Shown here piece after piece: positions 1 through 64,000 of a stretch of DNA of 64,000 nt. Position 1 is the first letter of the stretch, and each line of letters opens with the position of its first letter. Both the position numbers and the translations under genes were made by a program. The stretch comes from a virus: positions 21,902 through 85,901 of IMG/VR virus record IMGVR_UViG_3300030098_004191; one strand, 5' to 3'. The notes below the pieces were generated by a model. That model was given only the letters and a program-made list of their open reading frames with translations. It had not been told where the DNA came from and did not search any database.

Positions 1-3000
1 ATCTTTTGTTATTACAGTTCTATCTGTAACTATACCAATTGAATGGGTGTCAGTTAATGATTTTATAAAAGTTGATACTCCAGAAATCGTTAAATTATCA
101 GTTTCATTAAATGCATGAGATGTTGAAATATATCCAGATATTTGATTAGGACTATCCCATACCATTACTACATCTTGATAAGTATCAATATTTGTTTGAA
201 TATTAAGAATTGATTTACCAGTTATAGTACTAACAGTAGCATTTAATCCACCACCAATTCCACTATTAGTAGTAAATTTAGCAACTTCACCAACTTTATA
301 TCCAGTTCCACCTTCAACAATATCAAATGAATCTACAGATCCTTTCTTAACAGATTCTACTAAAGAGATTTGTTCTATTGCTTCATTAGATTCAATTAGA
401 TAATCATTATCTGCATATTTGTCTGATACTTTATATGGAAGGGTGTTTCTTATTAAAGATGATGATCCAAAATCAAAATTATTCTGATTTATTAAGAAAT
501 TATCACTAACTGGTTCAGATCTATAAGTATCTCCTATGAAATAAGGAAATTCTGGCAAAGTACTAATACTATTAATACCTGCAACATATACATAAGCACC
601 CTGTGGATATTCAGGAGTTTTAGTGAAAATACCATTATTTTCATCCAAATCACCAGAATTATCAAAAGTATAATCTTCTACAAAGAATCCAGGATTAAAT
701 CCAATTGGCCTATCACTAACAATTCCACTAGTATTAGTATAACCACTTCTTAAAATTCTTATCGGTGAGTTTCTATCAGATGGATCTGTATGTCCATATG
801 GACCATAAATTGGATTACCGTCATATGCCCATCCAATAATTGGTGAATGATCTGCTCCAGTATCACCAAATTCTACAGAACCAATAGAAGTTGAATATCC
901 AATATATGAATATCCAATTCCCTTATCCGAATCTAATAAACCAGATATATTTCCATCAAAGTTATTAATAGTTAATTTCCTAACATGAGAATCTAAAATA
1001 GCATTAGATCCTGCTGCAATAACTTTTATAGATGTATTATTTTGAGTGTAATTAATACCAGGATTAATTATAGTAACATCAGTAATCTTACCATTAGTAA
1101 TATCTGCTCTTAATTTAGCACCAATACCATCACCAACAACTTCTAATGTAGGAGCAGAACTATATTCTCTTCCACCAAATTGTATATCAATTGCAGTTAT
1201 AGACCCACTAGTTGTCCCAATACCTATTGCATTATTAGTAATAATTGGTTTTAATGAGGCATCTTTTCCATTTTTAATTGTTATTATTGGTTTTCTTTCA
1301 AGATTTAATACAGTACTACCATATCCAGTTCCACCATCATAAACATAAGTATCAATAATAGATCCACGAACAACAGGAACAGCCGTTATTATACCAACTT
1401 CACCAGAATACTCAATATCTAAATTAAGTTCTACAGGTGGATATTCAAAATTTTGTAATCCAACCCCATTAGATCCAAATTTAATATAATTTTTTCTTAC
1501 ATAATTTGATGTTATTGTTCCAGCAATTCCAGCATCAGCAAGTTGGAAAGCATGATCATCAACCTTAATAACCTGATATTGATTACTTGTTGTTGTAATT
1601 CCAGTTTTTGCTGTTAATCCAGAAATTACCGTACCAGCAGTAGAATATAATATCTTATCACCATCATTAAATCCATGATTTTCAAAATTAACTGTTGATG
1701 TAACTGTAGAAATACCTGTTTCACCAACAATTAATTTTCTATTTGTGTATCCTTTACCTGGATTGATTACTTTAAGTGCATATAATGTATCTTTACTTTC
1801 ATATATTCTAAATTTTTGAGTACCAGTATTTGTAAATGATGTAAATCCAACAGTATTAATACCTGCATTATAGTCAGATTGAGTTGGATATAATTTAATT
1901 GTAGAAGAATTAACTATTTTTGGCCAATATTTGTTTCCTGATTGTAAAAATTTATTCTGATTTGCATTATTACTTACTTCACCAATACTAAGAGCACTAT
2001 TTCCATTACTATTATAAATCAATACTTGTCCATTAGATAAGTTATGCTGACCTATAAAGGTTATTGTATCATCTGTAAGATCAACACCACCACCTCGATT
2101 ACTCAAACGAGCATCAAAAAATACATCTCTGAATCTTTTAGTTAATACTGGTTCTAATACAGCACCATCACCATTACCACCCGAAATATTAGCAGATAAT
2201 ACACGTTCAATATCATAATCTTGAGGATCTATTAGAATATCTTCAACACTACCACTAATTACTGGTTGAATTTTAGCCGTATTTCCTATACCACCTGTAC
2301 TGATTGTATCTGCAGCAGATACAACAATATCTGGAAGATTAATTACATCATACCCAGTTCCACCATTTAAAACATCTATATGTGTTATTGGACCATAAAA
2401 TATATTATCATCAGTTTTATAATTGGCAATTTGAACGCCATTAACTAGCATTCCTGTTGCCCCAGATTCAGTTTTAGTGGATTTTCCAGACTTAATATTA
2501 GTTTCTATTGGAAATTTCTTTAATAATCCTTGAGCACTAATTTTTCTATTTTGTTGTTTATTAAGTGTAAATGTATGATTACCAGTAGATGATAATAATT
2601 GTATATTTTTTTCTGTACCATCAGCATCTGGTATTATAAAAGATCTAGATGGATATATCTTAATTTGGTTAGGTTGTGATAATATTTTAACATAATAGGT
2701 TCCTTCTTCCAATCCATCTATAGGATCTGAATCTGGAGAATAATATACAGCGTCTCCTGTAATAAATGGAACAGGTGCAGGGAAAGATAAAATATTATAT
2801 CTTAATGTAGTAGTATCTTGATCTTGTAAATATCCAGCCACAACCATATCAGTTGAGGTTGGTATAGTTGTCGATGCAAGAGATACATTTATATCATATG
2901 ATGGTAATGAATTGGATGCTACGTAAATATTTTTATCATCATCATTATATACATTAGTAATATCTGATGTAAGAATATTTTGACCATAATCAATTTCTAT

Positions 3001-4614
3001 ACCAGAACTTGTTGCCTTATTAATTTGTCTTCTAACATCATATTCACTGTTTACTGTCTCTGGTAAAGGAGATATTCCTGGAAGAAGTGTAAAATTATCA
3101 ATTCTTATAGTTTTATTGGTTGGAACATTACCAATTTTACCTGTTGCAACAACATTTTGCTCCCCACGACGCACAATATCAACATTATCACCTACTTTTA
3201 AGCTGGATTTATCTATTTCAGAGTATAAAGTGTATATTGAACCAGACCATTCCTTAATTTGATATCTTGAAGCAGTGTTATAAATCCATGAATTAGCAAG
3301 AATTTGCTTTTTAGTTGCATTTATTTCTGGATTTAATATACTCTCACCAAGGTTTTTAACAACAATTTCCTCACCTTCATTTGTTAATTTAATATCAGAA
3401 ACAGGAACAAATTTTGATATAACTCCCGTTATACGTACCTCAGTTTTTTTAGTCAGATCTCCGTTCTCATATCCAAAATATACTTCATCAGCCCTCAAAT
3501 CTGAAGTTGTAGTAATTGCAGATCCTACATTAGTACATCCTAAGAATTGATTAATTGTCTTATCTGTGTAAGAAATTGCAGTATTAAGACCAGATATAAC
3601 AGTTCCTGTTACCCCAAATCCTATTGTAGAGTCTACAGTAATAACAGATGACCCTATAGAAACTGGTCCAATAACCTTTGTCTTACCTGGAATGGTAAAT
3701 GTACCTTGAATTAGATCTTGATCGTTATATCCAACAAATAAACCTATCTTATAATAAGATTTTGCACCTCTAGTAACAATTTCAACTTCTGATACTGATG
3801 CTTGTGTACCAGAATCAGTGGATTTTCTAAGTGTTTGACCAACTAGATTATTAGGGTTGCCTGAAATTTGCTCTGCAAGTACGAGTTCTCGTCTAATAAA
3901 CTGAGCAGATGATGGTTTAATTAAAAATTGCTCCAAATCAACGATTTTTGGATCAATTCCGTATAAAACATTAAATAAAATCCTAAAAGATTCCTCAGTT
4001 CCTTTAGATTGGTATAAGGATCTAGCTTCTTTTATGAAATTTCCAGCATCAAGGCCAGTAACAAATGGAGTATCTTCTAACCCTGGAGTTAATTGTGCCT
4101 TGATTTTCTTATAAAATTCTTTTAAGAATAATGCACTTAAATTATGAACAACTGAATTCTGAGCATGTGCAGCAGAATCAGAGTTTGTGAACACCAATTC
4201 TCCTGGATTATTTGGTGCATGATATGTGGTAATTCCACTAAATCCACGTTGACAACCAGTAAAGGTATTGGTTGTTATACCAGTATATGTAAAAATTTCA
4301 CTGTCTACCTTAAATAGACCATATTCACTAGGAAATCCTTTTGTACTTTCAACATTTATTGTAGTATCTGCAGTACCAATACCTACGGAAAGAGTAGTTC
4401 CAGAATTAACTATTTTATCGGTAAAATTATCTAATTTTAAATATTCATTTAAATTATCAGTAAGATCAACAGTACCACCTTGAAATTCCTGAGAAATATA
4501 ATATTGTTTTAAAAAATCAACAGCCTTAGGACTTTCAGATAATACAAACTCAGGAAGCTGATTATCAATAATCTGCTGTATTTTTACCTTCTTATCAAAC
4601 CCAGTTGTGATCAT
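1..4614 (-). CDS. giant VrlC-like / YHYH-domain baseplate-associated structural protein (C-terminus beyond window)
   Basis: The frame is open from ATG at 4614 to the window edge, giving at least 1538 residues; the C-terminus lies outside. It starts MITTGFDKKVKIQQ and its ATGA overlaps the gp6 stop, so it is translationally coupled to the baseplate wedge genes. Around 780-841 it encodes a WAYDGNPIYGPYGH segment, the hallmark of YHYH-domain proteins. The rest is beta-rich, with repeated short phrases of the kind GGTGYxxxxLP and GxGYTN. Position after gp25-gp6 matches the large VrlC-like protein of marine T4-like phages. A role as a large peripheral baseplate or fibre-attachment protein is inferred. 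Confidence 0.8.
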   Translation of the reverse strand, partial: MITTGFDKKVKIQQIIDNQLPEFVLSESPKAVDFLKQYYISQEFQGGTVDLTDNLNEYLKLDNFTDKIVNSGTTLSVGIGTADTTINVESTKGFPSEYGLFKVDSEIFTYTGITTNTFTGCQRGFSGITTYHAPNNPGELVFTNSDSAAHAQNSVVHNLSALFLKEFYKKIKAQLTPGLEDTPFVTGLDAGNFIKEARSLYQSKGTEESFRILFNVLYGIDPKIVDLEQFLIKPSSAQFIRRELVLAEQISGNPNNLVGQTLRKSTDSGTQASVSEVEIVTRGAKSYYKIGLFVGYNDQDLIQGTFTIPGKTKVIGPVSIGSSVITVDSTIGFGVTGTVISGLNTAISYTDKTINQFLGCTNVGSAITTTSDLRADEVYFGYENGDLTKKTEVRITGVISKFVPVSDIKLTNEGEEIVVKNLGESILNPEINATKKQILANSWIYNTASRYQIKEWSGSIYTLYSEIDKSSLKVGDNVDIVRRGEQNVVATGKIGNVPTNKTIRIDNFTLLPGISPLPETVNSEYDVRRQINKATSSGIEIDYGQNILTSDITNVYNDDDKNIYVASNSLPSYDINVSLASTTIPTSTDMVVAGYLQDQDTTTLRYNILSFPAPVPFITGDAVYYSPDSDPIDGLEEGTYYVKILSQPNQIKIYPSRSFIIPDADGTEKNIQLLSSTGNHTFTLNKQQNRKISAQGLLKKFPIETNIKSGKSTKTESGATGMLVNGVQIANYKTDDNIFYGPITHIDVLNGGTGYDVINLPDIVVSAADTISTGGIGNTAKIQPVISGSVEDILIDPQDYDIERVLSANISGGNGDGAVLEPVLTKRFRDVFFDARLSNRGGGVDLTDDTITFIGQHNLSNGQVLIYNSNGNSALSIGEVSNNANQNKFLQSGNKYWPKIVNSSTIKLYPTQSDYNAGINTVGFTSFTNTGTQKFRIYESKDTLYALKVINPGKGYTNRKLIVGETGISTVTSTVNFENHGFNDGDKILYSTAGTVISGLTAKTGITTTSNQYQVIKVDDHAFQLADAGIAGTITSNYVRKNYIKFGSNGVGLQNFEYPPVELNLDIEYSGEVGIITAVPVVRGSIIDTYVYDGGTGYGSTVLNLERKPIITIKNGKDASLKPIITNNAIGIGTTSGSITAIDIQFGGREYSSAPTLEVVGDGIGAKLRADITNGKITDVTIINPGINYTQNNTSIKVIAAGSNAILDSHVRKLTINNFDGNISGLLDSDKGIGYSYIGYSTSIGSVEFGDTGADHSPIIGWAYDGNPIYGPYGHTDPSDRNSPIRILRSGYTNTSGIVSDRPIGFNPGFFVEDYTFDNSGDLDENNGIFTKTPEYPQGAYVYVAGINSISTLPEFPYFIGDTYRSEPVSDNFLINQNNFDFGSSSLIRNTLPYKVSDKYADNDYLIESNEAIEQISLVESVKKGSVDSFDIVEGGTGYKVGEVAKFTTNSGIGGGLNATVSTITGKSILNIQTNIDTYQDVVMVWDSPNQISGYISTSHAFNETDNLTISGVSTFIKSLTDTHSIGIVTDRTVITKD

Positions 4615-6536
4615 CCTCTTATTAAATCTCCGTTTGTATAACTTGAAGTAACTTTATAACCAACACCCGATATTTGTTCACCAGAAGTGATGGTGTCTTT
4701 AACCATATTTATCGTACTATTAGAAATGTCAAAAACAAGGTATAAATCCTTAAGTCCAAGAACATCATTAGACTCTGGAACTGCTTGAATTTCTATAATA
4801 TTATTAATTCTGCTCGTTTCTGTTATATTAATAGTTGTTAAAATAACTTCTCCTTTAAAATAATCTACAGTTCCAGCTGATTTAACAACTACTACTTTAT
4901 CACCAGTTTGTAAATCTTCTCTAACAATAGCAATATCACCCATATTACTACCATCTAAATTCCCATCTAGATCTTTTTTAGGTATATCTGTTAGATAAAG
5001 AAGATTGGAGTTTCCAGCAACTTTAAAACCAGTACTCTTAATATTTAATCCTTTTGGATTAATATGGAATTTATTACCGAAACAGAGTTCATATTGGGCA
5101 AATGTATTTAAAACTGCCTTTAAATTTCTTCTAATTGTAACTCTAGTAATGTTAGAAGTAATTCCTTTATCAATACCATCAATAATATTCAATACTTTAC
5201 TATATTTAAATCTACCACCAAACTTATTAATATCATTTGAATCAGCATATGTAGTCAATCCATCCATAACTCTAGTCTTAAGATCACTTGCTTTCTCAAC
5301 TGCAGCAGTATTGTAGTAAACAAAACTATCAACCTCAACATAAAGTACCTTAAGATCTAATATCTTCTGATTAATACCAGCAAGTGAATATGACTTCAAT
5401 TTAGTAAGGATTTGTTCCTTATCAAAATCAGATACTGTATCACCATTTTTTGGCTTAATTGTAAGTAGAACTGTACCAAATTGTGGTGGATCTAACTCCT
5501 CACCACCCACAACAGAGACTGATTCAGTATTTGGATAGATTGTTTGTATTATTGATTCATAATCTCTTGCTGTAACTGCTCTATATTGTGCAGAATACAG
5601 TCTAGGAGCGAAGTATTTAACAGAATCGATTGGTTCAATATCACCACCATTAATAGCACCTTGTACGGTTGTTATGGCAGGAGTAGAGTTTATTGTAAGT
5701 AAATTACCTAAAGAATCACTTATACTACCTGTATAAGAGAAATTAGCAGGTCCATTACCCGATTTTCCATTTGTAAGGATATAATCTACAGTAATTTCAT
5801 TACCATCTTCTAATTTTTTACCAAAAATACCATCACCAAAGAGTAATTCATACTTCTCATCTTGTATCTCTTGTAACAAATATGTCTCAGATGTGTTAGT
5901 AATACCTATAATATTGTCAATTTTCTTATATTCTGGTCCAATTCCAACATCTCCTACACCTTTCACGTAAACTACGATAGTAGCAGTGTCAATAAATGGA
6001 TTATCTAGTACAAATCTCTGGTCTAATGACCCATCTACTGTGAATTGATTCCTTACATATGTACCTTCATAGACTGTAATTGGATCAGTACCAGTACCAA
6101 AGGTGGCAATTCCAGTTACACTATCAACATTTGATGTAATACTTTCAGGTATAGAGAATGTATATGTAGTATCTTCTTGAGCACCAACACACACCAGACC
6201 TGCCTGTAAGGTCGCTGTAGGAGTAGCAGTGCTTACACCAACCTCAAACGCTATATTTGCTGTAGAAGCAGTCCTAGAACGTGGTACATACCCTATATTT
6301 CTTGCTAATGATACTACATTTTCACGTAATACTGCTGAATCCAAAAAGGATTCATTAACAGTCATATTAGAGTTAAATGCAGTAATGTAAGTATTATATG
6401 CCAGAGTATCAATTATAACCGACATATTCGACCCTTCATAGTCAAAATCAGTAAAATCTGAGTTTGCACGAAGATAATCTTTTATCGATTCTTTAATTTG
6501 ATCAAAATCGAGGTTTGTGTACTTGGTAAAAGGCAT
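4611..6536 (-). CDS. gp6: baseplate wedge protein gp6 (baseplate J family)
   Basis: A 641-residue protein, close to T4 gp6 (660). In T4, gp6 dimers form the continuous ring of the baseplate wedge and hold the fibre and sheath-initiating parts together. The N-terminus (MPFTKYTNLDFDQIKESIKD, then a DYEGSNMSVIIDTLAYNT segment) is typical of marine-phage gp6. The middle has the RDYESIIQTIYPN phrase seen in baseplate J-like proteins. It lies one base after gp25 and overlaps the next gene by ATGA. Recognition is by family pattern and by gene order gp25-gp6-large structural protein. Confidence 0.93.
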   Translation of the reverse strand: MPFTKYTNLDFDQIKESIKDYLRANSDFTDFDYEGSNMSVIIDTLAYNTYITAFNSNMTVNESFLDSAVLRENVVSLARNIGYVPRSRTASTANIAFEVGVSTATPTATLQAGLVCVGAQEDTTYTFSIPESITSNVDSVTGIATFGTGTDPITVYEGTYVRNQFTVDGSLDQRFVLDNPFIDTATIVVYVKGVGDVGIGPEYKKIDNIIGITNTSETYLLQEIQDEKYELLFGDGIFGKKLEDGNEITVDYILTNGKSGNGPANFSYTGSISDSLGNLLTINSTPAITTVQGAINGGDIEPIDSVKYFAPRLYSAQYRAVTARDYESIIQTIYPNTESVSVVGGEELDPPQFGTVLLTIKPKNGDTVSDFDKEQILTKLKSYSLAGINQKILDLKVLYVEVDSFVYYNTAAVEKASDLKTRVMDGLTTYADSNDINKFGGRFKYSKVLNIIDGIDKGITSNITRVTIRRNLKAVLNTFAQYELCFGNKFHINPKGLNIKSTGFKVAGNSNLLYLTDIPKKDLDGNLDGSNMGDIAIVREDLQTGDKVVVVKSAGTVDYFKGEVILTTINITETSRINNIIEIQAVPESNDVLGLKDLYLVFDISNSTINMVKDTITSGEQISGVGYKVTSSYTNGDLIRG

Positions 6537-6537
6537 A

Positions 6538-6939
6538 TTATCTTGTTGCTTCTAGCATAAACGTAAATTCTTGGGTTGGAAAATCTTGTCCTACAATATT
6601 AAAAAAGACATCAACTTCAAATTCATTCGTATCTGGCCTTGGTAATACCTCAATACTTACATCATCTATTCTTGGTTCAAAGTTTTGTAGTGTAATCTCT
6701 ATTTCACGCTGTATTGACGATGCAGTACCATAATCACATAGGTCAAATAACTTAGAACGAACCTCAGAACCTAAGAGAGAATTAAAGAATCTTTCGGTTG
6801 GTATTGTTTGTACCAAATTCCTTACAGCCTTCTTAATTGCATTCTCATTTTTAAGGACTAACAGGTCATTAGTCACTGGATGTCTGTCAAAAGATAGACT
6901 AATATCTTTAAATGCTCTTGATATCCGAGTAACTGCCAT
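6538..6939 (-). CDS. gp25: baseplate wedge protein gp25 (GPW/gp25 family)
   Basis: A 133-residue protein, the same size as T4 gp25 (132). The family has a lysozyme-unrelated GPW/gp25 fold and joins the wedge core to the sheath, where it initiates sheath assembly. The N-terminus MAVTRISRAFKDISLSF and the central AIKKAVRNLVQTIPTERFFNS segment match the conserved gp25 pattern (dI..a..nll.t..GErpf). It is the first gene of the gp25-gp6 unit and has two T4-type late boxes upstream, with a terminator beyond them. Confidence 0.93.
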   Translation of the reverse strand: MAVTRISRAFKDISLSFDRHPVTNDLLVLKNENAIKKAVRNLVQTIPTERFFNSLLGSEVRSKLFDLCDYGTASSIQREIEITLQNFEPRIDDVSIEVLPRPDTNEFEVDVFFNIVGQDFPTQEFTFMLEATR

Positions 6940-6961
6940 TGAATTAGAGTTTTTCCTGATT

Positions 6962-6999
6962 TATTTATGTCGGAAATATGAATTAATACTCTATTTATT
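6962..6999 (-). promoter_or_regulatory. tandem T4-type late promoters for gp25-gp6
   Basis: Minus-strand CATAAATA at 6969-6962 lies 22 bases before the gp25 ATG. A second box, AATAAATA, is at 6999-6992. Both match the T4/cyanophage late consensus NATAAATA recognised by the phage sigma factor gp55. Confidence 0.65.
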
Positions 7000-7000
7000 A

Positions 7001-7022
7001 AAAAAACGCCTCTTTCGAGACG
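7001..7022 (-). terminator. rho-independent terminator after the small basic gene
   Basis: On the minus strand CGTCTC-GAAA-GAGGCG (one G-U pair) is followed by seven T residues. It separates the accessory genes from the late gp25 promoters. Confidence 0.75.
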
Positions 7023-7039
7023 CTTTCGGGGGTTTTCTT

Positions 7040-7186
7040 CTATTTTCCCTGCCCTCTAGACTTCTTTCGAGCCGAGTTACGGGAGGTTGCGGCATATTTC
7101 GTGTGTTTTCCTTGCCCTTGTCGAGTCTTTTTCGGGGTCGATTCCAACTCAACGGTTCCCCATGTACCTGTTTTTGCTTTTGCCAT
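7040..7186 (-). CDS. small basic conserved phage protein
   Basis: A 48-residue ORF, too short for routine ORF thresholds: MAKAKTGTWGTVELESTPKK at the start, then a run of K/R/Q/G/S ending RKKSRGQGK. It is strongly basic, so nucleic-acid binding or a virion-internal role is possible, but neither is shown. The pattern looks like a small protein common in marine T4-like phages. It begins two bases from the neighbouring membrane protein's stop and ends directly before the terminator at 7001-7022. Confidence 0.7.
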   Translation of the reverse strand: MAKAKTGTWGTVELESTPKKTRQGQGKHTKYAATSRNSARKKSRGQGK

Positions 7187-7187
7187 G

Positions 7188-7388
7188 TTACTTTTTCTTA
7201 GTGACCTTTGCGATTGTGTCTGATGGTAATAGTGCCGTGACTACTATACCTAATAAAACTGAGAGTAATATCTTAGTAGACAGTAATTGTAGCACAAAAA
7301 TTACTAATGTGCTTATACCAAAGAGTCCCCACTTTTCTTTGACATATTTAATAACCTTTTCAACGGTTAATGATGACTTAGTAGTCAT
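7188..7388 (-). CDS. small membrane protein
   Basis: A 66-residue protein. After a charged N-terminus (MTTKSSLTVEKVIKYVKEKW) it has two hydrophobic stretches, about residues 22-37 (LFGISTLVIFVLQLL) and 40-55 (ILLSVLLGIVVTALLP), and a basic tail ending KVTKKK. It probably sits in the inner membrane. The start overlaps the preceding gene's end, so the genes are co-transcribed. Function is not recognised. Confidence 0.65.
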   Translation of the reverse strand: MTTKSSLTVEKVIKYVKEKWGLFGISTLVIFVLQLLSTKILLSVLLGIVVTALLPSDTIAKVTKKK

Positions 7389-7554
7389 TGTTCTTCTCCT
7401 TGTTAATTTTATAAGAGATGTCGTTTGGATGTGGAGTACCTGTCTGATAAAATTCTATCGACAGATCCTCCATAAGATCGAAGTACTCCATTCTAGTCAG
7501 AGAATTGAACTTCTCTTTACCATTAATATAAACAGTGTACGTTTCGCCTGACAT
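7378..7554 (-). CDS. hypothetical protein, 58 aa
   Basis: A short ORF, MSGETYTVYINGKEKFNSLT at the start, acidic in the middle (EYFDLMEDLSIEF), ending NKEKNNDY. It abuts the glycosyltransferase stop upstream and overlaps the membrane-protein start downstream by 11 bases, which is the tight spacing of the neighbouring real genes. No family recognised. Confidence 0.6.
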   Translation of the reverse strand: MSGETYTVYINGKEKFNSLTRMEYFDLMEDLSIEFYQTGTPHPNDISYKINKEKNNDY

Positions 7555-8307
7555 CTAAATCACCCTTGTTTTCTCGTGACCAACTCTAATACGTGGATCA
7601 CACCAAATATCAAAGCCTGCTTCCTTAGCATCTAGGCAGAAACTCACATCTTCTCCACACATATCCTGTACTTCACCTGATTCAAAGACTTGCATCTTAG
7701 GAGCAAACCAAGGATAAGGCATACCTTCATCTTCAAATACACCTTTCTTGATTAATAACCAACCAAAACCAGTGTAGTCTACAGTGAAAGGCTTCTTACG
7801 CTTAGTAATACTTTCAGTAGTTTCATGATTCATAACACCACCAGACTTTCTGAAGTCTTCTTCCTCTAACCAGTGTGCAACAGAAGTAGTTCTTCCATCC
7901 TCTGTAACATACCAACCACCAGCAATATCCTTATCCATAAGAACTAATTGCCAGAACTTCTCAGGACTGAATACTATATCACTATCAATCCATAACTGAT
8001 AATCATAATTAAGTTTTCCATCCCAAGGTAATTGATTAGGTCCACGTAAAACGTTCGCACCAAGACATTTACATCTTGCGAAGTTCACCATAGAACTATA
8101 ATCCTGTGAAATTTGTATTGAAGCACCACTTTGTACCAAATCAAAACAAAGTTGAACAAAAGATTTCAAGAAGGTATATGATACACCTCTTCCAGGTAGA
8201 CAGAACACCACTGTCTTACCTTTGATCATTTCTTTTGCCTTGGCATAATCCCACTCTGGTGCTTTTGTAGTAGGAGTCTTTGCTTTAACTGTAAATCCTT
8301 TTGCCAT
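7555..8307 (-). CDS. glycosyltransferase-like protein (GT-A fold)
   Basis: A 250-residue protein. Residues 32-45 form a first beta-strand and loop (TVVFCLPGRGVSY); YQLWIDSDIVFS at 103-114 carries a DxD signature (D108, D110), which in GT-A enzymes binds the metal and the nucleotide sugar. The C-terminal EDVSFCLDAKEAGFDIW and the following VGHEK resemble the late acidic and histidine motifs of GT2-like enzymes. It may glycosylate a virion or host surface component; the acceptor is unknown. A clear sigma-70-type promoter lies just upstream. Confidence 0.65.
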   Translation of the reverse strand: MAKGFTVKAKTPTTKAPEWDYAKAKEMIKGKTVVFCLPGRGVSYTFLKSFVQLCFDLVQSGASIQISQDYSSMVNFARCKCLGANVLRGPNQLPWDGKLNYDYQLWIDSDIVFSPEKFWQLVLMDKDIAGGWYVTEDGRTTSVAHWLEEEDFRKSGGVMNHETTESITKRKKPFTVDYTGFGWLLIKKGVFEDEGMPYPWFAPKMQVFESGEVQDMCGEDVSFCLDAKEAGFDIWCDPRIRVGHEKTRVI

Positions 8308-8329
8308 GACGTATTGTAATTACCTTTGT

Positions 8330-8358
8330 ATTATACATCAATCTCTTCGTAACGTCAA
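8330..8358 (-). promoter_or_regulatory. sigma-70-type promoter for the glycosyltransferase unit
   Basis: Minus strand: TTGACG (8358-8353), 17-base spacer, TATAAT (8335-8330), 23 bases before the ATG at 8307. The -35 box overlaps the end of the upstream gene. Confidence 0.75.
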
Positions 8359-8525
8359 TCCTTTTCTGTGATTATTACTTCCTTTCCGTCTACCTTAAAG
8401 TGAACCTCTGTATCTTCATACCAATTCATATCATTGATCACCCATTCAGGTATTTTAACATAAAACTCCCCTGTTATATTATCGACTTCTAGGGGCGAAA
8501 AATTTTCTGGGGAATTTTTTTGCAT
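8355..8525 (-). CDS. AbrB-like small protein
   Basis: The frame is open from 8636, but the first 37 codons are extremely AT-rich and low in complexity, so the ATG at 8525 (MQKNSPENFSPLEVDN) is preferred, giving 56 residues. The rest (GEFYVKIPEWVINDMNWYED then KVDGKEVIITEKD) has the W-Y-x-D/G-T, strand, DGKxVII pattern of AbrB/MazE-type swapped-hairpin DNA-binding domains. A regulatory role is inferred. The last bases overlap the -35 box of the next gene's promoter. Confidence 0.6.
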   Translation of the reverse strand: MQKNSPENFSPLEVDNITGEFYVKIPEWVINDMNWYEDTEVHFKVDGKEVIITEKD

Positions 8526-8640
8526 AAGACGGATTATTTTTGAATTTACGGTATATAGAATTTTTTTAAAATCAAAAAAATTTTTATATCGCTTCCGTAA
8601 CACTTTATAGCTTAGGGGATCCACGAAAATTAACATTTAA

Positions 8641-8692
8641 GGGGCATAATCACCAACGACTGTCTAATAACGAACGAATGGTGATTAGCCCC
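8641..8692. other. long stem-loop in the intergenic region
   Basis: The arms GGGGC-A-TAATCACCA (8641-8655) and TGGTGATTAGCCCC (8679-8692) pair over 14 bp with one bulged A, around a 23-base loop. No T-run follows on either strand, so it is not an ordinary terminator. It lies between two minus-strand genes, so it would fall in the mRNA between the ligase-like and AbrB-like genes. Confidence 0.7.
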
Positions 8693-8705
8693 TGCTAAGT
8701 GTTAA

Positions 8706-9683
8706 TTAAGCAACTACAATCTGTTTTGATTTCTTTTTACTTACACCTGCAAACTTATCATTATTAAAGTTATAATAAGAGAAGAGATTGCGTCTGACTA
8801 ATTTATAACAACCGTATTCAGTATTCATAACAAAACCCTCTGCAATTATGGGTTGATTGTAGTTAATGAAAGAATCGAAATTACCCTCATGGAAACAATC
8901 ACTTAGTGCCATACGTTTTATATCCCTAACTATTAACCAGAGTTCAATTAGGTTTGTATCACATAGACCCTCAAATAATTCGGGTTTAATATCATTTTCA
9001 GTACGGATCAAATAGTTAAGATTGATCTTTAATTTCTTTGCTTTATTATCATCTACGAACTGAACAGTTTGTGATACTTTCTTTGCCCAATCTATCCACC
9101 CTTTAAGATCATAAAAGGCATCTAATTTCTCTCCATAATTAGCACCGTAACCAGGGCGAATATATGCCTTTGGTTGTACATAATGTACGAAGGAATTACT
9201 CTCTAATGTATTAGTTAATGGAGAGGCGATTGCATCACGTAAATTATTAGTTTGTGTATGATATTGTGTATGTGGGGCTATTACTAACTTAGCATCAATT
9301 TGCTCTGGAAACTTATAAGTTATTGTGTTAGGTCTGTAATTCTTAGCACCACCTAACCCGATGAAATCACCCTGATAAATGTTATTAGTTATGGGCAAAT
9401 ATGAGAGGCAATGATATAATATATGGCGTAAACTTCCAGTGTAATACTTATCAATATCTTCAGTAGATTCGCATATCTTAATTAACTTTTTATTGAACAC
9501 GGATTTAGTGCCTACAAATTGTCTATTAGTGGCAGGATTACGTCCCCAAACTATACTTGGAGCACCGTCAATCTTAACGCTAAGTATTAATGAAGGCAGT
9601 AAAAAAGCATCTAATACTGATAAATTACCAGTTAAGATGCTGTCTTCGGGGTGTTCAATGTGAAGGTTTAAGTTTTTAGTCAT
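8706..9683 (-). CDS. nucleotidyltransferase-superfamily protein (DNA/RNA ligase-like)
   Basis: A 325-residue protein. SVKIDGAPSIVWG at 35-47 is a KxDG motif I, with K37 as candidate adenylated lysine. QGDFIG near residue 104 could be motif III. EGFVM at 282-286 fits motif IV and YKLV at 293-296 fits motif V. This order is that of covalent nucleotidyltransferases (ATP-dependent DNA ligases, RNA ligases, capping enzymes). Length and remaining sequence do not point to a named ligase, and I see no separate OB domain. It could repair nicks in DNA or RNA. Transcription probably starts at the -10 box at 9807, giving a leader of about 115 bases. Confidence 0.6.
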   Translation of the reverse strand: MTKNLNLHIEHPEDSILTGNLSVLDAFLLPSLILSVKIDGAPSIVWGRNPATNRQFVGTKSVFNKKLIKICESTEDIDKYYTGSLRHILYHCLSYLPITNNIYQGDFIGLGGAKNYRPNTITYKFPEQIDAKLVIAPHTQYHTQTNNLRDAIASPLTNTLESNSFVHYVQPKAYIRPGYGANYGEKLDAFYDLKGWIDWAKKVSQTVQFVDDNKAKKLKINLNYLIRTENDIKPELFEGLCDTNLIELWLIVRDIKRMALSDCFHEGNFDSFINYNQPIIAEGFVMNTEYGCYKLVRRNLFSYYNFNNDKFAGVSKKKSKQIVVA

Positions 9684-9806
9684 AGAAAAAACGAAGGTAA
9701 AAAAACTGTTGTAGGTTGATTAAGTCTTTATCAGTCTAGCAATACACACTTCTGAAAGAGTGGCATGTATGCCCCTGATAACCTAACTTAACCCCCCCAC
9801 TCTTTT

Positions 9807-9815
9807 ATAATACCA
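9807..9815 (-). promoter_or_regulatory. extended -10 promoter after a terminator
   Basis: Minus strand TGG-TATTAT directly downstream of the T-run of the terminator at 9815-9840. There is no clear -35 box; the TGn extension may compensate. It would drive the ligase-like gene. Confidence 0.5.
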
Positions 9816-9861
9816 ATAAAAAACCCCCTGTGGGGGGTTTAGTGGACACTTTCTTAAGTGG
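9815..9861 (-). terminator. 3' cassette end: hairpin element plus terminator
   Basis: Plus-strand CACTT-TCTT-AAGTG (9847-9860), containing the stop codon of the 76-aa gene, is followed on the transcript by AAACCCCC/GGGGGTTT (9821-9840) and a T-run. One of about eleven copies of this arrangement in the window. Confidence 0.75.
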
Positions 9862-10084
9862 TTAGTGCGTCAAGTGTTTCCTGGGGAACTGTGGTAGCAT
9901 TAACGCCCTGTAACCACTTGTTAATGTGACGGGATGTTGTGACGGACCATTTGGTAGCAGTTCTTACGTATTTTGCCTGATCTGCTAGGTATGCTGCCAC
10001 GGGTGTTCTGTAAGAGAAAAATACCTGTGTGCCGTTACTGAGTGTGAGTTCAGTTTGGTTTGCTGCAATAGGGCGAAGTTGCAT
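9854..10084 (-). CDS. small conserved phage protein, 76 aa
   Basis: Sequence features: MQLRPIAANQTELTLSNGTQ, then VFFSYRTPVAAYLAD and TTSRHINKWLQG. The phrase 'FSYxTPVA ... TTSRHIxKWL' recurs in small proteins of marine T4-like phages, but no function is known to me. It forms a one-gene cassette: -10 box at 10110, ORF, stop inside the 3' hairpin element, terminator. The codon just before the stop is part of the hairpin arm. Confidence 0.75.
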   Translation of the reverse strand: MQLRPIAANQTELTLSNGTQVFFSYRTPVAAYLADQAKYVRTATKWSVTTSRHINKWLQGVNATTVPQETLDALTT

Positions 10085-10109
10085 AGATGCTCCTTTTGAT
10101 TACTTTCTT

Positions 10110-10118
10110 ATAATACCA
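10110..10118 (-). promoter_or_regulatory. extended -10 promoter after a terminator
   Basis: Minus strand TGG-TATTAT right after the T-run of the 10119-10142 terminator and 26 bases before the ATG at 10084. Same spacing and sequence as the 9807 and 11318 copies. Confidence 0.55.
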
Positions 10119-10164
10119 ATAAAAAAACCCCCTGTGGGGGTTCGGTGGTCAGTTTGTGAACTGG
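10119..10164 (-). terminator. 3' cassette end: hairpin element plus terminator
   Basis: CAGTT-TGTG-AACTG (10150-10163) is a perfect 5-bp stem with a 4-base loop. A CCCCC-tgt-GGGGG terminator stem (10128-10140) with a T-run on the minus strand follows. Serves the basic-protein gene at 10166. Confidence 0.78.
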
Positions 10165-10165
10165 T

Positions 10166-10570
10166 CTACTTAGAGACTAATTTCACTAACTGTGCGTGGT
10201 AGGGTTTCACTGCCTCAAATCCTTTGATAAGATCTGAAATCAATTCTTGGATTTCAAAATTGTGGATTTGCCAACGGGTCTGTATATCTTTGATATAACG
10301 ATCCGTTGAAATAAGACGGGCAGTAGAAGGGCGTTTGAGAGTTGTTTTCTTTGCAACGACCTTGCCACCTTTGAAAGTTGTGACAGTAACACGGGGTGAA
10401 ACTGGTTTTTTTGCCTTTGCTGGTTTGGTTTCTCTTGGAGCGTCAAGCACTGCCTGAACTTCTTTGATTACCTTATCAACTCTAGCAGATTTGGTTGAAG
10501 TCTTACGGGTTCTGGTCTTACGTGCTTTAGGGGCAGTTACAGACTTAGAAGCGGTTGACTTAACAGGCAT
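10166..10570 (-). CDS. Lys/Arg/Thr/Ser-rich basic protein (histone-like N-terminus)
   Basis: A 134-residue protein in two parts. Residues 1-85 are rich in K, R, T, S, A and P (KARKTRTRKTSTKSAR, PAKAKKPVSPR), resembling histone H1 tails and therefore likely nucleic-acid binding and disordered. Residues 86-134 look folded and helical (RLISTDRYIKDIQTRWQIH ... LISDLIKGFEAV). It could bind phage or host DNA; the target is unknown. It is a one-gene cassette with a -10 box at 10599 and the repeated hairpin-terminator end. Confidence 0.65.
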   Translation of the reverse strand: MPVKSTASKSVTAPKARKTRTRKTSTKSARVDKVIKEVQAVLDAPRETKPAKAKKPVSPRVTVTTFKGGKVVAKKTTLKRPSTARLISTDRYIKDIQTRWQIHNFEIQELISDLIKGFEAVKPYHAQLVKLVSK

Positions 10571-10598
10571 AGGAATGAGTTCCGATGTTTACTCCCCT

Positions 10599-10604
10599 AT
10601 TATA
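10599..10604 (-). promoter_or_regulatory. -10 box after a terminator
   Basis: Minus-strand TATAAT six bases after the T-run of the 10608-10632 terminator and 29 bases before the ATG at 10570. Confidence 0.55.
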
Positions 10605-10607
10605 AAC

Positions 10608-10653
10608 ATAAAAAAACCCCCGTAGGGGTTTTAGTGGACACTTTGTCAACTGG
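10608..10653 (-). terminator. 3' cassette end: hairpin element plus terminator
   Basis: Element ACACTTTGTCAACTGG (10638-10653; imperfect stem) followed on the transcript by ACCCC-cgta-GGGGT and a run of T. Ends the 78-aa gene. Confidence 0.75.
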
Positions 10654-10655
10654 CT

Positions 10656-10892
10656 TTAGCAGTCGTTTAGGGGTGATCTGCCACGGTATGCCGTAAACGG
10701 TCTCTGTAACTGATCTTCCTGGCGAGCAAACTCACTTAGGAAGTAATCCACTGTGAATTCATTTTCATTACAAAATGTTTCAATTTCAGAGTAGATAGAT
10801 GCTGGATAGGAATTCATGTGAAAATCAATTGTGTTTACTTTAGGGAAAGAATTCATATTAGGCAAATGATAAGAACGAAGAGAATTAACCAT
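10656..10892 (-). CDS. hypothetical protein, 78 aa
   Basis: Starts MVNSLRSYHLPNMNSFPKVN and ends RGRSPLNDC. The middle (YSEIETFCNENEFTVDYFLS) is helical and acidic. No family recognised. It is the second gene of a two-gene cassette after 10907-11038, and its stop lies just before the repeated 3' hairpin. An internal ATG (NMNSF) could be an alternative start. Confidence 0.6.
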   Translation of the reverse strand: MVNSLRSYHLPNMNSFPKVNTIDFHMNSYPASIYSEIETFCNENEFTVDYFLSEFARQEDQLQRPFTAYRGRSPLNDC

Positions 10893-10906
10893 TCAGTTTG
10901 TTTCAT

Positions 10907-11038
10907 TTACCAATCAAAGTTTGAATTTTCGATGTAACTTTCTACATCAAATTTGTCATCTTTCATTTCAGGTAAATCAAAGATTTCACCTGGAGAGTCC
11001 ATTAACTCCTGGAGAATTGTGTCTTCGTAATCATTCAT
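10907..11038 (-). CDS. small acidic protein, 43 aa
   Basis: MNDYEDTILQELMDSPGEIF then DLPEMKDDKFDVESY, ending NSNFDW. Very acidic (14 D/E of 43). Its ATG lies 29 bases from the -10 box at 11067. It precedes the 78-aa gene by 14 bases, so both are probably on one short transcript. Small acidic early proteins are often host-enzyme inhibitors in phages, but there is no direct evidence here. Confidence 0.55.
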   Translation of the reverse strand: MNDYEDTILQELMDSPGEIFDLPEMKDDKFDVESYIENSNFDW

Positions 11039-11066
11039 AATTGAGTGAAATTTGGTTGACTATTTA

Positions 11067-11075
11067 ATAATAACA
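11067..11075 (-). promoter_or_regulatory. extended -10 promoter after a terminator
   Basis: Minus strand TGT-TATTAT adjoining the T-run of the terminator stem at 11085-11104; drives the two-gene cassette 10907/10656. Confidence 0.5.
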
Positions 11076-11120
11076 AAAAAATGCCCACTGTGGTGAAACA
11101 GTGGACACTTTGTTTACTGG
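11074..11120 (-). terminator. 3' cassette end: hairpin element fused to terminator
   Basis: Here the terminator stem CCACTGT/ACAGTGG (11085-11104) shares its last bases with the start of the repeated element (GTGGACACTTTGTTTACTGG, 11101-11120). The gene stop lies inside the element. A T-run follows on the minus strand. Confidence 0.7.
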
Positions 11121-11293
11121 CACATGTCTTGGAATTTCTTCCATGCCATCGCTTCAACTGCGTCAAGTGTGCCAGTTGAAATTCTGCACAGTTCGCTCAT
11201 CTGATCACCCGTGAGTTTGTTAGACTTCATAAACTCATCAAATGACTCGTCAAAACAAGTTTCATAGAGTGCTTCGTGATGTAGGGTGCTCAT
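11114..11293 (-). CDS. hypothetical protein, 59 aa
   Basis: Starts MSTLHHEALYETCFDESFDE and ends AWKKFQDMCQ; the middle KLTGDQMSELCRISTGTL suggests a small helical domain, possibly helix-turn-helix-like, though too short to assign. One-gene cassette: -10 box at 11318, ORF, stop within the hairpin element, terminator. Confidence 0.6.
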   Translation of the reverse strand: MSTLHHEALYETCFDESFDEFMKSNKLTGDQMSELCRISTGTLDAVEAMAWKKFQDMCQ

Positions 11294-11317
11294 AATTGGT
11301 TCCTTTACTACTCTTTA

Positions 11318-11326
11318 ATAATACCA
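11318..11326 (-). promoter_or_regulatory. extended -10 promoter after a terminator
   Basis: Minus strand TGG-TATTAT, directly after the T-run of the 11329-11350 terminator, 25 bases before the ATG at 11293. Confidence 0.55.
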
Positions 11327-11328
11327 AT

Positions 11329-11374
11329 AAAAAAACCCCTTTGGGGCTTTTGTGTGACAGTTTCTTTACTGTCC
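11329..11374 (-). terminator. 3' cassette end: hairpin element plus terminator
   Basis: GACAGT-TTCTTT-ACTGTC (11356-11373) is a perfect 6-bp stem that includes the stop codon of the 11366 gene. CCCC-ttt-GGGG (11336-11346) with a T-run follows. Confidence 0.78.
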
Positions 11375-11560
11375 GTTACGGTACTCACCCATTAGGCATT
11401 TACCGTACCAAATTTCAGAGTGTCCGTACTCTTCAGATAAATCGAGGCATAGACCCCAACATTCATCTAAAGTTCTGAAAACTGTGTTTTCATGTGGTGC
11501 CGATGCACACACGACAGCATAAGGGAATGCTGGATTGAAAGTGGTATTAGGATTAAACAT
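11366..11560 (-). CDS. hypothetical protein, about 64 aa
   Basis: The frame extends up to 11596, but that upstream part lies in the neighbouring terminator and -10 box, so the ATG at 11560 (MFNPNTTFNPAFPYAVV) is preferred. It has four cysteines (CASAP, ECWGLCLDL, KCLMG), ends EYRNGQ, and has the look of a small conserved phage protein. The stop codon is inside the repeated 3' hairpin. Confidence 0.6.
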   Translation of the reverse strand: MFNPNTTFNPAFPYAVVCASAPHENTVFRTLDECWGLCLDLSEEYGHSEIWYGKCLMGEYRNGQ

Positions 11561-11566
11561 AAACAC

Positions 11567-11572
11567 ATTATA
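11567..11572 (-). promoter_or_regulatory. -10 box after a terminator
   Basis: Minus-strand TATAAT, immediately before the 11560 start codon region and after the terminator at 11583-11602. The leader would be very short, so this assignment is less certain than the others. Confidence 0.35.
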
Positions 11573-11582
11573 CACACAAAAC

Positions 11583-11625
11583 GACCCCTTTTGCAAGGGG
11601 TCTTGTGTCAGTTTGTGAATTGTCT
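11583..11625 (-). terminator. 3' cassette end: hairpin element plus terminator
   Basis: CAGTT-TGTG-AATTG (11609-11622, one G-U pair) then the perfect stem GACCCCTT-ttgc-AAGGGGTC (11583-11602). The T-run on the minus strand is weak (GTTTTG). Confidence 0.7.
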
Positions 11626-11773
11626 AGAATCGGGGGTCGTCGTTTACCCTGATCAGTTCAGAGTTTGGGGGTGCTTGACACAGTGCGGTGTCAAGATCAT
11701 ATGCACTGAATGTGGTTTCCTTTCCATCGGATGTTCTGAAAGTGTAATCAGTGGGGTCTTGAAATTGTCCCAT
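11624..11773 (-). CDS. hypothetical protein, 49 aa
   Basis: MGQFQDPTDYTFRTSDGKET then TFSAYDLDTALCQAPP, ending RVNDDPRF. The stop of the upstream gene (11774) touches this ATG, so the two are coupled. Its end abuts the repeated hairpin element. No family recognised. Confidence 0.55.
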   Translation of the reverse strand: MGQFQDPTDYTFRTSDGKETTFSAYDLDTALCQAPPNSELIRVNDDPRF

Positions 11774-11941
11774 TTAATTATACTCCCAAAATGCGGGTTC
11801 GCAAATCTTTTCACATAGGGTGTCATAATCCTCTGAATTAATATCATCGGGGAGACCCAAATCGTTGAAGTATTTAATAATTTCAACGAGTGCAGTTTCT
11901 TCTGCTTCAGTGATACTTAGTGTTCGTACAGTTTGTGACAT
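11774..11941 (-). CDS. hypothetical protein, 55 aa
   Basis: MSQTVRTLSITEAEETALVE then IIKYFNDLGLPDDINSEDYD, ending EPAFWEYN; short, acidic and helical. First gene of a two-gene cassette driven by the -10 box at 11970; directly abuts the 49-aa gene. Confidence 0.55.
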   Translation of the reverse strand: MSQTVRTLSITEAEETALVEIIKYFNDLGLPDDINSEDYDTLCEKICEPAFWEYN

Positions 11942-11969
11942 TTAGTGCCTGTGATTTGTGTACAATGTT

Positions 11970-11978
11970 ATAATAACA
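11970..11978 (-). promoter_or_regulatory. extended -10 promoter after a terminator
   Basis: Minus strand TGT-TATTAT right after the T-run of the 11980-12003 terminator, 29 bases before the ATG at 11941. Confidence 0.5.
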
Positions 11979-12024
11979 AAAAATCCCCACGAATGGGGGA
12001 TTTGTGTGACAGTTTCTCAACTGG
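11977..12024 (-). terminator. 3' cassette end: hairpin element plus terminator
   Basis: CAGTT-TCTC-AACTG (12010-12023) is a perfect stem holding the TGA stop of the 82-aa gene. The terminator TCCCC-acgaat-GGGGGA with a T-run follows. Confidence 0.78.
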
Positions 12025-12265
12025 TTGAATTGTTTACATTTTCTGAAACATATTGTGGTAAGGTGTTATTACAAATGACCTTGTAATTCCTGGCAAGTCT
12101 TCTATTAATACCATCAATCATCTGATCTTTAGTAACAACTTCTTTCTTCATAGTTTCGCCACTAAATGTTAATACCTTGAGAAACTTGTCTGGATTAATA
12201 ACATCATCCAACCAAGATTTAGTGGGATAAAAGTCAACAACCATGCTTCCAGATTGTAATCTCAT
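12017..12265 (-). CDS. hypothetical protein, 82 aa
   Basis: MRLQSGSMVVDFYPTKSWLD, then FLKVLTFSGETMKKEVVTKD and IDGINRRLARNYKVIC, ending NVNNSTS. The last two codons and the stop (ACC AGT TGA) are part of the repeated 3' hairpin. No family recognised. A weak -10 (TATATT) lies about 30 bases upstream. Confidence 0.6.
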   Translation of the reverse strand: MRLQSGSMVVDFYPTKSWLDDVINPDKFLKVLTFSGETMKKEVVTKDQMIDGINRRLARNYKVICNNTLPQYVSENVNNSTS

Positions 12266-12330
12266 AAGGGTGAAATCCGTGGGACAAATGTAATATAAAC
12301 GATTTCAACCACGAATAGGAAAAATGTGTG

Positions 12331-12369
12331 CCACTTTGTCAACTGGATTCCAGCCTAAAAAAAATCCAG
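12331..12369 (-). repeat. orphan 3' hairpin element with second stem-loop
   Basis: CCACTTTGTCAACTGG matches the cassette-end element, but no ORF ends here. It overlaps a second hairpin CTGGATT...AATCCAG whose loop contains an A-run. It may mark a lost cassette gene or an untranslated transcript. Confidence 0.5.
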
Positions 12370-12536
12370 CTGACCGTGGGACGGTAGCGGAATTGTCACA
12401 ACATAGGGATTACGATGCCCCTGTGCCGATCTACGAATTGTCATATCTTGTTTATTACTATCTCGAAATTATGTTATAATATTATATTAATTACAAACAC
12501 CATAAGTTATTAACACATAGTGTGCTATATTGCATG

Positions 12537-12892
12537 TCTAGTTGTTATACACAATGCTCGTGCAATTAGGCATAATGTATGTAAGCTAGTGCCTGATAGT
12601 CTGTACTATCTCGTGCATAATCATCATCTGATGTGTATGTATCTTGTTGCGTGTGCATGTGATACATCTCGTCGAGATAATCATGTGATGACATCTCGTA
12701 ATCCCACACGAATTCGCAATCGTAATCTTGCATGTTTCTAGTCGAGATTGTTATTTGATTATATGATTATTATACATGAATCTCGTTGAAATGTCAAGTG
12801 CAAATCTAGTCGAGATTGTATAATGCTGATAGTATATATGTATTCTAGTCGAGATTGTTACGAAACGTGAACATAAGATCTAGTCGAAATTT
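12537..12892. repeat. array of degenerate repeats TCTAGTCGAGATTG
   Basis: Exact TCTAGTCGAGATTG at 12737-12750, 12805-12818 and 12844-12857; near-copies at 12879 (TCTAGTCGAAATTT), 12667 (TCTCGTCGAGATAA), 12781 (TCTCGTTGAAATGT) and 12537 (TCTAGTTGTTATAC). Shorter TCTCG cores lie at about 12461, 12609 and 12693. Spacing is irregular, 24-44 bases in the dense part. Cores are near-palindromic (TCTCG-T-CGAGA). Confidence 0.75.
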
Positions 12893-13021
12893 TATGTGAC
12901 TCTGTGTAAAATTTTGCGTCCTGTGTGTTGACAAATCGCCTTCCTCATGGTACGCTCGGTAAGGTCGCATAAGATATGAAGTTTAACAGCGTATAAGAAG
13001 CGTATTTAGACAGTAAATAAG

Positions 13022-13059
13022 ACCCTATAACCCTATAAAGATACTATAGGATACTATCC
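13022..13059. repeat. two adjacent tandem duplications
   Basis: ACCCTATA occurs twice head-to-tail (13022-13037), followed by GATACTATAG and GATACTATCC (13040-13059). The second unit contains the near-palindrome GGATA-C-TATCC. Confidence 0.7.
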
Positions 13060-13142
13060 TTATAAAACACGAAGATATATTTATAAAGGTATTTAAAACG
13101 TTATTTTTAACATAAATGGTATAAATTGATACAGAATACTTA

Positions 13143-13919
13143 TTACATTACCAACTTACGTCTTTCTATGTCATTCTCATTTAACAGTGCTGATTCACCC
13201 CTCCAAATCTCTATAATATGGGCAGGATTATCACTCTCATTTATACCTTTGTGCCATGTATTTACAGGGATGAATATACCTTTATGTTCCTTTAGTTTGT
13301 GCTTAATTATATTTGGCTGATTAATACCATTATCCATTATTACATAACATTCTCCTTTTACCACATTCCATGTTTCAGTCCTGTGTTCATGTTTTTGCAT
13401 TGATAGAGAACTATGAGGATTAATCACTAATTCTTTTACCTTATAACCTTCTCCTTCATACAGTACTCTATAGTATCCCCATGTTCTTATTGTCTTTGGA
13501 TTACTATACTCATTCAATAGAATACTACTACTATTCTTCTTATCATTTCCTCCTATTCCCCACTTGAATACTACTCTTGCATCACACCAGTACTTATCAT
13601 GTTCTGGTACATTATCCTTTTCTCTATCTCCACCATTACAGAATATAATAGGACTGTGTTGTATTAACTGTTCTATTGCATCATTACTACTGTCATCATC
13701 ATCATTAAAGGAAATTACTTCATCGACACATGACAATGATAGAAGGATTTCTTTCCTTTCATCATAGTCCATGAAGTATCTTCCCTTCTTACGGATTAAC
13801 CATTCATCGGAATTTAATCCTACTACTAAGTGTGTACCATATGCTCTGGCATGTTTAAACAGTGCAATGTGACCACTGTGTATTGGATCAAATCCACCTG
13901 TGACTAATACTTTACTCAT
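13143..13919 (-). CDS. bifunctional cytidylyltransferase-like / type II mannose-6-phosphate isomerase-like (cupin) fusion
   Basis: With ATG at 13919 (a GTG two codons earlier is possible) the protein has 258 residues. Residues 3-75 form a nucleotidyltransferase domain: VTGGFDPIHSGH at 6-17 holds the HxGH motif, and KKGRYFMDYDERKEILLSL resembles RfaE/HldE and glycerol-3-phosphate cytidylyltransferases. From about residue 145 it switches to a cupin: RTWGYYRVL, KVKELVINP and QKHEHRTETWNVVKGE match type II phosphomannose isomerase domains. This pairing suggests sugar-nucleotide synthesis or editing. Last gene of the 18-gene operon; 8-base overlap with the upstream stop. Confidence 0.8.
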   Translation of the reverse strand: MSKVLVTGGFDPIHSGHIALFKHARAYGTHLVVGLNSDEWLIRKKGRYFMDYDERKEILLSLSCVDEVISFNDDDDSSNDAIEQLIQHSPIIFCNGGDREKDNVPEHDKYWCDARVVFKWGIGGNDKKNSSSILLNEYSNPKTIRTWGYYRVLYEGEGYKVKELVINPHSSLSMQKHEHRTETWNVVKGECYVIMDNGINQPNIIKHKLKEHKGIFIPVNTWHKGINESDNPAHIIEIWRGESALLNENDIERRKLVM

Positions 13920-14313
13920 TTCCACTTATATCATCATATTGTGACCAGTGTTGTACCTCTCTGGTACTTCTTCTTTTTACAAATTTTAATTCGTGCCAAT
14001 ACGTGTCATAGCACAACAGTAGAGTATGAATGTATTTGTGCGGATCATTTTTAGTGTGCTCACAATATGGTTTCGGTCTTATACCAGTCTCTATGGTAAT
14101 GTACCTTGCAACAGGATTCCACCCTTGTTTGATTCTGAGATCATTATCTACTGGGTCTCCTTTGAAATACACCCATCCTTCATCAGTACTTCCATTCTCA
14201 TGTTTCCAGATGACATAATCATCTACCTCTGGCTCATAGGGGGTACTTTCCATCTTCATCATGGACTGCACGTAGTCTATCGGTTGGAAGACCTTCTGCC
14301 ATGTATGCTTCAA
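13912..14313 (-). CDS. conserved hypothetical protein
   Basis: Up to 133 residues. A start at 14262 or 14253 (MKMESTPYEPEVDDYVIW) would reduce an 80-base overlap with the previous gene to about 20-29 bases and is likely. DYVIWKHENGSTDEGWVYFK looks like an SH3-like beta barrel; then ITIETGIRPKPYCEHT and HTLLLCYDTYWHELKFV. The pattern is familiar from cyanophage hypothetical proteins but function is unknown. Overlaps the fusion enzyme downstream. Confidence 0.65.
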   Translation of the reverse strand: MKHTWQKVFQPIDYVQSMMKMESTPYEPEVDDYVIWKHENGSTDEGWVYFKGDPVDNDLRIKQGWNPVARYITIETGIRPKPYCEHTKNDPHKYIHTLLLCYDTYWHELKFVKRRSTREVQHWSQYDDISGNE

Positions 14314-14425
14314 GTCTTACTTTTGCATCCTCTCTGGACAATCTTAGATCTCTTTTAGGATCAATGACTTCCCATCCAGTTGTAGTAAATTCCTCTATGC
14401 GATAGAGTTTATTTCGTGCCTTCAT
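14234..14425 (-). CDS. hypothetical protein, 63 aa
   Basis: MKARNKLYRIEEFTTTGWEV then RLSREDAKVRLEAYMAEGLP, ending DEDGKYPL. The layout (strand, W, then helix with S/T-x-E-x-A) is common in small phage proteins. ATGA overlap with the upstream gene. No function assigned. Confidence 0.65.
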   Translation of the reverse strand: MKARNKLYRIEEFTTTGWEVIDPKRDLRLSREDAKVRLEAYMAEGLPTDRLRAVHDEDGKYPL

Positions 14426-14658
14426 AATATCTCTCCAAGATTAATTTCGGGAACTGATGTATCTATTTCAGTTATTATACTGTTCTTTTCTTCTATTGTC
14501 AATCGGGTCAAAATTTGCGTTAACTCGATTCGGAGATCTGAAAGATTCTTGGAAACAGTAGGAGAATTGAATGATGTACAAACATTCATCAACTCAGTAA
14601 CCTTCTGTAGTGCAAAAAATGCCTTCTGTCTCTCTGTGACATTTTCATCTAGGATCAT
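14422..14658 (-). CDS. hypothetical helical protein, 78 aa
   Basis: MILDENVTERQKAFFALQKV, then CTSFNSPTVSKNLSDLRIEL and ILTRLTIEEKNSIITEIDTS; mostly helical. ATGA overlap with the next gene; starts inside the end of the 27-aa membrane peptide. No family recognised. Confidence 0.6.
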   Translation of the reverse strand: MILDENVTERQKAFFALQKVTELMNVCTSFNSPTVSKNLSDLRIELTQILTRLTIEEKNSIITEIDTSVPEINLGEIL

Positions 14659-14728
14659 AATACCTCACTATTGCATAGGTCGAAATGATAGTGAGAATTA
14701 ATAGGACTGCCAATACTTGAAAAATCAT
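14645..14728 (-). CDS. 27-aa membrane peptide
   Basis: MIFQVLAVLLILTIISTYAI then VRYYDPR: one transmembrane segment and a short charged tail. Its ATG overlaps the zinc-ribbon gene's stop as ATGA and it fills the only gap in the operon. No SD assessment is decisive, so confidence is moderate. Confidence 0.45.
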   Translation of the reverse strand: MIFQVLAVLLILTIISTYAIVRYYDPR

Positions 14729-14913
14729 TGTTCAATACTCCAGTGTGATTTGTCGATACAGGTCTTACACTGTTGGCACTGTAGACCAGACCAACTGAAA
14801 TGGTAAACCTTACTAATTGATCTGCAATTAGGACACATAATGTGCTTACCCCATTTACCAGCACGTGCATACTTGGTAATTGGTTTGAATTCGATTGTTG
14901 TGCTAATCATCAT
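14725..14913 (-). CDS. zinc-ribbon protein, 62 aa
   Basis: MMISTTIEFKPITKYARAGK, then two CxxC knuckles: CPNC (27-30) and CQQC (46-49), spaced as in zinc ribbons. Such small proteins often bind nucleic acid or RNA polymerase, but no partner is shown. Overlaps its neighbours by a few bases. A competing frame at 14655-14870 is judged to be a shadow. Confidence 0.7.
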   Translation of the reverse strand: MMISTTIEFKPITKYARAGKWGKHIMCPNCRSISKVYHFSWSGLQCQQCKTCIDKSHWSIEQ

Positions 14914-15136
14914 TTTCCTCCTTTACATAACATGGGACACAATCAGGATCTAACCATTTCGTATATTCAAAATCCTCAATGGCTTGGGTTAGTTGCATAC
15001 CATTATCACATAGATACATGTCACTGTACCTATTGGTATAACTTCCCATCTTTTGAATACGGAAATCAGGTTTTCCATTCTCTAATGTACCTACTTCCAC
15101 ATAACGATATGGAAAGCGTTCCATAATTACAATCAT
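14903..15136 (-). CDS. hypothetical protein, 77 aa
   Basis: Starts MIVIMERFPYRYVEVGTLEN (a second ATG at codon 5 is possible), then GSYTNRYSDMYLCDNGMQL and EDFEYTKWLDPDCVPCYV, ending KEENDD. Looks folded, with a C-terminal CVPC pair. Abuts the upstream stop. No function recognised. Confidence 0.6.
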   Translation of the reverse strand: MIVIMERFPYRYVEVGTLENGKPDFRIQKMGSYTNRYSDMYLCDNGMQLTQAIEDFEYTKWLDPDCVPCYVKEENDD

Positions 15137-15382
15137 TTAATTACCCTCCCAGTACAGTGCATTAAACTCTGCAATGTTCAAGTACTCATCATCATGTAAA
15201 CGGTCACTGAATCCACCGTCCTCATCAATGAAAATAAACTCTTCACAAAAATGCTCAACAGATGCAATACCCAAACGTTCAATACATCTGAGCATCTCAC
15301 CAATTTGGTCATCATTCATCTCACATTGGTCAATACAAAATCCAATGTTCTTTTCAAGTTGTAGTTTGACTTGCTTTTTCAT
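15137..15382 (-). CDS. hypothetical acidic protein, 81 aa
   Basis: MKKQVKLQLEKNIGFCIDQC, then LRCIERLGIASVEHFCEEF and DRLHDDEYLNIAEFNAL. Helical, acidic, four cysteines without a clear metal motif. ATG overlaps the upstream stop by one base (TAATG). Confidence 0.6.
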   Translation of the reverse strand: MKKQVKLQLEKNIGFCIDQCEMNDDQIGEMLRCIERLGIASVEHFCEEFIFIDEDGGFSDRLHDDEYLNIAEFNALYWEGN

Positions 15383-15702
15383 TAGGAAACCTCCTTCATA
15401 AGATCGGATACTTGAATGTTCTCTATCAATTCCTCATACAATTCACCATCATCATAAACTGTGATTCTCTCTTCTAATTCATTATCATCAAACTTACTAT
15501 AATCATCAATCAGTAAATCGGTCACAAACTCAACCAAAGTTTGAGTGTCCATGTTGTCAACCTGTATCTCTACAAATTGTTCGATTAGTTCATCTCTCTG
15601 TTCGGATGTAAGAGATCTGATCTTACTGGGTTTGATAATCACCTTTGCATCCAATTCACTATTGGTTGCATTTGGATTTGCGATGAATAGTTTTTTGGTC
15701 AT
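15382..15702 (-). CDS. hypothetical acidic protein, 106 aa
   Basis: MTKKLFIANPNATNSELDAK, then IRSLTSEQRDELIEQFVEIQ and TLVEFVTDLLIDDYSKFDDN, ending SDLMKEVS. Strongly acidic with two predicted helices. ATGA-type overlap on both sides. No family recognised. Confidence 0.62.
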   Translation of the reverse strand: MTKKLFIANPNATNSELDAKVIIKPSKIRSLTSEQRDELIEQFVEIQVDNMDTQTLVEFVTDLLIDDYSKFDDNELEERITVYDDGELYEELIENIQVSDLMKEVS

Positions 15703-15908
15703 GTCAGTAATTGAACCTCATAGTTAATGTTTTTGATGCACCACCCTGTCGCAGTGGTAATTTCTTCAATTAAATCATCCTCATCCTCTGCTTCCCAACA
15801 TCCAATACTATCTTGAATGATTTGGGATTGTTCATCTAATGTGAGTTGATACTCTTCTGATAAACTATCATTGAAATCAAACTCAATGTCAGTAACTAAG
15901 TAAGTCAT
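15699..15908 (-). CDS. hypothetical acidic protein, 69 aa
   Basis: MTYLVTDIEFDFNDSLSEEY, then TLDEQSQIIQDSIGCWEAED and TGWCIKNINYEVQLLT. The pattern 'VTDIEFDFxD..LS..EQ..I....G..W......LI.EI....GWCIK.I.Y' resembles a small cyanophage protein family of unknown role. One-base overlap with the upstream stop. Confidence 0.68.
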   Translation of the reverse strand: MTYLVTDIEFDFNDSLSEEYQLTLDEQSQIIQDSIGCWEAEDEDDLIEEITTATGWCIKNINYEVQLLT

Positions 15909-16135
15909 TAAACCCCCTGAAGTGAAAGTGAATTGTAATGATCCTGTTTGTTGAAAATACAGGTTTTGTAGATCTTAAAGAGTAAATCCATGTTTACTCC
16001 TTCCCAATCTGTCCAGTCTGATACATAATCTTCACATGTGAAGTCACCCGTACCATCTATATTCTGTGGGCATGACATAAAATCGAAATCATCATTAACC
16101 CAGAATAGTCTTCCAAATGTTTCTGAAGAATACAT
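15908..16135 (-). CDS. hypothetical protein, 75 aa
   Basis: MYSSETFGRLFWVNDDFDFM, then CPQNIDGTGDFTCEDYVSDW and MDLLFKIYKTCIFNKQ. Acidic and aromatic-rich. Separated from the preceding gene by two bases. No function recognised. Confidence 0.62.
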   Translation of the reverse strand: MYSSETFGRLFWVNDDFDFMSCPQNIDGTGDFTCEDYVSDWTDWEGVNMDLLFKIYKTCIFNKQDHYNSLSLQGV

Positions 16136-16137
16136 GA

Positions 16138-16389
16138 TTAAACTCCTCCATGAGATAGTGTGAACTTTGGATTTTCAAGAATAATATCTCTGACTCTCTC
16201 TCTGTCTAAACTGTCTCCACCACCCCATGAATAATGTACATACTCAAGATCACCCTTCTCAATCCTGTTAATATACTCAAGGATTGCTTTGCGAGTGATT
16301 TTCCTTGTTAATCCTGTAATAGGATAGAGTGGATCTTCATTACCATAGAATGACCAAACATAATCCACAAACTCATCTAAACTGTTCAT
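16138..16389 (-). CDS. conserved hypothetical protein, 83 aa
   Basis: MNSLDEFVDYVWSFYGNEDP, then YPITGLTRKITRKAILEYIN and DSLDRERVRDIILEN. The phrase 'VDYVWSFYG ... YP..GLT...I..A...Y' recurs in cyanophage small proteins. Shares one base with the upstream metallopeptidase-like gene's stop. Confidence 0.68.
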   Translation of the reverse strand: MNSLDEFVDYVWSFYGNEDPLYPITGLTRKITRKAILEYINRIEKGDLEYVHYSWGGGDSLDRERVRDIILENPKFTLSHGGV

Positions 16390-16814
16390 TAGTGGTCTCC
16401 TTTGTTGATTACATTAGTATTATAACCCATATTCGTCCAAGGCGTAACAAAGAATGTGCCACTTCCATAGCTGTCCCAGAACTCCTTGGCAAGGATCTCT
16501 TCCATGACGTATGCTTCTTCTTCTCTTAGATCATGGTCTTTCAATCCTTCTATGGTCTGTCTTACATGGACTAACTCATGGCATAGAGTCTCAGCATACC
16601 CAGTTGGTACTTGGTCATTATGAATATGAATCAAAAACTCTCCATCCTCATCCACCTGACAGAATCCCAGACCATATTCATCTGTCAGATCAACTTGATT
16701 AACTTCTACTACAACATCATTCAACTGTGGATATTTCTTACACATGAAAAGATATATTTCCTCTGTAAGGATCTTACTTTGATCGCAATGCCAGTCTCCA
16801 GATGTTAATAACAT
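16389..16814 (-). CDS. putative zinc metallopeptidase (HExxH)
   Basis: A 141-residue protein. AETLCHELVHVRQT at 74-87 contains HELVH (H79, E80, H83), the zincin signature, and an EEEAY segment about 15 residues later offers a possible third ligand, as in gluzincins. The N-terminal half is beta-rich with no signal peptide, so it should act in the cytoplasm. Substrate unknown; very small zincins often look like this. It lies in the middle of the 18-gene operon and overlaps its neighbours by one base each. Confidence 0.65.
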   Translation of the reverse strand: MLLTSGDWHCDQSKILTEEIYLFMCKKYPQLNDVVVEVNQVDLTDEYGLGFCQVDEDGEFLIHIHNDQVPTGYAETLCHELVHVRQTIEGLKDHDLREEEAYVMEEILAKEFWDSYGSGTFFVTPWTNMGYNTNVINKGDH

Positions 16815-16951
16815 TAGTCTACCTCCATAGAAAAATCAATAGCAAACTCAGTGGAATTGTCCTCATAATTTGTGATCTTAATCGGACACTGATTTAACCA
16901 CTCTTGGAACTGTTCATACTGTTCCTCTTGACTCTCTTCTGAAACGTACAT
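16814..16951 (-). CDS. hypothetical protein, 45 aa
   Basis: MYVSEESQEEQYEQFQEWLN then QCPIKITNYEDNSTEFAIDF, ending SMEVD. Its ATG and stop each overlap a neighbour by one base, which supports it as real. Acidic; function unknown. Confidence 0.6.
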   Translation of the reverse strand: MYVSEESQEEQYEQFQEWLNQCPIKITNYEDNSTEFAIDFSMEVD

Positions 16952-17118
16952 TAAACTTCCTCCACTAAATTGATTTCATAGTCCTGAACTCTTTCATAGA
17001 TTACCTCATACTTGTTTACATCTGCATTAACAAGATCTCTTGCTTGATCTTCATCTTCTGCCTCAACTTCTACAATAAATGTAGTAGTTTCCATGCACTC
17101 AACTTGAAATGTTTTCAT
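16951..17118 (-). CDS. hypothetical acidic protein, 55 aa
   Basis: MKTFQVECMETTTFIVEVEA then EDEDQARDLVNADVNKYEVI, ending NLVEEV. The pattern strand, 'VEAEDEDQAR', helix, is typical of small phage proteins that resemble half of a ferredoxin-like fold. One base follows between its ATG and the upstream stop region. Confidence 0.6.
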   Translation of the reverse strand: MKTFQVECMETTTFIVEVEAEDEDQARDLVNADVNKYEVIYERVQDYEINLVEEV

Positions 17119-17298
17119 TTACTTAACCTCCATCCATTTGATAGGGTTCCCCTGAGTCAGTTTCCAGATGAAAACTGATCCTACTTCTTCACTCCAGTTC
17201 TTAGCATAGTGTTTTGCACTTCCAAACTCATAGAAACCGATAGAAGTTGCCTTCTCCCAGTTATATGTACTTGTTAATGCCCAGTTGAATGATTCCAT
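17119..17298 (-). CDS. hypothetical protein, 59 aa
   Basis: MESFNWALTSTYNWEKATSI then GFYEFGSAKHYAKNWSEEVG, ending GNPIKWMEVK. Rich in W, Y and F. Abuts the next gene. No family recognised. Confidence 0.58.
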   Translation of the reverse strand: MESFNWALTSTYNWEKATSIGFYEFGSAKHYAKNWSEEVGSVFIWKLTQGNPIKWMEVK

Positions 17299-17303
17299 TG
17301 TGA

Positions 17304-17417
17304 TTAAAATGCAAGTTTGGTTATTGCTAAGTCAATTATATTTACACCCCAGTGCATGAACCAAAAGAATGAAAGGAGAAAAATTAATTTCTCCTTTGCT
17401 GTCATGTTTTTTGCCAT
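17304..17417 (-). CDS. 37-aa membrane peptide
   Basis: MAKNMTAKEKLIFLLSFFWF then MHWGVNIIDLAITKLAF: a basic N-terminus and one long hydrophobic segment. Its ATG lies two bases from the preceding stop. Probably an inner-membrane peptide; role unknown. Confidence 0.5.
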   Translation of the reverse strand: MAKNMTAKEKLIFLLSFFWFMHWGVNIIDLAITKLAF

Positions 17418-17418
17418 A

Positions 17419-17916
17419 TTACCTCATGTATAAGTATCCACCTGCCCATCCGCAGTTTTGTGGATTAAGTACATACTCACGCTCTTTAATCACTCTCATA
17501 TCATATCTTACATACTTTGCTGGAGACTTCCATGATGCTGCCTTGTAAATCTCTCCTGTTTTCTTATCAACAAAAGCATGAACACTTCCATCACGATACT
17601 CATTTCTATCTTGGAATGTATCATAATCCTGTTGGATGATCTTATAATACTTCTTACCATTCTGTATTCTAAATCTCATCAACTTAGCAGTTCCATTATC
17701 CATTGCATCTAACTGATCCTGAGCATACTTGGATAGTTCTTTCTTACTATCATCACCATTGAAGTATGCACTGTTTCTTTCAATCATTCTTCTGTGATAC
17801 AACTTGTAGTTCTCTGCAAGTGATTCACATAATTGCTCTGTCCACTCCAACACTCTTGTTTCAAGAGTTTTTGTCTCATACTCAGCACTTGTAAGTGTTG
17901 TTGTTTGAAATGCCAT
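17419..17916 (-). CDS. conserved phage protein, 165 aa (first gene of the long operon)
   Basis: MAFQTTTLTSAEYETKTLET, a helical middle (CESLAENYKLYHRRMIER), then KYYKIIQQDY and VHAFVDKKTGEIYKAASWKS. The C-terminal phrase 'HAFVDxxTGEIYKxASWKxPAKxVRYD' is common to a family of cyanophage proteins of unknown function. It heads the 18-gene operon, with an extended -10 box 29 bases upstream. Confidence 0.75.
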   Translation of the reverse strand: MAFQTTTLTSAEYETKTLETRVLEWTEQLCESLAENYKLYHRRMIERNSAYFNGDDSKKELSKYAQDQLDAMDNGTAKLMRFRIQNGKKYYKIIQQDYDTFQDRNEYRDGSVHAFVDKKTGEIYKAASWKSPAKYVRYDMRVIKEREYVLNPQNCGWAGGYLYMR

Positions 17917-17944
17917 AAATGCTCCCTTGATTGTTTACTCTTAT

Positions 17945-17953
17945 ATTATAGCA
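17945..17953 (-). promoter_or_regulatory. extended -10 promoter of the 18-gene operon
   Basis: Minus strand TGC-TATAAT, a perfect extended -10, directly downstream of the T-run of the terminator at 17955-17978 and 29 bases before the ATG at 17916. Confidence 0.65.
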
Positions 17954-18000
17954 GTAAAAAACCCTCTGTGAAGAGGGCTTGTACCACTTATTCAAGTGTC
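17954..18000 (-). terminator. 3' cassette end: hairpin element plus terminator
   Basis: CACTT-ATTC-AAGTG (17985-17998) is a perfect stem next to the stop of the 37-aa gene. ACCCTC-tgtga-GAGGGC with a T-run on the minus strand follows. Confidence 0.78.
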
Positions 18001-18113
18001 TATAGATCGGTTCCTCCTGTCTCTACTACCTCTACAATGTCCTCAAGAACTGCTAGGATCTCATTTCCATTGTTAGTAGTGTCCAAAAGGAATTCTGCGA
18101 AATTAGGTGACAT
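18000..18113 (-). CDS. small acidic protein, 37 aa
   Basis: MSPNFAEFLLDTTNNGNEIL then AVLEDIVEVVETGGTDL. The phrase 'F..FLLDTxxNGNEILxVLEDI' looks conserved in short cyanophage proteins. Despite its size it has its own promoter, a roughly 240-base structured leader and the repeated 3' end, which suggests careful regulation. Function unknown. Confidence 0.6.
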   Translation of the reverse strand: MSPNFAEFLLDTTNNGNEILAVLEDIVEVVETGGTDL

Positions 18114-18157
18114 GACTAAATTAGTGTCGGGTTTACAAAAAAAGTATTGAGAGAGTG

Positions 18158-18188
18158 GGGCATCGACATAGGTTTCACCTATATGCCC
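18158..18188. other. nested stem-loop
   Basis: GGGCAT (18158-18163) pairs with ATGCCC (18183-18188), and inside it ATAGGT (18168-18173) pairs with ACCTAT (18177-18182) around the loop TTC. A 4-base bulge CGAC lies on one side. Twelve perfect base pairs in 31 bases. Confidence 0.75.
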
Positions 18189-18352
18189 AAATTTACCCTA
18201 TAGGAATCGCTTACACCTGAACCCCTACTAACACAACTCCTAACCAAAAATGGATGTATGTTGGTTTACAAGGACTTACAACAATAAGAGCGAATCGTTG
18301 ATGTACGCCTTGTGCTTTTGGGTATAGGAACCACTTATCTCTCAACTTCTAT

Positions 18353-18380
18353 AGTATAGCAGTTTTACGTCATGCTTCAA
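18353..18380 (-). promoter_or_regulatory. sigma-70-type promoter with extended -10
   Basis: Minus strand TTGAAG (18380-18375), 16-base spacer, TATACT (18358-18353) preceded by TGC. It would start the leader of the 37-aa gene. Confidence 0.55.
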
Positions 18381-18390
18381 GGACGGATGT

Positions 18391-18410
18391 TACAGTTCTT
18401 AAGCTGGCAC
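18391..18410 (-). repeat. 3' hairpin element, terminator not evident
   Basis: CAGTT-CTTA-AGCTG (18393-18406, one G-U pair) contains the stop of the 144-aa gene and is followed by a promoter rather than by a clear GC stem with T-run. Confidence 0.5.
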
Positions 18411-18833
18411 ACCAGATGGAATTTCCTTCGGAACTACGTTAGTCTGAAGAACCTCTGTGAAATCCTCATTATACTTCTGATCTATGGCAAAACATTCCCA
18501 CTGATGATCTAATGTAAAGATGTAAACAAATTCTGCATCATTAGCAGGATTCTCTACATAATCATCAAAGTTTAGATCCAAACGTGGTTCAGTATTGTCT
18601 CCTCTGTCATTATAATATTGAACATGAGGTTCTACCTCATTTCTATCCCAATCTGTATCAGAATCACAGCATGAAATGTCTCCACCATCAAGTAACTCTG
18701 CAACCTTCTCTCTTGTGTTAAACTTTGCATTTAAAGTAACACCTAGCCATTGAGGATAACCATCCCAATGATGATACACAGATAGAATAGCACCATCCGC
18801 AAGTTGTAATCCAATCCTTGATCTTGTTGCCAT
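18399..18833 (-). CDS. conserved phage protein, 144 aa (MATRSRIG family)
   Basis: MATRSRIGLQLADGAILSVY, then HHWDGYPQWLGVTL, KVAELLDGGDISCC and FVYIFTLDHQWECFAI. The phrases 'MATRSRIGxxxxDGxIxSVYxHWDGYPxxxG' and 'LxxxGDIS' define a family widespread in phages and some bacteria. No function is established to my knowledge. It has a 330-base leader starting at the -10 box that overlaps the methyltransferase stop. Its stop lies in a copy of the 3' hairpin element. Confidence 0.8.
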   Translation of the reverse strand: MATRSRIGLQLADGAILSVYHHWDGYPQWLGVTLNAKFNTREKVAELLDGGDISCCDSDTDWDRNEVEPHVQYYNDRGDNTEPRLDLNFDDYVENPANDAEFVYIFTLDHQWECFAIDQKYNEDFTEVLQTNVVPKEIPSGVPA

Positions 18834-19168
18834 TTAAAAAAAGGGGGTTAAAAAACACGTGGGATGTTAGTTCTTTCTTCGGTTGCGAACCGAGAGGCAC
18901 ATCCATCTCCTCGTTTTTGTGTGTGGGACTTACAACTTCAAAACTGTCTTTTCAGATGTCTAGGACATCAGCAGTACAAGAGGTCTCCAAACATAAAGAG
19001 CAGTTTTCCACAGAATGAATCAAAGATCATCTGATTGTTGCTCACCCCTGCCTTGCGTTTGCCCAATGGTGAGAGAAACAAAAAACGGAGACAGTGCATT
19101 ACTCTTTCGGTCATGTGTCTGCTTCTGAGTCAGACTAGAAAGAAACCGTCTTTGTTTCCCATGTGCTT
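18834..19168 (-). other. 335-base leader with several hairpins, no ORF
   Basis: Gene-free between the methyltransferase stop and the 144-aa gene. Visible stems: TCGGTT-gcg-AACCGA (about 18876-18890), GATGTC-tag-GACATC (about 18954-18968), AATCA/TGATT near 19017-19035 and GTCTG/CAGAC near 19115-19135. On the minus strand a stem-containing stretch is followed by CCGTTTTTTG (about 19080), a possible attenuator. Candidate regulatory leader or small RNA. Confidence 0.5.
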
Positions 19169-19174
19169 ATTATA
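19169..19174 (-). promoter_or_regulatory. -10 box overlapping the methyltransferase stop codon
   Basis: Minus-strand TATAAT begins two bases before the TAA of the methyltransferase. No clear -35. It would start the long leader of the 144-aa gene. Confidence 0.4.
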
Positions 19175-20156
19175 GTGCATCAAGCAATGGATTCCACTCA
19201 ACCTGTGACTCTTTCTCAAGTGGCACAAGCCCCACTAGCGATTTGTTGAATAATGCTCTACCATCATCATTCAGATCAAATAGTATGTAGTTTCTACCAT
19301 TCAGTATGGCAGATCTACCTACTGTTCCACTACCAGCACAAGGATCTAATACTGTTGATCCTTCATTACTAAACATGTTCACAATCCTATTCAACAGTGA
19401 TATAGGTTTCTGTGTAGCATAATCTAACTTCTCTATACCTTGAATCTGTTTAATATCAGTCCATACATCCTTAACAGGAATACCATCCATTTCATCAAAA
19501 TACTTCTTGACTCTTGGAATACCTGTCTTTGGTGAATATTCAAGTCTATTATCTTCATCTAACATTATCATTCTTTCTTTTGATATATGCCATTGAAGAT
19601 TATTACCCTTCCATGTATATCTTAAGTTAGGTCTTGATACTACATTAGGTTGTCTATTAACTAATGCACTCGTTTGATATTTCTTATTACGATATGGACA
19701 AGTCTTAGCTTTCTTAATAGTTTCAGGATCATATTCTTTATGTTCAGGATTGTAAATTGATTCTTTACCTTTCTGATAAACAATTATACTATCATGGTGA
19801 CGTTGTAATTGTTTCTTAGACTTGTGATTCCCACCTGAAACCCATACTATCTCGTTCTTAAATCTATTCTCACCAAATATATCATCTAGTACAATTCTAA
19901 TGTGGTGAGATACTTTTGGTTCAACATGTACTACGATATTACCAACATCACTCAACACTCTATAACATTCTAGTAGTAATGGTCTTATCAATAATTCCCT
20001 ATAATCACTACTAGATTTAAACTTGTCATCAAAGTGATAAAAGTCTCTTCCAGTACAATAGGGTGGATCAACATAAATGAGATCCACCGAATTAGAATCT
20101 ACTTGCTTAAGTAGTTCTCTACTGTCACCTATTCTATACTCGTTTAGCATTTTCAA
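19170..20156 (-). CDS. DNA adenine methyltransferase (beta class, DPPY)
   Basis: A 328-residue protein. VDPPYCTGRD at 29-38 is catalytic motif IV of N6-adenine enzymes. DYATQKP at 245-251 fits motif X, and STVLDPCAGSGTVG at 267-280 is the AdoMet-binding motif I. The order IV-X-I is the beta class, as in type III Mod subunits and CcrM-like enzymes. The middle (100-230) would hold target recognition. It could protect phage DNA from restriction or modify host DNA. It overlaps the 187-aa gene upstream by 23 bases, suggesting the two are partners. Confidence 0.88.
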   Translation of the reverse strand: MKMLNEYRIGDSRELLKQVDSNSVDLIYVDPPYCTGRDFYHFDDKFKSSSDYRELLIRPLLLECYRVLSDVGNIVVHVEPKVSHHIRIVLDDIFGENRFKNEIVWVSGGNHKSKKQLQRHHDSIIVYQKGKESIYNPEHKEYDPETIKKAKTCPYRNKKYQTSALVNRQPNVVSRPNLRYTWKGNNLQWHISKERMIMLDEDNRLEYSPKTGIPRVKKYFDEMDGIPVKDVWTDIKQIQGIEKLDYATQKPISLLNRIVNMFSNEGSTVLDPCAGSGTVGRSAILNGRNYILFDLNDDGRALFNKSLVGLVPLEKESQVEWNPLLDAL

Positions 20157-20697
20157 GTGAGAGTACCGTTTCCTTTGCTTTACCTCTATACTTATCCATT
20201 ATAGCAGCAGGAACATTCTTTAACAATATGTCGGGATGATTAGGATTAACCAACTCATTCACTGGAATAGCAATGACTTCAAATCCATTTGTATTCATAA
20301 AGTCAAACTCACTTGTAGGTACTACAAATAATGCAGCATCAAATTCATCTGAACCGTAGGCAACATGACCTGATGCACTCTTAGCACCAGCGTTCTTCTG
20401 ACTATTTCTACGTGTTGTCTCTAAGAATAGTTTTGGTCTTCCTGATTTCTGCTTACCACCACGATACTTAACTTGATCTCTTACTGTTGCTTCAGTTAAT
20501 ATATCCCATGTGGATTCATTACCATTAGCATCATTCTCTGCACCTTCACTATTGATGCCACACTCTTCTTTCAACCAACGTCTAGCATATCCTTCAGCAA
20601 CAAACTGAAGAAACTTGCCGATGTCTCTTATATTATTTTCTTGGACTTTCTCTTGATATGCTTCAAGAATCAAGTCCTGTATGCTGTAATTACGCAT
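20134..20697 (-). CDS. possible PD-(D/E)XK nuclease-like partner of the methyltransferase
   Basis: A 187-residue protein: helical N-terminus (MRNYSIQDLILEAYQEK), then VRDQVKYRGG near 92-101 and LFLETTRRNS near 110-119. EFDAALFVVP and FEVIAIPVNEL strands follow. The succession of core strands with a QVK triad resembles PD-(D/E)XK restriction endonucleases, where the acidic residue may be replaced by Q. The link to a methyltransferase supports a restriction-modification-like unit. The fold is inferred; it could instead be a specificity or regulatory subunit. Confidence 0.45.
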   Translation of the reverse strand: MRNYSIQDLILEAYQEKVQENNIRDIGKFLQFVAEGYARRWLKEECGINSEGAENDANGNESTWDILTEATVRDQVKYRGGKQKSGRPKLFLETTRRNSQKNAGAKSASGHVAYGSDEFDAALFVVPTSEFDFMNTNGFEVIAIPVNELVNPNHPDILLKNVPAAIMDKYRGKAKETVLSLENAKRV

Positions 20698-20722
20698 TGA
20701 GGATTAAATGATTTCTATAGGC

Positions 20723-20731
20723 ATTATAATA
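20723..20731 (-). promoter_or_regulatory. -10 promoter for the methyltransferase pair
   Basis: Minus strand GGTATTATAATG offers TATTAT and overlapping TATAAT 26 bases before the ATG at 20697, just after the stem-loop at 20731-20756. Confidence 0.5.
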
Positions 20732-20778
20732 CCTCTCACATAAAAATGCAAGAGGTATGTGAAGCTTTTTAAACTGTC
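20731..20778 (-). terminator. weak 3' end with degenerate hairpin element
   Basis: ACCTCT (20731-20736) pairs with AGAGGT (20751-20756). The adjacent AGCTTTTTAAACTGTCC (20763-20779) resembles a degraded copy of the cassette-end element. No strong T-run. Confidence 0.4.
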
Positions 20779-21045
20779 CTATTCGTCGTACACTCTGCAC
20801 TCAAATGCGTCAGGATGATTATCACAGTAAACTTCTAAGTGTTGATCTTGGTGTCTAGTGTGATAGTCATTAATAGCACCATCATTTGAATCTACCTTAT
20901 CATCTTTATGATACTCATCATAATTAGCATGAACATCTTTCAGATCTGCTTCTGTGTACTCTAACATTCCATGATTAACATGTTCTTTATGATCTTTAGG
21001 ATCAAGATATACTTCGTGTTCTAAATCGTGTTTGATTTCAGACAT
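20779..21045 (-). CDS. His/Asp-rich hypothetical protein, 88 aa
   Basis: MSEIKHDLEHEVYLDPKDHK, then EHVNHGMLEYTEADLKDVHA and NDYHTRHQDQHLEVYC. Unusually rich in H, D and E, so it may bind metal or mimic DNA; neither is shown. Overlaps the 72-aa gene by 8 bases. Confidence 0.6.
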   Translation of the reverse strand: MSEIKHDLEHEVYLDPKDHKEHVNHGMLEYTEADLKDVHANYDEYHKDDKVDSNDGAINDYHTRHQDQHLEVYCDNHPDAFECRVYDE

Positions 21046-21256
21046 CTAGTAAGACCTCCCTGAGTGGTTCCATTTTAAGGAATTGTTCATCCATATTATA
21101 ATATAATTTATAGTTTTCTGTCGTCAAATAGTATCCTTTTATGTCATTTCCATCACAATGCCAACCATAGGCATTAAGACGTTCATCAACACCATCTATT
21201 CTTAACTTTTTACCACCTGAAAGGTAGTCGTGATATCTTTCGTCTAAGTTAATCAT
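21038..21256 (-). CDS. hypothetical protein, 72 aa
   Basis: MINLDERYHDYLSGGKKLRI, then DGVDERLNAYGWHCDGNDIK and YYNMDEQFLKMEPLREV. Looks like a small folded protein; no family recognised. First gene of a two-gene unit with an extended -10 box at 21280. Confidence 0.6.
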   Translation of the reverse strand: MINLDERYHDYLSGGKKLRIDGVDERLNAYGWHCDGNDIKGYYLTTENYKLYYNMDEQFLKMEPLREVLLDV

Positions 21257-21279
21257 TGCCTCTGGAAGTATGTGTTGGT

Positions 21280-21288
21280 ATTATAACA
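21280..21288 (-). promoter_or_regulatory. extended -10 promoter
   Basis: Minus strand TGT-TATAAT 24 bases before the ATG at 21256. It separates this two-gene unit from the heme oxygenase operon. Confidence 0.55.
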
Positions 21289-21342
21289 TAAGTGCTATAT
21301 CTTATCTATAAACTTTATATTTGCTTTATACTACCTACACAT

Positions 21343-21861
21343 TTATTCATCATCTTGCTTTGGCCACCAAAAACCGTCTGCTGTCATCTCGTAACCAGCA
21401 TCAATCATTTCTTGATATGATTTATGTGCTGTATGTGGATCTTGTTCCATAGCATTATATGAATCTAATGTATATGGTGGTGCTATTCCATCCTCATTAG
21501 GATGTAAGTTTGGTGAATCTAACTTAAATCTTTTTTTATCTTCAGATGTTGGTGTATATTCATATCCATACTTCTGCAAGTATTTGTTAAACTCTCTTTC
21601 AGGTACTTCACCATTCCAATATTCACTCTCAGTATATTCTTTATCCAAATTGACATCATCAGAATTTCCATTTAACTTAGAATATAATCTCACACTTGTA
21701 TTAAAACATGCCTTATGATATCTCATGTTATTTCTAACAGTTTCTAAGATAGTATTATATATTTCATCAGAATCACAATCAGACTCTATTGCATCATTCA
21801 CCCACATTTTTAGGTTTTCGAGAGAATAACTTTTTGGATCAGATTCTTGAGTCATTGTCAT
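21343..21861 (-). CDS. conserved hypothetical protein, 172 aa
   Basis: MTMTQESDPKSYSLENLKMW, a helical acidic half (DAIESDCDSDEIYNTILETV), then ELxKYLQKYGYEYTP-like and DGIAPPYTLDSYNAME regions, ending GYEMTADGFWWPKQDDE. No function recognised. Last gene of the heme oxygenase operon. It overlaps the preceding gene by 23 bases. Confidence 0.62.
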   Translation of the reverse strand: MTMTQESDPKSYSLENLKMWVNDAIESDCDSDEIYNTILETVRNNMRYHKACFNTSVRLYSKLNGNSDDVNLDKEYTESEYWNGEVPEREFNKYLQKYGYEYTPTSEDKKRFKLDSPNLHPNEDGIAPPYTLDSYNAMEQDPHTAHKSYQEMIDAGYEMTADGFWWPKQDDE

Positions 21862-22033
21862 ACTTAATTGCTTGATCTATAATAACTTGTATCTCTTTAC
21901 TTGTCAAGTCATTTAAGAATTTCCAATTAGGATCTTGTCTGTCCCATTCAAGAGAAAATGAACCATCTTCATTCTGATTCACTTTTAGACTGTCGTTCAT
22001 CATCTTTGATTTGTTTTCTAACCTGTTTAGCAT
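21839..22033 (-). CDS. hypothetical protein (likely start at 22000)
   Basis: Up to 64 residues; ATG at 22000 (MNDSLKVNQNEDGSFSLEW) gives 53 and fits a cyanophage small-protein pattern 'NEDGSFxLEWDxxDPNWxxLNDLT'. Overlaps neighbours on both sides. Function unknown. Confidence 0.6.
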   Translation of the reverse strand: MLNRLENKSKMMNDSLKVNQNEDGSFSLEWDRQDPNWKFLNDLTSKEIQVIIDQAIKYDNDSRI

Positions 22034-22127
22034 AATATACTTCCTGTTCTGTGTACCAGTCAGGGTGTTTCTTGGCTCTCTTTATTAATTTCTTTGCTGC
22101 TTTCTTGGTACTCCAATCTGCTGACAT
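21969..22127 (-). CDS. conserved small basic protein, 52 aa
   Basis: MSADWSTKKAAKKLIKRAKK then HPDWYTEQEVYYAKQVRKQI, ending RQSKSESE. The pattern 'TKKAAKKLIKxAKKHPxWYTxxEVxYAKxxRK' is familiar from short cyanophage proteins. It overlaps the coiled-coil gene by 68 bases and the next gene by several codons, so these genes are strongly interleaved. Confidence 0.65.
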   Translation of the reverse strand: MSADWSTKKAAKKLIKRAKKHPDWYTEQEVYYAKQVRKQIKDDERQSKSESE

Positions 22128-22317
22128 ATTTACGGATTTGTGATATTCTACTGAATAAGGTATTTATATCTGATTCTAATGTGTATAATTGCTTAGAATA
22201 ATACATATTCTCTTCAGTCAAATACTCAACTTCATCCTCAAGTATCTCAATCCTAGTCAGTAGTTGATCTCTCATCAACAACATCTCATCATAGAGGTTA
22301 TTTCTTCTTAAGTTCAT
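22060..22317 (-). CDS. coiled-coil protein, 85 aa
   Basis: MNLRRNNLYDEMLLMRDQLL, then RIEILEDEVEYLTEENMYYS and LESDINTLFSRISQIRK: heptad leucines and isoleucines over about residues 8-66 predict a coiled coil. Role unknown. Overlaps both neighbours. Confidence 0.6.
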   Translation of the reverse strand: MNLRRNNLYDEMLLMRDQLLTRIEILEDEVEYLTEENMYYSKQLYTLESDINTLFSRISQIRKYVSRLEYQESSKEINKESQETP

Positions 22318-22441
22318 CTAATACCTGTGTTGACTTATCTAATTGGTCTAATGCTTCCAACACCTCAGATGTTTCTTCCCAACTCCATTCTTGGTTGTGC
22401 TGTTCATTCTTCTTTTCAATCTTATGTGTTTTAGTTGACAT
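22298..22441 (-). CDS. hypothetical helical protein, 47 aa
   Basis: MSTKTHKIEKKNEQHNQEWS then WEETSEVLEALDQLDKSTQV, ending LDELKKK. Overlaps the upstream 55-aa gene and the downstream coiled-coil gene. No family recognised. Confidence 0.55.
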   Translation of the reverse strand: MSTKTHKIEKKNEQHNQEWSWEETSEVLEALDQLDKSTQVLDELKKK

Positions 22442-22598
22442 TTCTCTTCTGAGTAGTTACATCATACTCTATCACAATCTTTTTAGATTGTCTACCTGTA
22501 CTATCGTAGGTTGTAAAACTTTGCAGTGTACCACCTAACTCATTTACTCCCATGTGAGTAAATGCTGCTAGTATTTCCTTTTCATTTCTTTTGGTCAT
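22431..22598 (-). CDS. hypothetical protein, 55 aa
   Basis: MTKRNEKEILAAFTHMGVNE then LGGTLQSFTTYDSTGRQSKK, ending TTQKRNVN. ATGA overlap with the heme oxygenase stop, so it is translationally coupled to it. A helix followed by a beta hairpin; no function recognised. Confidence 0.6.
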   Translation of the reverse strand: MTKRNEKEILAAFTHMGVNELGGTLQSFTTYDSTGRQSKKIVIEYDVTTQKRNVN

Positions 22599-23272
22599 GT
22601 TAATTTACCTTTAATGAATCCTATGATAATCTGGATGAATGACTTTAAAGAATTACCTTCTAATTGATCGAACATGTGCATGTTTAATCTAAATGCCCAG
22701 TTTGCCTCAACAATTATTGCATTTTGTTGTGCTTCTGTCAATGGTAGTTCATCAAGTATGCTACGATACTTAGTCTTGTACTCCTTGGCATTATCTATCT
22801 TATCAAACTCATAGAAGTATAATCCTTCACCATTTAAGTTCATTGCCTTTTCAGCAATATTCTTAAGTATCTGTCCACCTGATAGATCACCCAAGTATCT
22901 GGTATAATGATGACCAACTAATAGTTCGGGTTCAGTTTTTGCAACCTCATGTATTCTATCAACATATCTCTGACATGCTTCAGTTGGTTGAATCAATGAC
23001 CTCCACATTGGACCATAATAATATCTCAAATCCCGTTCAAGGCTATTAACTCTCTCTAACTCTGGTAGATATAATTTACCAATAACAGGATCATTCTTAA
23101 ATATCCTGAAGTCTTCCTCTATTGCAGTATAAACAAAGTATAGGTCAGCAACCAATACTTTATAACTGTCCTTACTAACAACACCACGTAAGAATGATTT
23201 TACAAATGCTGTATTCTCTGCTGCTGAATGTGATTTTTTAGTTCCTTCTTTAATCTCTTTTGAAAATGTCAT
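22595..23272 (-). CDS. ho1: heme oxygenase (biliverdin-forming)
   Basis: With ATG at 23272 (ATGA overlap with the upstream stop) the protein has 225 residues, the usual length. It opens heme with reductant and oxygen to biliverdin, iron and CO. KKSHSAAEN at 12-20 holds the proximal heme ligand H15. HHYTRYLGDLSGGQ at 120-133 is the distal-helix signature with the conserved glycines. In marine cyanophages it feeds phycobilin synthesis (PebS, PcyA), which would keep host light harvesting active. No bilin reductase gene is seen in this window. Confidence 0.95.
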   Translation of the reverse strand: MTFSKEIKEGTKKSHSAAENTAFVKSFLRGVVSKDSYKVLVADLYFVYTAIEEDFRIFKNDPVIGKLYLPELERVNSLERDLRYYYGPMWRSLIQPTEACQRYVDRIHEVAKTEPELLVGHHYTRYLGDLSGGQILKNIAEKAMNLNGEGLYFYEFDKIDNAKEYKTKYRSILDELPLTEAQQNAIIVEANWAFRLNMHMFDQLEGNSLKSFIQIIIGFIKGKLT

Positions 23273-23661
23273 TTCTTTTTCCTGACTGGTACTTCTAGTG
23301 TCCATGATGATGATTCCAATTTAACCATATCAAAGTTCTTTTTAAACTCTTTCTCTCTTGCCTTCCTCTCTTTCTCCATTGTTAGTTCAATGGTTTCAAT
23401 ACTTCTCTCACCATAATGAGATTTCTGTGGATGTTGCAAACCCATGTAATCATAGATCGCAGTATCTACCATAAAGTAAAGTGTATCCCAAGTCAAAGTA
23501 TCTCTCAAGTTAGATGCAATTCTATCTACATCATTTTCATCAAGATACTCACCAGTTGCTACTGCCTTTGAGTAATCTTCATATTGAGTCAAGAGTTTTG
23601 CTCTAATCTCTACCAACTTATTAAGGTTGATAGTAATTTTCACATCATCGTCTATAGCCAT
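23269..23661 (-). CDS. conserved hypothetical protein, 130 aa
   Basis: MAIDDDVKITINLNKLVEIR, then AKLLTQYEDYSKAVATGEYL and DTAIYDYMGLQHPQKSHYG, ending EVPVRKKK. Helical with a strongly basic tail (MEKERKAREKEFKKN). First gene of the heme oxygenase operon, ATGA-coupled to it. No function recognised. Confidence 0.6.
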   Translation of the reverse strand: MAIDDDVKITINLNKLVEIRAKLLTQYEDYSKAVATGEYLDENDVDRIASNLRDTLTWDTLYFMVDTAIYDYMGLQHPQKSHYGERSIETIELTMEKERKAREKEFKKNFDMVKLESSSWTLEVPVRKKK

Positions 23662-23683
23662 GATAAGTTACATGTGTCTGTAT

Positions 23684-23689
23684 ATTATA
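23684..23689 (-). promoter_or_regulatory. -10 promoter of the heme oxygenase operon
   Basis: Minus-strand TATAAT in GGTTTTATAATATACAG, directly after the terminator at 23689-23717 and 23 bases before the ATG at 23661. Confidence 0.55.
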
Positions 23690-23717
23690 AAACCCCTGAC
23701 ACGATGTGTCAAGGGTT
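23689..23717 (-). terminator. rho-independent terminator
   Basis: CCCTTGACAC-atc-GTGTCAGGGG on the minus strand (one mismatch) followed by TTTT. It ends the small gene at 23796; the TGTCA arms echo the cassette-end element. Confidence 0.65.
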
Positions 23718-23795
23718 GTTGTGATTCTTTAATTACCGTTAAGGTGGATGCGTGTATTTTATCATTTGTTTGTTAAGATTAAACGTGTACTCGTT

Positions 23796-23954
23796 TTAGA
23801 TTAAAACCTCCTTACATATACGTTTACAAACATGTTGGTCGTCTTCACAGTCAATTAGACACTCGTAGTATTCTGTGAGTAAATCATCTTGTGAATCTGC
23901 ATATTCCATATGTTTTGATCCAGCGAGTTGATTAAATGAAATTAAGTTGTGCAT
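23796..23954 (-). CDS. Cys-rich acidic small protein, 52 aa
   Basis: The frame is open to 24020, but ATG at 23954 has a GGAGG ribosome site 8 bases upstream, so this start is chosen. MHNLISFNQLAGSKHMEYAD, then ECLIDCEDDQHVCKRICKEV: four cysteines in C-x4-C-x6-C-x3-C order. It might bind metal or form disulfides. Function unknown. Confidence 0.55.
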   Translation of the reverse strand: MHNLISFNQLAGSKHMEYADSQDDLLTEYYECLIDCEDDQHVCKRICKEVLI

Positions 23955-24085
23955 AATTGCCTCCAATGAACTACAATAACAAAGAGTTTTAGTGCATCTT
24001 GTTATTCCTAATTCTATCACTATTTAGACAAATAGTGTCTGTATTCCCTGATACATTTAACAAAAATTTATGCCTATTAGTAATA

Positions 24086-24394
24086 CTAATACTCTCTTTT
24101 CTCTGACATATAATATGCACCCAACGCTCCACTCATTAGAGTTTCACTAATATCACCATTAGGAGTTTCAACTGTAGGTGTTACATAATTATTCTTCTTA
24201 CCAAATGGTATTGGATCAGCATGTGGATTAGGTATATCTTTAATATACTCAATGACACTATCTCTTAGTGCCATCATTTCATCATAACACCCTTGATTAT
24301 AAGCACATCCTCTGAGCTTACTGTCAGGTTTATATAATGACTCTAATAATAGAGTCTTACCACGATCCCATTTTTCAATCTCAGTCTCTTTCAT
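24086..24394 (-). CDS. hypothetical protein, 102 aa
   Basis: MKETEIEKWDRGKTLLLESL, then GCAYNQGCYDEMMALRDSVI and PFGKKNNYVTPTVETP, ending MSEKREY. ATGA overlap with the upstream gene. No family recognised. Confidence 0.58.
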   Translation of the reverse strand: MKETEIEKWDRGKTLLLESLYKPDSKLRGCAYNQGCYDEMMALRDSVIEYIKDIPNPHADPIPFGKKNNYVTPTVETPNGDISETLMSGALGAYYMSEKREY

Positions 24395-24603
24395 TTCTTC
24401 CTAGATTCTTTTAGTATGTATGATCTGGCAGAGTCAAAGTTTCTGCAAGTATGTACCCATTCACCATTATGGATGATGGCAAGTTTCTTACCACCCTCCA
24501 TAGTTGGTATTGCTGCCCATGTTCCATCTTTGGTTACATAACCTTGTTTCTTTTGGATGGCATCTTTATAGAATGTTTGATAATTAGAATTTCGCATTAA
24601 CAC
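24391..24603 (-). CDS. hypothetical protein, 70 aa
   Basis: MLMRNSNYQTFYKDAIQKKQ (start may be the ATG two codons later), then GGKKLAIIHNGEWVHTCRNF and SARSYILKESRKK. Resembles small single-domain phage proteins with a KLxxIxxGEW strand. Overlaps the 46-aa gene by 20 bases. Confidence 0.58.
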   Translation of the reverse strand: MLMRNSNYQTFYKDAIQKKQGYVTKDGTWAAIPTMEGGKKLAIIHNGEWVHTCRNFDSARSYILKESRKK

Positions 24604-24724
24604 TCACTACTCTGGCAGTTGGGTTCCTTGCAAGTGCAGTCTGTCTTGCCTCATCATAATTTCTGGCATAAACTTCTTCCTTGAAAAGTGTACCAGCAAC
24701 ATAGAGTTGGACTTCACATTTCAT
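24584..24724 (-). CDS. hypothetical protein, 46 aa
   Basis: MKCEVQLYVAGTLFKEEVYA then RNYDEARQTALARNPTARVV, ending SVNAKF. AAAGGAG ribosome site 7 bases upstream. The pattern 'MKxxVxLYVxGxxFxEEVxAxNYxEARxTALARNPxARVV' is typical of short cyanophage proteins. Function unknown. Confidence 0.65.
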   Translation of the reverse strand: MKCEVQLYVAGTLFKEEVYARNYDEARQTALARNPTARVVSVNAKF

Positions 24725-24749
24725 AGTGTTCTCCTTTTGATGTACCCAT

Positions 24750-24755
24750 ATTATA
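24750..24755 (-). promoter_or_regulatory. -10 box overlapping the second methyltransferase stop
   Basis: Minus-strand TATAAT in TTATATAATATGG covers the TAA stop of the upstream gene and lies 26 bases before the ATG at 24724. Confidence 0.4.
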
Positions 24756-25710
24756 TAATATCCAATATGTTTACGGTGGCTTCTTGTGACACTTCTTCAA
24801 CTGGATGATATTCTTCAATTCTTTTCTGAATTAGATTACCATAGTCTTCATGTAACTCACACCCTATGTAATCTCTACCTAATGACTTAGCAACCATAGC
24901 AGTGGTTCCTGATCCCATGAATGGATCTAATACACAATCACCTTCCTGACTACCTGCCTTGATACATGGTTCAATCAAATCAGGTGGAAATACTGCAAAG
25001 TGTGATCCTCTGTATGGTTTATTGGTTATTGACCATACACTTCTCTTATTCTTAGTTGGATATGATTTAGAAAGACCTGAATGTGGTTGTAGTCCTGTTC
25101 CTTCATTGTGATACTTACCATTAGTTCTATCTCTGGTTCCCCAGTCCTTTGCTGGTTCCTTTATTGCTTCATTATCATAGAAGTATTTCTTATTCTTACT
25201 CAACAGAAAAATATACTCATGTGACTTGGTACATCTATCTCTCACACTCTCAGGCATAGGATTAGGTTTATGCCATATAATATCCTGTCTCAAATACCAT
25301 CCATCTGCTCTCAATGCAAACGCAAGCATCCAAGGAATACCAATGAGATCCTTCTCTTTGAGTCCATCTAATCTATTACTACGTTTAGGTGAATACTCTG
25401 GTAGATCCTGATTATTACTTGCAACAGTCTGTTTAACGTATGCTTTTCCAGGTCTATAGTTATAATAACTATCACCAATGTTTAACCACAATGTACCATC
25501 ATCAGTCAGAACATCTCTAACACCTCTGAATACCTCTACAAGGTTTTGTATGTACTCTTCAGGTGTATTTTCCTGTCCTATCTGTTTATCCTCATCTCCA
25601 TAGTTCCTCAGACCGTAGTATGGTGGAGATGTAACACACATTCTGGCAGTCTTTGGTAGAAATGCCGACAGTGTTTCTTTACAGTCACCAAATAATATTG
25701 TATCTCTCAT
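24751..25710 (-). CDS. site-specific DNA methyltransferase (beta class, TSPPY)
   Basis: A 319-residue protein. CVTSPPYYGLRNYGD at 25-39 is motif IV of the TSPPY type, most often N4-cytosine, sometimes N6-adenine. QIGQENTPEEYIQNL follows. DCVLDPFMGSGTTA near 253-266 is motif I, and DYIGCELHEDY near 276-286 is motif II. IV before I makes it beta class. It ends an ATGA-coupled set (helicase, membrane protein, 86-aa gene, this gene). The last codons contain a copy of the CAACTGG hairpin element, encoding PVEEVSQEA. Confidence 0.88.
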   Translation of the reverse strand: MRDTILFGDCKETLSAFLPKTARMCVTSPPYYGLRNYGDEDKQIGQENTPEEYIQNLVEVFRGVRDVLTDDGTLWLNIGDSYYNYRPGKAYVKQTVASNNQDLPEYSPKRSNRLDGLKEKDLIGIPWMLAFALRADGWYLRQDIIWHKPNPMPESVRDRCTKSHEYIFLLSKNKKYFYDNEAIKEPAKDWGTRDRTNGKYHNEGTGLQPHSGLSKSYPTKNKRSVWSITNKPYRGSHFAVFPPDLIEPCIKAGSQEGDCVLDPFMGSGTTAMVAKSLGRDYIGCELHEDYGNLIQKRIEEYHPVEEVSQEATVNILDII

Positions 25711-25967
25711 TTTGTCTGTTCTGATACTATTGCCTTCAACTTACCATCATCAATGGTAATGTTTATTTGATGTTGTAGATCCTTATCAGTATTCATAAGT
25801 CTAATATCTATTGCAGCACCCTTCCCATAACATTGCATGAATAACTTATTACACTTGACCTCCCATCTCTCTGGACTCTCAGCATGTTTATATACAGGAT
25901 TTGAGTGCTTGTCCTCATATCCCTTCACCCAAGGTGTATTATCATTTAAGTTTAACCAGTTCTTCAT
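25707..25967 (-). CDS. hypothetical protein, 86 aa
   Basis: The frame is open to 25991, but ATG at 25967 overlaps the upstream stop as ATGA, matching the coupling style here, so it is preferred. MKNWLNLNDNTPWVKGYEDK, then KHAESPERWEVKCNKLFMQC and INITIDDGKLKAIVSEQTK. No function recognised. Confidence 0.55.
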   Translation of the reverse strand: MKNWLNLNDNTPWVKGYEDKHSNPVYKHAESPERWEVKCNKLFMQCYGKGAAIDIRLMNTDKDLQHQINITIDDGKLKAIVSEQTK

Positions 25968-26209
25968 GTTGTCCTCCATGCCACATAACATATAAAACCT
26001 AATCCTAATAGTATTGCAAAAGGAATAGGAAAGAATGGTAATACCATCATAGCATGAATTACTTGTACAAGCACAATACCATAAAATAGGAACATGATAG
26101 TCATGCCTATTTTATTGTGCCTACTTCCACGTTTATATGGGTGACAGCCAATCGGTCCTCTGTCCCATCCATCCACCATGTATTCTTTTGTAGGAATTTC
26201 TTTGCTCAT
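25964..26209 (-). CDS. small membrane protein, 81 aa
   Basis: MSKEIPTKEYMVDGWDRGPI, then two hydrophobic segments: about residues 32-50 (IGMTIMFLFYGIVLVQVIHA) and 55-75 (LPFFPIPFAILLGLGFICYV). ATGA overlap with the helicase stop. Probably inner membrane; role unknown. Confidence 0.6.
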   Translation of the reverse strand: MSKEIPTKEYMVDGWDRGPIGCHPYKRGSRHNKIGMTIMFLFYGIVLVQVIHAMMVLPFFPIPFAILLGLGFICYVAWRTT

Positions 26210-27384
26210 TTTCTTACCACACTAATTGCAGGTTCGCCCCTCTCAAATACAGTATCAACTACTGCCTGTACTCTACGTGCTGTACTAATACCAACCTTAG
26301 AATACACAGGAATACATACTAACCCATGAGTCTTCTCTTTGCCACCCTTACGAATCACTCTACCGATTGTTTGACTAATGCCAATGTAATCCATAGATCT
26401 TAAGAATAAGACTGCTTCAAGTCCTTTTACATTGATCCCTTCTGCTAAGATGCTATGATGTAAAACAACAAACTTCTTATCAGGATCTTGACCCCATGCA
26501 CTCAGTACATTAAAGAACTCATCTCTGGTTACTTTTTCACCATCAATGACTGCACCAGTCTTGGATGTAATATACATGCAAGTATAACCTCTCCATGCCA
26601 GTTCGTCAAGAAACTTGTCATATGATACTAATCCTGTGATCTGTCTGGTAGACTTAGCACATACTAGAATCTTCTTAGTATTGTGGTCATCAATATTATC
26701 CATGATCTGATTACATTCTACATCAAATGTAATTTCATCCTTCTGTCTTATGTCACTCTTATATACTTTCACCTTTGGTGGTAGGATGTAACCCTCATCC
26801 ACTAACTTAGGTGCTGGTACATTACAAATAACCTGACCAAATATATCAGGTTCATTCATACCCACCTTGAATGGTGTTAAACTATGCTTTGGTGTTGCAG
26901 TAAAGAAGTATGATCTCTCAGCATACATTGAGAAATACTCTACTGATGGGATAAAGTTTTTCCTAACTGAGTTGTGTGCTTCATCAAAGTATATTGTATC
27001 AACATGAGCATAACTCTGTTGTATTCTATGAAGTGAATGATATGTTGTAAAGATGATCTTTCTACCTTTACTGAACTTACACCACTCAGCAATTTCTACT
27101 GGTTTAGTAGTGCTGAAATACTTTGTATCACCACTATGAACGTGCATTACCTGAACATATTTGTATTTCTCTCTTATGACTTCCATGAACTCAGAACATA
27201 ATTGCTCTGCTAATAGGAGACGTGGAGCGACTACAACAATAGTCTTCCAACCCTTATCAAATTCTCTAATAGCATCCTGAATAGCAATAAGAGTCTTACC
27301 ACCACCTGTAGGTACGATGACTTGTCCCTTAGAATGTCTTGCTAGTGCTTCCAGTGCTTTATTCTGGTGAGGACGTAACTGCAT
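26206..27384 (-). CDS. uvsW: superfamily 2 DNA helicase, UvsW-like
   Basis: A 392-residue protein. VPTGGGKT at 24-31 is Walker A, FDEAHN at 133-138 is motif II, and FFTATPK at 160-166 is motif III. Late motifs follow (LVCAKSTR, AEGINVKG, SQTIGRVIRKGG with arginine fingers). This fits UvsW, which in T4 unwinds branched and R-loop DNA and helps switch replication from origin- to recombination-dependent. It is shorter than T4 UvsW (587), apparently lacking the N-terminal DNA-binding domain and the C-terminal extension. Extended -10 box upstream after a terminator. Confidence 0.85.
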   Translation of the reverse strand: MQLRPHQNKALEALARHSKGQVIVPTGGGKTLIAIQDAIREFDKGWKTIVVVAPRLLLAEQLCSEFMEVIREKYKYVQVMHVHSGDTKYFSTTKPVEIAEWCKFSKGRKIIFTTYHSLHRIQQSYAHVDTIYFDEAHNSVRKNFIPSVEYFSMYAERSYFFTATPKHSLTPFKVGMNEPDIFGQVICNVPAPKLVDEGYILPPKVKVYKSDIRQKDEITFDVECNQIMDNIDDHNTKKILVCAKSTRQITGLVSYDKFLDELAWRGYTCMYITSKTGAVIDGEKVTRDEFFNVLSAWGQDPDKKFVVLHHSILAEGINVKGLEAVLFLRSMDYIGISQTIGRVIRKGGKEKTHGLVCIPVYSKVGISTARRVQAVVDTVFERGEPAISVVRK

Positions 27385-27407
27385 CTATGCTCTATTAATA
27401 TGAAGAT

Positions 27408-27416
27408 ATTATAGCA
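27408..27416 (-). promoter_or_regulatory. extended -10 promoter of the helicase operon
   Basis: Minus strand TGC-TATAAT right after the T-run of the 27421-27442 terminator, 24 bases before the ATG at 27384. Confidence 0.6.
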
Positions 27417-27462
27417 TAAAAAAAGACCCTACATGGGGTCTTGTGACACTTTCGCCACTGGT
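27417..27462 (-). terminator. 3' cassette end: hairpin element plus terminator
   Basis: Element GTGACACTTTCGCCACTGG (27443-27461, poor stem but clear sequence match) then GACCC-tacat-GGGGTC with a T-run on the minus strand. Confidence 0.65.
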
Positions 27463-27516
27463 TGCCTTAAAGTATTATAGAACTTGCCTTGCAACCATAC
27501 AAAGGTATGTATAACT

Positions 27517-27849
27517 TTATGATTTTTGACTGTCTTCTACTTTCTGTGCGATCTCATCAAACTTACCGTTCATCCAATCATCACTATGCTCAGACCATGA
27601 ACCAATAGGACAACTCTCTATTGATATTTTTGCTTTCATTTCTAATGGACATCCACAATGCTTACACATGTGTGGTCCTATATCATACCATTCACATTGC
27701 TGACATATCTTCAGTCTCTTTGTTAATACTTCTTCAGATACAAAGAAATCTTGTTGATTAGCTAAGGCATGTTTAATAACATCCCATGTAAATTTTGCCA
27801 AATTCTCACCTCTTTTAGGAAGTGACGGATAATCATGTTCAGTAGTCAT
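27517..27849 (-). CDS. Cys-rich zinc-binding protein, 110 aa
   Basis: MTTEHDYPSLPKRGENLAKF, then CQQCEW at 49-54, MCKHCGCPL at 61-69 and SCPIGSW at 79-85: CxxC plus CxxCxC plus C, a likely zinc ribbon. The motif 'C..CeW......C..CGCPl..Ka......CP.gkW' recurs in phage proteins of unknown role. It has a late box 21 bases upstream, overlapping the fibre gene end, and the repeated 3' end. So it may be expressed late, unlike the genes that follow it. Confidence 0.7.
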   Translation of the reverse strand: MTTEHDYPSLPKRGENLAKFTWDVIKHALANQQDFFVSEEVLTKRLKICQQCEWYDIGPHMCKHCGCPLEMKAKISIESCPIGSWSEHSDDWMNGKFDEIAQKVEDSQKS

Positions 27850-27869
27850 AATTATATAATCTAGTGTAC

Positions 27870-27876
27870 TATTTAG
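27870..27876 (-). promoter_or_regulatory. T4-type late promoter
   Basis: Minus-strand CTAAATA 21 bases before the ATG at 27849. It begins in the stop codon of the adhesin gene. Confidence 0.5.
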
Positions 27877-30800
27877 TACCCTCCTTTGATATTACCTGTA
27901 GACCCTGCCACCGCATATCCTGTACCTCGTACTGCTCTACCAGCAGATCCACCACCTCCACCAGCTTGTGGTCCAGGTCCAGTATTTCTTCCATAATCAT
28001 TAGGTGGAATTATATCATTTCCACCTGCCGTACCAGGTTGACCCCAATCTCCACCTGCTCCACCAATACCACCTGTATTACCTACACTTGCATAAGTAGG
28101 ACAATTCTTTGGAGTTCCAGCAAGACCATTCATTCCATTAGTTTCTCGATTTTGATTACCACCTTGTCCTAATCCACCATATCCACCAGCACCACCTGGA
28201 GCACCTGGTTTTTGTGCTGGATCATCAACAGTACAATAAGCTGCTTTTATACATGTTTTATGACATACAGCTCTCCAACCCCAACAATCACATCCTATAC
28301 CTGATTGATGACTCGCATAAGTTCCATTACCAACGGTTAAACTATCTCCTACACTATCACCATTACTATCATGTGTTTGCGTGTCATAAATTCTTCCATG
28401 TAAGTATCCACCAGGATCATTAATTGTTATTTGATTATTTCCAGCTTCATCTAAGAAGTTTCCACATCCAATATACCATTCACACTGACAATCACCACCT
28501 CTTGAGTATGAATACCATTCACCATAACCATTATTAACATTACCTACTGTCACTTTTGGCAACCAACAAGGACCATCTGGACCTTTAGTACCACCGCCTC
28601 CACGACCTCCACCGCCTCCTCCTCCAAAGAGTTCGGAATTAGATCTTAACCATACTCCAAAATTATTACTATTGGCAGTACCAGTCATTCTAACTGCATC
28701 ACCACCAGGTCCACCCTCAGTGATAGAATTTGGCCAATTAAATGCAGAACTAGAAGGAGTCTCACCACCTCTAAGTCCACCAGCACCATGAACAATCGCT
28801 GCAATATCTAGTGTGAAATTAACTACTTCTTCATTAATATTAAATGCAGGTTGATTTGGATTGAATGACTCACAATCATGTTTAATATAATACCACTTAC
28901 GAATATTCTTATTCATATTACTATTCCATGCCAATCCACCAATATTAATAGTGGATGTAGATGTACTAGAAGTCTCTATCATATAATACTTTCTACTATT
29001 CTGGAATTGTGATACTTTCCAATTAACAGTAGTTGCAATAGGAGTATTCTCAGTTGAATCAGGAACAACAGGATCCATATTAGTTTTAGATGTTCTCCTT
29101 CTTAATTCAGATGCTTTAATAGTTCCTGATGGATTCTTATCTCTAAAAGTATTTCTTAACTGACTAAATTTAACATTAGACATCACTGGAAAATGTACTG
29201 TATTAAGTACATCCTTTTGTTCTAAATTATTATTACCACCTGGTGCATATACACAACTACCATCATCAATAGTAGCATTAGGATTATAGTTTGTTGCATT
29301 AGGATCGGTACATCCTGAAATTGGACCATAAGTACAACTACCATCATCCACGTTTGCATTTGGATCATAGTTTGTTGCATTAGGATCAGTACATCCTAGA
29401 ACCTGAGTATTTGGTGTTGGTGTTGGTTGTTGACCAACATTCAATGATGTTTTTAATACAGTACCAGAAGCATTTGTAGCTACAAATGCAACACCACCTG
29501 GATTTGCTGGCCATGTATTAGGGAATGAAGTAGCAGAAGTATTGTTAATTCTAACTGTTAATTTACGATTTCCAGCAGGTACTCCATTTTGGAATGAAGA
29601 TATTAAACTATTACCAAACCCTGAACCTCCAACAGTAATAATATCAGATGTTAAAGGATTACTCGTAGATCCTACTATAACATCATCAATGAGAAATGTT
29701 GCTTCACCATCAGCAGCAACTTCTAATATAACTTGTCCACCTTCATGTGTAAACACATAAGTTGTTTCTATTGTCTGACCTACTAATGGATCAGTGGTAG
29801 ATGGGAACACAGCATAGGTATTCATAAATGATCCCCATGCACCACTAGCAGTTTGTGGGAAAGAATCACTTGATCTAGCAACTATATCTCCAAAGGTTGG
29901 TAGTCCATTTCTTGCGTCCTTCAATATCCATGCAACACCACCTGGATTCATATTCCATACAGATCCACCACCAATATTGTTTATAGTGGCAGTAATCCAA
30001 TGATCTCTATGTGAAGTTGTACTAACTCCAAAATTTGTAGATGTATTATGAGGACCAATAGGTAAAGCACCCGAAGTAATAGTTCCTAATGTTTCCTCTG
30101 TATCCCATACAAATGTTGCTCTACCATCACACTGACATTCAAGTGTATAATCTCCAGGTTGTCCAGGAAGATTAAATCTCCAAGTAGCTGTATGATCTTG
30201 ATCTGGTAATGGATTAGTATTAGAAGGGAACATTGCATAGTCCTTCATAAACTGTGACCAACCTTGAGGATCAGTCAAATACCAACCAGAAGCACCTTCA
30301 GAAGCCTTAACCCATGCAGTTTGTGGTGTCCATTTTTCCCAACCAACAAACCAATCTGATGGAGCAAATTCACAACTACCATCATCTACAGTAGCATTTG
30401 GATTATAGTTTGACGCATTAGGATTAGTACATCCATAAACAACAGGATCATCATCTGGTATAGTAACAGTAGAAGCATCCCAAAGTACTTTTGGAGTTCC
30501 ACCCATTAAACTTTCTAAATCTGCCCATCTAATATCTGTTGCCGTATTTGGTTCTTCACCATAATAAAAATCATCTTCAGATTGAACACCACATTTATCA
30601 TTAATCCAATCTTTTATTTCAGACCATCCCCAAGATCTATTTGATTGTAATTTAGTGGCAATTATACCAGCAGCAGTAGGACATGCTGAACTCGTTCCAT
30701 CAAAATATCTATCATAAGGAGTTAAACTAAGTCCAGAATAACTATCCTGTCTTTGATAAACTGAACTATTAGTACCAGAAGTTGCAGCAAGAGTTCCATC

Positions 30801-32588
30801 TCCAGGAGTATAGCAATCAACTGCTTCTCCCATTACACTATAATCTACCTTTCTTTCCTTTCCAGTTGGGGGGTAATGATAATTACCATCATCATCGTGC
30901 TGGTCATCTAATGCACCAACATTAATTACTGGATAAACAACTTTACCAGTGTTACTATCAGTATATTTTCCTGCTGCTTGTGGCCATCCCCATCTACTTA
31001 TAGATCTATAAAAACCATCATAACTAACAGCCTCATTGTATGGTGTACCAGGTCCTTCTGCATTGGTAGAGTAATAGTTGTTGTAATCAGGATGATCCGA
31101 ATTAACCATTTTTTGATTACTATTACCAGCAGCAACAAGTACAATAACACCTTCTTCAATACATTCATCAGCTGCTGCTGAAGTAGCATCAGGTACTTTT
31201 TCTTTTTGACATCTCCCTCCATCTCCTGGTACACCAATATCAGCCAAAAATGCAGGTTTGGAACTAAAAGCTACACCACCACTTCCATCAAGTCCTTGTC
31301 TATAATAATACGTTGCAGGAGTGAAGATATGAGATCTAAATCCCCAACTATTACTACAAACTGTTGGATTCTTTGTATTATCTGAAGGTCTATTTGGTTT
31401 GTGTTTGTGAAATACATTCACTATTTCCCAATAAGAGTCTTCTCTTATGTTTCCAATTCTATGAGCGTGCCATTTATTAGCATTAAATGCCCATCCCTGT
31501 GTTCTACCACATGCTTGTGCCATACATGGAGTACCATGAGTTGCAGTGCTAGTAGGATATGCTGTATTACTACCATTACATCGAGCTCTAGTATAAGTTT
31601 GATCGCTTACACTAATACTACCAAAGTCGGGAAAAGTATAACTAAATCCACCGTCAATAATATCATTACCTGGTCTAATTATGGGATCTACATGAGATCT
31701 AGCATAATTATTTTGCCACCATCTTCTAGCCCATACCTCTTTAGGAACTATAGTTCCATCCCAACGAGTCTCTAACTTCTCAGGATCATTATTATCAAAA
31801 ATAGCGTAAAGAAAATAATAACCAGGTTGTCCAGGAGAATTAGGTGTTTGAAAAAATTCTGGGTCAAGGTAGTATGGAGCATCTAATACTAAATCTAGTA
31901 TATCACATGTACCATTTCCTGGTAAAACATTACCTCCAGTATATAATTGTGGACCATCTCCAGTATTATTACAAAATTCTGGATGACCATACCAAACACC
32001 ATTATCTCCAACAATTACATCAATATCTTTACCATCACCAATATATTCAATCTTATCCTCAATCACATCAGTAGGTGCTTTACCCTTCCACGGATCAACC
32101 TTTGCCGTACTTCTTAATATTTGAAATCCAGATCTATTAGTAGAATAACCACCTAAACTTTGTCCATTATTATGAACTCTATAATTCTTAACATTACTAG
32201 AATATCTATCCAAGTATAACAGATCATCTGGAAACGGCTCAAATGAACCTGGATATGCACTTTGATCTATACGAACAAATTTTACTTTTGGGTGATTCCT
32301 TAAGGATTCAACTTCAGCATCATCAAGTAAATATACTGCTCTAGTCTTACTAATTTTTTTATCATTAACACATTCAATACTATCCTTTGGAATATTATCT
32401 TCTAATGTTCCATCTTCCATTAATACTTTATGAATATGATCCCAATCTTCTGGAGTATGACATCCAACAGCATATTGTTTTTTACCACTACCAGATGGAA
32501 CTTTTGGTAATGTATCCAAATATTCTTGCCAATACGACCTTCTCTCTTCTTCAGTAAAATCTGGAGATAAAGCTTTATCAAGACTCAT
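27873..32588 (-). CDS. 1571-aa tail adhesin with subtilisin-like (S8) protease domain
   Basis: Modules in order: residues about 36-110 resemble an I9-type propeptide (KKQYAVGCHTPEDW ... KVKFVRIDQ). An S8 protease follows, with D195 (VGDNGVWYGHPEF), H351 (ATHGTPCMAQ), oxyanion N489 (VAAGN) and S633 (GTSSACP). GCTNPNASNYNPNATVDDGSC-type calcium-like repeats lie at 719-739, 1065-1085 and 1092-1112. Two copies of an about 150-residue beta module (FMKDYAMFPS, FMNTYAVFPS) lie at 746-890 and 896-1045. The C-terminal part is Gly-rich, like gp38-type adhesins. Inferred: virion-borne, self-maturing protease acting at the cell surface during adsorption. Confidence 0.82.
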   Translation of the reverse strand: MSLDKALSPDFTEEERRSYWQEYLDTLPKVPSGSGKKQYAVGCHTPEDWDHIHKVLMEDGTLEDNIPKDSIECVNDKKISKTRAVYLLDDAEVESLRNHPKVKFVRIDQSAYPGSFEPFPDDLLYLDRYSSNVKNYRVHNNGQSLGGYSTNRSGFQILRSTAKVDPWKGKAPTDVIEDKIEYIGDGKDIDVIVGDNGVWYGHPEFCNNTGDGPQLYTGGNVLPGNGTCDILDLVLDAPYYLDPEFFQTPNSPGQPGYYFLYAIFDNNDPEKLETRWDGTIVPKEVWARRWWQNNYARSHVDPIIRPGNDIIDGGFSYTFPDFGSISVSDQTYTRARCNGSNTAYPTSTATHGTPCMAQACGRTQGWAFNANKWHAHRIGNIREDSYWEIVNVFHKHKPNRPSDNTKNPTVCSNSWGFRSHIFTPATYYYRQGLDGSGGVAFSSKPAFLADIGVPGDGGRCQKEKVPDATSAAADECIEEGVIVLVAAGNSNQKMVNSDHPDYNNYYSTNAEGPGTPYNEAVSYDGFYRSISRWGWPQAAGKYTDSNTGKVVYPVINVGALDDQHDDDGNYHYPPTGKERKVDYSVMGEAVDCYTPGDGTLAATSGTNSSVYQRQDSYSGLSLTPYDRYFDGTSSACPTAAGIIATKLQSNRSWGWSEIKDWINDKCGVQSEDDFYYGEEPNTATDIRWADLESLMGGTPKVLWDASTVTIPDDDPVVYGCTNPNASNYNPNATVDDGSCEFAPSDWFVGWEKWTPQTAWVKASEGASGWYLTDPQGWSQFMKDYAMFPSNTNPLPDQDHTATWRFNLPGQPGDYTLECQCDGRATFVWDTEETLGTITSGALPIGPHNTSTNFGVSTTSHRDHWITATINNIGGGSVWNMNPGGVAWILKDARNGLPTFGDIVARSSDSFPQTASGAWGSFMNTYAVFPSTTDPLVGQTIETTYVFTHEGGQVILEVAADGEATFLIDDVIVGSTSNPLTSDIITVGGSGFGNSLISSFQNGVPAGNRKLTVRINNTSATSFPNTWPANPGGVAFVATNASGTVLKTSLNVGQQPTPTPNTQVLGCTDPNATNYDPNANVDDGSCTYGPISGCTDPNATNYNPNATIDDGSCVYAPGGNNNLEQKDVLNTVHFPVMSNVKFSQLRNTFRDKNPSGTIKASELRRRTSKTNMDPVVPDSTENTPIATTVNWKVSQFQNSRKYYMIETSSTSTSTINIGGLAWNSNMNKNIRKWYYIKHDCESFNPNQPAFNINEEVVNFTLDIAAIVHGAGGLRGGETPSSSAFNWPNSITEGGPGGDAVRMTGTANSNNFGVWLRSNSELFGGGGGGGRGGGGTKGPDGPCWLPKVTVGNVNNGYGEWYSYSRGGDCQCEWYIGCGNFLDEAGNNQITINDPGGYLHGRIYDTQTHDSNGDSVGDSLTVGNGTYASHQSGIGCDCWGWRAVCHKTCIKAAYCTVDDPAQKPGAPGGAGGYGGLGQGGNQNRETNGMNGLAGTPKNCPTYASVGNTGGIGGAGGDWGQPGTAGGNDIIPPNDYGRNTGPGPQAGGGGGSAGRAVRGTGYAVAGSTGNIKGGY

Positions 32589-32597
32589 AAGTAATAC

Positions 32598-34598
32598 CTA
32601 GAATAGATCTTGCCAACCCGTAGGTGTATAGCATTGAAGTTTATTTGTAGTAGAGTTATAAACAACGCCACCAAAGACAGTCTGGAGTCCTACCTGATTT
32701 GCTGTTGTTATAACTGGAGGAAGCATATAACCAACAGTTCCAATACCACCAACCATACTAAAGTCAACTACTGCTCTTGTCATAGTAGTACCAATACCAA
32801 CAAATGATTTAGATGTACCATCAAGATTAATTCCACCATTTCTTATAACAATATCATTGTTATGTACTTGTATTGCTCCTGTACTTCCAATAATATCTGG
32901 ATTAGGAGCAGTCGTTCCAAATCCTACAGTAGATGAAAATGCTGCATTTCCCTGTACTAACAATTCATTGCCATATAATCCGACAGTATCAGTATTAATA
33001 CCAATACCACCAAGTAATGCTTTTTTACCTTTACCATCCAAATCTGTTGTTGGAAGAGCAGAAGTAAGACCTACTTTATTGGTTATATTTACATTATAAA
33101 ATGTAGAAATACCAGAAGTATTATTAAGATTAGTTCCTGTAAGTATAGATGGCCAATTAAATGTACCACTTATAGATCCACGAACATCAAGATTTCCACC
33201 AACCCAAGCATTACCTGTAACAGTAGAAGTACCAACCACATGTAATGTATTAGTTGGAACAGTCTGATTAATACCTAACTTACCATCATAAGTAAGAGAC
33301 ATTAACTCATTATTAGTCTGTCCATATTTCCAACCAAATCTACCTGTACTCAAACCAGCAGGTCCATTATGAAGAACCATATTAAGACTACCAGTGTCAT
33401 TATTAATAACTTCTAGTGTCTTATTAGTACTACCATATCGTATATAACCAACACTACTACCAGCACCAACAGTCTGACCAATACTAACTTGTGCAACACC
33501 TGAATCTGCAACAACTTCTATCTTACTTCCATTAGACTTTCTAACTTGGAAGTCAGTTGTTGGAGTTGCAGTTCCTACACCTGCCTGGCCTGTTGCTAAT
33601 GTTGTAAATGCAGTACCACCAGTTCCAACTTTTACTTGTCCATTCGCATTAACAACACCAGTGAATGTTGATACACCAGATATACTTAGATTAGTTGTAT
33701 CTAATTGAGATGTTATAGTAACACCAACTCCAGAAGTTGATAATACTTTAGTAGGTGTACTTCCATAATATAATTCAACTGAACCACCTGCATACGCTCT
33801 CAAAGCATCTTTAATTGTTCCTGTACGCAGTCTTACATCATTAACAGAATCAAGATATAATGTTCCAGAACTGTTCAATATAGATGAACCAGTATTCCAA
33901 TCACCTCTAAGTTCTAATAGATTAGTAGATCCAAATAGAACATGAGCATTTCCAGCAAATTTTAAACTATTAGCAGACTTATCCCACTGTGCATTATGTG
34001 ATGTGCCAATAAATTTTGCATCATCATTAAATGTAGAAATACCAGTTGCATTTAATGTAGATGCTGTTATATCACCAGTAATATCACCAGTTACATTACC
34101 AGTGAGATTTCCAGAGAAAGTAGTAGCAGTTACAACACCAGTTGCATTAATATTACCCGTTGAATCTATACCAACACCCGTAGAATTATCAGGATTCTTA
34201 CCAACTTGGAATTGATAAACTGGATCGGTAGTACCTACACCAACCGAACCTGAATTGTATATTGAAGTAACACCAGCACCTATATTAACATCCGTCCATT
34301 GTGAAGTTGGTAGATTAGAAAGAGTAGAACCATCACCTTTAAAACTCGTAGCAGTTATAACACCACTCGAATTCATATTAATACCAGTACCAAGTTTAAC
34401 TTCAGCAAAAGTTGAAACTCCAGTAACATTTAATTCTGTTGTAGTAACCAGTCCTGCAACAGCAATATTTCCTTTTACATCTAACCTTTCTGTAGGAACT
34501 GTAGTACCAATTCCAACCAGATTACCTCTGACGATAAAATCATCGTCATCAACCTGGACACCATCTCTAAAGCTAAAGCTCTTCCTTATATTAGGCAT
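32598..34598 (-). CDS. tail fibre protein, 666 aa
   Basis: MPNIRKSFSFRDGVQVDDDD, then repeated 'GIGTTxPTxxLxVxGxxxVxG' units along residues 30-560, a pattern of trimeric beta-fibres. The end (GGVVYNSTTNKLQCYTPTGW) is a known fibre-tip phrase. Ten bases separate its stop from the protease-adhesin start. A late box (AATAAATA) lies upstream at 34616. Probably a shaft or short fibre joined to the adhesin gene that follows. Confidence 0.8.
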   Translation of the reverse strand: MPNIRKSFSFRDGVQVDDDDFIVRGNLVGIGTTVPTERLDVKGNIAVAGLVTTTELNVTGVSTFAEVKLGTGINMNSSGVITATSFKGDGSTLSNLPTSQWTDVNIGAGVTSIYNSGSVGVGTTDPVYQFQVGKNPDNSTGVGIDSTGNINATGVVTATTFSGNLTGNVTGDITGDITASTLNATGISTFNDDAKFIGTSHNAQWDKSANSLKFAGNAHVLFGSTNLLELRGDWNTGSSILNSSGTLYLDSVNDVRLRTGTIKDALRAYAGGSVELYYGSTPTKVLSTSGVGVTITSQLDTTNLSISGVSTFTGVVNANGQVKVGTGGTAFTTLATGQAGVGTATPTTDFQVRKSNGSKIEVVADSGVAQVSIGQTVGAGSSVGYIRYGSTNKTLEVINNDTGSLNMVLHNGPAGLSTGRFGWKYGQTNNELMSLTYDGKLGINQTVPTNTLHVVGTSTVTGNAWVGGNLDVRGSISGTFNWPSILTGTNLNNTSGISTFYNVNITNKVGLTSALPTTDLDGKGKKALLGGIGINTDTVGLYGNELLVQGNAAFSSTVGFGTTAPNPDIIGSTGAIQVHNNDIVIRNGGINLDGTSKSFVGIGTTMTRAVVDFSMVGGIGTVGYMLPPVITTANQVGLQTVFGGVVYNSTTNKLQCYTPTGWQDLF

Positions 34599-34615
34599 TA
34601 CTCGATATTTTTAGT

Positions 34616-34623
34616 TATTTATT
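34616..34623 (-). promoter_or_regulatory. T4-type late promoter
   Basis: Minus-strand AATAAATA, 17 bases before the ATG at 34598, overlapping the stop codon of the 1796-aa gene. Confidence 0.6.
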
Positions 34624-37600
34624 AGGATAGTGCATCGACCTTTGCAGACAATTCCTTAATTGCTTCAATTAGCAATGGAACAAGTCTCTTATAGTCAACG
34701 GCTTTAAGTTCATTACCTAGACTAGGATCATAACCTTCTGCTTCACTCAAATCTCTTGTTTGAGTAACACCAGGTAATCCAAGTTTTTCAACTTCTTGTG
34801 CAATAACACCAGTATCAGTTTGGCCACGCAAATGTTCATAGTTTTTATCATTCCAAGTAAATGTATTACCTGAAATTGATTTAACCTTATCAAGAGCATT
34901 AGGAATAACTGTGATATTATCTTTTAATCTTTCATCAGAACTGGAGAAAGCAGTAATGTCACCACCAACGTATAGATCATTATTAATACCAACACCACCA
35001 GATACTACAAGAGAACCTGTAGTCTTACTGCTAGAGTTTGTTGTTGCTTTTGCTCTCAACTGTCCATTAGATTCAAGTATATCATCAACTGTTGTAGTTC
35101 CACCAGCAGAATCAATCGTTAAATTACCAGTAGAAGTATCAAGTTCATTGGCTCCAGTAAGACCAACTTGGATATTACCAAATGTAGCACCATTACCACC
35201 ACCAATTTGATTGAATGTGGCAATACCAGCAACATTCAAATCTCCACCAATGTTGACATTCTTAGCAACACCGAGTCCACCTTTAAGTACAAGGCAACCT
35301 TCATTAATATTATTGGACTGCTCAGTACCAGCAATCTTCAAGGTACTATTCATAACAGTAGTACCATTCAACCTAACTTCTGAGTTGAATGTAACAGGTC
35401 CATCAAACTGAGATAGAATCTTATCAGATGTACCACCCTCAACAATTAATCTGTCTTTAATTACAACTTCATCAAAAATAACACTAAGTTTTGATGGGTC
35501 TTGTCCAGTGACAGTAGGAAGAGGAGCATCATATGTTTGTTCTGTACCTGTTGCAGAACTTACTCTCTTATTACCAATAAAGAAATCACCTCTGTTATTC
35601 ATACCAGTATAGACAACAGCACCACAAGATCTTTCTTGTGCTTGAACTAAGAACTCTTCTCTTTCAGATAGAGTTGTAGTCTGAATCTGTGGTAAACCAG
35701 TTGAATAGTTTCCTGGTCCATAACCAAGGTATTCAAATGTATGACCAGAAGCACGAATAATAGATGGTCGTCTAAATTCAACTGCTAATGGATCAATCTT
35801 CTTAATCTTTGTTTTATCAACATGATTAGTTCTAGTAGTTCCTAAGTAACCACGAATTACTGTAAGTTCATTATTACCAGAACCACTAAGATTATTACTA
35901 ACTACCCTTACTATTTCATTGTCAATCTGTAATAAAGATCCAAGTGAGAACTTAGATCTTAAATTAATCTTATCAGCAGCAGTAGGAATATCATTAATAA
36001 CAATCTTATTACCACTTCCTAATGCTGCACCAAGATCATATGTAGAACCTTGATAGAAAGAGAATCCTCTTGCACCTACACTCTCATTACCTGCATCAGA
36101 AATTGCATCAGCAGCAGACATTCCATGAGGTATATAACGAGCAGGAGTTATATTTGTATCAGTTTTAACAGAGAAATTAGAGGCACTTACTTTCTCTTTT
36201 ACATAAAAATCTCCAAGACTAACATTTGAAGAGTTAAGTAATCTTACTTTACTACCAGATACTAATCCATGAGCTGCGACACCACCACTACCCCAAAATG
36301 TAGATATTCCAGTTGTTGCATCAAACTGAGTAACACCTATTGATCCTGCAGGTCCAGTATTGGCAGCATATTGGCCAACAATAATAACAGGATCAGCAGC
36401 AGCATGAGCAATAGCAACTTTATTCTTAGCAGGAACGTCTGTAATTCTATATTGTCCACTAGCAGTAGTACCAATACCAGTAATTTCTAGACCATCACCA
36501 ACATTAGATATAATTTGTTCACCTGAAATAGTATATCTTGCAGCACCATTACCACCACCAACTTTAGTTTGATCAAAATATAATGGAGTTGTAACACTAG
36601 CATTATAACCAGAACCTGGGTCAATAATTTCTACATTAGAAATACCACCACCAGCTACAACTACTCTTGCAGTTGAACCATTCCATGCGTTTGTTGCTGG
36701 ATTTGCTCCACCACTTAATAACTTAACATCCTGATATGTTCCATTATCATAATTTGCACCAGCAGTAACTGTTCCAGTAGCAATACCATTAAAGTTATGA
36801 TTCTCAGTAAATGTAATAGTACTAATACCAGCAGTATTATCTCTACCAACTGCACTAATCTTCTTACCTACAGCAAAATCAGTTAAGAATTGATCTACAC
36901 ATTCTCTAGTAATACTCTTCTTAAGGTCATTAGTTACAACTTCACCAAGAGGATCTCTTTTTGCATAAGAAACTGCTGCATTTGGGTTGTCGTCTGGATT
37001 ATCCTTATCTTGTTGTGGATAAAGATCAGTAACATTCTGACCATACTTAAGTTCAGTAAATTCTTCACTAACACCTTGATCTGCTTTTAATACAAATAGA
37101 TGATATACACCATCCTGAACATTATATTCATATTCACTTATAACTTCAGTTCTATAAACATAGTAATTGGATTGAATATCATTCCTTTCAAATCTTGGTA
37201 ATGCAAGATCTCTAGTAGTTACATCACTGGTAAATGTTCCAGGATCATGTGTAACTCCTACTATATCAGTTGTTGAATAAGTAAATGTCTTATTATCAGC
37301 AGTTGTAGTAACTTTAAATGTACTGTTATATCCACTATTACCAGCACCAATAGTATTATTTGTACTCTTTACATTTACTATTTTAACTAAATCATTAGCC
37401 TTTAAATTATGTGGTAATGCAGTTCGTACAGTAACTACATTAGAAGATTCTGTACATGTACTAATAAACCTATGATTTCTCTTATAGGCATAATCAGTTG
37501 CATCAATAGTATTATCTGTAAAGTCAGTAGTTGCTTTAGCACCAGTAAAGCTTGAATCCTGAATTACAAAACCTTCATTTGGATTTCTTGCATTGAATGA

Positions 37601-40012
37601 TTCTTTAGGAACAACAACACGCATCTTATAGATCTTATCATCTAATGATCTACCATCCTCTTTTCTTGTTAAGTAAGATACTTCTGTTTTAACATCAACA
37701 GCAGGTAATGTATTAATTTTAGTATAAAGATTACTATTAGTACCTACATGAACAAACCAATTATTATTTGCGGAGTCCCACTGAATTGGTGATCCAAGAT
37801 CACCTGATTCTTTATCATGTACTCTACTTGTAATATAAAGATCCGAACCACCATATACTGTAAGGTCTTTTGAATTATCAGCATTAGTTTTAGATGATGC
37901 TAATTTAATACCAGTACCATTTCCTAATCTAATAGCATAATATGTTGTTTCATCTTCTAAATTTTCTGGAAGATCACCAATATCACTATAAATTCTTACA
38001 CTTTCACCTGTTTGTATAGTGTGTCCACCAACAGCACCAATAGTAAACTCATTATTTGTTGGACCAGATGTAACTTTATATGATTTTTGAGAAGTATCAG
38101 TACCTATGGCAACTGTTGCTGAATTCATATCAACATCAAGCATATGCACAGGTGCTTGATAAACAGTTCCATCTATACTTACTGAAACTACTTCATCATT
38201 CTTTGCACCAATTCTATATCCTCTTAAAGTAGCTGGTGGTGCATCATCTTTATCATCGTATCCATAGAGATAAAGATGACTTGAAATACCAACACCAGTA
38301 GATCTCGTCTTAGCTACGTCAATGGCAATCCAATCAACAGCTTGGTCTGTTTTGGTAATTGCTTTTGGTGTAATAATATTGGTTACAAATGCATTATCAT
38401 CCTTAGTAAATGCTTTATTCTTGAATCCTTCAGCAGAAAGTGAGATCTGACCAAAGTTGGAGTTAGAGTTTGTAATTGAAGCATCAGATCCAGATTGTAT
38501 ATCAAAATGTTTGTTATAACCAATAGCAAACACAGAAACTATCTGAAGAACAGCATCATTTGTAATCTTAATATGACTTGTTTCCCATCCACTTCTATAA
38601 ATCGCATTAGGATCTGAATGATAAACAGTATCTGGGTTTAATGAAGATGCTCCTTGAGATAATGCAGATCCTTTTACAACTTGAATTGCAATATTATCAT
38701 ATTGTCTAGAAGATTTATTATACTTAACAAATGCTCTATCATCTTTTTGTAGTGAGACACCAGTAAACTGTGCAACAACCATTGATCTGAAACCAGATGC
38801 CTTATGGCCATCTGCTTTCATACCATTCATACCCCATACAGAACGTAAAGAGCAGTTGAATATATATGGAGATGCACCAGATACAGTATCAGTTTCAATT
38901 TCTACTGAAGCAGCAGATACGGTAGGTTGAGGTGGTAAATTATCTCGTACAAATGGTAATAAGTAAGTAAACTCAGTAGCACTAACAACACTTTGTACTA
39001 TAGTAGAAATATTATAATCTAAAGTATCAACACCCTTAACCTTAATAGGTGTTCCTGCATTTAAATTATGATCTGCTGTTGCAGTAACAGTTACAACTGT
39101 ACCAGGTGTAAATCCATCTCCAGATTTAATATTAGAAATTTGAATAGGATCTGTGGCAAATGCACCAACAATTTCCCACTCAGGTCTTTGCTTGGAAAAT
39201 CCACCAGAAGCACTAGGGAATTTCTGATCAATATCCCTTGTAGATGCAAGGTTAAATGCGTTTGATAATTTACTATAATATTGATCTAAATCACTTATAT
39301 CGAATCTCTGAGGAATAGTAACACCATCAGCATATTCAAAACAAGTTAATTTATGGTGAGAGAAAGTAGGTTTGGCTTGGTTATTAGAAGAGAAATCAGA
39401 TTTATCTGTATATACTAGACTATCTTCACTACCATCAAAGAATGTAAACTGGAAGAAATAACAAGAACCAGTAACTCTGAAAAGAGCAGTTGGTGGAGCT
39501 GCACTATCTGAAGCAGTTGGATTTGGTACATATTTTGGTCTAATCTTAGTTTTTCTAAGATCCATACCAACAATAGAAGTACCACGAGGAATTATTACAC
39601 CACCATGAATACTATTAAACTTATAAAGATCATTATTTTCTTGATTTAAATCAAAATTAGAATCTAATGTTAATGAAAGAATATTTTGTGCGTTCTGAGT
39701 ATCATCTCCTGCTGGTGTTACTGCTTTTGCTACACCACCTACATCTCTGACTCCATAACCAGGTCTATTATCAACAAAATGTTCTCCAGGATATACAAGT
39801 ATTGTTGTCTTCTCTACTATATCATTATCATTACCCTTTAAATATGAAAATCTTGCCGATTCAAGCAATGCTCTCTGAATCGTCTTAAACGGTTGTGTTA
39901 ATGAATTACCCTGATTCGTGATCGCATCAGTTGCATCAAGATCACTCGGATTGACGTAAAGAATACGTCCTTCCGTATTCTTCACAAAATTCTCTAATTT
40001 ATTAAGAGGCAT
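34622..40012 (-). CDS. 1796-aa tail fibre with C-terminal S74 chaperone domain
   Basis: MPLNKLENFVKNTEGRILYV, then DATDAITNQGNSLTQPFKTI, the opening of a right-handed beta-helix (pectate-lyase-like). Long beta-rich repeats follow. A HTFEYLGYGPGNY ... GDFFIGNKRV segment, shared with the 939-aa fibre, lies before residue 1550. 'GTTVMNSTLKIAG' units and then SDERLKDN at 1692-1699 follow. The last ~106 residues are a peptidase S74 intramolecular chaperone with the S-x4-K dyad (S1692, K1697). It trimerises the fibre and cleaves itself off. Late box upstream at 40046. Confidence 0.88.
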   Translation of the reverse strand: MPLNKLENFVKNTEGRILYVNPSDLDATDAITNQGNSLTQPFKTIQRALLESARFSYLKGNDNDIVEKTTILVYPGEHFVDNRPGYGVRDVGGVAKAVTPAGDDTQNAQNILSLTLDSNFDLNQENNDLYKFNSIHGGVIIPRGTSIVGMDLRKTKIRPKYVPNPTASDSAAPPTALFRVTGSCYFFQFTFFDGSEDSLVYTDKSDFSSNNQAKPTFSHHKLTCFEYADGVTIPQRFDISDLDQYYSKLSNAFNLASTRDIDQKFPSASGGFSKQRPEWEIVGAFATDPIQISNIKSGDGFTPGTVVTVTATADHNLNAGTPIKVKGVDTLDYNISTIVQSVVSATEFTYLLPFVRDNLPPQPTVSAASVEIETDTVSGASPYIFNCSLRSVWGMNGMKADGHKASGFRSMVVAQFTGVSLQKDDRAFVKYNKSSRQYDNIAIQVVKGSALSQGASSLNPDTVYHSDPNAIYRSGWETSHIKITNDAVLQIVSVFAIGYNKHFDIQSGSDASITNSNSNFGQISLSAEGFKNKAFTKDDNAFVTNIITPKAITKTDQAVDWIAIDVAKTRSTGVGISSHLYLYGYDDKDDAPPATLRGYRIGAKNDEVVSVSIDGTVYQAPVHMLDVDMNSATVAIGTDTSQKSYKVTSGPTNNEFTIGAVGGHTIQTGESVRIYSDIGDLPENLEDETTYYAIRLGNGTGIKLASSKTNADNSKDLTVYGGSDLYITSRVHDKESGDLGSPIQWDSANNNWFVHVGTNSNLYTKINTLPAVDVKTEVSYLTRKEDGRSLDDKIYKMRVVVPKESFNARNPNEGFVIQDSSFTGAKATTDFTDNTIDATDYAYKRNHRFISTCTESSNVVTVRTALPHNLKANDLVKIVNVKSTNNTIGAGNSGYNSTFKVTTTADNKTFTYSTTDIVGVTHDPGTFTSDVTTRDLALPRFERNDIQSNYYVYRTEVISEYEYNVQDGVYHLFVLKADQGVSEEFTELKYGQNVTDLYPQQDKDNPDDNPNAAVSYAKRDPLGEVVTNDLKKSITRECVDQFLTDFAVGKKISAVGRDNTAGISTITFTENHNFNGIATGTVTAGANYDNGTYQDVKLLSGGANPATNAWNGSTARVVVAGGGISNVEIIDPGSGYNASVTTPLYFDQTKVGGGNGAARYTISGEQIISNVGDGLEITGIGTTASGQYRITDVPAKNKVAIAHAAADPVIIVGQYAANTGPAGSIGVTQFDATTGISTFWGSGGVAAHGLVSGSKVRLLNSSNVSLGDFYVKEKVSASNFSVKTDTNITPARYIPHGMSAADAISDAGNESVGARGFSFYQGSTYDLGAALGSGNKIVINDIPTAADKINLRSKFSLGSLLQIDNEIVRVVSNNLSGSGNNELTVIRGYLGTTRTNHVDKTKIKKIDPLAVEFRRPSIIRASGHTFEYLGYGPGNYSTGLPQIQTTTLSEREEFLVQAQERSCGAVVYTGMNNRGDFFIGNKRVSSATGTEQTYDAPLPTVTGQDPSKLSVIFDEVVIKDRLIVEGGTSDKILSQFDGPVTFNSEVRLNGTTVMNSTLKIAGTEQSNNINEGCLVLKGGLGVAKNVNIGGDLNVAGIATFNQIGGGNGATFGNIQVGLTGANELDTSTGNLTIDSAGGTTTVDDILESNGQLRAKATTNSSSKTTGSLVVSGGVGINNDLYVGGDITAFSSSDERLKDNITVIPNALDKVKSISGNTFTWNDKNYEHLRGQTDTGVIAQEVEKLGLPGVTQTRDLSEAEGYDPSLGNELKAVDYKRLVPLLIEAIKELSAKVDALS

Positions 40013-40045
40013 CTTCTTATAATGGCCAAAATATTTCTATGTTTC

Positions 40046-40052
40046 TATTTAG
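40046..40052 (-). promoter_or_regulatory. T4-type late promoter
   Basis: Minus-strand CTAAATA about 34 bases before the ATG at 40012. Confidence 0.5.
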
Positions 40053-40352
40053 TTAGGTAAATTCTTCCTCTTGATAATAGAACTCCATATCAGGTGGTAA
40101 TTCCTCTGGATTTTCTATTTCAAGAGGAAAAAATTCTGGATGAACTTCTTCTTCTACCAAATAACTAAAAGACTTGTACATATCTAATGGGTCATATGTA
40201 CGATTTTCATCTGCTATTTTACACAGATCCTCATCCCATAAATGACCGTCTGGTAATTCGTCAAATGTAAATGGCATTTCATTTATTAAGAACATCTTTA
40301 CGATTTTCTTACCATCATCAAACCAACAGAATCTAGTAGTGATTTTATACAT
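40053..40352 (-). CDS. hypothetical acidic protein, 99 aa
   Basis: MYKITTRFCWFDDGKKIVKM, then FTFDELPDGHLWDEDLCKIA, ending FYYQEEEFT. Acidic C-terminal half. It has its own late box (CTAAATA at 40375). No family recognised; might be a fibre-assembly factor, from position only. Confidence 0.55.
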   Translation of the reverse strand: MYKITTRFCWFDDGKKIVKMFLINEMPFTFDELPDGHLWDEDLCKIADENRTYDPLDMYKSFSYLVEEEVHPEFFPLEIENPEELPPDMEFYYQEEEFT

Positions 40353-40374
40353 AAAACCCCTGCAGAATTAACGT

Positions 40375-40381
40375 TATTTAG
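40375..40381 (-). promoter_or_regulatory. T4-type late promoter
   Basis: Minus-strand CTAAATA 23 bases before the ATG at 40352. Confidence 0.5.
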
Positions 40382-40384
40382 ATA

Positions 40385-40537
40385 TTAAGTTTCAGCACCA
40401 CCGCCAGTCCTTTGAAGACGGATCCATTCATCCTCTTCTTTCTGAGGATCATCAACTAATCCTTCTTCTTTTAACTTCTTATAATTATAACACCCATCAA
40501 ATGTAAGTTTTATTTTAGGGTCATTTTGTTTTTTCAT
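40385..40537 (-). CDS. hypothetical protein, 50 aa
   Basis: MKKQNDPKIKLTFDGCYNYK then KLKEEGLVDDPQKEEDEWIR, ending TGGGAET. It overlaps the upstream gene by 17 bases. No family recognised. Confidence 0.5.
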   Translation of the reverse strand: MKKQNDPKIKLTFDGCYNYKKLKEEGLVDDPQKEEDEWIRLQRTGGGAET

Positions 40538-40721
40538 GAATGGAAAGTCCAGCGTACTCTATTCGCTCTGGTTCAAGTAACTTAGTCACCACTTCTTTAA
40601 CATCCATAAATTGCTCAGTTGTTTCGCATGTTATAATTCTCTCCTCACCATCATCAGAGATAATGAGAAAAGATCTATTACATACATCAATAACCGTGCG
40701 GTTTACCCAATCATCTTCCAT
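40521..40721 (-). CDS. hypothetical protein, 66 aa
   Basis: MEDDWVNRTVIDVCNRSFLI, then ISDDGEERIITCETTEQFMD and VVTKLLEPERIEYAGLS. The 'V..R.F.IxSDDGEExxIxCETxEQFMDV' pattern is familiar from cyanophages. A sigma-70-type promoter lies 22 bases upstream. Function unknown. Confidence 0.6.
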   Translation of the reverse strand: MEDDWVNRTVIDVCNRSFLIISDDGEERIITCETTEQFMDVKEVVTKLLEPERIEYAGLSIHEKTK

Positions 40722-40742
40722 AATCTAACCTCTTACCAGAGC

Positions 40743-40771
40743 ACCATAGCATATGTAGCCAAGTTTGTCAA
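40743..40771 (-). promoter_or_regulatory. sigma-70-type promoter inside the fibre region
   Basis: Minus strand TTGACA (40771-40766), 17-base spacer ending TGC, TATGGT (40748-40743). It gives the small genes here an early-type promoter amid late genes. Confidence 0.6.
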
Positions 40772-41586
40772 GACCAACCAGTTATTTCAATCTTTGCTCC
40801 AAAGTCTGTTCTACCATAAGTATTAAGATCTCCACAACATGCACCATTATCATGTACTGATAGATGTTGTCTTGTATGAGATGCTATACCAGCACCTCCA
40901 CCTTGGTCTTCTCCACCACAGTAAATACCAGAAACTCTTCTACTGTGATCATGTGTTCTAAACATATAATACAATCCACCCTTTAAATAATAAGTAGCTG
41001 AAGATTGATTTTCACTAAAAGTTGCCCATAGTGTTCCACCAAGATTATTATTATAAATATCAGAATTTCCTTGAAAATTATATCCACCAGTAAAGGGTGT
41101 AGATCCACCAGAAGAATTTTGAGGACCATAAAGTCTAATATCTAAAAAATGACCAGAATTATTTTCCCATTTAGTAAATCTTACATTAACTGTTTGAGAT
41201 GTTGTCCATCCCGTAAGATCAAGATATAAACCATTATGTTGAACATCTGCCTCTAAAGTTGTAGGAAATAATTGATGTGGTTTTCTTATGATTCTTCCAA
41301 CTTTATGATTGAACCAATCGGCAAATCCAATTTGAACATCATAAGGTAATGTAGTATCTTGAGGAATACTACAAAAATTACCATCAAATCCATTAGTACC
41401 ATTACAAGGAACTAAACCATTACATTTGTAATATGCATAAGTATTATAACCATTCCACTGATGTCCACCACCTCCAAATTGTTTCTCCATCTCAACCATA
41501 CTGATTCCTAAATGAGCACTCGATAAAGCATCAGCTGCTGATGTTGGAATCCAACCTCCTACACAACTACCATTTCCACCAGCCAT
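40768..41586 (-). CDS. 272-aa Cys/Gly-rich fibre-associated protein
   Basis: MAGGNGSCVGGWIPTSAADA, then MEKQFGGGGHQWNGYNTYAY and YYMFRTHDHSRRVSGIYCGG, ending GAKIEITGWS. It has several paired cysteines (PCNGTNG, ACCGDLN) and a beta-rich C-terminal half. It directly follows the 1451-aa fibre (1-base gap), so it may be its tip, adhesin or chaperone-like partner. Not recognised by sequence. Confidence 0.6.
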   Translation of the reverse strand: MAGGNGSCVGGWIPTSAADALSSAHLGISMVEMEKQFGGGGHQWNGYNTYAYYKCNGLVPCNGTNGFDGNFCSIPQDTTLPYDVQIGFADWFNHKVGRIIRKPHQLFPTTLEADVQHNGLYLDLTGWTTSQTVNVRFTKWENNSGHFLDIRLYGPQNSSGGSTPFTGGYNFQGNSDIYNNNLGGTLWATFSENQSSATYYLKGGLYYMFRTHDHSRRVSGIYCGGEDQGGGAGIASHTRQHLSVHDNGACCGDLNTYGRTDFGAKIEITGWS

Positions 41587-44500
41587 TTACTTACCCTCCA
41601 GTTTTTCTAATCTAGATTTAAGATCATCTATAGTACCTTGCTGTTCTTTTATAGCTTCAATCAATAAAGGTACTATTTTTTCATACTGTACTGTCATATA
41701 TTCTTCATTGCCAGGTGCAGGTTTAATTGCTTCTGGTAATACTTTCTGTACATCTTGAGCAATGACACCTACCTGTACATCATCACAATCATATCCAAGT
41801 TCTTTTGCCTTCTCATTCTCCTTATAATATACACCCTTAAGATTCAATACTTTTGATATTGGATTGTCTATTTTACCTATAACATCCTTTAACCTTTCAT
41901 CAGAGTAGTAAGCAATGACGTTTCCTTGGAATTGTCCTTCTCCATTAGACCTAAGTTTTATTTTCCAAGTTCCACCTTGACTTGCAGAATAAACTGTAAC
42001 TCCTTCACCAAATCTAAATGCACAAGTATTATCACCAGGATCAACAATATCGCCTTTATTGCTGAGTTTTATTCCAACCCAAGCAGATGCTTGTGTATCA
42101 ACCCTTAACCATCTTTTTATTTCAAGATCATTAGATGATGGATTATATTTTAATCCATCATCAGTATAAACACTCTCATAATCACCAGGACTATCATTAT
42201 TACTATTAACAAAAGTTGGAAAAAACCACATGTTGGATTCGTTCTTTGTGGTTTTTATTTCATCAGCTTCAGAAGCAGGTCCAGTACTAGTACCAATAAT
42301 TTCTTCCCAAGATGATCCATTATAGATCTTTAATGAACCACTACTAGAAGTATCATACCAAATATCACCATTACAAGGTCCACTTGGAGTACTGCTTTGT
42401 ATAAATCTTCTACCATAAGCATTACTTGCATAGGCAATATTAATTCTTCTAATTCCAGTAGATGGAGTAGTTACTGTAATTGGATTAGAACAACTATATC
42501 CAGTTTGCTGTACTTGAATATTACTGAGTCCACCAGTATTTGTTATATCACCCCAAGTCCATGTAGTTCCATTAGATACTGGTACTTGATTATTACTACC
42601 ATCACTATTCAAACTATCATAAAGATGGCTTATTCTTGCTTTTTCAACAGTAAGTTTATTATCATTTGTGACATAAGTTAAACTATTAGAATCTTGAAGA
42701 AGATCTTTAGTACCAGTAGAATTTCCTGCAACAAAAGTAAGATAATGAGTAGTAGCACTATTATTTGTTGTTACTTTAATCTGATCAGCAGATCCACCAG
42801 CATTTGCTTGCCATGTCCATCCACCACTTCCATCAGCAACTGGAATATTTGAAGCACCGCCAGTAGAATTACCTGAATCAATTATAGATCCTGGTTTTAT
42901 CTGACCAAGAGTTAATCTATTAGAAGTTGGTACATATTGGAGGGTACTATCAGTGTATACATCTTCATAAGCAGCAGTGCTATTATTACTATCAACAAAT
43001 GTTAGGTAATAAGTATTTGTATTGGTCTCTAAAGATTCTGTTCTTATCTTATTTGCATTATCAGCAGTACCAGTAAATTGTCCATTAAAATTATCAGCAT
43101 AAATGGTTCTCCATCTAAGAGGAGTTGTACCATTACCAATATCATATGTACTATCAGCAGCAGGAACAAAATGTGAGTTAATTCTTGAATTAGTAAAATT
43201 AACCGTATCTGCTGTTGATGTGTCACCAAAAGTAGTATCTCCTGAAACTTTTAAGTCCTCAAGATATAATTTTCCAGTATTTGCACCATCATGATTTGGA
43301 TTGAAATATACTCCATTATTAGTATAAAGATGCTCATATTCAGCAGAACTATTATTACCTCTAACAAATGTTAAATGATGATTTGCATTAGTTGTAATAC
43401 CAACCGACATTACTTGCTGTGATCTTAATACAGTTGCAGCAGTAAAATTAATTAAAACATTTGAAGCTGATGTAATAACACCTTGACTATTAACAGTAAA
43501 TTGACCTACATTAGTACTATTACCATAAGTACCAGCAGTTACACCAGAAGATCTTAAAGCTCCATCTAGAACTACATTTGCGGTTCCATCAAATGCTACA
43601 GCAGGAGAAAATACATCACCAGCAGCACTACCACCATTAATACTAAAGTTTCGTGCATTTAATAATTTTGTTGCAGTATCAGCATTACCTTGGAAAGCAC
43701 CATTAAATGTTTGAGCCCATACATTTCTCCATCTTAAATTACTTCCTGTAGTAGTTCCAAGATCATAAGTATAATCAGCTGAAGGTACTATATGACTATC
43801 AACTCTTGAAGTGATAGTAAGAAGATCACTAACAGCATTACCAATATCAACATTTCCTCTACATGTTGTTACACCAGTTACTAATAAATGTTGAGTTGTA
43901 GTCTGACCATGTACCTCTGCAGTATCAGAGTCCATTTCACCTTCAATCTCAATACCTTGAGTTAAAGTGGTTAATCTAGGATTACCATCATAATATAATA
44001 TTACCGAACCACCTGACGCAAAATTAGCTAAATTAACTCCACTTTGATTTTGAAGATGTATATTATTACTCTGAACAAAAAGATCACCAGAAATATCTTT
44101 TATATAAGATTGAGTACCAGTGCTAGAATGATATATCGCTAATTCTCCAGAATCACCTAAAGTTATTTTTGCATCAGTATCAAATTCAAATGCACTTTCT
44201 GAATGATCAAACCAAATATCATGAGCACTATCAAAATGTACATCATTTCTAAATGTAGCAACACCAGTATTGTTTAGATTATTAATAGTTGCAATACCTG
44301 TAATATTAATATTTCTACCAGATATTTCATCATATGTTAAATCACCTTGAACATTTAAGTTATTACCTACCCATAAATCACCAACAAATGTACCTACTCC
44401 AACAAATGTAGATACACCCGTAACTTTAAAATCACCACCAACATTTAAGTTCTTCTCAATACCAACACCACCTTCAACTATAACTGAACCACTATCCTTA

Positions 44501-45942
44501 TTATTTGATTGAGTAGCATCATTTACATAAAGAACATCATTAATTTGTAATGTTCCTGCAGATGAATCTAATATAAGATTTCCAGTATTACTTGATATTG
44601 TATTCGTATCAAGTTTAATATTACCAACTGTGGTTATACCACTAACATAGAGATTATTTAAAATATCAACCTGATTTCTAAATGTTGATATTCCAGTAAT
44701 ATCCATGAAATCAGCATCTAGAGTTCCTGTAATATCAACTCCTCGAAGAGTAGTAATTAACCTCTGATTATTATTAAAATATAATCTTGCAGCTCCTCCA
44801 GCAGTATATTGGAATCCTTTATCATTACTATTAGTATTACCACCAATCTCTACAACACTACCAGAAATATTAAGTTGCCCTACTCCAGAATCATGAATGA
44901 AACTATTTGATCCTGAATGATATAATGAAAGATCATTTTGATGTCCAAAATGTAATACATCACTATCACCAAAGTGAGCATTACTAGCAAAATATACATT
45001 TGATGTGCAAGTTACAATACCTTGGAATGTAGAAACACCAATAACTTCTAATGTTTGTGTTTCTAATTGTTTTGTAATATCTACATCACCATCAATATTA
45101 ACATCTCCTATTACATCTAACCTTACTTTTGGTTGGGTACTTCCAATACCTACTCGACCATTAGAAGAAATATATACAAATTCAGTAGCACCAGCCGTTA
45201 ATCCAGAAGCACCATGATACTGTACTTGTGATATTGTTCCACCAGCACCAGTTACAGCAGCACTCTGATTTATCCATGTAATATTATTTGCATTTCCACC
45301 ACTAACTAATATATCTGCTGGATTTCCTTTAAAATTATTACTATCATAAAATGCACCACGTACCCTTACATTACCATTAACATCTAGTTTTTGTGTAGGA
45401 TTTGTAGTTCCTATACCAACCGATCCAATTCCAGTATTTACTTTAAGACGTGAACCATTTATACCTACATTCAATCCACCATCCATTGATAATGAATTAC
45501 TTACTTGATTATAACTAAAAGCATTTTCTGCTGTAAATTCATAATCATCACCAACATACAATACATCTCCAGGATCTCCTGGTGGTGATACTCTTATTGT
45601 TGCTGCAACTCCTAAAGGAACTGCTTGAGCACTTACACCTGCACCAATAAAATTAAGTTGTGTAATACTACTAAGAGTACCAACAAGAGTTCCCTCATCA
45701 AATACACTAATAGATCCAGGAATTAGACCACCTTCAATCGGAACCCAGAATCTTTCACCTGGATGTGATAAAAGTGATACTATCTGAAATCTAGTACCAG
45801 CTGGAATATTTGGTGATCCACTAAGACCTGGAGGATCTCCTATATTCGGTTCTGCTTGATCAAGACCAAGATATTTAAATCTATCCTCAGATAATTGATC
45901 TTGAGGAGTTCTCTTTACTCTTCCACTAAGATACTTTGCCAT
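41587..45942 (-). CDS. 1451-aa tail fibre with C-terminal S74 chaperone domain
   Basis: MAKYLSGRVKRTPQDQLSED, then repeated 'VGIGTTNPTQKLDVNGNVRV'-like units and 'ISTFxxxVxxxNNLxVxG' units. Near the end lie at least four copies of an about 45-residue motif beginning with a YLTFVDSNNS-like phrase. S74 peptidase domain: SDERLKDV at 1347-1354, dyad S1347/K1352, then VGVIAQDVQKVLPEA and a C-terminal coiled coil. Like the 1796-aa fibre it should trimerise and self-cleave. Followed by the 272-aa gene. Confidence 0.88.
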   Translation of the reverse strand: MAKYLSGRVKRTPQDQLSEDRFKYLGLDQAEPNIGDPPGLSGSPNIPAGTRFQIVSLLSHPGERFWVPIEGGLIPGSISVFDEGTLVGTLSSITQLNFIGAGVSAQAVPLGVAATIRVSPPGDPGDVLYVGDDYEFTAENAFSYNQVSNSLSMDGGLNVGINGSRLKVNTGIGSVGIGTTNPTQKLDVNGNVRVRGAFYDSNNFKGNPADILVSGGNANNITWINQSAAVTGAGGTISQVQYHGASGLTAGATEFVYISSNGRVGIGSTQPKVRLDVIGDVNIDGDVDITKQLETQTLEVIGVSTFQGIVTCTSNVYFASNAHFGDSDVLHFGHQNDLSLYHSGSNSFIHDSGVGQLNISGSVVEIGGNTNSNDKGFQYTAGGAARLYFNNNQRLITTLRGVDITGTLDADFMDITGISTFRNQVDILNNLYVSGITTVGNIKLDTNTISSNTGNLILDSSAGTLQINDVLYVNDATQSNNKDSGSVIVEGGVGIEKNLNVGGDFKVTGVSTFVGVGTFVGDLWVGNNLNVQGDLTYDEISGRNINITGIATINNLNNTGVATFRNDVHFDSAHDIWFDHSESAFEFDTDAKITLGDSGELAIYHSSTGTQSYIKDISGDLFVQSNNIHLQNQSGVNLANFASGGSVILYYDGNPRLTTLTQGIEIEGEMDSDTAEVHGQTTTQHLLVTGVTTCRGNVDIGNAVSDLLTITSRVDSHIVPSADYTYDLGTTTGSNLRWRNVWAQTFNGAFQGNADTATKLLNARNFSINGGSAAGDVFSPAVAFDGTANVVLDGALRSSGVTAGTYGNSTNVGQFTVNSQGVITSASNVLINFTAATVLRSQQVMSVGITTNANHHLTFVRGNNSSAEYEHLYTNNGVYFNPNHDGANTGKLYLEDLKVSGDTTFGDTSTADTVNFTNSRINSHFVPAADSTYDIGNGTTPLRWRTIYADNFNGQFTGTADNANKIRTESLETNTNTYYLTFVDSNNSTAAYEDVYTDSTLQYVPTSNRLTLGQIKPGSIIDSGNSTGGASNIPVADGSGGWTWQANAGGSADQIKVTTNNSATTHYLTFVAGNSTGTKDLLQDSNSLTYVTNDNKLTVEKARISHLYDSLNSDGSNNQVPVSNGTTWTWGDITNTGGLSNIQVQQTGYSCSNPITVTTPSTGIRRINIAYASNAYGRRFIQSSTPSGPCNGDIWYDTSSSGSLKIYNGSSWEEIIGTSTGPASEADEIKTTKNESNMWFFPTFVNSNNDSPGDYESVYTDDGLKYNPSSNDLEIKRWLRVDTQASAWVGIKLSNKGDIVDPGDNTCAFRFGEGVTVYSASQGGTWKIKLRSNGEGQFQGNVIAYYSDERLKDVIGKIDNPISKVLNLKGVYYKENEKAKELGYDCDDVQVGVIAQDVQKVLPEAIKPAPGNEEYMTVQYEKIVPLLIEAIKEQQGTIDDLKSRLEKLEGK

Positions 45943-45948
45943 ATTATA

Positions 45949-47871
45949 TTACGCTGAGCTATTTTCTAGAATACTTCCGATAAACTCTAATTGTAGTGGA
46001 GCAACTTGTCCACCAGCCGTAGTCATACCAACATTCACTGTAATTGAATTAGTTGTAGTAGCACTAGGAATTAATGCTGTGCCAGAAGCAGGATCGGTGG
46101 ATCTTGGATATGCATGTTCTGATCCATTATTATCCATAGTACATGTAAAGATTAATGATTCATTTGCAATCGTAACTGTACTACCAGCAGCTCTTCTCAT
46201 ACCATTAGTAACAGCAGATTGCCAAGCATGGGTATAATCACCACCACTGCTAATTACTGCTCTAGTAAGACATCCACTAACTGCACTAACAAATGTATGA
46301 GCACTTGTATTTGTAGATGGTACAGTATCTAATATCTTCATAGTAAAAGTATTTGTAGTTACATTAGAGACAGGCAACCATCTACCACTAGCATAATCTG
46401 TTGTTCTTGGATATGTATGATTTGATGCATTACTATCCTGAGCACAAGTAAATGTTAATGAATTATCTGCAATTTTAATCTGCTCTCCATTAACAAATCC
46501 ATGACCATTAACAGTAAAGGTCATTATACCAGTATTTGGATTATATGTAACAGCACTTGGTGTATATGTATTATTTGCATTTACAAATGTATGTGCAGAA
46601 GTATTACTTGGAGATGTTCCCTGTAATGCATTAAGAGTAATTGTATTAGAAGTTACTGCGGTAATTGCAACAGCAGTATTATATGTTGGATCATTGCCGT
46701 TAGATCTTGGATATTTCTTCTGAGCACTATTACCATCTTGAGCACAAGTAAAGACTAATGATTCTTTTGCAATCTTAACCCTCTGACCCACAGAAAGACT
46801 ATGACTACCGATTGTCAATACTAAATTACCATTAGCAGGAGTGTACGTAGCATCAGATACGCTATGTCCTATAATAGGTGATGCACCGACATTAATACTA
46901 AACGTATTTGTATCTTTAGCTAATATTTGTCTCCATGAATTACTTGCAGGATCCGTTGACCTTGGATAAGTATGATTTGTGTTATTACCATCCATACTAC
47001 ATTTGAATGTCAATGCATTATCATCAAACTTAACTAGATTACCAACAGCAAATCCATGACCGTTAAGAGTACAAGTCATAATACCCACACGAGCATCATA
47101 AACTGCACCAGTTATTGTATGTTGAGTAGATGCAGCTACAAGACCATGATTAGGTATTTGCATAACTAAATCACCTGTCTTTGGATTATATGTTGTTCCA
47201 CTTACAGGACTGAATACTACCCCAGTATTTGCCGTTACTGCACCAGGTTTTGCTCTCTTAAATGTATGAATTGCAGGTTCATATGTATGTGGATATCCTT
47301 TAGCATTGCCAAGAAAAGCAGTATATGTTTTTGATGTTCCAACACTATCTACAATTTGATCAACAACATATGACTGTTGAGGATCTGGGAAAATAGTTGT
47401 AGTAATTCCAGTTCCACTAGGGCAGGTAAATGCTATACCAGCCATAGTAATTTGATCATTTGGACTGAAACCATGAACACCCATAGTGGTCACAGTTGCA
47501 ACACCAGATGGTTCATCATATGCAACATTACTTATCGTAGTAACACCTGTTTGTGATCCTCGAATGAATAATCTATCTAAAGTAAGTGCTGTTTTTTCTA
47601 GTATTAATCTACCATCAATTAATATGACAGCATCATTTGGTGGAATCTCTACATCCTTTATTATTCTTATATCTCTCTTATTTCCTGTACTTCTTGACTC
47701 TCTTCTGTGTATGAAACTTATAGTAGGATATGTTGTACCTATACCAACATTAGAAACCTGTGCATACAGCAAAATTGCAGATGTTCCTGTAGGTACTTCA
47801 TATAGTAACTGCTCTCCTGGATGAACAGGAACAGCTACTGATAAAAACTTATTGACTGGTGCAATTGCCAT
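45949..47871 (-). CDS. 640-aa structural protein with tandem beta modules
   Basis: MAIAPVNKFLSVAVPVHPGE, then about 170 residues of unique sequence, then at least four copies of an about 90-residue module. Each module has a MTxTxNGHGFxxGxxVKIAxxSLxFTCxxDxN phrase, a YPRSTDPAS phrase and a TxNTFTxxVG phrase. Two end in 'TNTSAHTF'. It probably forms a linear stack of small beta domains. Lies between two fibre genes, so a virion protein is likely; function unknown. Confidence 0.7.
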   Translation of the reverse strand: MAIAPVNKFLSVAVPVHPGEQLLYEVPTGTSAILLYAQVSNVGIGTTYPTISFIHRRESRSTGNKRDIRIIKDVEIPPNDAVILIDGRLILEKTALTLDRLFIRGSQTGVTTISNVAYDEPSGVATVTTMGVHGFSPNDQITMAGIAFTCPSGTGITTTIFPDPQQSYVVDQIVDSVGTSKTYTAFLGNAKGYPHTYEPAIHTFKRAKPGAVTANTGVVFSPVSGTTYNPKTGDLVMQIPNHGLVAASTQHTITGAVYDARVGIMTCTLNGHGFAVGNLVKFDDNALTFKCSMDGNNTNHTYPRSTDPASNSWRQILAKDTNTFSINVGASPIIGHSVSDATYTPANGNLVLTIGSHSLSVGQRVKIAKESLVFTCAQDGNSAQKKYPRSNGNDPTYNTAVAITAVTSNTITLNALQGTSPSNTSAHTFVNANNTYTPSAVTYNPNTGIMTFTVNGHGFVNGEQIKIADNSLTFTCAQDSNASNHTYPRTTDYASGRWLPVSNVTTNTFTMKILDTVPSTNTSAHTFVSAVSGCLTRAVISSGGDYTHAWQSAVTNGMRRAAGSTVTIANESLIFTCTMDNNGSEHAYPRSTDPASGTALIPSATTTNSITVNVGMTTAGGQVAPLQLEFIGSILENSSA

Positions 47872-47872
47872 A

Positions 47873-50692
47873 TTATCTCAACGCTAGTATTAAGGGGGTT
47901 AATTGTGCTTGAATTGCTCTATTGAAATCTCTTCCTCGGATTGTGGATGTAGTTTGATCAATTACCAATCCTTGACCAATTCTAAAGTTTCCTTTTTGAT
48001 CCGTACTGGTAAATGGTACTTGTCCACCATCAATAGCGACAATTTCATTTGCAGGAATTGGCTCACCACCTTGGAAGGGGTTTGCAGTATTTAGGTCAGT
48101 ACCAGCTCCAATATATTCAAAGGAATGAGAACTGGTAATGATCCTACTAATTCTCTTAAATTCAGCAGTTGATCCTACAGAAACAGCATAAGGAATAAAT
48201 TCATTAAATGTTACTGTAGATAATCCAGCATTAGGAGCAGTAGATGGTTCTGTTGCTTCACTTACAGTATAATAGATAGGATCCATAACTGCTTCCAATA
48301 CAGCATTACCACCACCAGAAACTGAAAGAGTAACAATTTGTTCATTTGTTCCATTACCAGTAGGTAAGAAATTTCTTCCACTAGCAATTATATCAACTGA
48401 TGTGATTGTTCCTGCTGCACTTACATTAGCAGAAAATTCTGCTCTAATTCCTTCTGGTCCTTGAGGTACAGATGCAATAATATTTGGTGGTGCTCCTGAA
48501 TTATAATCACCATCATTACCACCATTAACAACTTTAACACTTCTAACTAAATTAAAAGGTGCTGTTGTAACTCCTGTAGCAGTAGTATCATTATAATCAT
48601 CCAAATCAACTTTAAAGAATGCAGCTTGACCATCAAATGGCTTTCTTATGTTATTCAATGTATCTCTTACACCTAAAACAGCATAACTATCAGTTCCAGC
48701 AACACCTGTAGCACTAACAGATCCCGTAAATTCAGTAGATCCTACACCCACAGCCTTTAATCCAAAATTACCGAATGATGAGTTAGAGTTTGTTAAATCA
48801 CACTGTCCACCAGTATCAGCATATATGGCAACATCACAACCAATAGTAAATATTGAAACTAACTGAGCATATGCATTATTAGTAAGTGATACACCAACAC
48901 CATTCTGATTATATTGAGTAAATGAATCACATACCATACTCTTAATATCTTGCCCTAAGTTGTTTGTTCCTGTAAATGCAGCATTAACACTATTACCATC
49001 AATCTTCATACCAACACTACCACTCATAAAATTAGTACAGTTTCTTACATAAGGACTCTTATATCTACCAGTTTTACCTTCATTAGCAGGACCAGGAGCA
49101 ACATAACCAGTGGCAGCAAATTCAGAAGGAGTTGTTGGTGGGAAAGCAACAGCACCACAACCAAAATGATTAAATGAAACTCCACCTTGATTATCAGTAT
49201 TAGGTCCAGAGAAATTAAGGTTTTGTACTAAACATCCTCTACGAACATGGAATACATCTTTATTTCTATTCTGAGGAACTATAGTTACAAGACGTAGATC
49301 TTCACCAGATACAGAAACATCAGTTCTTAATCCAATTGGATTATTTTCAACATAAGTACCAGAACGAACAATAATAGTATCACCTTCCATTGCTACTGTT
49401 GCAGCAGCACCAACAGTTCTCTTTGCATCACCTTCTAATAATCCACTATTTGTATCACATCCATTCTCAGAAACCCAAATAGCATTTTTTGTTTCAACAC
49501 CAGATGGTCTCCATGATACACCAGAACCAACTGATGCTAAACGATAATCCGTCTTACATATACCAACACCAGTATTATTATTAATATCAATTAATGAACT
49601 ATTAAGTTCTACGGTAGAATCAAACTGAGCTGCTCCATCAACTTCTAACGTTGATTTGAATGTACTAGCAGCACCTACTTCTAAATGATTTTGAAGTGTA
49701 GTATCCCCATCAACATTTAATTTTTGATCTAAATCCGTATCACCTTTAACATTAAGTTTATTATCTGCTGTTACATCACCTCTAAGTCTTGATGTTCCAT
49801 CAACATTTAATGTAGTATCTAAATCTGTAGCACCTTGAACATTTAATGTATCTTTTAATGTCGTTGCTTGATTAACTTCAAGAGTATTCATGAATGTGAC
49901 TGCACCATCCACATTTAATGTATTATCAAAATCAACAGAACCCGTAACATGAACTGTTCCACTAACATCTAATTGAGCACTTGGTCCAGAATTGTTAATA
50001 CCAACCTTGGTCATTCTATAGATGTCGCCTTCAGCAGTCCATCCCCATAAATCATATGACTCTATATCAGCAATCATTGTTGGATTGCTTGGATTTGGTA
50101 TTGGAATAATAGAAGTAGTTCCTATACCAAGACTATTATTATCAACAAAATTTAAGGTAGTAAATGTCTGAGCAGTACCTGTTTTTGGAATATAAGTTCC
50201 TTGATCTTGTATGAATATTCCTTCTTGATCAACTGGAGATGCTTGTACCCAACGAATACCACTTTCATCTTGATTTAAATAATATCCATTCGCACCCGAA
50301 GAATTTACAGAATCGTAAATATCAGCATCAATCTTAACACTACCAGCAACATCAAGTTTCTGTTCAGGAATTGTACTTCCTATTCCAACATTACCTGATC
50401 CAAGTCCAGATGAAATACCAGCTATAACTGTTCCACCAACACCTACATGGAAATATTCAGTTACTGTAAGAATACCTACTTGTAATGTATAAAATTCTGC
50501 TGGACTTAAGAAGGTAGTTACACCTACAAAATAACTATCTCCTCCAACATATAAATCACCCTCCAGATTTATATCATTAGCATTGATTGTACCAATACCT
50601 GCCTGTGTAAAATCATAGTATAATCTACCGTAAATATATACGTCTTCAAATACTGAACTACCTGATTGTGGAATTGGATTGTCGAGTGTCAT
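47873..50692 (-). CDS. 939-aa tail fibre or spike with beta-helix
   Basis: Residues 20-240 have fibre units (VGIGSTIPEQKLDVAGSVK). About 245-385 is a tandem array of 13-residue units LNVDGxTxLxxx / LEVxxAxTxxxT. About 415-620 looks like a right-handed beta-helix (GDTIIVRSGTYVENNP, VQNLNFSGPNT). The C-terminus (HSFEYIGAGTDLN, GNFRIGQGLVID) shares a module with the 1796-aa fibre. It overlaps the spike gene by 4 bases (ATGA). Likely a virion fibre or spike component. Confidence 0.75.
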   Translation of the reverse strand: MTLDNPIPQSGSSVFEDVYIYGRLYYDFTQAGIGTINANDINLEGDLYVGGDSYFVGVTTFLSPAEFYTLQVGILTVTEYFHVGVGGTVIAGISSGLGSGNVGIGSTIPEQKLDVAGSVKIDADIYDSVNSSGANGYYLNQDESGIRWVQASPVDQEGIFIQDQGTYIPKTGTAQTFTTLNFVDNNSLGIGTTSIIPIPNPSNPTMIADIESYDLWGWTAEGDIYRMTKVGINNSGPSAQLDVSGTVHVTGSVDFDNTLNVDGAVTFMNTLEVNQATTLKDTLNVQGATDLDTTLNVDGTSRLRGDVTADNKLNVKGDTDLDQKLNVDGDTTLQNHLEVGAASTFKSTLEVDGAAQFDSTVELNSSLIDINNNTGVGICKTDYRLASVGSGVSWRPSGVETKNAIWVSENGCDTNSGLLEGDAKRTVGAAATVAMEGDTIIVRSGTYVENNPIGLRTDVSVSGEDLRLVTIVPQNRNKDVFHVRRGCLVQNLNFSGPNTDNQGGVSFNHFGCGAVAFPPTTPSEFAATGYVAPGPANEGKTGRYKSPYVRNCTNFMSGSVGMKIDGNSVNAAFTGTNNLGQDIKSMVCDSFTQYNQNGVGVSLTNNAYAQLVSIFTIGCDVAIYADTGGQCDLTNSNSSFGNFGLKAVGVGSTEFTGSVSATGVAGTDSYAVLGVRDTLNNIRKPFDGQAAFFKVDLDDYNDTTATGVTTAPFNLVRSVKVVNGGNDGDYNSGAPPNIIASVPQGPEGIRAEFSANVSAAGTITSVDIIASGRNFLPTGNGTNEQIVTLSVSGGGNAVLEAVMDPIYYTVSEATEPSTAPNAGLSTVTFNEFIPYAVSVGSTAEFKRISRIITSSHSFEYIGAGTDLNTANPFQGGEPIPANEIVAIDGGQVPFTSTDQKGNFRIGQGLVIDQTTSTIRGRDFNRAIQAQLTPLILALR

Positions 50693-51288
50693 ATTAGTGA
50701 ATTTACCTTATCTAAGATTTTAGTTGCTTTATTCTCAAGAGCTGAGAATCCAACTGATGCACCTGCTGCTGCAGCAACCTTATCAGCCACCATACTCTTA
50801 CTAAATGATTTCATAAAACTTTCAGTTTTAAGTAATACTGCCATGTTTCCATGTTTTGGAGCACCCAAATCAATCTTTTTGGCAGTAGCAGTAATGCTTT
50901 CACATTTTCCAGGATTTGTATATCCTAGTCGGATCTTTCTACCCTGAATAACAACCTCATTAGTGGCATCAAGAATAATATTTGGACCTTTAATTTTAAC
51001 CCAAGTACCATTTGATATACACTGTATTGCCATATCACCCTTATGGGCAAATAAAGTAACACTATTTTCACCTTTTTTGGCTTTTATACCACCTTGAATT
51101 TGAAGTTTACCCTCAGATTCAATACTGGCCATACCATTTTCATATAATCCAGCATTAAATTTAACCTTAGCCTCATTTTCTGCTCGAAAAACGAATGATG
51201 CAACACCACATGTACCAACTTTACTAGAACCAGTTTCAAGAACACATTGGGGACCAAATTGATCAATCGTCCTATTTTCTTCAGTCAT
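50689..51288 (-). CDS. 199-aa beta-helical spike-like protein (gp5/VgrG C-terminal type)
   Basis: Residues 28-140 are a run of short beta-repeats (AKVKFNAGLYE, GKLQIQGGIKAK, VTLFAHKGDMAIQ, IILDATNEVVIQG, KKIDLGAPKHG) as in T4 gp5 C-terminal and VgrG spikes. The C-terminal helix (FMKSFSKSMVADKVAA) would serve attachment. Inferred role: membrane-piercing spike encoded apart from the gp5 OB-fold gene. It overlaps the 598-aa gene by one base and the 939-aa gene by ATGA. Confidence 0.6.
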   Translation of the reverse strand: MTEENRTIDQFGPQCVLETGSSKVGTCGVASFVFRAENEAKVKFNAGLYENGMASIESEGKLQIQGGIKAKKGENSVTLFAHKGDMAIQCISNGTWVKIKGPNIILDATNEVVIQGRKIRLGYTNPGKCESITATAKKIDLGAPKHGNMAVLLKTESFMKSFSKSMVADKVAAAAGASVGFSALENKATKILDKVNSLI

Positions 51289-53084
51289 TATGTAACACAG
51301 TCAATTACTTGTACCACTTCAGTCTGTGGAATTTCTTTAGTCATTATAGGACGAAGAATAGCACCAGTACCTACATTGAAATTTATTTTAGGTAATTCTC
51401 TATAAGGATTATCTGGTGTTTTCACACATGTAATTCCACCAATAGAATTAACACCACAGATTTCAAAACCATCAATCTCATCACCCTCTACATATCCCTC
51501 TCCTGGTTGTTGAATAATAACTTCCTTAATATATAAATCTTCCTCATCAGCAACTGGATAATCCTCTCCTTGAGATGTTATTGTTACGGCAATAACTTGT
51601 CCAAATGTAGGTGAATTTTGATTATAATCAATAATTGCTTCACCATAAGCACCATATCCTTTATCACAACTATCAGTAAACGCTACTAATGGTGGTTCTG
51701 TATAACCAGATCCTGGGCTAGTCATTTCAACACCAATAATACTTCCTACCCTCTCTATATCACCAAGTATATCTTCCTTATCAAATTTATTGATAAACCT
51801 ACCCATTAAAACTTTACCAGCAGCACCAAATCCATCTCCACCAAAAAATTCAATAGAAGGCATCCCACAATCAAATTCATTACCAGTATTACTACAATCT
51901 CCTATACCAGCATCTCTTGCACTACCAAGTTTAGATCCAAAAACTTCAAATTCACCATAGTTTTCTTCAAATTCACTTAATCCACCTTCAATACCACCAA
52001 GTAATCCATCTTTTGCATCCTTTACTCTACCAAAAGCATTATTAGCAGCATTAAATGCTTTTGTTATTGAAGACTGTTGTTCTTTATCACTCTTATCTTT
52101 CCTTTCACCACCGTCAATTACATATTTACTACTAGCAACAGGTGGTGTTGCTTCATTACATGAAAATAAATTCTTAAGTTTATTAGCAATACCAAGTCCA
52201 CCCATTATAGTATCTTTAATTTTAAATACTGCACCAATAGGACTCATTAATTTCTGTATAGGTCCAAGAAAAGGTCCAACAAGAGAATCAATAACATTAG
52301 TGATCTTATGAACTAAACCACCAACAAACTGTTGAGCAGCACAAACTGGAGTATTAATAATATTTTTAACCATTCCTGTGAGCATATCTTCAATAGCACC
52401 TTTGATTGCACCAGCAGCATTTCCTACTAGACAACTCATTTTACCCATAATCATCTTGACTGGATCCATCAAAGCTGATTGAACTCTTATCGTAGTTGCT
52501 ATGGCAGTCAATTTTTCTGGAATTGTAGCGAAGAAAAATTGCTTTAGACCCTCAAGACCCTTTTGAATGAATACCTCCATTTTATCAGTAAGAGCATTAC
52601 CAATTTGACTAACAAAACCCTTACTAAGATCGGAGACTGACCCTACAACATTCTTAAGTTCAGCAGGAAAATTAATAAGTTCACTACCACCTGCGGTTAT
52701 TAACTTGAAGAAATTACTAACCTGTGCTTCAGTTTCAGAAAAGAAATTATCTTTAGTGGGATCTGCAAGCATAATTTCCATCCCCGTAGCCAAAGATTGA
52801 GGAGGAAGTAATACCAAATTCTTCTGCCTATATGATTCCAACAGAGAATAATACCTATCTTTAGCAAGACCAGTCAAACTATCTGGATCTTTAGGAGTTA
52901 AATTACCAAGCTGTTCTGAAAATGTACTTTTAAGAGTAGAAATTTGATTTTGAAAATCAGGAGGATTTAACTCTATCAATTCTTTATATGCCTCTAATTT
53001 TCTGACAGAAAGCTTCGCAGTACCTTCCTTAATTGCAGAAGTTGCTTGTTCAATACTTTGATCTAAATTAAATGATGATGTCAT
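51288..53084 (-). CDS. 598-aa tail protein, candidate tape measure or hub protein
   Basis: N-terminal half helical: residues 1-110 charged (MTSSFNLDQSIEQATSAIKE), about 130-310 with amphipathic and hydrophobic helices (LTAIATTIRVQSALMDPVKM, GNAAGAIKGAIEDMLTG). After about 420 it changes to beta sequence with GSGYTEPPLVAF and 'GEGYVEGDEI' phrases and paired cysteines. Its length is close to T4 gp29 (590), but the C-terminal beta part is unlike a plain tape measure, so the assignment is open. GGAGGT ribosome site and late box upstream. Confidence 0.55.
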   Translation of the reverse strand: MTSSFNLDQSIEQATSAIKEGTAKLSVRKLEAYKELIELNPPDFQNQISTLKSTFSEQLGNLTPKDPDSLTGLAKDRYYSLLESYRQKNLVLLPPQSLATGMEIMLADPTKDNFFSETEAQVSNFFKLITAGGSELINFPAELKNVVGSVSDLSKGFVSQIGNALTDKMEVFIQKGLEGLKQFFFATIPEKLTAIATTIRVQSALMDPVKMIMGKMSCLVGNAAGAIKGAIEDMLTGMVKNIINTPVCAAQQFVGGLVHKITNVIDSLVGPFLGPIQKLMSPIGAVFKIKDTIMGGLGIANKLKNLFSCNEATPPVASSKYVIDGGERKDKSDKEQQSSITKAFNAANNAFGRVKDAKDGLLGGIEGGLSEFEENYGEFEVFGSKLGSARDAGIGDCSNTGNEFDCGMPSIEFFGGDGFGAAGKVLMGRFINKFDKEDILGDIERVGSIIGVEMTSPGSGYTEPPLVAFTDSCDKGYGAYGEAIIDYNQNSPTFGQVIAVTITSQGEDYPVADEEDLYIKEVIIQQPGEGYVEGDEIDGFEICGVNSIGGITCVKTPDNPYRELPKINFNVGTGAILRPIMTKEIPQTEVVQVIDCVT

Positions 53085-53106
53085 AGTATGTAATACCTCC
53101 GTTTAT

Positions 53107-53114
53107 TATTTATT
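53107..53114 (-). promoter_or_regulatory. T4-type late promoter with strong ribosome site downstream
   Basis: Minus-strand AATAAATA 22 bases before the ATG at 53084, overlapping the previous gene's stop. GGAGGT at 53100-53095. Confidence 0.65.
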
Positions 53115-54048
53115 AAAAGAAATCAAAGCTTGGATCATTCCTTATTTCTTCACTAGACAACTTCATTGTCTCCTCCCATGCAGCATCATCAGCCGCTTGG
53201 TCAAAAACTTCTCCTCCTGCTGCTGCAATCTGTTGTTGTCTTAGACGTTCATTCTCTTTTGCTTCTTGATATGCTGCATCAGCAGTAGAAACCTCACTAT
53301 CAGTAGCACTCGTATATTCTTGAAGTACCTGTGCTTTATCTTTAGTTGGATCGTTTAGATTGTTTATAAGATTTTGTTCTGCCATTGCAATCTGAACTGT
53401 TTCATTATTAGATTGTCCAACTTCAAGTGCTTCTGTTGGTGTATTCGGATTAGTTGGAGTTATAGTTCCTAAATTAGGTATTACATGTACTGGTTTTTTA
53501 ATTTCAGCCAGCTTTGAATCTCCATCAGGATCTAATCCTACTTGTTTTAAATTCTCATTACCACTTGATCTTTCGGTTTTACTACCAGATCTCAAATATG
53601 GTGTTGAAGCACCACCTTGCTCGTTAATCTCCTGTCTTCCCAAAACTCCTGGTTGTATTGTGCCAAACCATCCTGTTATTTTATCCCAGACACTTTCAAC
53701 AGTATCTTTCAAAGCATGATATTTAGTTCTTGGAAATACTCCAGTAATTATAGGTAATCCATCATCACCATTCGCATAGAAACCAAAAACCATATCTCCT
53801 TGTGCGATTCTCACAGGAGTTAATCTACCACCTCCACCAGATCCTGCTGTTGTAGGCAACATTACAATGGCATATCTAATGTCTTGTTCTTTGATCGTAT
53901 CCTTCTCAGAATAATCACCAATAATACGAACCTTATATCTCCATCCCCAACCCAATCCAGAGACCTGCTTTCTCTGCGAATTAAATCCTACGACCATCCC
54001 AACGAATGGAATTAAAGGGGTTTTACCAAATGTACCTGGATCAAACAT
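53113..54048 (-). CDS. gp5: gp5-like baseplate hub protein (OB-fold), lysozyme domain absent
   Basis: A 311-residue protein. Residues 12-115 match the T4 gp5 N-terminal OB-fold: FVGMVVGFNSQRKQ, a strand pair RYKVRIIGD, and GDMVFGFYANGDDGLPIITG (compare EGTRVYGHFLDK...GIVLGTY). T4 gp5 (575 aa) continues with a lysozyme domain and a beta-helix. Here residues 116-311 are low-complexity with NPNTPTEALE and AKENERLRQQQIAAAG segments and no lysozyme motif. One-base overlap with the gp27-like gene. Confidence 0.7.
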   Translation of the reverse strand: MFDPGTFGKTPLIPFVGMVVGFNSQRKQVSGLGWGWRYKVRIIGDYSEKDTIKEQDIRYAIVMLPTTAGSGGGGRLTPVRIAQGDMVFGFYANGDDGLPIITGVFPRTKYHALKDTVESVWDKITGWFGTIQPGVLGRQEINEQGGASTPYLRSGSKTERSSGNENLKQVGLDPDGDSKLAEIKKPVHVIPNLGTITPTNPNTPTEALEVGQSNNETVQIAMAEQNLINNLNDPTKDKAQVLQEYTSATDSEVSTADAAYQEAKENERLRQQQIAAAGGEVFDQAADDAAWEETMKLSSEEIRNDPSFDFF

Positions 54049-55331
54049 TATTCTTTACCTATACCATATGTATCACGAGCAAGAGTCAATGAAGTATAAG
54101 ACTTCAATGGATCAAAATGATGACAAAGATGTAGAATAAGATATTTACCACTTTGTTGCTGATTAATCATATCATTTGCTTTATTACCTTTAGTTATTTT
54201 CTCAAAAGTACATTCAATAACATCACCAGCTCTTAGATTTACATTACATGGAACCTGAATATCAACAACTTGAGAATGTAACATATCATATCTCATTGCA
54301 GATTTTGCTTCCCATGTAAAAGGATTATTCTCAACATCATATTTAACATCAGGATCCATTGACCCAATATCTAAAAGATGATGATATGTTCTTATAGCAT
54401 TATCTTTATTATCACTAGGGTCTTTAGGTTCTGAATCTTTTCCAAGTGTTTGTTTTGGTGTTAAATAAACAAATTCTTCATTAATTTCATGTGTTAAAGG
54501 ATTTGTAGTTATAATTCTAGCTTTATATGATCCTGATTTTAATGCATTAATTATATCCTGATCTTTTTTAAATATAGGAGATGTTAAAATTTTAAAATCA
54601 TTAGCATCATTATCACTATTAGCTCTTAAAACACCTTCATATCGATAAGTTGCAATTGGTTTTTGTTTTATAAGAGTGTCTATAGACTTAAAATTTAAAC
54701 CATCTTGAGTTTCATAGAAGAAATATCCAGGATCTCCATTGGTATGTGGGATAGATTTCTTAGCTAGTGATATGATTAAATCATATGGAGTCTTACTTCT
54801 ACCAATAATTGCATCCATATTTAAAGTCTCTTCAATATCAACTGCTTCATCTGGTACTTTTACTTCTTTTATAAGTTTAGAAACCATCTGATTAATCTTA
54901 CCTTTAAGTTTCTTTCTTACAGGAATATCTCTATTTTTATATTCATATTGAGAAACAAGAGAAAGAGAAACAATCTGTTTTAATGTATCCTGTTTTATAA
55001 TCGGAGCACTACTTACTATTAATGGGTTTTTTGTAAGATCCAATATTCCTGATTTAGATTCTATCTTAATACTTACCTTTTCACCTCCAGTTATGGGTAA
55101 ATTATCTTTAACAGTACCAAGACTCTCTTTATCATCTACAGTAGATCCACCATCATCTACATTTAGTAAATTTACAGTAATCATTGGAGAATATAAACTC
55201 TCATAATAATCAACTGATAAAGTCTTAGAACTATTACCACTCTTATCAGGAACACCAGAAAGATCTACTGGTGGTTTCTTACCATTATCAATGGATAATG
55301 TTGTATAAATTGAGGCTGATGATGCTGACAT
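54048..55331 (-). CDS. gp27-like baseplate hub protein
   Basis: A 427-residue protein, near T4 gp27 (391). MSASSASIYTTLSIDNGKKP, then YYESLYSPMITVNLLNVDDG, KVSIKIESKSGILDL and RYEGVLRANSDNDAND; the C-terminus has AGDVIECTFEKITKG then YLILHLCHHFDPLKSYTSLT. This layout (two beta-barrel-like domains, ending in a strand 'GDVIxxxF...GxYLIxxxxH') is that of hub proteins of the gp27/VgrG N-terminal type. Identity is supported by position beside gp5 and gp26. Confidence 0.6.
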   Translation of the reverse strand: MSASSASIYTTLSIDNGKKPPVDLSGVPDKSGNSSKTLSVDYYESLYSPMITVNLLNVDDGGSTVDDKESLGTVKDNLPITGGEKVSIKIESKSGILDLTKNPLIVSSAPIIKQDTLKQIVSLSLVSQYEYKNRDIPVRKKLKGKINQMVSKLIKEVKVPDEAVDIEETLNMDAIIGRSKTPYDLIISLAKKSIPHTNGDPGYFFYETQDGLNFKSIDTLIKQKPIATYRYEGVLRANSDNDANDFKILTSPIFKKDQDIINALKSGSYKARIITTNPLTHEINEEFVYLTPKQTLGKDSEPKDPSDNKDNAIRTYHHLLDIGSMDPDVKYDVENNPFTWEAKSAMRYDMLHSQVVDIQVPCNVNLRAGDVIECTFEKITKGNKANDMINQQQSGKYLILHLCHHFDPLKSYTSLTLARDTYGIGKE

Positions 55332-56339
55332 TTATGGTACTTTAATGTATTCCTTTTTAATGACTGTTTTAGTAATAACAACCGTATCTTGATCAGTAGA
55401 ACTATTTAACTCATCAAGATTATTATTTTTACTCAATTTAATATCATTTAAATTAAATTGATTTTTTATATTTTCAATTTTTAAATTATTTAAATCAATA
55501 TTATTATCTTTAGCCCATTTTAAAAATATAACACGTTTTTGCATTTCTTTTCTTTGAGATTTATCACCACCCTCACTTTTAGATTTTTCTATTGCAAGAA
55601 GTAATTCTTCAAGATTCATCTCTTGCCATCTTTTATCACTACCTTCCATAACAATATCAGTACCAGATTTATTAAGTTGACCTACACCTTGATTAACTTG
55701 TTTTAAAGTTACTTTTTTATCTGCTTCCTTTACTTTCTTATTAAGATCATCTGCATCTATAGTATCAAGAGCACTATTCATCTTACCTAAAGCACTATCA
55801 AATTCTTCTTTTTCTTTTTCAAGTCTATCATTATTACCCTGAAATGCTGAAATTATATTACCAATACCATCTTTAATATTAACAATAAATTTAACAAATC
55901 CAGCAATCAATTCTTTAACCTTTTCCAAAGATTTCATTATTTTTTCAATATTAGTTATTGCCAATCCAAATAAAAGTGTATATATGAATTTCTTTAATCC
56001 AGAAATAACTGGACTATTAAGTATTCCAGAACCAGGTATTTTATTACTTGTACTTTTTCTCTCTAAACTCCTTTCTTTGTGCAATCTCATATGTTCATTC
56101 ATAAGTGATTTCTTTATACGTTGTCTATTCTTCTTTATTTTACCTATTCTTTTATTAGATTTAACAATATTATTTCTAACTTTAGTAGAAGATTTTACTA
56201 ATTTTCCACTAGACTTCGCTCCTTTAGCAGTCATTTTTGCAGTACCTTTCGCAGCAGCAGAAATCCCCTTTGCAGTTCCTGCAACAGCTTTACCAATTAC
56301 TGCTCCTACTTTTGCTAATCCTGCTACAAATGCTGGCAT
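55332..56339 (-). CDS. 335-aa tail protein with one membrane-type segment
   Basis: MPAFVAGLAKVGAVIGKAVA, then a Lys-rich stretch at 30-100 (KMTAKGAKSSGKLVKSSTKV, GKIKKNRQRIKKSLMNEHMR). A hydrophobic helix (FIYTLLFGLAITNIEKIM) lies near 116-133 and acidic helices follow to the end. No named family. It could be a tape-measure-like or hub-plug (gp28/gp29 position) protein. Stop-start contact with both neighbours. Confidence 0.5.
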   Translation of the reverse strand: MPAFVAGLAKVGAVIGKAVAGTAKGISAAAKGTAKMTAKGAKSSGKLVKSSTKVRNNIVKSNKRIGKIKKNRQRIKKSLMNEHMRLHKERSLERKSTSNKIPGSGILNSPVISGLKKFIYTLLFGLAITNIEKIMKSLEKVKELIAGFVKFIVNIKDGIGNIISAFQGNNDRLEKEKEEFDSALGKMNSALDTIDADDLNKKVKEADKKVTLKQVNQGVGQLNKSGTDIVMEGSDKRWQEMNLEELLLAIEKSKSEGGDKSQRKEMQKRVIFLKWAKDNNIDLNNLKIENIKNQFNLNDIKLSKNNNLDELNSSTDQDTVVITKTVIKKEYIKVP

Positions 56340-56342
56340 GAT

Positions 56343-57656
56343 TTATACTCTTATTCCTAAAGTTGATGGAGTTTCACTCATATATGGATTCAATACGTTT
56401 ACAGAAGCAATAGGATCAACATAAGTAGAAACAGGAGAAGGTGTCTTAATTTCAGGTGGTTTTCCTTCAACAACTTCAGCAGGAAGATCTATATAAGTTA
56501 TTCTTCCACCTCCTTCAGAAATTAACTGCTTGGCTCTTCCAACACGTTCAACCGTACCTGTGAAAGGTGCTTTGATTATTTCATCTTTATGAACTCTATA
56601 TAATCTACCCTTTGTTATACTACCACCAACTCTTCTTGATTCTGTAGATTTATTAATATTTCCACTTTCTTCTAATAAATCCCAATTTATCGAATGTTGC
56701 TTACCAAAAGCATCTTTAGATCCATAATCACCACTTTCTAAAAATTTTATTTTACTCTCAATTTCCTGTTTACCAACTATATTGGTTGGCCATAGTTTTT
56801 TCTTTTGCTCCTTTAATCTTGCAATCATTAACATCCTATTTTCCTTTGTAGGACCACCCATTGCATCTAATTCAGATAAAACCTCTTTTTGCCTATTACC
56901 AACACCTGTCGAAGTTGCTGCAATAATTAATCCAATACCTACCCAAACAAGAGGGTTTGATAATAATGCAACAACACCAGCAAGTGCAGACACAACAGTC
57001 GCAATCTTAAGAGCAACATCTATTGCAATTAAAGCACCTAATCCAGCTGCAATCCATTTCCAATGTTTAGCAATTCCATCAAATACTCCTTTAATATCCT
57101 TTCCATTATCTTTCATCCATTCAATAGTACTGGTTATACCAATACCAGAGACTATAGTAGCAAGAAATGTAAATATTTTACCAAAAATACCTTTCGTACC
57201 ACCAAAAGCATTTTTTCCAAGTGGACTTGCACTTTTTGTGTCTGGTTTTAAAAGAGATTTTTCTACAGATTTCTCTGCTTGGTTCTGACGTAATTTAGAT
57301 CTTTCTTTATTTAATTTTGTATTCTGTGCTTTCTCTTCTGTGATACGATTAGCAAAATCTGTTGCTAATGCATTACCAATATCACCAATAATCTCTGAAG
57401 TTTCTGTTTGTTCTTGTCGTAATGATTGTACATCTGCTCTTAATGCATCAATAATCCCATAAAGAGGGGATGGATCATCTGGAACATCTAACTTATCTAC
57501 TTGAAGAGATTTTGGTTGTGCTCCTATCGCTTTTGCAACACCACCGAAAGGAATTTTGGCTACAGAAGCAATAGGTGTACTAGGACGAAATACCGAACTA
57601 GATACAATCGATTTTTTTAAGGATGGTTGCTGTGTCTGTAAGTTAATTAATGCCAC
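56343..57656 (-). CDS. 437-aa tail protein with hydrophobic helices
   Basis: MALINLQTQQPSLKKSIVSS, a charged coiled-coil-like part (DALRADVQSLRQEQTETSE) and then hydrophobic helices at about 155-177 (FGKIFTFLATIVSGIGITST) and 195-250 (GALIAIDVALKIATVVSALA, WVGIGLIIAATS). It ends with a beta part (KAPFTGTVERVGRAKQLISE). Position between gp51-like and the 335-aa protein suggests a tape-measure or hub protein able to enter membranes. Not recognised by sequence. Confidence 0.5.
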   Translation of the reverse strand: MALINLQTQQPSLKKSIVSSSVFRPSTPIASVAKIPFGGVAKAIGAQPKSLQVDKLDVPDDPSPLYGIIDALRADVQSLRQEQTETSEIIGDIGNALATDFANRITEEKAQNTKLNKERSKLRQNQAEKSVEKSLLKPDTKSASPLGKNAFGGTKGIFGKIFTFLATIVSGIGITSTIEWMKDNGKDIKGVFDGIAKHWKWIAAGLGALIAIDVALKIATVVSALAGVVALLSNPLVWVGIGLIIAATSTGVGNRQKEVLSELDAMGGPTKENRMLMIARLKEQKKKLWPTNIVGKQEIESKIKFLESGDYGSKDAFGKQHSINWDLLEESGNINKSTESRRVGGSITKGRLYRVHKDEIIKAPFTGTVERVGRAKQLISEGGGRITYIDLPAEVVEGKPPEIKTPSPVSTYVDPIASVNVLNPYMSETPSTLGIRV

Positions 57657-57825
57657 TCTGGTGCTTTTGCTTTAAATTTTCTTCTTCAATATATTGTTGT
57701 AATAAAGAAACATAAACTTCCCTTTCCCAAGGGATCATATTTTCAAGCTCTGTTAATGAGTATTTATGGTGTTGCATCAATGCAAAATTGGTTTTATAGT
57801 ATGACTCAAGATTTGTATGAGCCAT
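57643..57825 (-). CDS. gp51-position small hub-assembly protein, 60 aa
   Basis: MAHTNLESYYKTNFALMQHH, then KYSLTELENMIPWEREVYVS and LLQQYIEEENLKQKH. The 'LxxLExMPWEREVYVxLLxxYIEEE' phrase is typical of small proteins following gp26 or tail-chaperone genes in phages. T4 gp51 is much larger (249), so homology is uncertain. Placed between gp26 and the hub genes; overlaps the 437-aa gene by 14 bases. Confidence 0.5.
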   Translation of the reverse strand: MAHTNLESYYKTNFALMQHHKYSLTELENMIPWEREVYVSLLQQYIEEENLKQKHQSGIN

Positions 57826-57827
57826 AC

Positions 57828-58547
57828 CTAGTTGAAAAAACTTGCCAGTCCCTCCAATACTACTTCAGATTCAACTTCTGTCTTAGGATTTTTAACCTTA
57901 ATTTTATGAGAAAGTTTAGGCATAGTATTAAAGAAATTCTCAATATCTTTAAATTGTTTTGTATTCAACTGCTCAACAAAATCCTCTAATTCTTTTGAAG
58001 TAGATTCAGAAGCTTTCCAACTTTCTTCTGCATTGTAAATAATATCAATACATGATGTAATCATGTGCATAGTTGTATCAACATCATTTGTTGAGTCTGC
58101 ATCAAAATTAGATGATATAAATTCAGTAAGAGATGGATACTTTAATTTTAATGAAATATCATCATCAAGTTTCACAATATCTGTGTGCTCTTTATTCTTT
58201 TGAACTTTAATCGCATCAATATCAATAGGCATTTGAACGGTTGTTTCACCATCATCAGGACAAATAACATTGACTTCAACCTGTTCTCCAACAGATTTAG
58301 CACGAACATTCAAGAACAAATATTCAATATCAAATGTAGCCATTTTCTCAACCTTAGTACCCTTAGTAAGGATACAAGAGTTTAAAACATCAATAACTGC
58401 AGTCGTAATTTGTTTTAAATCTTCAGATTCTAGTGCAATTATTAAAAGTTTCTCTTCTCTGACTAAAAAAGGGCGATATTTAACTTTCCTATTAGAGGAA
58501 GGTAATACCAATTCATAAGTTGGGGTATTAATTTTTGGTAAAGGCAT
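57828..58547 (-). CDS. gp26: baseplate hub protein gp26
   Basis: A 239-residue protein. MPLPKINTPTYELVLPSSNR then KVKYRPFLVREEKLLIIALE is the conserved N-terminus of the T4_baseplate family (gp26, 208 aa in T4). Then DVLNSCILTKGTKVEKMATFD and FLNVRAKSVGEQVEVNVICP follow. It helps assemble the hub. The next gene is two bases away. Confidence 0.88.
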   Translation of the reverse strand: MPLPKINTPTYELVLPSSNRKVKYRPFLVREEKLLIIALESEDLKQITTAVIDVLNSCILTKGTKVEKMATFDIEYLFLNVRAKSVGEQVEVNVICPDDGETTVQMPIDIDAIKVQKNKEHTDIVKLDDDISLKLKYPSLTEFISSNFDADSTNDVDTTMHMITSCIDIIYNAEESWKASESTSKELEDFVEQLNTKQFKDIENFFNTMPKLSHKIKVKNPKTEVESEVVLEGLASFFN

Positions 58548-58571
58548 AATGTTTATAGCACTTCAGTATTA

Positions 58572-59717
58572 TTATATATACGTGATATTTGAATTCATTC
58601 CATCATACCAGTTTTTCAGTGAATATTCACTCCAAACTCCATAATGTCCCGAATCACCTTCACCATATTTGTTTGGTCTATTCTTAGATATTTCTAAATA
58701 TTGATCAAATTCTTTAGATTCAAATGGTAATGTCTTAGCATAATCCCAGAATGGAGTATCATATTTTGATCCATATTGATAATGCCATAAAACAAAATGT
58801 TCTACCTCAGACATAAATTGTTTAAATCTAGCATTAATGTCTTTTGTATTTAAAACTGGTGCATTAGGAGATGGCCAGATTTTTATACAAATAAAATTAT
58901 ATACAAGTCTAGCAAACTCTATGTAAGATTGAATTGCAGTTGATTCTAAAGGTTCCAAGAAAAATAATCTATTTCCATTTAAAAATATCCTATCATCAAT
59001 TATTGGATTCTTTGAGACATAATTTTTAAACTTAAGGTTATTTGTTATTTCAACATCAAACATCTCTAAAAAATTCTTTTCAGCATCTTCTTTAGAAGTT
59101 ATAGTGTCATTATACAAATATCCTACGGATCCACTACGAGATGGAGAATTTATATTAGTAGGTATTACAAATGTCCATCCATCAGGAGTTGCAACATGTC
59201 TACTCCATAGATTCTCTGTAGTATTCCAATTTGGTTTACCTAAAATTACAGCATTTAATGGATTAACTAATTCATCATAATCAGAAAGATCATCAGGTTT
59301 TCCCCTACAATCAAAAACAAAGTCAGAGTCAACATCTTTAGGATCTACCTTCCCTTCAACTACTTTAAAATTTCCAGAACCTAATACTGCCTCTTGCATT
59401 TCCCAAGGACAAAGATGCATTGCTAATGTATTAGGAGGAAATGGATGAAAGAATTTATCATTCTTCTTACCCCAACCTTCATAAGATATTCCAGTCTTAG
59501 GAGTTGCATGAATGTTATTATTATACCAATCAAATCCAATACCAGAAGCTAATAAACTAGGAGGTTCTAATAAAGTTGCTTGTCCAACACTTTCTGGTTT
59601 AATCTCTGGATCATGTATTAATTCTACCTCTACATCAGGATTATTAAAATATACAGAATTAAACAGTGCAGTAAAACATCCAGCACTACCTGCACCAACA
59701 ACAGTAATTTTTTTCAT
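58572..59717 (-). CDS. prnA: flavin-dependent tryptophan halogenase-like protein
   Basis: A 381-residue protein (PrnA about 540). VVGAGSAGC at 6-14 is the FAD-binding GxGxxG; TPKTGISYEGW at 72-82 places K74 where the catalytic lysine (K79 in PrnA) belongs. WTFVIP at 181-186 resembles the WxWxIP signature, with one W replaced by F. EPLEST at 255-260 holds E258-S259 like E346-S347 of PrnA. FADH2-dependent halogenases chlorinate or brominate indoles; here the substrate is unknown. It lies between gp26 and the tube protein, both structural. Confidence 0.82.
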   Translation of the reverse strand: MKKITVVGAGSAGCFTALFNSVYFNNPDVEVELIHDPEIKPESVGQATLLEPPSLLASGIGFDWYNNNIHATPKTGISYEGWGKKNDKFFHPFPPNTLAMHLCPWEMQEAVLGSGNFKVVEGKVDPKDVDSDFVFDCRGKPDDLSDYDELVNPLNAVILGKPNWNTTENLWSRHVATPDGWTFVIPTNINSPSRSGSVGYLYNDTITSKEDAEKNFLEMFDVEITNNLKFKNYVSKNPIIDDRIFLNGNRLFFLEPLESTAIQSYIEFARLVYNFICIKIWPSPNAPVLNTKDINARFKQFMSEVEHFVLWHYQYGSKYDTPFWDYAKTLPFESKEFDQYLEISKNRPNKYGEGDSGHYGVWSEYSLKNWYDGMNSNITYI

Positions 59718-59736
59718 AATTAAGTCTCAGTAATTT

Positions 59737-60348
59737 TTAGAATACAACGTAACGGTCAAAGTTAAAGCTTACAGTAACTCTTAGTACATCAGCTTCACCA
59801 TATGAAACTTGTACTGGTGTTATTGCTTTAGGGAAGGCATTTATAAATTTATATCTTAATTCACGTCTATGGTTTTTTTCAAATTTGGTAATTTGCATAT
59901 TACTGACTTTATAATTATCAGGATATTGCATTCTTCTATAATAACCTTTATCCTGCTGCCTCATTCTTCTAGTTGCTCCACTACCAATATACTCCATCCA
60001 ACCTTCAAAAATCTTTAATATTGTATAGTCTTGGTCAACATAAAAAGTAAAATCAGTATCAGTATATAATCTAGTATGAGCATATTCCTGTGGAATTCCC
60101 ATGAAATTATCCTTTACTTCTGCTGTTGCAAGATTGGAAGTTGGTAATGATGCATCACTACAAAGAATTCCTGCTCTTCTTGAAAGAAACTCTCTAAGAT
60201 TTTTTAATCTAGAATATCTCTTTAAATATGTCTCAACAGCAGGAGTCAATGAAGAAAAACTAACCACATAATGATTAGTTTGTGCCAAACCCCCTATAAG
60301 GGATTTAACCTCTGGCATAGTAATTTTTCTTGCTAATGAATCTGGCAC
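59737..60348 (-). CDS. gp19-type tail tube protein
   Basis: A 203-residue protein with a GTG start at 60348 (MPDSLARKITMPEVKSLIGG). Middle: LCSDASLPTSNLATAEVKD and GYYRRMQYPDNYKVSNMQIT. C-terminal FINAFPKAITPVQVSYGEAD then VLRVTVSFNFDRYVVF match the T4 gp19/gp54/gp48 tube fold, where the end strand packs the ring. It is larger than T4 gp19 (163), so it could be the tube protein or a tube-initiator paralogue. Late box upstream at 60377. Confidence 0.72.
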   Translation of the reverse strand: MPDSLARKITMPEVKSLIGGLAQTNHYVVSFSSLTPAVETYLKRYSRLKNLREFLSRRAGILCSDASLPTSNLATAEVKDNFMGIPQEYAHTRLYTDTDFTFYVDQDYTILKIFEGWMEYIGSGATRRMRQQDKGYYRRMQYPDNYKVSNMQITKFEKNHRRELRYKFINAFPKAITPVQVSYGEADVLRVTVSFNFDRYVVF

Positions 60349-60349
60349 T

Positions 60350-60384
60350 CTAAATATCTAATATTATTATCGTAGTTATTTATG
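60350..60384. promoter_or_regulatory. divergent late promoter region
   Basis: Plus-strand CTAAATA at 60350-60356, 25 bases before gp4 ATG (60382). Minus-strand CATAAATA at 60384-60377, 28 bases before the tube gene GTG. Two opposite late boxes in 35 bases. Confidence 0.7.
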
Positions 60385-60819
60385 GCTTATCGTGGAAAAT
60401 ATAAACCAAGGTGTCCCTACAAGTATAAAGGAGATCCAACTCGCATTACATATAGATCCCTTTGGGAACTAAAATTCATGAAATATTGCGACTCAAATAT
60501 AAATATTCTTGAGTGGGGAAGTGAAGAAATAGCACTACCTTACCGTTCACCAATTGATAATAAAGTACATAGATACTTTCCAGATTTTTATATCAAAGTC
60601 AAGGAAAATGGTGGAAGAATTAAAAGATATATTATAGAGATTAAACCACTAAAACAAACTATTAAACCAAAGAAACAACGAAAACAAACAAAAGGATATA
60701 TCTATGAGGTATATGAATATGCTAGAAATCAAGCAAAGTGGAAAGCAGCACAAGAATTTTGTAAAGATCGTCTTTGGGAATTTAAAGTCATGACCGAAAA
60801 AGAACTAGGAATCAAATGA
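60382..60819 (+). CDS. gp4: head completion protein gp4 (PD-(D/E)XK type)
   Basis: A 145-residue protein, like T4 gp4 (150). MAYRGKYKPRCPYKYKGDPT then YRSLWELKFMKYCD at the N-terminus are near-identical in pattern to T4 gp4 (MAYRGKF..., IYRSLWELKFMKWCD). YFPDFYIK at 65-72 and IIEIKPLKQT at 84-93 form PD...ExK (D68, E86, K88). It acts in head completion or head-tail joining, probably trimming packaged DNA ends. ATGA overlap with the next gene. First plus-strand gene. Confidence 0.92.
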   Translation: MAYRGKYKPRCPYKYKGDPTRITYRSLWELKFMKYCDSNINILEWGSEEIALPYRSPIDNKVHRYFPDFYIKVKENGGRIKRYIIEIKPLKQTIKPKKQRKQTKGYIYEVYEYARNQAKWKAAQEFCKDRLWEFKVMTEKELGIK

Positions 60820-61166
60820 GTCGCTTATCTTCCATAGTAGACAATTTAATTGGAACTGAGGATCCTGATGATCTAATGTTAGAGTTAATGGATGCTCTTA
60901 ATGATACAGTGACACCCGTACCTGATGTAGGAGAATTTTATGTTTTTGTTTATACTCCTAAAACTCCAGGTATTAGATATGATCAAAATCCTTTTGTGGC
61001 AGTGACAGATATTCTCCCTTGGGGATTTAAAGGAATTAACTTTCATTGGGGTCAACCTAGACAATATACATGGACTGAAATAGCAGGACAACTCTATCAA
61101 GTCACTAATGATGAGATAAATGACCTTGAAAAAATACCTTTTGCAAAATTCATGCTAAATAGTTAA
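60816..61166 (+). CDS. conserved hypothetical protein, 116 aa
   Basis: MSRLSSIVDNLIGTEDPDDL, then VGEFYVFVYTPKTPGIRYDQ and GINFHWGQPRQYTWTEIAGQ. The phrase 'YDQNPxVxVxxxxxxGFxGINFHW...RxYT' recurs in T4-like cyanophages at this position between gp4 and gp48. Structural role inferred from context only; ATGA overlap with gp4. Confidence 0.68.
   Translation: MSRLSSIVDNLIGTEDPDDLMLELMDALNDTVTPVPDVGEFYVFVYTPKTPGIRYDQNPFVAVTDILPWGFKGINFHWGQPRQYTWTEIAGQLYQVTNDEINDLEKIPFAKFMLNS
61155..61161 (+). promoter_or_regulatory. T4-type late promoter
   Basis: CTAAATA 20 bases before the gp48 ATG at 61182, within the end of the preceding gene. Confidence 0.5.
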
Positions 61167-61181
61167 AAATATAGGTCGATA

Positions 61182-62552
61182 ATGGCAGATACATTTGCAG
61201 ATCAACAAAGAAAAGCAAGAGAATTTTTCGGTACTGGAGAATTTTCTGAAGAGGCTGATAATAAAGTTAATGAAGAAACTAATTTATCTAACAATGAAGC
61301 TTTTGCTGATATTGATGATGATTATGAAGATGAAGTATATAATGAAGAAGATGAATGGGGTCCAGGTGGACAACCTACTGCAGGTAAGCAACTAGAAATA
61401 TATAATAAAAGTTTAGAAAAAACTAATAAAAAAAAGAATAAAAAAACAAATGCAAAAGGTAATCCAGTATCAAAAGAACCACCAGTATTAAGATATCCTT
61501 TTGAGGGTATGACACAACATACTGATTATCTACAGATTGATATTATTGAATATAAACCTGCTGGAAGAAAACCAGAAACAAGAAATGCAAGTAAGGCAAG
61601 TTTAGCATGGGCTAAAGCAAATCCAGAAAAGGCAAAAAAATTATTTCCAAAAGGAGTAGGCACTACTGTAATTGAAAAAGCAAAATTTACGGGAAAACTG
61701 GGTGGTAGAAGAAATACAAGTAATCTTTTAGTTGGTGGTACAAGACCATATGGACTATCAGTAAGACCAATAAAAAATGAAGGAACCATATTATTACCAA
61801 TTCCATCAAATGTACAGGATGGAAACTCTGTTAAAGTTGGTGATAGTAGTTTGAATGGACTTCAGGCAGCAGGTGCTTCTGGAGTCATGGATGCAATGAC
61901 TACAAATTTATCAAATGTTACTAGCATTCGAGGAGCTGCAAGTACAATAGGTACTGGTCTTGCAGACGGAGCAAAAAACTTCAGTGATCAAGCAAAAACA
62001 GGTGCAACATTAGATCAAATAAAAAGTGTAGCACTCAATAAACTAACAGCATCTGCACTGGGTATATTTGGTGGCAATGTAACAGTTAATCAGTTAATGG
62101 CAAGACAAACTGGTACTATAATAAATCCAAATATGGAATTATTATTTGATGGTCCTACACTAAGAGCATTTAAATTCCAATTTAAAATGACTCCAAGAAA
62201 CAGAAAAGAAGCAGAACAAATAAAATTAATTATAAGATCCTTTAAAAGAAATATGGCTCCAATAGCAGCAGGAAAAACAACCGAGAAGAAAGAAGGTGCA
62301 TGGTTCTTAAAAACTCCAAAGGTATTTGAATTAAGATACAGAACTGGAAATAAAGACCACAAATATCTACATAAATTTAAACAGTGTTTTCTCACTGATA
62401 TAGCAGTTAATTATACTGGTGATGGTGTGTATTCTACATATGAAGATGGATCACCAATTTCATATCTAATGGACTTATCATTCAAAGAACTTGAACCAAT
62501 ATACGATATTGATTATGATTCAGAGCAAGGACGAATAGGAGTAGGTTACTAA
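61182..62552 (+). CDS. gp48: baseplate tail tube cap gp48
   Basis: A 456-residue protein (T4 gp48, 364). The acidic N-terminal extension (INDxDDDYEDEVYNEEDEWG-like, residues 30-65) and Lys-rich stretch (80-95) precede the fold starting at VLRYPFEGMTQHTDYLQID. The C-terminal part (FQFKMTPRNRKEAEQIKLII, then CFLTDIAVNYTGDGVYSTYE and SYLMDLSFKELEPIY) matches the gp48/gp19 fold. It seals the tube base. Followed by gp53 at one base. Confidence 0.85.
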   Translation: MADTFADQQRKAREFFGTGEFSEEADNKVNEETNLSNNEAFADIDDDYEDEVYNEEDEWGPGGQPTAGKQLEIYNKSLEKTNKKKNKKTNAKGNPVSKEPPVLRYPFEGMTQHTDYLQIDIIEYKPAGRKPETRNASKASLAWAKANPEKAKKLFPKGVGTTVIEKAKFTGKLGGRRNTSNLLVGGTRPYGLSVRPIKNEGTILLPIPSNVQDGNSVKVGDSSLNGLQAAGASGVMDAMTTNLSNVTSIRGAASTIGTGLADGAKNFSDQAKTGATLDQIKSVALNKLTASALGIFGGNVTVNQLMARQTGTIINPNMELLFDGPTLRAFKFQFKMTPRNRKEAEQIKLIIRSFKRNMAPIAAGKTTEKKEGAWFLKTPKVFELRYRTGNKDHKYLHKFKQCFLTDIAVNYTGDGVYSTYEDGSPISYLMDLSFKELEPIYDIDYDSEQGRIGVGY

Positions 62553-62553
62553 A

Positions 62554-63210
62554 ATGTCATATTTCAGAGAACTACCAAATTTATTATATCCATCATTTCT
62601 TTCTGATAAGAACTCATCACTTGACTATATTGAAGTAAAGAACTACTTCCGTAGAATCAAACTAAGAGATGATCTTCAGAATGTCTTTACTATATTTGAC
62701 AAATACCAAATACCACACGGATCTAGACCAGACACTGTTGCCGAAGAATTTTATGGTAGTGATGAATTAGATTGGGTTGTATTAATGACTGCTGGTATTA
62801 TTAATGTAAGAGATGAATGGCCTCTTGAAGACTATCAATTATATAATTATTCTTTAGACAAATATGGAACAGATCTAAATGCTACTAAATTTTATGAAAC
62901 AAATGAAATTAAGGATAGTAAAGGTAGATTGATTATGCCAAAAGGAAAGCACGTTGATAGTAACTTTTCTATGACATATTATGATGGTGGTAATGTAACT
63001 GTCTCTGGAACAGATGCCAGAACAGGAGTTAGTAATTATATTTACGAAGTACGTAAAAATGATGATAAGAGAGGAATATATCTATTGAAACAGGGATATT
63101 TACAACAATTCCTAAATGATATGAGACGTATAATGACTTATGATAGATCTTCAGAATATGTTAATGATAAGACGATAATGGCAGTCAACGTAGACTTATT
63201 AATGCCATAA
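62554..63210 (+). CDS. gp53: baseplate wedge protein gp53
   Basis: A 218-residue protein (T4 gp53, 196). SRPDTVAEEFYGSDELDWVV then LMTAGIINVRDEWPLEDYQL match the conserved 'G...PE.lA...YG...LyW.lL..N...Y.W' core. The end has FLNDMRRIMTYDRSSEYV. It clamps wedge gp6/gp25. It runs into a bidirectional terminator. Confidence 0.9.
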   Translation: MSYFRELPNLLYPSFLSDKNSSLDYIEVKNYFRRIKLRDDLQNVFTIFDKYQIPHGSRPDTVAEEFYGSDELDWVVLMTAGIINVRDEWPLEDYQLYNYSLDKYGTDLNATKFYETNEIKDSKGRLIMPKGKHVDSNFSMTYYDGGNVTVSGTDARTGVSNYIYEVRKNDDKRGIYLLKQGYLQQFLNDMRRIMTYDRSSEYVNDKTIMAVNVDLLMP

Positions 63211-63236
63211 AAAAAGGGGTCGTGAGACCCCTTTCT
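63211..63236. terminator. bidirectional rho-independent terminator
   Basis: AAAGGGGTC-gtga-GACCCCTTT with A- and T-runs on both sides, between converging gp53 (plus) and gp32 (minus). Confidence 0.85.
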
Positions 63237-63240
63237 AGTA

Positions 63241-64000
63241 TCATTCTTCTGCCAGTTGAGCAAAATACGATAGTGCATCATCTTCATCATCATTCGATGT
63301 TGATCTTGATGATGTTGTAGCAGCAGTTACTAATTCTTCTGCTGCACCACGATCATTATCTTCATCAACCACTTCAGGATCTTGACGAACAGTGGTTTTA
63401 GTACCAAGAACATAACCAAGACGCTTCTTCAGTTCATCATAAGATTTGAACTGATCAGCAGCAACAAACTCTTCAAGAGAGAATTGCTTCTTCCAAAGTG
63501 CTTCTAGTGCATCATCGTCATCTAATAGAGGACTCTGAGCAGCAAATTCAGAACTGTCATAATTTCTATAACCAGCAACGTTCTTTGCTTTCAACTTGAA
63601 GTTGGCACCTTGCCAGAAATCAAATGGATCAATTGCTTCCTCATCTTCAAACTCAGGCTGCATTGCTGCAGTTAGTTTGTCAAAGATTTTCTTGCCAAAC
63701 TTATACAAGAAGACTTGTCCTTCATTCTCAGGATTTGCAGGATCCTTAACAACATATATGTTACTGATGTAAGTAAGCTTACGCTTTTGCTTACGTGCTG
63801 TTTCTTTACCAGCATCAGTACCATTGTTCCAGAGAGTAGTATTGTACTCAGAAACTGGATCTTTCTGACCAAGAGTGGTTAGAGAGTTCTCAATGTACCA
63901 ACCACCAGGCCCCTGAAAGGCATGAGAGTATAGTTTTACAAATGGTAGATCCTCACCATTGGGAGCAGGAAGGAAACGTATTACGGCATATCCATTACCG
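63241..64000 (-). CDS. gp32: ssDNA-binding protein gp32 (N-terminus beyond window)
   Basis: The reading frame is open to the window end, giving 252 residues of the C-terminal part. GYAVIRFLPAPNGEDLPFVK, then WYIENSLTTLGQKDPVSEYN and KDPANPENEGQVFLYKFGKK match the T4 gp32 core; the acidic tail ends DDEDDALSYFAQLAEE. gp32 coats single-stranded DNA and recruits replication and repair proteins through that tail. The C-x-C cluster that binds zinc in T4 gp32 is replaced by TTLGQKDPVSEY. It converges on gp53 through a shared terminator. Confidence 0.93.
   Translation of the reverse strand, partial: GNGYAVIRFLPAPNGEDLPFVKLYSHAFQGPGGWYIENSLTTLGQKDPVSEYNTTLWNNGTDAGKETARKQKRKLTYISNIYVVKDPANPENEGQVFLYKFGKKIFDKLTAAMQPEFEDEEAIDPFDFWQGANFKLKAKNVAGYRNYDSSEFAAQSPLLDDDDALEALWKKQFSLEEFVAADQFKSYDELKKRLGYVLGTKTTVRQDPEVVDEDNDRGAAEELVTAATTSSRSTSNDDEDDALSYFAQLAEE

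Follow-up and report, generated by a model that had tools for sequence, protein, structure and literature searches.

Flavin-dependent halogenases (FDHs) chlorinate, brominate or iodinate ring-shaped molecules, and a catalytic lysine is their hallmark. Such genes are already known in cyanophages: cyanophage prnA genes had been described by 2010 (PMC2984593), and Sullivan et al. 2010 tabulated genes of 1104, 1116 and 1167 nt beside others of 1437-1593 nt (PMC3037559). According to a review, 20 of 153 cyanophages have such genes (PMC10452541), and in a jumbo-phage survey the S-SSM6a halogenase falls in a predicted secondary-metabolite cluster (PMC7824862). VirX1 of cyanophage Syn10 has been shown experimentally to be a halogenase, active in the order I > Br > Cl on diverse aromatics (PMC8407142). 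In our incomplete coverage of the literature we found no paper that separates short from long phage halogenases, nor, with few subscription journals covered, one that describes WxFxIP halogenases, and no activity is reported for any short form in the literature searched. The compact architecture that we discuss here is apparently an uncharacterised variant of a known gene type.

The gene is in a window of 64,000 nucleotides (the whole stretch analysed, positions 21,902 to 85,901 of IMG/VR record IMGVR_UViG_3300030098_004191), and is the single halogenase detected on the 85.9-kb contig. It is an intact ORF of 381 aa with an ATG start, and its features are as follows, in window coordinates.

58572..59717 (-), compact flavin-dependent halogenase ORF, stop codon included (ORF call, PF04820, phrog_2928, AlphaFold2)
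59679..59696 (-), GxGxxG dinucleotide-binding motif GAGSAG, residues 8-13 (G8 and G10 invariant, G13 in 96/97 short forms)
59496..59498 (-), catalytic lysine K74, equivalent to PrnA Lys79 (it aligns to the lysine of halogenase PDB chains)
59439..59447 (-), HPF, residues 91-93, equivalent to the 'Trp2' motif of PMC8269204 (H in 83/97, F in 89/97)
59415..59438 (-), main deletion site, residues 94-101 in place of about 65 residues of long forms, the Trp-site lid region (from segment lengths)
59301..59324 (-), DxxxDCxG, residues 132-139, second part of the Rossmann core of the FAD domain (D132, C137 and G139 invariant in 97 short forms)
59160..59180 (-), GWTFVIP, residues 180-186, WxWxIP with F as second W (from the comparison of short and long forms)
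58941..58946 (-), E258-S259, equivalent to PrnA Glu346-Ser347, in FLEPLESTA (E in 92/97, S in 72/97 short forms)
58614..58643 (-), C-terminal YG-x-W-x-x-YS-x-K element, residues 359-368 (Y359 in 82/97, W362 in 81/97, S366 in 79/97)

The ORF matches Pfam PF04820 with E=1.1e-30 (107.4 bits, for a curated cut-off of 21) and phrog_2928 'tryptophan halogenase' with E=2.3e-71, and by these profiles it is a member of the flavin-dependent tryptophan-halogenase family. The PF04820 alignment is split in two, the N-terminal part covering profile positions 1-98 and residues 128-364 covering 201-432, and it follows from the jump that about 100 mid-profile positions are missing from the ORF. An earlier note on this DNA, made from sequence alone, had called the gene tryptophan halogenase-like; the family assignment stands, but free tryptophan as substrate is doubtful with the lid region deleted. 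Its statements on the protein itself are borne out, as the catalytic lysine and the Glu-Ser pair are kept (K74, E258-S259), the length is about 160 residues below that of PrnA (157 fewer than the 538 aa of the PDB chain), and one W of WxWxIP is F. WxWxIP has served as a family criterion, and the ORF has WxFxIP; however the motif or its variants are absent from some FDHs (PMC8407142), so that it is not strictly defining and the superfamily membership of the ORF stands.

The AlphaFold2 model, made with 54 relatives, has a pLDDT of 92.4 and a pTM of 0.90, and the predicted fold is a box-shaped Rossmann FAD domain with a pyramidal subdomain, the pyramid being trimmed. In a Foldseek search of the PDB all 50 matches listed are halogenases, with PyrH-FAD first (E=6.6e-22) and TM-scores by query length of 0.68-0.77 for PyrH, MibH, AbeH, PrnA, RebH and VirX1. 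A profile of 54 short forms matches FDH structures with E=6e-33 to 1e-30. The earlier note had named a structural model that lacks the FAD site as a result that would count against it, but GxGxxG and DxxxDCxG are kept and the model resembles FAD-bound halogenases; with these motifs conserved, loss of the predicted FAD site did not occur.

With regard to the characterised enzymes, VirX1 (PDB 6QGM) shares with the ORF its superfamily, phage origin and catalytic Lys and Glu (profile E=3.3e-27, TM-score 0.72 by query), but has 531 aa. PyrH and AbeH (Trp-5) and PrnA and RebH (Trp-7) have the same box-shaped FAD domain, Lys/Glu pair and fold, but they have about 130-170 aa more and are 16-20% identical to the ORF when aligned by structure, and their Trp lids and Trp3/Trp4 motifs are missing or not recognisable in the ORF. 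MibH (PDB 5UAO, 541 aa), a lanthipeptide Trp halogenase, has the highest TM-score by query among the matches listed, at 0.77, although a difference of 0.01-0.02 is not meaningful and there is no sequence sign of special kinship. Closer to the ORF are the short forms in phrog_2928, from S-ShM2, S-SSM5, S-SSM7, Sf-CH8 and S-SCSM1, which resemble it in compact length (359-390 aa) and signature; identity is 42-49% for S-ShM2 and Sf-CH8 and about 30% for S-SSM5 and S-SSM7. They differ in site, the gene being between the tube gene and gp26 in the window, at gp23/gp3 in Sf-CH8, at talC in S-ShM2 and beside gp33 in S-SSM5.

In scans of viral contigs the short form had 316 relatives and a long form (S-B64) had 560, and residues and segments were compared across 97 distinct short sequences and 71 long ones. 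The complete ORFs among the sequences fetched have two length classes, at about 340-415 aa and 460-550 aa, and none falls between 415 and 455 aa apart from one at a truncated contig end. Lys74 is invariant in both groups (97/97 short, 71/71 long), with short forms going down to about 25% identity. W181 is also invariant in short forms, and the second W of WxWxIP is F in 96 of the 97 and W in all 71 long forms. The spacing from HPF to MH is 8 residues in short forms and 65 in long forms (about 57 aa fewer), the beta-meander region of the FAD domain has 20-21 residues versus 32, the stretch after DCxG 44 versus 55, and the C-terminus about 60 versus 111 (about 50 aa fewer). These deletions are shared and discrete, and are not decay. 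In nine pairs dN/dS is 0.11-0.23, with 0.23 against the 80%-identical relatives at the same site, and the short form evolves under purifying selection with dN/dS of about 0.2. A pseudogene or an assembly truncation is ruled out by the open frame, this dN/dS and the same deletions in 97 sequences.

On a tree of 58 rows the split into short and long forms needs one change, on a branch with SH-aLRT 92, and the long phage forms, which differ from the ORF in having the 65-residue segment and the beta-meander as well as WxWxIP and Fx.Px.Sx.G, are on the opposite side of it. A protein of Campylobacter phage CP21 stands at the boundary; the tree was made by a quick method and the long branches of CP21, S-SSM7 and Sf-CH11 meet, which leaves some doubt over exactly where the compact clade ends. 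A short gene occurs together with one long gene in S-SSM7 and with two in P-TIM40, and with both in single phages neither form is simply an allele of the other. Recent decay of the long form is likewise unsupported, given this coexistence and the bimodal lengths. In P-TIM40 (KP211958.1) the regions 36774-39507 and 183737-184705 hold two tandem long halogenase genes and one short one, three in total. By its sequences the compact form is a coherent, widespread and conserved group in marine viral contigs.

In tryptophan halogenases four motifs, Trp1-Trp4, are distinguished (PMC8269204), and the Trp-site lid is at residues 148-167 in AbeH/PyrH (Gly148-Gln160 for the AbeH lid) and in a C-terminal insertion in BorH/RebH (PMC11840605). 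Trp1 and Trp2 are tentatively recognisable in the ORF, as ATLLEP (ATIPSL/ATFSTV elsewhere) and HPFPP (HPFER/HLFGN), and Trp3 (QxxQ, the PyrH-clade lid) is deleted, there being 8 residues for the 65 of long forms. The conserved C-terminal HYGVWSEYSLKNW element possibly stands in for the Trp4 segment (YYGNFEAEFRNFW or YYHGFETYS), the alignments, among them that to Trp4 of RebH/Thal, being weak and in disagreement. Because the PyrH/AbeH lid is in the deleted stretch and the C-terminus, which in BorH/RebH has the lid, is much shortened, free L-Trp is doubtful as substrate of the compact form. A true tryptophan halogenase, working on free host L-Trp (or tryptamine or indole) to give an antimicrobial precursor or to disturb host metabolism, would fit the retained Trp1 (AT) and Trp2 (HPF) segments and the PyrH (Trp-5) structures being best in both phmmer and Foldseek, and the C-terminal element could replace Trp4. 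However with the PyrH/AbeH lid region deleted, with Trp4 not alignable with confidence, and with even the long relative VirX1 having no Trp4 motif and being listed as not applicable for Trp (PMC8269204), we regard this as unlikely.

There is also evidence against halogenase activity. In the Fx.Px.Sx.G tunnel motif, for which the G is reported in active FDHs (PMC8407142), the ORF keeps F253, P256 and S259 and has A261 at the G position, which is S in 76 and A in 16 of the 97 short forms and G in 68 of the 71 long forms. Ser259 is Ala in 25/97 short forms, and the catalytic Glu is Gln in four. A flavoenzyme that has moved past halogenation, be it one that uses this fold for monooxygenation or another oxidation, or one that binds FAD without catalysis, would account for the A or S at the G position and for the four Gln, and the W to F change is in a motif thought to prevent monooxygenation. 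But Lys74 is present in every short form and the Glu in most, and purifying selection is strong, which makes such a protein improbable.

Matches to the region come from P-SSM2 and from the single-cell virus AG-345-L05, and the gene order gp32-gp53-gp48-x-gp4, then divergent tube-fold gene-gp26-gp51, is common to the window and P-SSM2. The window is part of a P-SSM2-like T4-like cyanophage (cyanomyovirus). Around the halogenase it has the following features.

59737..60348 (-), gene of a tail-tube-fold protein, upstream neighbour, probably first in the transcript (PF23849 E=2.3e-20, phrog_45 E=1.2e-37)
57828..58547 (-), downstream neighbour gp26, baseplate hub subunit (PF12322 E=2.1e-71, phrog_150)
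60377..60384 (-), CATAAATA, late-promoter-like box 29 bp before the tube gene (consensus match only)

The tube-fold protein is 37% identical to PSSM2_013. In P-SSM2 there is a 54-bp gap between PSSM2_013 and gp26, with no halogenase and with a late-type box, CTATAAATA, and the window halogenase occupies the place of this gap; the same insertion is found in two environmental contigs (L006 and L007), with proteins about 80% identical. The position between gp26 and the tube gene, as given in the earlier note, is confirmed by the PHROG and Pfam matches of both neighbours, and the two further points made there also hold, that the halogenase has no late box of its own and is probably co-transcribed with a tail gene. 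NATAAATA is absent from the minus strand within 59718-60100, directly upstream of the halogenase, and the nearest box is the CATAAATA before the tube gene. Taken alone this box is weak evidence, because TATAAATA is rarer in the window (1-64000) than in dinucleotide shuffles, with 4 observed for 12.4 expected. Nevertheless neither the halogenase nor gp26 has a NATAAATA box nearby in the window and the tube gene has CATAAATA, and thus co-transcription of the halogenase with the tube gene is likely on these motifs. Where P-SSM2 (6430-6500) has CTATAAATA directly before gp26, the window (58548-58600) is without NATAAATA, and with no such box left there gp26 may rely on read-through across the halogenase.

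Elsewhere the contig has a heme oxygenase gene at 22595-23305 (-) (PF01126 E=7.9e-79), a bilin-pathway gene known from other cyanophages; a psbA-type gene was not found on the contig. A single ORF at 13143-13925 (-) joins a cytidylyltransferase-like domain to a mannose-6-phosphate-isomerase-type cupin (PF01467 + PF01050).

The neighbourhoods of the clade bear on the suggestion in the earlier note that a virion-protein tryptophan might be the substrate. We looked at 111 short-form loci, most of them from the best 80 of the 316 relatives and so biased towards the closest kin of the window. The gene is next to gp23/gp3/UvsY in 43, nrdB + phrog_447 in 21, phrog_6501 in 10, talC + phrog_692 in 9, exonuclease/phoH in 5 and tube/gp26 in 4, and is elsewhere in 19. 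After dereplication at 92% identity to 61 loci the respective figures are 22, 14, 4, 3, 1 and 2, with 15 elsewhere. It is co-oriented with 105 of 119 adjacent genes and changes site at least 7 times on the tree. In the case of long forms the tested head and tail genes are absent within 3 kb of all 82 loci, the flanks being short, and UvsW is near 5 of the 82. A conserved link to structural genes is rejected as a general rule by the varied short-form neighbourhoods; structural neighbours are common but no rule, so that placement in the tail module singles out no virion substrate.

Halogenation of protein-bound Trp or Tyr, for example in a virion protein during late maturation, would agree with the tail operon here and with gp23/gp3 as the commonest dereplicated context, and an open pocket and the presence of the lanthipeptide halogenase MibH among the best structural matches would also suit it. 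Against it, the clade is also beside nrdB, phoH/td/exonuclease, talC and others, its changes of site mean that structural co-expression is not conserved, and close relatives form virions without the short form: the 149-kb AG-345-L05 record has no PF04820 match, and P-SSM2 has a long form only, elsewhere in its genome. The proposal thus gains no special support, and we think a virion substrate very unlikely.

At some loci a gene of 2OG-Fe(II) oxygenase type (phrog_61) is beside or near the short halogenase (L004 7357-7998; also L046, L074, L076 and L079), and it is possible that it is a partner in a modification pathway. A few short-form matches come from cellular assemblies. An M48 peptidase and an ABC permease are encoded near the copy in a Poribacteria MAG, and a GH5 enzyme near that in a Polyangiaceae MAG; given these contexts the short form may not be exclusively viral. 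In contrast the match in Nonlabens xiamenensis 1Q3 (L102, NZ_RMVE01000006.1, 188,235 bp) is 98.6% identical to P-TIM40 (188,632 bp) over 84% of 12.9 kb, and is probably contamination of the reference genome with this cyanophage.

The reading that we favour, with moderate confidence and on sequence and model, is that the ORF encodes an active compact FDH with an open pocket, which would act on an aromatic host molecule other than free L-Trp and be expressed late by read-through. What the analysis shows is the family, the predicted fold, the conserved residues, the pattern of deletions, purifying selection and the location, whereas activity, use of FAD, halide, substrate and timing are inferred. 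With the lid segment, part of the beta-meander and much of the C-terminal pyramid lost an open pocket is to be expected, and the natural substrate is more likely to be some other aromatic molecule of the host, larger than or different from free L-tryptophan; in its most likely role the enzyme would modify an aromatic host compound of small or medium size. By analogy with known FDHs, hypohalous acid would form at the Rossmann FAD site from O2, halide and FADH2, the last supplied by a host reductase; it would then move to K74, where, with E258, an electron-rich aromatic ring would be halogenated. The gene would be an auxiliary metabolic gene in a tail operon, with late expression by read-through from the tube-gene promoter. 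FDHs usually borrow a flavin reductase. A search for a dedicated one (PF01613) was negative on the 85.9-kb contig, which is incomplete.

Cyanophage halogenase genes have been on record, with no known substrate, for over 15 years. As the compact clade is distinct from the VirX1-like long forms, and both are found in single phages, a shared function should not be assumed. The compact forms are small enough for direct expression and assay, and their lost lids make them candidates for broad-scope biocatalysts. A wider suggestion, which we put forward as a long shot, is that they are a lid-less halogenase class acting late on macromolecular or pigment-type substrates, such as virion or photosynthetic proteins, bilins or chlorophyll. 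If this were true, marine cyanophages would be halogenating components of the cell or of the virion on an ocean scale.
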